From the NCBI GenBank assembly GCA_902727915.1, contig CACVAU010000053.1, forward strand, positions 1 to 24,552: DNA of 24,552 bases, written 5' to 3'. The number at the start of each line of letters is the position of its first letter. Positions within the stretch are counted from its first letter, which is position 1. The position numbers and the translations under genes are program-made. The DNA is from an uncultured Sulfurovum sp. (lineage in GTDB: Bacteria; Campylobacterota; Campylobacteria; Campylobacterales; Sulfurovaceae). This document shows, piece by piece, positions 1-24,552 of this stretch. The notes under the pieces are model-generated. The model was given only the letters and a program-made list of their open reading frames with translations, made no database searches and was not told where the DNA came from.

Positions 1-661
1 TCGCCCGTGCTATTCTTCCATTACCATCATCATAAGGATGAATGGCAACAAACCACAAATGAGCCAAAGCACTTTTGACATAGATATTTTCATCTGAATC
101 ATTACACCACACTAACAACTCAGCCATGTCTTTCTGAATGCTCTTTTGAGGTACAGCTAAATAGTGTACTTTCTCATAACCTATGGCTCCTGAAACAACT
201 TCCATGTCATCATGTGTTCTAAAAGATGCAACGTTAATCTTATGTAGTCCATCATAACCACTTTCAAACAAGGCATTATGCCAACCATGTAGTCGCTCAA
301 CAGACAAAGGTTCACCATTAAGGTTACAGTCAATGAGTATGGCAACAAGTGCGTCACTTCGATGGGTTGAGCTATCATCATCATGAGAAAAGAGATTATC
401 CAGTTTTTTACGTACAGAACTTCGCACACTGTCACGTTTCAAATACTCACCCTCTATAAGCGACGTATGTAATGCCTCTTCAATGAGAGCCTCTATCTCT
501 AACTCTTTTACCTCTTCTTTAGCAAAACTTTTTGAAATGCCATCAAGCAGTCCTCTGTTATATTCAATCTTGGAGAGTAAACTTGTTAGCTCATCTTTTT
601 TGTAGGGAAAGGTAGGATAGTTCTTATGTTGCCATAACCATTTTTTTATATTTTCATCCAT
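1..661 (-). CDS. Fic family protein with DUF4172 N-terminus, class II (C-terminal part outside window)
   Basis: The reading frame is open from an ATG at 661 to the window edge, giving 220 N-terminal residues. Residues 1-60 (start MDENIKKWLWQHKNYPTFPY) look like the DUF4172 domain that precedes Fic domains. Residues 208-219 are HPYDDGNGRIAR, an intact Fic core motif (HPFxDGNGRxxR) with the catalytic His208 and the Asp and Asn/Gly positions that bind metal and phosphate. Fic enzymes usually transfer AMP from ATP to a hydroxyl side chain of a target protein. T66-S-L-I-E70-G71 matches the class II inhibitory motif (S/T)xxxE(G/N), whose Glu blocks ATP binding, so the protein is probably autoinhibited in cis. 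AGG 8 nt upstream of the ATG is a weak ribosome site. It is transcribed alone as far as can be seen. The target is unknown. Confidence 0.9.
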   Translation of the reverse strand, partial: MDENIKKWLWQHKNYPTFPYKKDELTSLLSKIEYNRGLLDGISKSFAKEEVKELEIEALIEEALHTSLIEGEYLKRDSVRSSVRKKLDNLFSHDDDSSTHRSDALVAILIDCNLNGEPLSVERLHGWHNALFESGYDGLHKINVASFRTHDDMEVVSGAIGYEKVHYLAVPQKSIQKDMAELLVWCNDSDENIYVKSALAHLWFVAIHPYDDGNGRIARA

Positions 662-672
662 TTTCTAACCTT

Positions 673-701
673 TGATACACTAATATACTTTAATTGTATC
701 A
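673..701. promoter_or_regulatory. Inverted repeat in the fic leader, possible operator
   Basis: TGATACA (673-679) and TGTATCA (695-701) form a perfect 7-bp inverted repeat separated by 15 bp. It lies 12-40 bp upstream of the fic start codon. On the minus strand the right arm falls inside a -10-like stretch (TATGATACAAT). Arm length, spacing and position fit a dimeric repressor site, but no regulator gene adjoins it and no second copy was seen. Confidence 0.3.
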
Positions 702-844
702 TATTTTGAGGCACTTAATCTATTTAACTGTTTCATTCTTCCAAGCTATCAATTAAAGATTTAACAAAAGGTAAGTTGTAAGTTATTAAAAAGAAGCATC
801 AATAACATCTATTGAGCTTTAGAATTAAAAAGATAAATCTATAA

Positions 845-864
845 AGTGCATCAAGAAATGCACT
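845..864 (-). terminator. Probable Rho-independent terminator of the 870-3941 operon
   Basis: AGTGCAT/ATGCACT form a 7-bp perfect stem with a 6-nt loop, starting 6 bp past the stop codon at 870-872. On the minus strand it is followed by an interrupted T-rich run (TTATAGATTTATCTTTTT). The stem is short, so strength is uncertain. Confidence 0.5.
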
Positions 865-869
865 CTATC

Positions 870-1478
870 TTACATCCTATCGAAATGATAAATTGAATGT
901 TTATCTCTTAACTTTTTATCTTTCCACGCCAAATAAGAAGCTTTTAAATGTTTATCATCATTTGAAAGTTCAAATATCATTTTATGAATATGATCTTCAG
1001 CAGAGTTACAAAGCGCTGTACTCATATCACAATCAAAAACAAATTTATCTTTTGTACTCTCTTCTAAATTTAAAAGAAATTCTGGTTGATTTTTCTTTGC
1101 ACAATAATGGGTTGCCTTTAGTTGCGTACAGTTTGTATATGAATTACAATGATACATGGTTACCATAGATTTTTTAGTATCTGCTAATAATGTTTCTTGG
1201 AGTGTTGCTCCACGTCCAATTACTTTATAGCTTGTTCCAACAGCATCACTGTTTCCTACTAAATGAGCAATATGCTTACTTTTATGAGCCCCTGTAGTAT
1301 CCAACTGTGCCTCTTCAGGTGAAAGTGACCATTCATCTGAAAGTATGAATGTCATCTGTTCATAAACATCCATTGCTGTTAGTTTTTCAGCTTCTACTTT
1401 TTTTAATTCTTCTTTTGCTTGTAAAACTGTAAATATCATTGATCCCACAATGATTAAAAATAATACTATGCTTTTCAT
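870..1478 (-). CDS. Exported hypothetical protein with five cysteines
   Basis: A 202-residue protein of no family I recognise. Residues 1-21 are a signal peptide (basic start, hydrophobic run, LQA before the mature Lys/Glu-rich start), so it should act in the periplasm. Cysteines sit at 111, 117, 126, 150 and 157, in two clusters that could form disulfides or bind metal or heme, although no CxxCH heme motif is present. It is the last gene of an operon led by a TAXI solute-binding protein. The 32-bp gap upstream holds a good AGGA ribosome site 7-8 nt from the ATG. The exported CPWC thioredoxin two genes upstream is a plausible partner for its cysteines; that link is inference from neighbourhood. 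Confidence 0.8.
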   Translation of the reverse strand: MKSIVLFLIIVGSMIFTVLQAKEELKKVEAEKLTAMDVYEQMTFILSDEWSLSPEEAQLDTTGAHKSKHIAHLVGNSDAVGTSYKVIGRGATLQETLLADTKKSMVTMYHCNSYTNCTQLKATHYCAKKNQPEFLLNLEESTKDKFVFDCDMSTALCNSAEDHIHKMIFELSNDDKHLKASYLAWKDKKLRDKHSIYHFDRM

Positions 1479-1510
1479 TACTTTTCCTTCTTTTATTTAT
1501 TTATTTTATA

Positions 1511-1777
1511 TTACATTAAATCCGACTCAAAACGTCGCATTTTTTTCCCATCATCACTGTACATATTAATGGCTTTAAAAGTATATTCTTCCCCCATACC
1601 TGAAGCATGTCTAAGCTTATAATAAGAAGGACGATTACGTTTTTTACAAAGCTTCATCATCTTCTCTACTTGTTCCTTAGTAGGTTTAAACTCTTCTTTT
1701 TCTTCATTTATAAAAACCAAGGCTAAGAGTTTTGCTTCTAAGGATTCAAGTACTTCACGACTATACTTACTTTCCAT
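1511..1777 (-). CDS. Small hypothetical cytoplasmic protein (88 aa)
   Basis: An 88-residue, highly charged protein with no signal peptide or membrane segment. I do not recognise a family. The N-terminal half is predicted helical (SREVLESLEAKLLALV), followed by a Lys/Arg-rich middle containing one Cys (LCKKRNRPSYYKLR). Its start overlaps the 3' end of the thioredoxin gene by 11 bp and the following gene begins 32 bp later, so it belongs to the same operon and is probably translationally coupled. The ribosome site is weak, which fits coupling. The basic segment could bind nucleic acid or an acidic partner, but nothing in the sequence decides this. Confidence 0.7.
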   Translation of the reverse strand: MESKYSREVLESLEAKLLALVFINEEKEEFKPTKEQVEKMMKLCKKRNRPSYYKLRHASGMGEEYTFKAINMYSDDGKKMRRFESDLM

Positions 1778-2600
1778 CTTGACGCTTTAAATAATTTAAA
1801 AACATATTACGTGAGGCATAACCAACAAAAGTCTTTTCAATTTTTTGTGTTTGAGCATCAAGAATATACAAGGTAGGTACAACACTACTTCTTGCTAAGT
1901 TCTCAGGAAAATTTTTCTTGTCATAATTCAACATAACAGGAATGTGGGTTGATTTTATTTTTTTATCTATATGCCCTTGAGATAAAATTCTATTTTCAAG
2001 TTTACGACACCAAGGACAATAAGCCGTTGTCATAAACACCATAAGTTTTTTATTCTCTATTTTTGCCTTTTTTAAAGCGATATAATAATCATTTTCATAA
2101 GCCATATCTTTATGAAATGTTTCATGAGTGACTATTTTTTTATTGTTTGATAGTTTTTTATTGTCATCTCGGTATTGTGTCGCAAAAGCTTCTAATAACT
2201 CTTCTATTGTATCTGCCAACTCATCCTCTAAATCTTCTTTAACATAAGCAAAAGAACGTTTATTGACATAGGAAAGTACAAAAATTTCTTCTTTATTTCC
2301 TTGACGTTTTACATACTCTCCAAGTTCTAAAGAAACACGTACTCCTAAAGTATCCCCTACAGAAAATTTAGAAACCATAAACGCCAAAACACGTGAAGGA
2401 TTTCCTGTAGTATTAATATCTAACTCTAAGGCATTGGCATTCATTAATAATTTTATATCATCATTAAAAACTTCTAACACTTTACCTTCAGCAATCACAA
2501 TGGGGTCATAACTATCAACCCCTGTCAACACATAAAAACTTTGGGCATTGAGCATGAACGTTGTCATCAGTAGTAACAGCATTATTTTTAACACTTTCAT
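1767..2600 (-). CDS. Exported thioredoxin-fold protein with CPWC active site
   Basis: A 277-residue exported protein. The frame extends to a GTG at 2603, but the ATG at 2600 is better spaced from AGGAG. Residues 1-19 are a signal peptide ending LNA. Residues 20-150 form an unassigned N-terminal domain. Residues 160-277 form a thioredoxin-like domain of the Thioredoxin_7/DUF255 type, with the redox motif C195-P-W-C198-R-K and the cis-proline at P242 in VVPTLY. The dipeptide PW between the cysteines differs from the PH of DsbA and the GP of thioredoxin, and is common in periplasmic reductase-like thioredoxins. Likely role: thiol-disulfide exchange in the periplasm, reducing or repairing client proteins. 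It sits 39 bp downstream of the TAXI gene in one operon. Direction of the reaction and the substrate are unknown. Confidence 0.85.
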   Translation of the reverse strand: MKVLKIMLLLLMTTFMLNAQSFYVLTGVDSYDPIVIAEGKVLEVFNDDIKLLMNANALELDINTTGNPSRVLAFMVSKFSVGDTLGVRVSLELGEYVKRQGNKEEIFVLSYVNKRSFAYVKEDLEDELADTIEELLEAFATQYRDDNKKLSNNKKIVTHETFHKDMAYENDYYIALKKAKIENKKLMVFMTTAYCPWCRKLENRILSQGHIDKKIKSTHIPVMLNYDKKNFPENLARSSVVPTLYILDAQTQKIEKTFVGYASRNMFLNYLKRQDGK

Positions 2601-2642
2601 CACTTCTCCTATTTTACATTTTTTACGATCTAAGCATTTTAT

Positions 2643-3941
2643 TTAAAAATTCTTCTGACCCTGATGCAATGTTTTAATCCTCTTATCTAAGGCATCAAGT
2701 ATATTAACAATTTGGTTTTGTAATGTATAAAAATCAGCCATATGATTAGCAGAGATATCATCTGTACTACGTATTTCAGCTAAAATTCTCTTTAATTTTT
2801 CACGTCTTTCTTTAGCATGTTTAAGATTGACTGTTGCGATTTTATTATCTATTTCATTAACCTTATCATACCAAGCATTGATTTTACGTTGTCCATATAA
2901 ATTAAAAGCTGGAACCATTACTTCTATAAAAAAAGCAAACAATGCTACCAAAGGAAAAATAAAACGTAAAGTATAATCATGTAACTTATTCAAACTTTGC
3001 GCAATCCAAAACGAAAAATTACTCTCATAATAATGTATCTTTTCGCGAAAATATTCTTTTGATGCCTTATGTTGCTGAACTTTTAACAAAGAGGCATTGG
3101 GAAAATCATTTTCTTTATGAAACACACCTACTTTACGGTGTACTCTGTTCGCAATTTTAAGCATTAACCGTACCAGCTCATCCGAAGCATTATAGGTTGC
3201 GAGTAAGGTATGCTTGGCTAAAAGTTTATAACGCTTACGTGGAATATGTTGCTTCATGTCAAAAGCATTTTCATGAAGTGTTACAATATCAAAATATTTA
3301 TCACGTTTCACAAAGAATTGTTTATAAGATTCAGAAGCAGAAAAATTCATCAAATGAACATTGGGCATGGTCATCAATCTTTTTAAAAATGGTGCATCAG
3401 CAGAAGCAATATAAAACATGGCATCAATTTCATTCTTTTCTAAATGATTATAAGCTGATTGACTAGGAACATGTAACAACTTAGAATTAAATCCATTAAT
3501 CCCTACCAAGTCCAATAAATCAAGAGTAACAGGTAAAATTCCCGAACCTTTTTCACAAATAGCGATACGTTTACCCTTTAAACTTTTAAGGTCAGTTATT
3601 TTACGCCCTTTATAAAAAATCCAAATGGGTTCAATCATAATATTTGCTAAGGCTAAAATATCTTTTTTCTCTGTTCCTCCCTGAACAAAAGCAAAATCAA
3701 CTTCCCCTTTAAGTAACTTCTCTTGGGCATCAACTGAACCTTTCGTCTCCACAAGATTTAAATGAACACCCTCCTTTTTAAATTCTTTGGCATATTCTTT
3801 AGCATATTCATTATAGGCATCCACTTTAGAGCCAATGGCAATGCTAATAACTTTTTTATGATTATTACTGTCTAATGCCACATAGAGTAAGGGTAACAGT
3901 AATAAAATAATAAAAATAAGAATTAATTTCAATGTTTTCAT
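2643..3941 (-). CDS. TAXI-family TRAP-type solute-binding protein with C-terminal membrane anchor
   Basis: A 432-residue protein. Residues 5-23 are a hydrophobic signal or anchor. Residues 33-300 match the TAXI (TRAP-associated extracytoplasmic immunogenic) binding-protein fold, with the conserved TKGSVDAQEKLL stretch near 66-77, VDFAFVQGG (81-89) and LKGKRIAICEKGSG (121-134), which follow the family pattern for ligand binding. Family members normally end near residue 320. This one continues with a membrane helix at about 326-347 and a charged, coiled-coil-like cytoplasmic tail of 85 residues. TAXI proteins deliver small carboxylates to a DctM-like permease, but no TRAP permease gene is visible nearby. 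The extra anchor suggests a sensor or tethered receptor, which is inference. It is the first gene of the operon running to 870. The start appears leaderless. Confidence 0.85.
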   Translation of the reverse strand: MKTLKLILIFIILLLLPLLYVALDSNNHKKVISIAIGSKVDAYNEYAKEYAKEFKKEGVHLNLVETKGSVDAQEKLLKGEVDFAFVQGGTEKKDILALANIMIEPIWIFYKGRKITDLKSLKGKRIAICEKGSGILPVTLDLLDLVGINGFNSKLLHVPSQSAYNHLEKNEIDAMFYIASADAPFLKRLMTMPNVHLMNFSASESYKQFFVKRDKYFDIVTLHENAFDMKQHIPRKRYKLLAKHTLLATYNASDELVRLMLKIANRVHRKVGVFHKENDFPNASLLKVQQHKASKEYFREKIHYYESNFSFWIAQSLNKLHDYTLRFIFPLVALFAFFIEVMVPAFNLYGQRKINAWYDKVNEIDNKIATVNLKHAKERREKLKRILAEIRSTDDISANHMADFYTLQNQIVNILDALDKRIKTLHQGQKNF

Positions 3942-3948
3942 GGTAATT

Positions 3949-3954
3949 ATTATA
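3949..3954 (-). promoter_or_regulatory. Extended -10 promoter giving a probably leaderless mRNA
   Basis: On the minus strand TGCTATAAT is a perfect extended -10 element (TGn plus TATAAT). The A of the TAXI start codon at 3941 lies 8 nt past the hexamer, about where +1 is expected. No Shine-Dalgarno sequence lies between the hexamer and the ATG. Confidence 0.55.
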
Positions 3955-4090
3955 GCAAAAAAACTTCTGAACTTATTCTATTTTAAGTAACTTAACACAG
4001 TGAGAAAAATAAGAATGATTTTTCTATACTCCAAAATATTAAGACTGATATTAAGCTTTAAAAAAATAAGAAATTAACGGCTTTAAATCT

Positions 4091-4118
4091 TTTACTTTTT
4101 AAATTAATTTTTTATAAT
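4091..4118 (+). promoter_or_regulatory. Sigma-70-type promoter of the 109-aa gene
   Basis: TTTACT (4091-4096) and a perfect TATAAT (4113-4118) are separated by 16 bp. Transcription would start near 4125, giving a leader of about 73 nt before the ATG at 4198. Confidence 0.55.
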
Positions 4119-4197
4119 AAAGCTAAATTTCACTAAATATAGAGTGCTTATACTGTACAATTCAACCATATGCGCATGGATGAAAAAGGAGATTAAA

Positions 4198-4527
4198 ATG
4201 CCAAACAATGAAACACCTAAATATGAAGTCATAACCTATACTGATGATGTTACGTTTAACTACACACTACCCGATGAAGAAGAAGCACGGTCAATAGAAC
4301 ATGAAATAACAATTGTTTGGGAAGAAACACTTCAAGACTTTCTTAAAGAGCATGGTGAAGATAAACCCTATAAAATCCATACTTTTAAACGTGAGAGAGA
4401 AAAAAATAATCTTATTGCACAAATAGATGAAATCACTGAAAATTTAATCGATGAAGTACAAGAAGAAATCGCCAACAAAATGAAATTTGGCTTTAGCTTT
4501 AGTGGTCAATTACATAATGATGATTAA
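4198..4527 (+). CDS. Small acidic hypothetical protein (109 aa)
   Basis: I chose the ATG at 4198 because AAGGAG lies 6 nt upstream. The frame is open to a further ATG at 4144, but that start has no ribosome site. The product is acidic (clusters such as PDEEEARSIEHE and QIDEITENLIDEVQEEI), has no signal peptide or membrane helix, and has no cysteine. The C-terminal half is probably a long amphipathic helix. I recognise no family. It has its own promoter and faces the nuo operon, ending 76 bp from the stop codon of the last nuo gene with a shared hairpin in between. It is therefore a single-gene transcript with no neighbour to suggest a role. Confidence 0.8.
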   Translation: MPNNETPKYEVITYTDDVTFNYTLPDEEEARSIEHEITIVWEETLQDFLKEHGEDKPYKIHTFKREREKNNLIAQIDEITENLIDEVQEEIANKMKFGFSFSGQLHNDD

Positions 4528-4551
4528 GTAAAAAAAAGAAATAAATCGCAA

Positions 4552-4583
4552 TAAATCAAAGTAAGTAAAAGTACTTTGATTTA
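4552..4583. terminator. Bidirectional terminator between the acidic gene and the nuo operon
   Basis: A perfect 12-bp stem (TAAATCAAAGTA/TACTTTGATTTA) with an 8-nt loop sits in the convergent gap. On the minus strand it is followed, after a few bases, by ATTTCTTTTTTTTAC, so it should stop the nuo transcript efficiently. On the plus strand the tail is A-rich and termination is weaker. Confidence 0.75.
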
Positions 4584-4603
4584 GGAAAATAAAAAGCTAA
4601 GAA

Positions 4604-4999
4604 CTATTCTTTATTTGCTTTTTCGGCAGCAACTTTAGCAGCCTTTTCAGCAGCAGCCTTAGCTTTTGCCTCTGCTTTTTCTTTAGCAATACGCTCTTCT
4701 TCAAGTCGCTTCTCTTCTGCTAGTCTTGCAGCTTCTTGAACAGCTTTTTTACGCTCTTCTTTTTGCTCTTCTGAAAGCTTTTTTACCACAAGTGTCCAGT
4801 CAACTTCATTGAACTTAATAGAATTCATAAGCTCATGACCTGTTTCTTTAATGAAGTCAGCAGATGTCTGAATGTGTGAATAGTCACCTATTTCAAACAT
4901 AAAGATTCCTACTTCACCAACATTTAAACCAGTCTCAATGAGTTCACCCATTCTGTCATAAAAATCATCATGTAAGTGTCTTAAATCATATCTTTGCAT
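4604..4999 (-). CDS. nuoE: NuoE-like complex I accessory subunit (Campylobacterota type) with Lys/Ala/Glu-rich tail
   Basis: The position directly after nuoD and the N-terminal 75 residues (start [20 protein letters not shown]) fit the short NuoE-related subunit of Helicobacter and Campylobacter, which replaces the usual iron-sulfur NuoE. No cysteines are present, so it cannot carry the 2Fe-2S cluster of true NuoE. Campylobacterota complex I lacks the NADH-oxidising NuoE/F pair and is thought to take electrons from reduced flavodoxin or ferredoxin. Residues 77-131 are almost only Lys, Ala and Glu, a probable long charged helix that extends the usual length of about 75 residues. The start ATG overlaps the nuoD stop by 1 bp (TAATG), so it is coupled. 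A strong hairpin follows. The symbol is by convention and position rather than true homology. Confidence 0.75.
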   Translation of the reverse strand: MQRYDLRHLHDDFYDRMGELIETGLNVGEVGIFMFEIGDYSHIQTSADFIKETGHELMNSIKFNEVDWTLVVKKLSEEQKEERKKAVQEAARLAEEKRLEEERIAKEKAEAKAKAAAEKAAKVAAEKANKE

Positions 5000-6228
5000 T
5001 ATCTATCTACCTCACCAAATACAATGTTTGTCGTACCAATAATCGTAACAACATCAGCAATATAAACACCAATTAAAAGTTCTTGAAGTAAGCCTGTATG
5101 GAAAAATGATGGTGCTCTACATTTAAGTCTATAAGCATATGGTTCACCCTCTGACTTAATATAGAAACCAAGTTCACCTTTTGGTGATTCAGTTGGAACA
5201 TATACTTCACCTTTTGGAGGTCTCATACCTTGAGTAACAAGAACAAAGTGTTGCATTAATGCATAGTTCTGTGTCATAATCTCTTCTTTAGGTGCAGAAA
5301 TATATTGTGGAGCATGTGCCATTAATTGTGGCTCAGTCTCGCCATACATTGGCATAAGCTGTCTAATAATTCTCATAGACTGCTTCATCTCTTCCATATA
5401 AAGTCTGTAACGTCCATAAGAGTCATTTAAGTCTGAAACAGGAACATCAAAGTCCAGCTCTGGGTAAAGTTCATATGGCTCTTCTTTTCTAATGTCATAA
5501 GCAATTCCAGAACCTCTTAACATTGGTCCTGAACATCCCCATGAAAGTGCATCTTCTGGAGAAAGCACACCAACGTTTTCAAGACGCATTTTCCAAATTC
5601 TGTTCTCTTGAAGAAGTGCATTATAAGTATTATCTAATTCATGCTCTAGATTGTCGCAGAACTTAGCCATGTTATCTAACCAATCAGATGGAATGTCTAA
5701 TGGCACACCACCAATTCTTACAGCAGAATGAGTAAGTCTAGCACCACAGTAATCTTCCATTAAATCCATTGCAAATTCACGCTCACGGAAAGCATAAAGG
5801 AACATAGACATTGCTCCAACATCAAGTGCATGTGTTGCAATAAAGAAAAGGTGAGAAATAATTCTGTTAAGCTCTAAAAGCATAGTACGAATAACTTGTG
5901 CACGTCTTGGTGCTTCAATACCTAGTAATCTTTCAACTGAAAGTGAATAAGCATAGTTATTTGAAGTTGACGCAATATAGTCAAGTCTATCTGTTGTTGG
6001 TAAGAACTCATTATAAGTCATGTTCTCAGCCATTTTTTCAATACCACGGTGAAGGTAACCAATATCTGGATACGCTTTAACTACCTGCTCTCCATCTAGC
6101 TCTAAAATAAGTCTTAACTGACCATGAGCTGAGGGGTGCTGAGGACCAAAGTTAACAACCATAGTGTTGTCATCTCTTTCAAAGTTAAGGTTCTCAAAAA
6201 ATGGGGAAAGTTTATTTGGTTGTTGCAT
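4999..6228 (-). CDS. nuoD: NADH-quinone oxidoreductase subunit D
   Basis: A 409-residue homologue of the 49-kDa complex I subunit, of usual length. [11 protein letters not shown] (26-36) is the signature near the quinone cavity and the C-terminus IVFGEVDR (402-409) is the conserved end. [15 protein letters not shown] is a further hallmark segment in the C-terminal third. It belongs to the peripheral arm and with NuoB forms the quinone-reduction site close to cluster N2. It starts 10 bp after nuoC and its stop overlaps the start of the NuoE-like gene, so it is a central gene of the nuoA-E transcript. NuoC and NuoD are separate, unlike the fused NuoCD of Escherichia coli. Confidence 0.98.
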
Positions 6229-6238
6229 ATCTATCTAC

Positions 6239-7033
6239 CTACTTTCTTTCTTTTAATTGCTTTGTATCACCCTTGTTGTAATCAACTAAGAATGTTTTAG
6301 AATACTCAATGGCTGTTTCAGTCTCATTTTCAGCATTTACTTCAGCACCAAATGGAACTTCGTATCCTACTCTTGAGAAACGCTTAGAGTCATATCTTTC
6401 AACTTTTGCTTCATCTCTGTTCTCTGGACCAATTGCTTCACGTGCATCTTTTCCAAAAATTTTATCAACTTCATACCACGATGCAAACTCATCACCATGT
6501 AAAGGATAAGTTTTAAGAAGAGGGTTTCCTTCCCAGTCATCAGGCATAAGAATTCTTTTCATAAATGGATGATTATTAGCCACAATACCAAACATATCAA
6601 ACATTTCACGCTCTGCAAAGTTTGCAGACTTATAAAGAGGCACAGCTGACTCAACAGCTAAACCTTGTTCTATTCGCATTACTAAACGTAGTCGTTTAAC
6701 CTGTTTAAGGTTTAGCATCTGATAAAAAACTTCAAAGTTCCCATCTTTAGCCAAATAATCTACAGCTGACATCTCAGTGAGCACAGCATATCCACAATCA
6801 TTTTTAAGCGTTTCTAATGCTTTAAAATTATCTTCATGATTAATCTCAACTACCATACAATTAAGTTCAATACGTGATGATTTTACTTCCACTTTTGTAG
6901 CTAAGGCTTCAAGTTGTCCAGCATACACAGGATCACTTTCTACTTTTTCTCTAGGGGTACTTGGAACAACATGGAACCTGTCTGTATAATATGCTTTCTT
7001 TTGAACACTGTCTTTTGGTACATATTTTCTCAT
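6239..7033 (-). CDS. nuoC: NADH-quinone oxidoreductase subunit C
   Basis: A 264-residue homologue of the 30-kDa complex I subunit. The 30-kDa signature is at EREMFDMFGI (141-150) followed by HPFMKRILMPDDWEGNPL (155-172). Residues 1-50 and the tail after about 200 are longer than the core domain and less conserved. NuoC scaffolds the junction of NuoB and NuoD in the peripheral arm on the cytoplasmic side of the inner membrane. It lies 1 bp after nuoB and 10 bp before nuoD, which is tight operon spacing. Confidence 0.97.
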   Translation of the reverse strand: MRKYVPKDSVQKKAYYTDRFHVVPSTPREKVESDPVYAGQLEALATKVEVKSSRIELNCMVVEINHEDNFKALETLKNDCGYAVLTEMSAVDYLAKDGNFEVFYQMLNLKQVKRLRLVMRIEQGLAVESAVPLYKSANFAEREMFDMFGIVANNHPFMKRILMPDDWEGNPLLKTYPLHGDEFASWYEVDKIFGKDAREAIGPENRDEAKVERYDSKRFSRVGYEVPFGAEVNAENETETAIEYSKTFLVDYNKGDTKQLKERK

Positions 7034-7034
7034 A

Positions 7035-7553
7035 CTATATTAACCTCAAGTTTTGTTTTGTGTTCTTGTTCATGTTTGCAGACTCTTTTCTAATCTTCTT
7101 TTGTAGCATCATTAAAGCGTACTGAAGTGTCTCTGGACGAGGTGCACAACCAGGTAAATAAATGTCCACAGGAATAATTCTGTCCACACCTTGTACAGTT
7201 GAATAAGTGTTAAACATACCACCAGTGTTTGCACATGAACCCATAGAAATCACCCATTTAGGCTCTGTCATTTGATCATAAAGTCTTCTAGCAAACTCAG
7301 CATGTTTTTTAGAAAGTGTCCCAGCCAAAATCATAACATCTGATTGTCGTGGACTTGCTCTAAAAATAGTACCAAATCTATCAAAGTCATAACGGCTACC
7401 ACCAGCTGCCATCATCTCAATCGCACAACATGCGAGTCCATAAGTTAAAGGCCAAAGTGAATTACTTCGTCCCCAGTTTACCAAATGATCAACCGTAGTT
7501 AATGCAACTGGTAGTCCTCCTGAAGAGGTATAATTTACTTGATGCTGTGCCAT
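7035..7553 (-). CDS. nuoB: NADH-quinone oxidoreductase subunit B
   Basis: A 172-residue homologue of the PSST/NuoB subunit, which carries the terminal [4Fe-4S] cluster N2 and hands electrons to quinone. The four cluster ligands are visible as the adjacent C42-C43 in [11 protein letters not shown]107 in GSCANTGG and C136 in PGCAPRPE. The start ATG at 7553 is preceded by AAAGGAG at 7 nt. The gene overlaps the end of nuoA by 19 bp. A short Lys/Asn-rich tail follows the core domain. Confidence 0.98.
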
Positions 7554-7924
7554 TCAAGTGCTCCTTTTTTCCATGCGTAAATAAATCCAGTTGTTAACAG
7601 TAAAAGAAAGAGAATCATTTCTGCAAATCCAAACCAACCAAGAAGTCTAAAATCAATTGCCCAAGGGAACATAAAGATAATCTCTACATCAAACAAAATA
7701 AACAGAAGTGCTATTAAGTAAAACTGCGTTGAAATAGTATTGGGTTGTTTGGTAACCTCTGGTCCACATTCATAGATTGTAAGCTTCAACTTCTCTGTGT
7801 CGAGCCTTGCCATTCGTCTACTCACAAATCGTGCTGCTAAAAGTGTTGCATTAAATGCCACTACAGTTACAATAAACAAGAAGAAGATACCTAAATAGGG
7901 GTGACTATTAATCACTTGAGTCAT
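7535..7924 (-). CDS. nuoA: NADH-quinone oxidoreductase subunit A
   Basis: A 129-residue membrane protein with three hydrophobic helices, the usual length and topology of NuoA, the subunit at the hinge between the membrane and peripheral arms. YECGPEV in the first loop and [16 protein letters not shown] in helix 2 are family signatures. I chose the ATG at 7924 because AAGGAG stands 5 nt upstream. The frame extends 16 codons further, to an upstream ATG that lacks such a site. It is the first gene of the nuoA-E operon. A TATAAG hexamer at 8006-8001 on the minus strand is a weak -10 candidate. Confidence 0.97.
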
Positions 7925-8068
7925 TAAAACTCCTTTGTAGAAAATGTTGTTGTCTATTACCATACTTCCCAAAAATTAGAAAGGCTGGAAGATTATTGTG
8001 CTTATATTATCGTAAAAAGTGTTAATCTTATTGAGTATCTACTAGGTAAATAGTTTATGAAAAATCTA

Positions 8069-8085
8069 TGTAACTAAGAGTTACA
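8069..8085 (-). terminator. Possible weak terminator after the DMP19-like gene
   Basis: TGTAACT/AGTTACA is a 7-bp stem with a 3-nt loop, 75 bp past the stop codon at 8160. On the minus strand it is followed by TAGATTTTTCAT. The short T run and distance make this tentative. Confidence 0.35.
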
Positions 8086-8159
8086 ACCTCTTTCAAACTT
8101 TTATTATTTAATATCTCTACCCTATAAATGATTTAACATATTTACGTTCATAACGCAAA

Positions 8160-8699
8160 TTATTGCTGAATTGGTTTACCTGTAATCTTTTCTAAAATAA
8201 CAAAGATTTCATCCATAGAAAGAACATTGGCATCTTTATGCTCTTTTAACCACGCACCATTTAAGTCAACAATATCATCATCAATACGATAAAATGATTT
8301 ATCCTCGTCTAATGCTTCTCTTATTGGGTCATCAATATCATAGTGATTTTCAAGATATCTCTCTAGTTCATCACTTGAAATTTCTTTAATCTCTTTTTGC
8401 TTATTAAGAAAAAACTCAAGATGTTTAAAAGATTTAATTGCTCTTAAACCATATTCAATCTTATCATTTATCTCTTTGTTCCATTGAGAATCATGCATAA
8501 ATTTAGAAAACCCTGCCATATTCACTTGTGAAAAATAATAATCTACATAATAAGCAGTCAATGCATCAGGGTGAATCTTATCGAGACTAACTTTTTGTGC
8601 TAATAAAAAATTGATAATCCGTGAGTTACTATTAACAACCGTATAATATTCATCACTATTATGTGCTACTTCAGAGATTAGTATTTGTTCCATTTTCAT
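8160..8699 (-). CDS. DMP19/DUF4375-like protein
   Basis: A 179-residue acidic cytoplasmic protein. Residues 46-97 (key run ALTAYYVDYYFSQVNMAGF) resemble the DMP19 (DUF4375) domain, which in Neisseria is a DNA-mimic protein that binds a transcriptional repressor. The C-terminal third (LERYLENHYDIDDPIREALDED) is very acidic, compatible with DNA mimicry, though acidity alone proves nothing. There is no signal peptide or membrane helix. AGGA stands about 7 nt before the ATG at 8699, with a second in-frame ATG two codons on. It is a single-gene unit between the nuo operon and the porin. The palindrome 58-90 bp upstream may be its operator or the porin terminator. The domain call rests on motif resemblance only. 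Confidence 0.6.
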   Translation of the reverse strand: MKMEQILISEVAHNSDEYYTVVNSNSRIINFLLAQKVSLDKIHPDALTAYYVDYYFSQVNMAGFSKFMHDSQWNKEINDKIEYGLRAIKSFKHLEFFLNKQKEIKEISSDELERYLENHYDIDDPIREALDEDKSFYRIDDDIVDLNGAWLKEHKDANVLSMDEIFVILEKITGKPIQQ

Positions 8700-8756
8700 T
8701 TTCTATCCTGTTTTTAATATGCTATTAAAATAGTTAAATAAAGATTATGGAATGTT

Positions 8757-8789
8757 GAATCGTTCATAAAATTATTTTATGAACAATTC
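8757..8789. repeat. Long near-perfect palindrome between porin and DMP19-like gene
   Basis: GTTCATAAAA/TTTTATGAAC is a perfect 10-bp stem with a 3-nt loop (8762-8784). After one C/A mismatch it continues for 4 more pairs (GAAT/ATTC), spanning 33 bp. It follows the porin stop (8830) and precedes the DMP19-like start (8699). No strong T run follows on either strand, so it may be a terminator of unusual type, an mRNA-stabilising 3' hairpin or an operator. Confidence 0.6.
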
Positions 8790-8829
8790 AGAAGTGCTAG
8801 TTTTATACGTTAAAAGTGAAGTTTTTTAT

Positions 8830-10158
8830 TTAAAATGCATAGTTTGCAATTAGACGTGTATGATTTTGTGTTTTGGGTGTAGCGCCAAGACCATTAAATT
8901 CAGAAGTTCTATTGGCATTAAATAATTTTAACATGAGATTCTTTTGTGGTTTATAAATCATAACAAGATCCGTCTCTTTGGCAGAACCTTGAGCATCTTT
9001 TCCTGCCAGTTTCATATTAGATTGACTGTACTGAGCTACACTTCCCATCACTTTCAAGTTTTTAGTCAAACCATAAATACCTGTAATTTTTCCTGCCTTC
9101 ACCCCATCTCGATACTCATTTCTCGAAAATATTGAAGAAGTATAACCAGGGTTAGCTCCCCATGCATTATAAAAACCACCTTCATCATCTTTTTTATTGT
9201 AAGCTATTTTCAAAACAAATTTTTTAACTTTTACTTTGGCTTGTGCACCATAAAATGCACCCCCATAAGTATTGCCTCCACTATTGAGTGTAACATCATC
9301 TATTTTTTGTTTTAAATACTGTCCAGACAATACCACGGCATTACCTTCACCAAATTTAATGGCATAATCAAGTTCCGTATACAAATTATTTAAAATATTT
9401 TCTGCTTTAAAGTTCCAAATATTTAATTTTAAATTATCAAATTGACGTTCATAACCAACAACAGCAATACCTTCAGTACTTGCACTACCAGCTGTCTCAT
9501 CAATGCGATAATATTTTCCTCGTTCTAATGTATTAGTGCCTTTATCAGAAAAAGGAGAATGAGACATACCTGCTGTAGCTGTTCTTTCACCAATTAAACC
9601 CCAATCAGCTGCCGAACGTGAGCCATAAGCCATATCAGTAATGAAAGATAAGGATAAATTTCCACCCAAAATACCTGTATCAGCACGTAAATACTCATAC
9701 ATATTAGGAACATGAGTAATTTCAATTTTTGTCATTGGTGATTTAAACTGAGACCTTGCCCACGTTACTTTAGATTTACCAGGTAAACCTTTAAGCGTAA
9801 AGTGTAAACCACTCACATGCCCTTGTGCCTGATCAGTTGAGGATACACCCATTCCTTGTCCTAAGGCAACTGTTTTATCATGATTATTAAACCCTGTTTC
9901 AGCTACCCCATAAACTTCTCCACCAAGAGCAAAGTGCTTAGAGAAGGTTTCACCATATTTTAAAGCAACCCCAACGGTACTTCCTGTATTTTTATCAAAA
10001 CCGTTCGATTCACCATCAAAAATATGATGCAACCTTGTGTAACCATGAAGCTTTCCATCATCAAGCTTAGAGACTTTCACCTCTTTCTTTACAATCTCTG
10101 CCATAACACTTGTTGAGAGCATTAATGATGCCAATAATATACTGTTTCGTTTAATCAC
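8830..10158 (-). CDS. OprD-like outer-membrane porin (Opr family)
   Basis: A 442-residue outer-membrane beta-barrel. I place the start at the GTG at 10158, preceded by AGGAGG at 6 nt. It yields a clean signal peptide (IKRNSILLASLMLSTSVMAE), whereas the longer open frame adds 23 residues that do not look like a signal. The mature part is rich in Gly, aromatic and alternating polar/hydrophobic residues, and ends in Phe (IANYAF), the recognition mark for barrel assembly by BamA. Length and the opening KLHGYTRLHHIFDG fit the OprD-like porins that campylobacterotal genomes carry in several copies. Role: passive uptake of small solutes across the outer membrane, specificity unknown. It is monocistronic. 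No TonB box or plug is seen. Confidence 0.85.
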   Translation of the reverse strand: MIKRNSILLASLMLSTSVMAEIVKKEVKVSKLDDGKLHGYTRLHHIFDGESNGFDKNTGSTVGVALKYGETFSKHFALGGEVYGVAETGFNNHDKTVALGQGMGVSSTDQAQGHVSGLHFTLKGLPGKSKVTWARSQFKSPMTKIEITHVPNMYEYLRADTGILGGNLSLSFITDMAYGSRSAADWGLIGERTATAGMSHSPFSDKGTNTLERGKYYRIDETAGSASTEGIAVVGYERQFDNLKLNIWNFKAENILNNLYTELDYAIKFGEGNAVVLSGQYLKQKIDDVTLNSGGNTYGGAFYGAQAKVKVKKFVLKIAYNKKDDEGGFYNAWGANPGYTSSIFSRNEYRDGVKAGKITGIYGLTKNLKVMGSVAQYSQSNMKLAGKDAQGSAKETDLVMIYKPQKNLMLKLFNANRTSEFNGLGATPKTQNHTRLIANYAF

Positions 10159-10333
10159 GTTCTTCCTCCTATAGATAATTACACTATAGTTTAACCTTTT
10201 TAAAAAAAAATAGATACTTAAGGGCATGAATTTAAAATAAACTAAAATATATTTTACTTATTGCTACAATATATAAAAACTTATGACAATGAAGAACAAA
10301 TTTCAACTTAACACAAAATTAACACTATTGTGA

Positions 10334-10396
10334 GATAATTCTTTTGTCGTCGAAATAAGTCCTTATGTTTCTAGTCTCTGCTAGAAACGGTCTTTT
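10334..10396 (+). ncRNA. Possible small RNA unit: extended -10 plus terminator-like hairpin
   Basis: On the plus strand TGAGATAAT (extended -10) ends at 10339. About 27 bp on, GTTTCTAG/CTAGAAAC (10367-10374, 10381-10388) forms an 8-bp stem with a 6-nt loop followed by GGTCTTTTAATTT. This could encode a transcript of about 50 nt. The same hairpin follows the stop codon of the minus-strand amidase at 10395 and may simply be that operon's terminator, although its minus-strand tail is not T-rich. Confidence 0.2.
10367..10388. terminator. Hairpin after the murein operon, probable terminator
   Basis: A perfect 8-bp stem (GTTTCTAG/CTAGAAAC) with a 6-nt loop begins 7 bp past the last stop codon of the NamZ-amidase operon. 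The T-rich tail lies on the plus-strand side (GGTCTTTTAATTT), and the minus-strand side reads ATAAGGAC, so its polarity is opposite to the operon. Confidence 0.45.
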
Positions 10397-11069
10397 AATT
10401 TATTGCAGTCGACAAATTCAAATCAAGAACTTCATTACGAACATCAAACATAAATTGATCACCTGGGTCAGACTTCTCTGTTCTATACCCTTTGTCCAAC
10501 TCTAACCACAAATCACTACCTTCCATTTCACGGTACTCATGATGTCCTATTAAATGTGTAATGGTATTGTATTTCTTTTTTAGATAACGTACTAAAGCAA
10601 TATTTGCTTTAACTTGTGCAGGAGTAAGGTCTTCTTTGTTATTTGATTTTCCACCAATGTTTTCAACCCCTATACTCGAATAGTTCAGTCCAATTACATG
10701 ACGAGCCATCCAATTTTCTGGCATGAGTCTATAGATGGTGCCATCACGCTTTACCATAAAATGAGATGAAACATTTAGCGCAGAAGCTTTTACAATGTCT
10801 TTTCTGTCTGAAAAAAGTTTTTGAGGTTCCAAACGTTTAAAACTTTTTTTGAAACTCATGTCTGCTGTCCAATGTAAGACAATAATCCGTGGTTCTATTT
10901 CAATGTTTTCAACGTCATAACCATAATGGTCTTTTATATAAGCCTTTGTCATGTCAATACGTTCTTGACCAAAATTTATGGGTTTATCAATAATCTTAAT
11001 TTCTTCCATATCATTGGCAAATGCCAAAGTTGTCAATAGACTAAGTGTTAGTAGTGTTTTTTTTATCAT
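10395..11069 (-). CDS. Exported N-acetylmuramoyl-L-alanine amidase, Amidase_2 type
   Basis: A 224-residue zinc amidase that cuts the bond between MurNAc and the L-Ala of the stem peptide. Residues 1-18 are a signal peptide (MIKKTLLTLSLLTTLAFA), placing it in the periplasm. The Amidase_2 (AmpD/PGRP) fold spans about 60-205. The zinc ligands are H66 in VLHWTA, H176 in LIGHHEY and D201 in KSDPG, with E136 in IGVENIG as the likely catalytic Glu and conserved H124 in ARHV. A segment of about 40 residues before the domain is unassigned. Its start lies inside the upstream amidase gene (29-bp overlap), so both are made together. It is the last gene of the operon that starts with NamZ. Confidence 0.9.
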   Translation of the reverse strand: MIKKTLLTLSLLTTLAFANDMEEIKIIDKPINFGQERIDMTKAYIKDHYGYDVENIEIEPRIIVLHWTADMSFKKSFKRLEPQKLFSDRKDIVKASALNVSSHFMVKRDGTIYRLMPENWMARHVIGLNYSSIGVENIGGKSNNKEDLTPAQVKANIALVRYLKKKYNTITHLIGHHEYREMEGSDLWLELDKGYRTEKSDPGDQFMFDVRNEVLDLNLSTAIN

Positions 11070-11664
11070 TATCTAATTCCTTTATTATAAAATAGGCAAT
11101 TTTAGCTGCCACCTCACCCAACCGTGGTTCTAACCAATCGGTTTGTTTTTTACACGTTATTTCACCCAACTCTAAGACCAAAAACCCTTTACTTGTGTTT
11201 ACTTTAGAAAAACCATAATACTCACTTAAATTTTTTGTAAAATTATCACTATGCCATTTAAAAGGAAAAAACTTTTCATATTCAAGTCGCCAATTTTTCG
11301 CCAAAAGTTTAGAACCTACCGAAGCATCATGACCGATGGAAGCTCCTGTTAAACAAGCTGTTTCTGAACCATCAAAATGAATGGCAATAGCAATCACAGC
11401 ATTTGCCTTAGGAATTTTTGCACCAACGCGTGTAACAAGTATGTCATTTTTTTTCAAAATCTCTTCAACTCTAATCGCAACACGTTCATTCCATTCTGAT
11501 TCCACTAAACCATTATGTATTGAACCTATGTTACCAGTAATTCGCCCAACATGTCCAGCCTGTATCAATACCGTTGTCTTCAGTATACGTCCATTCCAAA
11601 TAGCAATAATCAATAGCAAAAACATACCCCAAGCAAGAAGCATTAAAACTTTTCGTTCGTTCAA
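11041..11664 (-). CDS. N-acetylmuramoyl-L-alanine amidase, Amidase_3-like, membrane-anchored
   Basis: A 207-residue protein starting at a TTG codon (11664) with AGGAG 6 nt upstream. Residues 6-23 are a hydrophobic anchor or uncleaved signal. The catalytic domain (31-200) follows the Amidase_3 (AmiC/CwlV) pattern: zinc ligands H38 in QAGHVG, E55 in GLVESEWN and H96 in AIAIHFDG, and catalytic E165 in LVLELGE. These enzymes remove stem peptides from glycan strands. At about 170 residues the domain is near minimal size and lacks an AMIN or SPOR targeting domain. It follows NamZ by 9 bp and overlaps the Amidase_2 gene, so two amidases of unrelated folds are co-expressed. Confidence in the fold is good, in exact substrate lower. 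Confidence 0.8.
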   Translation of the reverse strand: MNERKVLMLLAWGMFLLLIIAIWNGRILKTTVLIQAGHVGRITGNIGSIHNGLVESEWNERVAIRVEEILKKNDILVTRVGAKIPKANAVIAIAIHFDGSETACLTGASIGHDASVGSKLLAKNWRLEYEKFFPFKWHSDNFTKNLSEYYGFSKVNTSKGFLVLELGEITCKKQTDWLEPRLGEVAAKIAYFIIKELDNDKKNTTNT

Positions 11665-11673
11665 ATACTACTC

Positions 11674-12819
11674 CTAAGGGTAAAGTAAATAGTTTTGACG
11701 CATCGCTTTAAATGTATTTAAACCTTGTTGCCAACTATGCTTAATCTCTTTTTCACTCTTTCCAGCCAAAACTTGCTGACGTAAATTATTTGACCCAGCC
11801 AACTTATCTATAAATCTGTTTTTCAAAAAGAATTTCTTTTTATAAGGGTAATGCTTATATGCATCTAAAATATAAGCTAAGTTAATCCCAGCATTTGCAT
11901 CTATAAATTCACCAGACAAGTCTAGCCCATAACAAGTTTTATTTTGATGTTTAGGGTACTTAGCCCCCTCACGTGAAATAGGCTTAAAAGTAAAATTCTT
12001 TTTAGTATAGTGAGGACTACCATAAATTTGAAACTGTTGCACCGTTCCACGACCAGCTGAAAAAGTCGTTCCCTCAAAAAATGCCAATGAGGGGTAAAGA
12101 TAAATAGACAAATCATTAGGTAAGTTTGGTGAAGGCTTAATACTCAAAGTGTAAGGCATACTATGGGTATAGTTTTGCAAAGGAACAACGGTTAACTTCG
12201 CTTTTCGATGTCCTTTTAACCACCCTTCGCCATTTATCATTAACGCATACTCACCAATGGTCATGCCATATAAAATTGGCACAGGATGCATTCCTACAAA
12301 TGAGGTGTACTTCATGTTTAACACTTCACCATCTATACGACCACCATTAGGGTTTGCTCTGTCTAAAACAATTACTTCTATGTTTGATTCAGCAGCAGCT
12401 TCCATAATATAATGCAGTGTAGAAAGATAAGTATAAAAACGCACACCTACATCTTGAATGTCAAAAACAAGTACGTCTAAATTCTCCAAACTCCTTTTAG
12501 AAGGTTTTTTATTTTTTCCGTAAAGAGAGACAATGGGTAAACCAGTTGCACTGTCCATTCCATTTTTAATATAAGCTCCAGCATCAGCCTTGCCTCTAAA
12601 ACCATGTTCAGGGGCAAAAATTTTACGCACATTTATTTTTTGAGCCAACAATGAGTCAAGCAGATGTTCACCATAAACCATTGAAGATTGATTCACAACC
12701 AATCCAACATTTTTACCTTGTAACTTAGGTAAATATTGACTACTTTGTTCAGCGCCAACAATAATATTAGCAAACAGAAAAAGAGGAGCAAGAAGAAGAA
12801 AAAAGAGTTTTTTTAACAT
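11674..12819 (-). CDS. namZ: NamZ-like exo-beta-N-acetylmuramidase (DUF1343, GH171)
   Basis: A 381-residue exported enzyme with a signal peptide at 1-17 (ending LFA) and the DUF1343 domain filling the rest, the usual family length. Conserved blocks are FAPEHGFRG (68-76) with E71 and H72, SLYG (98-101), FDIQDVGVRFYTY (119-131), LDRANPNGG (152-160) and LYGMTIGE (183-190). NamZ of Bacillus subtilis releases terminal MurNAc from the non-reducing end of peptide-free glycan. In that organism it is encoded with an amidase and NagZ for murein recycling. Here it is followed by two amidases, which would strip the peptides NamZ cannot tolerate. No NagZ is visible in the window. It starts the operon. The Shine-Dalgarno is weak. 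Confidence 0.88.
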   Translation of the reverse strand: MLKKLFFLLLAPLFLFANIIVGAEQSSQYLPKLQGKNVGLVVNQSSMVYGEHLLDSLLAQKINVRKIFAPEHGFRGKADAGAYIKNGMDSATGLPIVSLYGKNKKPSKRSLENLDVLVFDIQDVGVRFYTYLSTLHYIMEAAAESNIEVIVLDRANPNGGRIDGEVLNMKYTSFVGMHPVPILYGMTIGEYALMINGEGWLKGHRKAKLTVVPLQNYTHSMPYTLSIKPSPNLPNDLSIYLYPSLAFFEGTTFSAGRGTVQQFQIYGSPHYTKKNFTFKPISREGAKYPKHQNKTCYGLDLSGEFIDANAGINLAYILDAYKHYPYKKKFFLKNRFIDKLAGSNNLRQQVLAGKSEKEIKHSWQQGLNTFKAMRQNYLLYP

Positions 12820-13053
12820 ATGAATTCTTTATTTTTTGATATAAAACATAATGTGATAAAAACCACATCATGTTGTGCAGAAGTTTGTAAGAGAGCTTCT
12901 ACATATTTAGACTCCGTAAACACTTTAATCAGTATTTGTTGAGTAATTGTAGAAGTCTATCTTTTTGGGGCTGAGAATAGAATAAAGCTAGAGAAATTGC
13001 TATTTAGTAACAAAAGAATTGCCCGTCGATGCCCTATAAACCCAAAGATTTAG

Positions 13054-13059
13054 TATAAT
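13054..13059 (+). promoter_or_regulatory. -10 element of the bestrophin gene
   Basis: A perfect TATAAT with no good -35 partner. The predicted start near 13066 gives a leader of about 29 nt carrying AAGGG before the ATG at 13095. Confidence 0.4.
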
Positions 13060-13094
13060 GCAAAATTTTAAAAAAATAACAAGGGTTAAGTTCA

Positions 13095-14111
13095 ATGTAT
13101 ATTAGAAGATCCATCCGTTTTAAACTCATATTCGAAGACTCTTGGCGATTTTTACTTATTATCGGACTTTGGTCTACATTGGTTGTTTATATACACGACT
13201 ATATGGGTTGGGGACTCATTTCTGTTCCTATTGTGCCTTTGTCTACCATTGGTATTGCTGTTTCTCTTTACCTAGGTTTTAGAAGTAAAGAGTCATATGA
13301 TAGATGGTGGGAAGGACGAAAGATATGGGGTAACATCATCAACAAAAGTCGCTCTTTTTCAAACCAAGTACACAGCATGTTTTATGACAAAGAGGGTAAT
13401 CCTGTTTCTCCAGAAATCAAAAAAGATTTAATCTACCGTCATTTAAGCTGGTTAACGGCACTAAAATACCAACTACGTTCAACATCAAGACTTGCTTCTA
13501 CTTCAAAACCCAGAATGTTTAACCACCGAATATCAGACAAAAAATCAGCTGAGTTGTTTTCATCTTACCTGAGTCATGACGAGTATACTAAACTACAAAC
13601 CAAAAGCAATATGGCAACACAAATCCTAGTCAATCAAGGAAAAGCCATACAAGAGTTAAGTCAAAAAGGTTACCTAGACTCAGTACGCCATACAGACTTA
13701 ACCAATATGATTACTTACCTTTACGACACACAGGGACAATGTGAACGTATTAAAAAAACACCGTTTCCTAGAGCCTTTGCCAACTTAGGTCAAATCTTTA
13801 CTGTTATTTTTATCTTTTTACTGCCGTTAGGACTTTTAGATATATTTGAGGATGAAGGGAAACGTTACTTGCATGATGCAGTTTTACAAAGAGAATACAT
13901 GTTTGCCATGGTTCCGTTTACCATGTTACTTTCATGGGTATTTTTCATGATGGAAAAAGTAAGTGACAGTATGGAAGACCCTTTTGAGTCAGGAGTCAAT
14001 GACCTACCTCTAAACGCAATGGTACGTACCATAGAAATTGATTTACTTGAATCTTTAGAAGAAGAACATATACCTAAACCTATAAAGCCTGTGGGGGATA
14101 TGTTGCATTGA
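13095..14111 (+). CDS. Bestrophin family anion channel
   Basis: A 338-residue inner-membrane protein of the bestrophin/UPF0187 family, of usual bacterial length. Membrane segments fall near 18-34, 42-61, 232-250 and 270-288. The hallmark FRSKESYDRWWEGRKIWG occupies 62-79, and the aromatic/basic signature YDRWWEGR is intact. Bacterial homologues form pentameric channels for ions such as chloride or sodium; selectivity cannot be read here. The C-terminus ends with the conserved acidic DPFESGVNDLPL region (about 303-314) that forms the cytoplasmic gate area. It is a single gene, divergent from the NamZ operon and convergent with the Fic-like pair. Confidence 0.93.
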   Translation: MYIRRSIRFKLIFEDSWRFLLIIGLWSTLVVYIHDYMGWGLISVPIVPLSTIGIAVSLYLGFRSKESYDRWWEGRKIWGNIINKSRSFSNQVHSMFYDKEGNPVSPEIKKDLIYRHLSWLTALKYQLRSTSRLASTSKPRMFNHRISDKKSAELFSSYLSHDEYTKLQTKSNMATQILVNQGKAIQELSQKGYLDSVRHTDLTNMITYLYDTQGQCERIKKTPFPRAFANLGQIFTVIFIFLLPLGLLDIFEDEGKRYLHDAVLQREYMFAMVPFTMLLSWVFFMMEKVSDSMEDPFESGVNDLPLNAMVRTIEIDLLESLEEEHIPKPIKPVGDMLH

Positions 14112-14160
14112 GTTGGGTTTAAATATTTTTACTTTAGATTTAATTTTAGTAAAGTTCAAA

Positions 14161-14178
14161 ATAGTATTGCATTACTAT
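14161..14178. terminator. Possible AT-rich terminator between convergent genes
   Basis: ATAGTA/TACTAT is a 6-bp stem with a 6-nt loop, followed by AGTTTTTG on the plus strand and TTTTGAAC on the minus strand. It lies between the bestrophin stop (14111) and the stop at 14208. The low GC of the stem makes it weak. Confidence 0.35.
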
Positions 14179-14207
14179 AGTTTTTGTAATATGTTAGAAA
14201 TATGATA

Positions 14208-14741
14208 CTATTTTTTAAAATACCTAGAAACTAATTTATGAGCATAAAGGTCATTCATATCGTTGATTATCACATTTATAACTTTTTCTATATTCTCTTC
14301 AAATTCACTTTGTTCATCTTCATTTGTTTTTCGTTCCAGTTCAAATAAAGAAATTCTCTTATTAACCTCATCACTCTCCGTAAGATTTTTATAGATTCTA
14401 TGATTATAGACTTCTACCTCATGATTATGATTTAACGTATGAAAGGCTGTTCGTAGCTCCAATGAAGCATATACTTCATTTTCCAAATATATCTTACGTA
14501 AATCTAAGAAAAACTGATAATATTCAGATGCAAATTTTTCAAAATTATTACTATCAATTCTTAAAAAATCTAAATGTTTTTTTCTCATTTGGATAATAGC
14601 ATTGAGAGGGTTATATAAGTTTTTAAGTTGTTCTTTGGATCTATCTAGTTTTAGGTTTCTCTGATGCAAGAATATGTTAGCCGTAGTTACTATTGTCGCA
14701 CCTACAATAGCACCTATTCCTATATTATTTAAATCCAACAT
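14208..14741 (-). CDS. Membrane-anchored hypothetical protein coupled to the Fic-like gene
   Basis: A 177-residue protein with one N-terminal membrane helix at about 6-26 (IGIGAIVGATIVTTANIF), then a helical, charged cytoplasmic region with coiled-coil character. I recognise no family; similar short TM-plus-helix proteins are annotated only as hypothetical. Its ATG shares one base with the stop codon of the Fic-like gene (TAATG), the strongest sign that both are translated from one message in fixed ratio. It may tether or inhibit the Fic-like protein, or act as a membrane effector; this is inference from coupling. It contains no cysteine and no recognisable catalytic motif. Confidence 0.75.
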   Translation of the reverse strand: MLDLNNIGIGAIVGATIVTTANIFLHQRNLKLDRSKEQLKNLYNPLNAIIQMRKKHLDFLRIDSNNFEKFASEYYQFFLDLRKIYLENEVYASLELRTAFHTLNHNHEVEVYNHRIYKNLTESDEVNKRISLFELERKTNEDEQSEFEENIEKVINVIINDMNDLYAHKLVSRYFKK

Positions 14742-15547
14742 TACAACTCTCCTCTCAAAGGCTCATTTTTCTCACGCTCCTTACTCTCTTCAACAGCAAC
14801 AATAGCCTCAACTGTCTCTTTATATGTCTCAATAAAATAGCATTTAAACTTATCATAAGAACCTGTTTCATAATACTCAACAGTAGCTACTAAATGCTCC
14901 CTAATCTTCTCTTCATTTGGAATATAAACCATTTGCTTGTCATGTTTAAGTGAAACATTGAGCATCATTCTTGCTGTTCGTTGATTACAATCTTTGAAAT
15001 ACTGTAAATAAGCTAAGTTACAATGAATATACAACGCTCGATTAAAAGGATTTTCTATGGTGGCATATTTACTTAGCATGTAGTTCAACTCATCATCAAG
15101 TTTCTCTTTCGTTGCCAAAGGTACATAACTCGAAGCTTTAATGGTCACCTCACCATCTCTAGGCATAGCTCGTTCACCATCAGCTAACATCTCATCAGAT
15201 AAAATGTAATGCAAATCTTTCAAGTTCTCTTTACTAACCGTTAAATCTTCAGCAATAAATTTATCGTAAGCCAATTTCATATTTAAAATCATCTTGGCAT
15301 CACTATACTTTTTACCCCCTGCTGTACGACCATACTCTAGCAAGGTATAAGTGTCATGCTTATCATAAGTATTCCCCTCTATTTTAGAAGAAGTATGGAT
15401 GAAATCCATACCAAACTTTTCTATGTAGCTTTTATTGGATAGAAATTTTGATAGGGAGACTTTGGTGTTTAATTCTTCTAATAAAACTAGTTTTTGGTTT
15501 GTGAAAATGTTTGTTTTTTCTAGGAAGTTTGGGTTGTAGGGTATCAT
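14741..15547 (-). CDS. Fic-like protein with degenerate active site
   Basis: A 268-residue Fic-fold protein. The inhibitory helix motif S53-S-K-I-E57-G58-N is intact and, being N-terminal, marks class II. The core motif at 182-193 reads QYFKDCNQRTAR against the canonical HxFxDGNGRxxR. The catalytic His is Gln182, and the two glycines are Cys187 and Gln189, while Phe184, Asp186, Asn188 and both arginines remain. Without the His base, AMP transfer by the standard mechanism is unlikely, yet phosphate-binding residues persist. It could bind nucleotides, use another chemistry or be a regulator. No DUF4172 or DNA-binding domain is seen. AGGAG lies 8 nt before the ATG. It heads a two-gene operon under a near-consensus promoter. 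Confidence 0.82.
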   Translation of the reverse strand: MIPYNPNFLEKTNIFTNQKLVLLEELNTKVSLSKFLSNKSYIEKFGMDFIHTSSKIEGNTYDKHDTYTLLEYGRTAGGKKYSDAKMILNMKLAYDKFIAEDLTVSKENLKDLHYILSDEMLADGERAMPRDGEVTIKASSYVPLATKEKLDDELNYMLSKYATIENPFNRALYIHCNLAYLQYFKDCNQRTARMMLNVSLKHDKQMVYIPNEEKIREHLVATVEYYETGSYDKFKCYFIETYKETVEAIVAVEESKEREKNEPLRGEL

Positions 15548-15588
15548 TTATTTGACTCCTCATAAAAGGATTTAGCTTTTTTTAGTTC

Positions 15589-15617
15589 ATTATAACTAAG
15601 AACTCTTTACAGGTCAA
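15589..15617 (-). promoter_or_regulatory. Strong sigma-70-type promoter of the Fic-like operon
   Basis: On the minus strand TTGACC (15617-15612) and a perfect TATAAT (15594-15589) are exactly 17 bp apart. This is the best promoter match in the window. Expected start near 15582, leader about 35 nt. Confidence 0.7.
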
Positions 15618-15640
15618 TCAAAGAACTTCCTTGGTATAAT
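15612..15640 (+). promoter_or_regulatory. Extended -10 promoter of the methyltransferase gene
   Basis: TTGGTATAAT (15631-15640) contains TGn plus a perfect TATAAT. Its -35 position (15612-15617, GGTCAA) is not consensus and coincides with the -35 hexamer of the opposing promoter, so the two polymerase sites overlap. Expected start near 15647, giving a leader of only about 20 nt before the TTG at 15667. Confidence 0.55.
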
Positions 15641-15666
15641 TTTTGAAATTATAGAATGGATCAGAA

Positions 15667-16926
15667 TTGGTAATATTAGATTTATTTTCAGGTGCAGGTG
15701 GTCTTTCAGAAGGCTTTTTTAGAGAAGGTGCTACTTTTGTTGGTCATGTAGAAGCTGATACTTATGCTTGTGATACTTTACGAACAAGAAGTGCTTATTG
15801 GAATTTAAAAAATAATAATAAATTAAATATTTATCATAACTACCTTTTGAAAAAAATTACCCGTGATGAATTATGGGATAAAGCGAATATTACAAATTCG
15901 AATGAAGTTATAAATTCTACAATTTCAGATGAAACATTCAATAGTATTACTCAAAAAATAAAAAATAATTTAAAAACTAAAAAACTAAAAAAGATTGATA
16001 TTATTATTGGAGGTCCTCCTTGTCAAGCCTACTCTATTGTAGGCAGGGCAAGAATGAAAGAATCTGTATCCTGTGACCCACGTAATCTTTTGTATCAATA
16101 TTATGTTCAATTTCTTAAAGAGTTTCAACCTAAAAGATTTGTGTTTGAAAATGTACCAGGACTAAAAACAGCTGGTGGGGGTCAATATTTTCAAGATTTA
16201 AAAAAAGCTCTTGATAAGGTAGGTTACCATATTGAACTTGATGAACTTATCGCTTCTGATTATGGTGTTTTACAAAATAGAAAACGAATTATTATAATTG
16301 GATGGAGAAAGGATAAACGACGAAAAAACTATACTTATCCTGCATTTGAAAAAATAGAGAATAGATATCTTGTTAAAGATGTATTAAATGATTTACCACG
16401 AACAAAACCTAAAAATATGATTGAAGGAAAAGGGAAGTATATAGATAAACCTAACAAGTATCTAAAAATATCAAAAGTTAGAGAAGATGATTTTGATATT
16501 TTAACTCAACATGAGACAAGAATGCATAATAAGAGAGATTTAGAAATATATAAAGAAGCAATAACAGCTTGGAATAGAGAAAAAAAACGACTTTGTTATG
16601 CAGAACTAGCAAAAAGAAGACCTGAGTTGATTACACATAATAATACCCACTCTTTCACTAATCGATTTAATGTTGTCAAAGCTAATGAGCCTGCTTCACA
16701 TACTATCTTAGCTCATATAGCAATGGATGGTCACTACTATATCCACCCAGATATTACACAACTCCGTTCACTCTCAGTTCGTGAAGCTGCAAGGTTACAG
16801 TCCTTTCCTGACGATTTCTATTTTGAAGGTCCAAGAACTTCACAGTTTAGACAAATTGGTAATGCTGTTCCTCCTAAAATGGCTGAACAGATTGCAAAAG
16901 GGATAAAAGAAATTCTCAAAAAATAG
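15667..16926 (+). CDS. DNA (cytosine-5-)-methyltransferase
   Basis: A 419-residue C5 cytosine methylase. All core motifs are present in order: I DLFSGAGG (5-12, S-adenosylmethionine binding), IV GGPPCQAYS (115-123, nucleophile C119), VI ENVPGL (161-166), VIII QNRKRI (203-208), IX REAARLQSFPDDF (372-384) and X QIGNAVPP (396-403). The target-recognition region lies about 230-355 and the site cannot be read from it. Residues 45-108 form an AT-rich, Lys/Asn-rich insert between motifs I and IV. The start is TTG, as the nearest upstream ATG runs into a stop. Likely role: methylating host DNA to protect it from the restriction genes facing it. It ends 2 bp before the stop codon of the AIPR gene. Confidence 0.95.
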   Translation: MVILDLFSGAGGLSEGFFREGATFVGHVEADTYACDTLRTRSAYWNLKNNNKLNIYHNYLLKKITRDELWDKANITNSNEVINSTISDETFNSITQKIKNNLKTKKLKKIDIIIGGPPCQAYSIVGRARMKESVSCDPRNLLYQYYVQFLKEFQPKRFVFENVPGLKTAGGGQYFQDLKKALDKVGYHIELDELIASDYGVLQNRKRIIIIGWRKDKRRKNYTYPAFEKIENRYLVKDVLNDLPRTKPKNMIEGKGKYIDKPNKYLKISKVREDDFDILTQHETRMHNKRDLEIYKEAITAWNREKKRLCYAELAKRRPELITHNNTHSFTNRFNVVKANEPASHTILAHIAMDGHYYIHPDITQLRSLSVREAARLQSFPDDFYFEGPRTSQFRQIGNAVPPKMAEQIAKGIKEILKK

Positions 16927-16928
16927 TT

Positions 16929-18986
16929 TTACCAAACACTCTTCATCCCTTCATCTTCCAAATACAAAATAATCTCTATAATCTTTTTAGACTGTTTATC
17001 AGAAGGGTACTTTCTTGATGGGATTAAACTTAATAGTTGAATTTGAGATGAGTCAAGTAGTTTTTTTTCACTACCCCATCTTATAATATCTTGCCAAGTA
17101 TCAAAAGAGAGCTTATACATCTTTTTCAACAACTCCATAGAGTTATCTATCTTCTGCTCTTTTTTTGCTTCTTGCTCTTCATACTTTACTTTTTCTTTTG
17201 AAACTAAAGAGTCTAAGAATTCATTAGTTAATTTCAACTTATTGGTACTGATTAAAATATCTTGTAGTTTTATCCAACAGGTATCTTTTTTACACCATTC
17301 TGAAACATTTGTAAACTTTTCTGGGGTATTGGTAATATAGTTATTTATATATCTACTAATACTCTTTAGTTCTGATATAAAAATCGTGTTTATCTCTTGT
17401 TGCTTCCAAATACTTGAAAAGTCTATACTCTTTTTTTCTTGCTTAATTAAAAAAGAAACTGTAGAGAGTGTATAAGCAACAATATTGGCTTTATAACCAC
17501 CATACCAAGACTCTTTAAATACTATCCTATCACAAGTTTTAAATATAATAATTTTAGCAATAGAGTGCTGATAATATAAGTCATTAAACTCTTTATCATT
17601 TTTATTCCATAAAGGGACAATTAACTTGCCAAACTCTATAAAGTTCTTTTGAGCTCCTCGTGAAACAATATGGGGTTTTTCCTCCCAAACCATTAGAAAC
17701 TTCGCTAAATCTGTTTTAGAAAACTTTTGTGCATTTGGATGAATCTCTTTAAACTCTTTTTTCTTAGTTGGCGTCAATTTTGATTGAAGTTCTAAGTACT
17801 GACCTCTTGCTCTTTCATAGAACCATTTTGTCTTTTTAAGTTCTCCATCTTTTACAGGAGTCCAAATTCTTCGAGACTTCTCTTCCATTCGGATATGATA
17901 CATATCGTTTGAAAAGAAATCTGCTTCACTAACTTTATTTTGAGTATTAGAAAATCGTGATATATTAGGCACAACATCATTAATCTTATCATCATGAATA
18001 ATCGTCAACTTCATTTGAACAAAAATATTGTTTAATGGTGTTTTATCACTTTTTCGTGTATTAAAGAGTGCAGCTGTTGTTTGACCACCATTTACGATTT
18101 GAAAGTTTTTTAATCTCTTAATTTTATTACTGTCATCTAACTCAATATCTTCAGCTGTTGCTGTAATTCCATTATTGTAGGCAAAAAACATATTAGGGTT
18201 TTCATTAATTGTTTTACGTATACCTTTATTAACATTTCCTCTGAGTTGCAAGAAACTTCTTACATTTGACTCTAAAAGTCTTGCTCCATACTTCTCATAT
18301 AAATCAGCCAAGATATCACCGTTAAGTACACAAAGATAGGAGTGATAAGGAGAAGTTAAAATATGGGCAGGGAGAGCAGGTATTGTGGTATTAAACTCAT
18401 CTTGAAAATCAATTAGTAATGTCTCTTTTTTAGTTTTGGAACTCTCAATTTCATAAAACCTCTTCATATCCCAAACCGAAGAATTTACTTCATATTCTTT
18501 TATCTTAAAAGAAGGAAGTTTTTTTACTCTACTACTTAAAACCTTATTACTCACAAGTACTATATTTATAGATTTATATCTAAGTTGACTTTTATATAAA
18601 AAGTAAGCTATTTCATACCCAGGAGAAGTCTCTTCTAATTCAGAGTATAGTTTTTGATACACTGATTGATTAATAAACTTAGTTACTCTTCGTATACTAG
18701 TCTCAATGTCAGTCTGTGTCAATGTTTTTAAAATATAATCATCATTAAAATCACAAATAAAAATAGTCAAAATTTCTCTATCTTCAATATAGTAATAGCC
18801 ATCAACTTTCATACCCAAGCTTTTATGTCGAAAAGGCAGATGATAATAATCTTCGACTACACCCTCTTCTATTATATACTCCATAGATTTTGTAAAAAAT
18901 TGATTCTCTTTAAAGTCTTCCCCTATATCTGAAGCGACATATATCTCTTGCATAAAATCATTATAAAATTCTTCATACTCACTCAT
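16929..18986 (-). CDS. AIPR family protein (abortive-infection phage resistance type)
   Basis: A 685-residue cytoplasmic protein. The central region carries the AIPR blocks RSFLQLRG (243-250), FFAYNNGI (267-274) and QIVNGGQTT (296-304). The family takes its name from lactococcal abortive-infection proteins and is repeatedly found beside methylases, Z1 proteins and GHKL ATPases. Its biochemical activity is not established, to my knowledge. Residues 1-200 and 480-685 are unassigned, with a charged helical stretch near 610-640. GGAG stands 6 nt before the ATG. The gene overlaps the PD-(D/E)XK gene by 8 bp and is the last of the four-gene operon. No terminator fits in the 2 bp before the convergent methylase, so the two transcripts must overlap. 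Confidence 0.92.
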   Translation of the reverse strand: MSEYEEFYNDFMQEIYVASDIGEDFKENQFFTKSMEYIIEEGVVEDYYHLPFRHKSLGMKVDGYYYIEDREILTIFICDFNDDYILKTLTQTDIETSIRRVTKFINQSVYQKLYSELEETSPGYEIAYFLYKSQLRYKSINIVLVSNKVLSSRVKKLPSFKIKEYEVNSSVWDMKRFYEIESSKTKKETLLIDFQDEFNTTIPALPAHILTSPYHSYLCVLNGDILADLYEKYGARLLESNVRSFLQLRGNVNKGIRKTINENPNMFFAYNNGITATAEDIELDDSNKIKRLKNFQIVNGGQTTAALFNTRKSDKTPLNNIFVQMKLTIIHDDKINDVVPNISRFSNTQNKVSEADFFSNDMYHIRMEEKSRRIWTPVKDGELKKTKWFYERARGQYLELQSKLTPTKKKEFKEIHPNAQKFSKTDLAKFLMVWEEKPHIVSRGAQKNFIEFGKLIVPLWNKNDKEFNDLYYQHSIAKIIIFKTCDRIVFKESWYGGYKANIVAYTLSTVSFLIKQEKKSIDFSSIWKQQEINTIFISELKSISRYINNYITNTPEKFTNVSEWCKKDTCWIKLQDILISTNKLKLTNEFLDSLVSKEKVKYEEQEAKKEQKIDNSMELLKKMYKLSFDTWQDIIRWGSEKKLLDSSQIQLLSLIPSRKYPSDKQSKKIIEIILYLEDEGMKSVW

Positions 18987-19944
18987 TTTCTACTCCGTAT
19001 CTTAAAAAGTCTTCTTTAACTAAGAACTCTTTACACGCATCTAAATTAACTCTATAAGTAAGATTTTCTATACTTTGAGGTATTTTAGAGATACGAGGAA
19101 AACCGTCAATCACTTCATAGAATTCATCTATAGAAATTTTAAAGTACAATTCTTCATATTCACTAAGCTCTAAAAATCCATAAAGTAATAAAAGATGATT
19201 AAACTTATCAAGATTCTCTAATCCAATTAAATCTCTTATCTCTTTAATTAAATCATAAATGTTAAATGAGCTTTTATCTTTCTTCGTTGCATCAGTAAGT
19301 GTTAATACAAACAAATAAAGTTCATCTAATGTAGTAAATAACTGCTCAAAAGAAGAGATAGTAATAGCATTCATAGAAGCTTTTGTTTTGACTTCTATTG
19401 CCATATTGTTTAATTCAAAATCTTGTACAGATTGAAGAGGAGCTTTCCAAAAGCTTAACGCTTCATCTACTTCAAAGTTCTTTAAAAGATATTTATGTAG
19501 AAAAAAGAGTTCACCAATTAACCCTTTTAATTGTTTTTTATCTATTAAATTTCGACTATTTTTTAAAAAATACTGCCATTTTTCTAAACGCTTCAACAAT
19601 ACATCTATTGCTATATTTTCATCATTAATACCTTTAGTCGAAGCTAATAAATCCATACAAAGCGTATAAAAAATATCTTTATCCTCTTTTGAGGTTAATG
19701 TCAAAATAAGTTGATAAGTTTTCCCCACTTTTCCTATAGTTATCTTTATACCATTAAGTTTTGGAACTTTTTCACTGTTTTTAACATCTAATGTTGTATG
19801 CAAAATAAACAGTAAATTAGTACTTGAATCTCTACCCCAATAGAATTCTAATGGGCTTTCCTTATCTGCTAAAAGTACATTCAAATTCAACTCAGCACTA
19901 GGTACTTGTATTTTATTCCAAGGATTAATCTTCATCTTCATCAT
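18979..19944 (-). CDS. PD-(D/E)XK motif protein, putative restriction nuclease
   Basis: A 321-residue protein of the PD-(D/E)XK (DUF4420) type that accompanies Z1 and AIPR genes. The helix GLIGEL (141-146, E145) precedes the metal-binding core D175 in QDFEL and E184-V-K186 in MAIEVKT, the expected D...ExK arrangement for a magnesium-dependent DNA nuclease. The N-terminal 130 residues are a beta-rich region without an assigned function. The frame opens with three close ATGs (19944, 19941, 19935). GAGG is best spaced for the third, so the true start may be three codons later. It overlaps Z1 upstream by up to 20 bp and AIPR downstream by 8 bp. It is likely the cutting subunit. Confidence 0.88.
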   Translation of the reverse strand: MMKMKINPWNKIQVPSAELNLNVLLADKESPLEFYWGRDSSTNLLFILHTTLDVKNSEKVPKLNGIKITIGKVGKTYQLILTLTSKEDKDIFYTLCMDLLASTKGINDENIAIDVLLKRLEKWQYFLKNSRNLIDKKQLKGLIGELFFLHKYLLKNFEVDEALSFWKAPLQSVQDFELNNMAIEVKTKASMNAITISSFEQLFTTLDELYLFVLTLTDATKKDKSSFNIYDLIKEIRDLIGLENLDKFNHLLLLYGFLELSEYEELYFKISIDEFYEVIDGFPRISKIPQSIENLTYRVNLDACKEFLVKEDFLRYGVENE

Positions 19945-22585
19945 CCTCTTCTATAAAGTTATTATCTAGCCAAGTTTTATTTACTTTATAAGTAATAGCA
20001 CTTACTCTCCGTTTTCTTCTATCTGTATGACCAGGAAAACTAATACCATAAGCAACCACAGATGATAAGGATTCAGGAAAGACTCCTTCTTTATTTTTAT
20101 CTTGTAGTTTGAGTATATGTAAAATCAATAAAGGTTTTTCTCTTAACTTTCGATAGTCTACACCACTTGCCTTTTTACCACCTAACTCTTTTTTAAGTTT
20201 CTCTAGTTTAACTGATGACAAACCTATTTTTTCATCACTTATACTACCTACTCTTGATTTATTACCACTAATTTGTAGAGTTGAATTTGATATAAAAGAA
20301 GACCTCATTTCATGATAGATAGAAATATCATCTGTAACCTTTGTAACCCCACTATCTTTTTTAGAATTCGTAACAACAGCGACATCAAAACTCTGTATAT
20401 TTTGTTCAAGTAAATACTTTTCTATAGTCCCACCATCAGTTTTAATATTTAAAGGATGATTTTTATACGCTTTTATAAAATCTAAAACAACCGATACATC
20501 TATATCTCTCCAAAGAAAATTTTTCTTTTCAGAACTGTCAAGTTTTAAAGAAGCAAGAGAATTTATAAGTGTTTTTAAACTTCTCATATTTAAACTAATA
20601 TGTTGAGGATTATTACTAATCTTTCGAGTCTCTATTAACTCTCCATAATAATTAATAGAAACAATAGCATCAGAGGAGTGGTACATTTTATTTCTAGCCG
20701 TAATAATCAATGACTCATCATGGTTTTTTACTTTCAAACCATATTCACGAGGTGTTAAATCATGATCATTCATAACTTTAAATTCCTCTTTTAGCTCTTC
20801 GGTAGCTTCTGATATATGCCTATACCAACCAATAGCCTCTTCTCTCATATAAATTCTACATAAGTCTTCATATCCTGCTCTATAACCAAACCAGCGTCCC
20901 ATTTGTAATAAAGTATCATACATCTGTGAATTTCGTAAGAAATAACTAACGGTAAGTCCTTCAATTGTAAATCCACGAGATAAACTATATCCTCCAATAG
21001 TTATTGCATTTAAACCTACATCTTTATAGTTGTCATAATTTAGCTTCTCTTCTTTTGTCTTTTTACTGTTAACTAGAAAAACTTTTATTAAATCTTTGTT
21101 TTCATTAATTTTATCTAGGACATCTTCAAAAGAAACTTCTATATTTGAGAACTCTTTTACCCAAGAATTATATAAAGATTTCATCTTATCATTTTTAATC
21201 ATCTCTTCTAAAGATTTATGATAATTATACTGAATATATTGTTTTATTAATTGTAAATACTCATTGATTAACTCTTTTACTTGCTCTTGAATTACAACTC
21301 GAAAAGATACATTAACCAACATAGAAGAGTGTAGGTTTTTATTTTTTCTTATTTTTCTAGTTCCTATAGTTAATAAATAAACATTGACTGCTTCATACAA
21401 ACTTTCAGGTAAGCAATCAACTCTATCTTCTGCTTTTAACTTAACATCTAAACAGACCTCATTATCTGTGATTGTTCGTAATATATTATTATCACTATTA
21501 AATATTTTTTCAGCTCCAATATAATTACTTGGACTTTCCAGCGAAACGATAAAGTCTTCAGGAAACAGATCATCTCCATGTTCATCTGTTTTACTCTCAG
21601 GATTAATAAATATATTAGCAAATGGGGTTGCTGTATAGCCTACATAACTTCGTTTTTTAAACATTTTTAGTATTTGTCTAATTTGCCGATTAATAGTAGT
21701 TACTTCATCAGGATTCTTCTTTGTATTAATTGATGCATTATCTGCTTCATCATCAATAACTAGCAAAGGATATGTTGAGTATGACTTCTTAGTATTATTT
21801 GTCCCCAACCAGTCCAACAAGTTTTTTAAAGTATGCATATTCTTTTTAATTACTAAAATAACTGGAACATTAGAATCTTTAGGGTTAAAATTCAATGATG
21901 TAGCAATATCTTTATTAAAATCATACTCCGTACTTGTAAAAGAAAAAGGTCTAAACTCATTATTATATTTACTAACTCCTAACTCTTTTTTTTCTACAGT
22001 ATCAAACCCAATAAATCCACTATTCACTCTTGCTTGTGTTTGGGTTCTTAAATTATTATGTATACCTGCAATTAAAATAATAAGCTTATATCCTACGTCA
22101 GCTGCCCGATTAATCAAAGCTAAATAATTTGCTGTTTTACCTGATTGAACATTACCCATTACCAGACCTTTTTTAATACTCTCATTTTCTGTATGAGGAT
22201 TAGTCATAAAATCTAATGTTTCATCAGTCGTCTTAAATATTTTATCAACAACCTGACGAGAGAACCCCTCATCAACTGTTAAATAATTTCTATATCTATC
22301 AGAATAATACGTAGAAGGATTTTCCACTGTATGTAACCATGGTTCTTTCTCTTTAGACATAATTGTAGAAGCACGAGGAATACTAATTGTCTCTTCTGAA
22401 TGAATATCTTTACTTAATAATTCAATATCTTCTTTAGATAATTGACACCCCAACATCTCTAATTCTTTAGCTTTGACCCTTAATAACTTTTCAACAAAGT
22501 TAATTTCAGGAATAAACCCTTCTTCTTTTTGATCTAAAAAACTTTTTACCAGTTTTCTTGCTTTAGCTAAACACTCCATACTCAT
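19925..22585 (-). CDS. Z1 domain protein, superfamily-II helicase-like ATPase
   Basis: An 886-residue ATPase. Motif I (Walker A) is GNVQSGKT (144-151), Walker B is VIDDEAD (276-282) and a motif III-like GYTATP lies at 316-321. Then come GGYSLSRG (531-538) and QMGRWFGYR (561-569), matching motifs V and VI with the arginine finger, inside the Z1 domain. Residues 330-520 form an inserted or linker region. The expected role is an ATP-driven motor on DNA that loads or guides the nuclease. The N-terminal 100 residues are unassigned, and the C-terminus is acidic (EEDDEDED). GGGGAG stands 6 nt before the ATG, whose first base is shared with the stop codon of the upstream ATPase gene (TAATG). Confidence 0.93.
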   Translation of the reverse strand: MSMECLAKARKLVKSFLDQKEEGFIPEINFVEKLLRVKAKELEMLGCQLSKEDIELLSKDIHSEETISIPRASTIMSKEKEPWLHTVENPSTYYSDRYRNYLTVDEGFSRQVVDKIFKTTDETLDFMTNPHTENESIKKGLVMGNVQSGKTANYLALINRAADVGYKLIILIAGIHNNLRTQTQARVNSGFIGFDTVEKKELGVSKYNNEFRPFSFTSTEYDFNKDIATSLNFNPKDSNVPVILVIKKNMHTLKNLLDWLGTNNTKKSYSTYPLLVIDDEADNASINTKKNPDEVTTINRQIRQILKMFKKRSYVGYTATPFANIFINPESKTDEHGDDLFPEDFIVSLESPSNYIGAEKIFNSDNNILRTITDNEVCLDVKLKAEDRVDCLPESLYEAVNVYLLTIGTRKIRKNKNLHSSMLVNVSFRVVIQEQVKELINEYLQLIKQYIQYNYHKSLEEMIKNDKMKSLYNSWVKEFSNIEVSFEDVLDKINENKDLIKVFLVNSKKTKEEKLNYDNYKDVGLNAITIGGYSLSRGFTIEGLTVSYFLRNSQMYDTLLQMGRWFGYRAGYEDLCRIYMREEAIGWYRHISEATEELKEEFKVMNDHDLTPREYGLKVKNHDESLIITARNKMYHSSDAIVSINYYGELIETRKISNNPQHISLNMRSLKTLINSLASLKLDSSEKKNFLWRDIDVSVVLDFIKAYKNHPLNIKTDGGTIEKYLLEQNIQSFDVAVVTNSKKDSGVTKVTDDISIYHEMRSSFISNSTLQISGNKSRVGSISDEKIGLSSVKLEKLKKELGGKKASGVDYRKLREKPLLILHILKLQDKNKEGVFPESLSSVVAYGISFPGHTDRRKRRVSAITYKVNKTWLDNNFIEEDDEDED

Positions 22586-24045
22586 TATAAACTCCCCTTA
22601 TTATTTAAAAACTCTTCCCAACTATTTTTATATACAGAAAATGGTTCAGTTGATTTAAAATAGTTAATAAACTCATTATCTGTCATAAACTCTCTTTCTT
22701 TTAAAACTTTATATTTTGCCATCTCTTCCAATTCAATATTAGGAATATCTAACTTATTAATTGATTGAGGATTATTATTTCCTATATCAGCATACAAGGT
22801 ATCTTTTGGAAAGAAGTTTGAAATTAGTTTTAAAATTTTTTCAAATTCATATTCTTCTTCTTTATTTAATTTTTTACTAAAACTTTCAATTATAGGATGC
22901 TCTTTATTGATAGAATATGTTATCTCTCCTCTAGCACTTGTTCGCTCCCAAAAAGCAATACTATTATCTGATGCTCTACGACTTCGTCCCTTATAAACTC
23001 GAGTTGAACTTCCTATAATTTTCTCTATTATTTTTTTTAATCTCTGTCTGATTATTAAAGGTGGAGAAGCCTTAGATTTTTTTACATCTATCTTCCATAA
23101 ATCATCTAAACTGTTTGGTAAATCTATCTGTATTCTTGCAAGTTTATACATTTCTGATTGGGAAATCAATCTAAACCAAGTACCTGAAATAAGTAACCTT
23201 TTATTTCTGTAAACGTAAAAACCTTGATTTTTAAGATAACCTCCACTACCTGCATAATACTCATAATCTTGAGCTGATACTTTGCTGTAATGAGGAAGAA
23301 TATAGGGAGTAATTTTTATTTTCTCATCATTAACAGTAATAGTCTCTTCAGTTAACTCTTGAGTTGCTCTATGATGAGAGAAAAAAGGATCAAAAGCTTT
23401 TAATTGTTCTCCATTAATAAAAATATTAATTTTATCTTTCCCTTTCAAATAACGATGAAAAACTAGTTCTAAATGTTTTTGTAAGTTCTCTATTTTTTCA
23501 TAAACAACATCTTCATTAGCATCAGAGACACTATTATCTACAATCCTATCAGTCTCCTCCCATAAAATTAATGTTCCATTTGTCTTTAGCTCATCAACTT
23601 TATATAAAACAGATATTTCATCATTCTCTAAAATTTGCAATGACCAATCTTCTTCTTTAGCCACATAATCTAAATCCCAAACAGTAGCTACTTTTTGATT
23701 GTTTTGAGAAGAGACCACTGTCAATTTTCTACATTGAGAGAATGAAGCAGTTTTTAAACCAAGCCCAAAGCGACCTAAATCATTTGCATCTCGGCTATCC
23801 AATGGATTCTTTGTTCCAGGTCTCATAGCTTCAATCAGCTCTTCTTCTCTCATGCCTATACCATCATCAAGAATAGCCAAAGAGAGTTTTTTATTATTAA
23901 AATCAAAATAAATATAAATATTTTTAGCATTCGCAGTAATAGCATTATCAATAATATCAGCTACAGCACTCTCAAAGGAATAACCTATATCCCTAAGAGA
24001 TTCAATCAGAGAAGAAGCTTTTGGTAATAATTGTACAGAGGTCAC
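22585..24045 (-). CDS. GHKL ATPase of MutL/MORC type, restriction-system subunit
   Basis: A 486-residue ATP-binding protein starting at GTG (24045), with AAAGGG about 7 nt upstream. The GHKL fold is marked by the N box ADIIDNAITA (29-38, N34 for magnesium, D30 at the usual catalytic Glu position), the G1 box LDDGIGM (59-65) and the G2 box GRFGLGLKTAS (91-101). Residues 110-330 fit the transducer domain that follows in MutL and Hsp90. The C-terminal 150 residues are unassigned. Such ATPases dimerise on ATP and could act as a DNA clamp or switch. It is the first gene of a four-gene operon with Z1, nuclease and AIPR. A TATACT hexamer at 24088-24083 is the probable -10. Confidence 0.93.
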   Translation of the reverse strand: MTSVQLLPKASSLIESLRDIGYSFESAVADIIDNAITANAKNIYIYFDFNNKKLSLAILDDGIGMREEELIEAMRPGTKNPLDSRDANDLGRFGLGLKTASFSQCRKLTVVSSQNNQKVATVWDLDYVAKEEDWSLQILENDEISVLYKVDELKTNGTLILWEETDRIVDNSVSDANEDVVYEKIENLQKHLELVFHRYLKGKDKINIFINGEQLKAFDPFFSHHRATQELTEETITVNDEKIKITPYILPHYSKVSAQDYEYYAGSGGYLKNQGFYVYRNKRLLISGTWFRLISQSEMYKLARIQIDLPNSLDDLWKIDVKKSKASPPLIIRQRLKKIIEKIIGSSTRVYKGRSRRASDNSIAFWERTSARGEITYSINKEHPIIESFSKKLNKEEEYEFEKILKLISNFFPKDTLYADIGNNNPQSINKLDIPNIELEEMAKYKVLKEREFMTDNEFINYFKSTEPFSVYKNSWEEFLNNKGSL

Positions 24046-24372
24046 AAATAAACCCTTTAAAGAAAATATAATTTTTTCCTATAGTATAAATAGAATTAAG
24101 TTAACTGATGTTTATAAAAAACCTCAAAAGCATTAAAAATCAGTACTTTCAACAATTAATTTACCCTATAACTTTATTTAAAATATTTATTCATAATAAG
24201 AAACACATTCATCAATAAACAGCTAAATAAAACACTTATCCTAAATTTTACATTTAATATTAAAGAAAACAATTACATAAAAACACAAACTGTTTTAAAT
24301 CCCATTTTTATTAAATTTAAATATAATATATAAATTAATTATTTTATTTAATATTATAAAAAGGATAAGAGA
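24046..24372. other. AT-rich divergent intergenic region (327 bp)
   Basis: This gap between the GHKL operon (minus) and the right-edge gene (plus) is almost pure A and T in its right half. It holds a probable -10 for the operon (TATACT, 24088-24083, minus strand) and a TATAAT at 24322-24327 on the plus strand, 45 bp before the right-hand start codon. I saw no open frame, tRNA, tandem repeat or attachment site in it. Confidence 0.6.
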
Positions 24373-24552
24373 ATGCTATACAAAGACATCGACTCAAAAG
24401 AACAAGAGATTCACCAACTCAAAACACTCATACTCAGAAGCCAAAATCCCAAACAAAAAAACCTTATCAAAACTGATTTGGCACGTGTTGTCAATGGCTA
24501 TGAAGCAGAAAAAGATAATGCATACTACATTGGTTTTCGTTTTAAAGAGAGT
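24373..24552 (+). CDS. Possible NERD-domain protein, N-terminal part
   Basis: The frame is open from the ATG at 24373 to the window edge (60 residues visible). AAGGA lies 7-8 nt upstream. Residues 1-30 are helical and charged. Residues 38-58 (ARVVNGYEAEKDNAYYIGFR) resemble the opening of the nuclease-related NERD domain, which usually reads G..GE..aAYyldf. NERD proteins have a PD-(D/E)XK-like nuclease core, but the catalytic part lies beyond the window. It is divergent from the defence operon and so not part of the same transcript. The family call is tentative. Confidence 0.5.
   Translation, partial: MLYKDIDSKEQEIHQLKTLILRSQNPKQKNLIKTDLARVVNGYEAEKDNAYYIGFRFKES

Follow-up and report, generated by a model that had tools for sequence, protein, structure and literature searches.

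In the cited portions of Iyer, Abhiman and Aravind (2008; PMC2292703), the third type of MORC operon combines a MORC protein bearing the S5 motif GhXhhpXXRhl, which together with the GHKL motifs defines the prokaryotic MORCs, an SFII helicase bearing DThhQXuRhFG and a restriction endonuclease (RE)-fold protein bearing E-D-ExK, with cytosine methylases and Vsr as frequent companions; AIPR appears in the network figure's legend, and Sulfurovum sp. is among the species of the alignment. The cited part of Miller et al. (2022; PMC9523054) describes a putative defence system, 'Type II', with an additional AIPR, an associated MORC and a putative transcriptional regulator. The window analysed here, a 24,552-nucleotide stretch of DNA from a Sulfurovum-like bacterium, contains an intact set of C5 methylase, MORC, SFII helicase, DUF4420 and AIPR genes, the methylase gene being convergent with a four-gene minus-strand operon formed by the others:

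15667..16926, plus strand: C5 cytosine DNA methyltransferase, 419 aa with a TTG start (PF00145, 1.8e-66)
16929..18986, minus strand: AIPR family protein, 685 aa (PF22879 and PF10592)
18979..19944, minus strand: DUF4420 PD-(D/E)XK nuclease, 321 aa (PF14390, 3.1e-63); the database entry starts 3 codons downstream (318 aa)
22585..24045, minus strand: MORC-type GHKL ATPase, 486 aa with a GTG start (PF13589, 6.1e-39)

This five-gene set had been noticed in a sequence-only reading, and the profile searches confirm its families; the interpretation offered there holds in part. Its view that such a set had been described before stands: this is a known and unremarkable kind of DNA-defence set, published at least twice. 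What the present work usefully adds is that the methylase is exchanged and that DUF4420 contrasts with AIPR, neither of which was found reported in open-licence papers; a literature search limited to such papers found no worked mechanism for the set. With the comparison, the loose term 'restriction-like' gives way to claims that can be tested, on the cutter, on a likely non-cutter and on target choice.

The MORC of the window has the GHKL motifs DDGIGM and GRFGLGLKTAS, and its residues 275-285 (GFYVYRNKRLL, aligned over 22 rows) match the S5 motif, just as residues 557-567 of the SFII helicase (DTLLQMGRWFG) match the helicase motif of the third operon type; the RE-fold protein and the cytosine methylase likewise have their counterparts. 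In GHKL motif I of this MORC clade (residues 29-36), Asp replaces the usual catalytic Glu in all 19 rows with letters at that place, three further rows being gapped; this change may slow ATP hydrolysis. Vsr, a frequent member of that operon type, is absent from the window, as had been claimed from the sequence; in the closest relative (85% identity), a Vsr gene lies directly before MORC (L001:9516-9929), a place where the window's MORC has none. The AIPR and MORC of the 'Type II' system are both present, and no transcriptional regulator was identified in the window, where family assignments stop short of the last 507 bases. The MZA system of Gao 2020 is said to consist of MzaABCDE. Homologues of MzaB, C, D and E occur in the window in the same order as at a Neorhizobium control locus (L044); they fall far below the NCBI equivalog cut-offs (358/850, 500/1500, 103/420 and 341/1050 bits/cut-off for MzaB-E) and score lower with PADLOC than the control (B 285 vs 584, C 409 vs 1302, D 57 vs 141, E 257 vs 747 bits). 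The control also carries MzaA (195 bits), for which PADLOC gave no match among seven ORFs of the window; Pfam revealed no sigma-factor family in 23 of the 28 listed ORFs, and no minus-strand ORF of at least 80 aa lies from MORC to the window end. The convergent C5 methylase is a further difference from MZA. CglI and NgoAVII differ, in the part of PMC4267653 cited here, in being three-gene systems without MORC or AIPR whose nuclease is a PLD-B3 protein. In the Pfam scan, which took in 23 of the 28 ORFs, no PLD-B3 endonuclease family turned up. The hallmark genes of DISARM are DrmA, DrmB and DrmC; among the seven ORFs from 14208 to 24045 searched with PADLOC, the only Drm match is the methylase, whose top model is DrmMII (PDLC02649, 543 bits).

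Taken whole, the set is fairly probably best explained by a predicted self-marking methylase, which would mark the cell's own DNA, together with four partner genes whose products would act as clamp, DNA motor, cutter and probable sensor. Bacterial MORCs are simple relatives of the eukaryotic chromatin MORCs, which are thought to remodel chromatin (PMC2292703, in its cited portions), and a housekeeping chromatin role rather than defence could be envisaged for the MORC of the window. We consider this highly improbable, as the core is patchy (20 of 397 genomes), is damaged in at least two genomes and, among the copies whose neighbours were scanned, adjoins integrase or AbiE genes in five cases. 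These neighbours, which we take as a sign of mobility, are AbiE toxin-antitoxin genes (L030), AbiEii with a DUF6088 gene (L040) and phage-type integrases (L026, L029 and L031). Extra operon genes were also seen after AIPR, encoding a DUF6998-like protein (below cut-off) and an HNH endonuclease (L031:11407-11910; L036:11312-11989). The core might instead be independent of the methylase mark and sense DNA ends, structure or replication state, the methylase being a hitch-hiking or anti-restriction cassette. Such independence seems unlikely: a methylase is present at 16 of the 18 campylobacterotal core loci, in nine of which it overlaps or directly precedes MORC on the same strand, and it is counted as a core gene in the cited part of Miller et al. 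(PMC9523054).

Within the self-marking scheme, we put forward as a testable claim that DUF4420 would be the protein that cuts. Its E-D-ExK motif, correctly read as intact from the sequence, is invariant across 42 rows and 24 wider rows, and its C-terminal half resembles DpnI and EcoRV in fold, with middling scores; it thus has both the motif and the REase fold of a PD-(D/E)XK nuclease. In AIPR (structure model with pLDDT 84 and pTM 0.57), residues 1-186 also adopt a PD-(D/E)XK-like fold according to the model and fold matches, but the catalytic motif is incomplete: none of 23 wide rows has a complete D-(D/E)xK, D62 and an acidic residue at 79 each occur in 7 of the 23, and Lys 81 is found in none of them and in none of 48 close relatives. 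The window's own protein has D62 and D79, with Asn at position 81, and this N-domain probably does not cut. It is followed at about 207-357 by a ParB/DndB-like domain (a weak match) with NNG and IVNGGQT motifs, and by a helical C-terminal part. The sequence-only reading had seen in AIPR a possible trigger of an abortive response; on this view AIPR would be a toxin set free when restriction is set off or prevented. The family does owe its name to abortive phage resistance, and an N-terminal HEPN RNase was predicted in AIPR proteins in the cited part of Makarova 2012 (PMC3506569); yet the N-domain here models as a PD-(D/E)XK fold instead of a helical HEPN bundle and lacks the full catalytic motif, and we now find this part of the interpretation quite unlikely.

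The methylase retains DLFSGAGG, GPPCQ, ENV, QNRKR and QIGNAVPP, which we take to be motifs I, IV, VI, VIII and X, respectively, and its C-terminal recognition region is largely unchanged beside different partners (alignment of 13 rows). Judging from gene comparisons, this methylase is exchanged between very different partner sets. Methylases of the same clade stand next to cores that have diverged and next to modules of other kinds; the history of the methylase disagrees with that of the core (p-AU 0.0003 and 0.0023); of 220 core windows, just one has as its closest group the otherwise distant cores that share the methylase found here; and in Hymenobacter a MORC core and a GHKL/response-regulator pair both adjoin one methylase, a more distant relative. 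All of these observations, together with the constancy of the recognition region, would also suit a methylase that is the sole sequence-specificity factor and recruits or licenses any effector module present (MORC core or GHKL/response-regulator pair), a swap then re-targeting the core, much as PglX sets specificity in BREX. We nonetheless hold this to be doubtful: core identity is 25-29%, which gives the window test little power and could let a short recognition element escape it, two cores have no methylase within the stretch fetched, and we know of nothing that ties the methylase physically to the core. The swap, already made by nature, offers a route to test how such systems pick their targets.

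On conjugative Campylobacter plasmids (L042 and L043), a methylase of the same clade, about 69% identical to that of the window, is convergent with a GHKL/response-regulator-like gene pair, and could shield these plasmids from hosts with the MORC core. HEF_HK/Response_reg_2 pairs related to paraMORCs (PMC8011034, in the part cited) likewise combine a GHKL gene pair with a neighbouring C5 methylase, and the pairs seen here may be of this kind. An odd pairing occurs at L048:14427-15596, where a methylation-dependent AspBHI-like enzyme (RE_AspBHI_N and Mrr_cat) is flanked by an MZA operon on one side and a C5 methylase on the other. Elsewhere in the window are two minus-strand Fic-domain genes (2-661, cut, and 14741-15547), one with DUF4172 and one between a bestrophin gene and the methylase, and a small peptidoglycan-recycling cluster (10395-12819, minus strand) in which overlapping Amidase_2 and Amidase_3 genes adjoin a NamZ muramidase gene.
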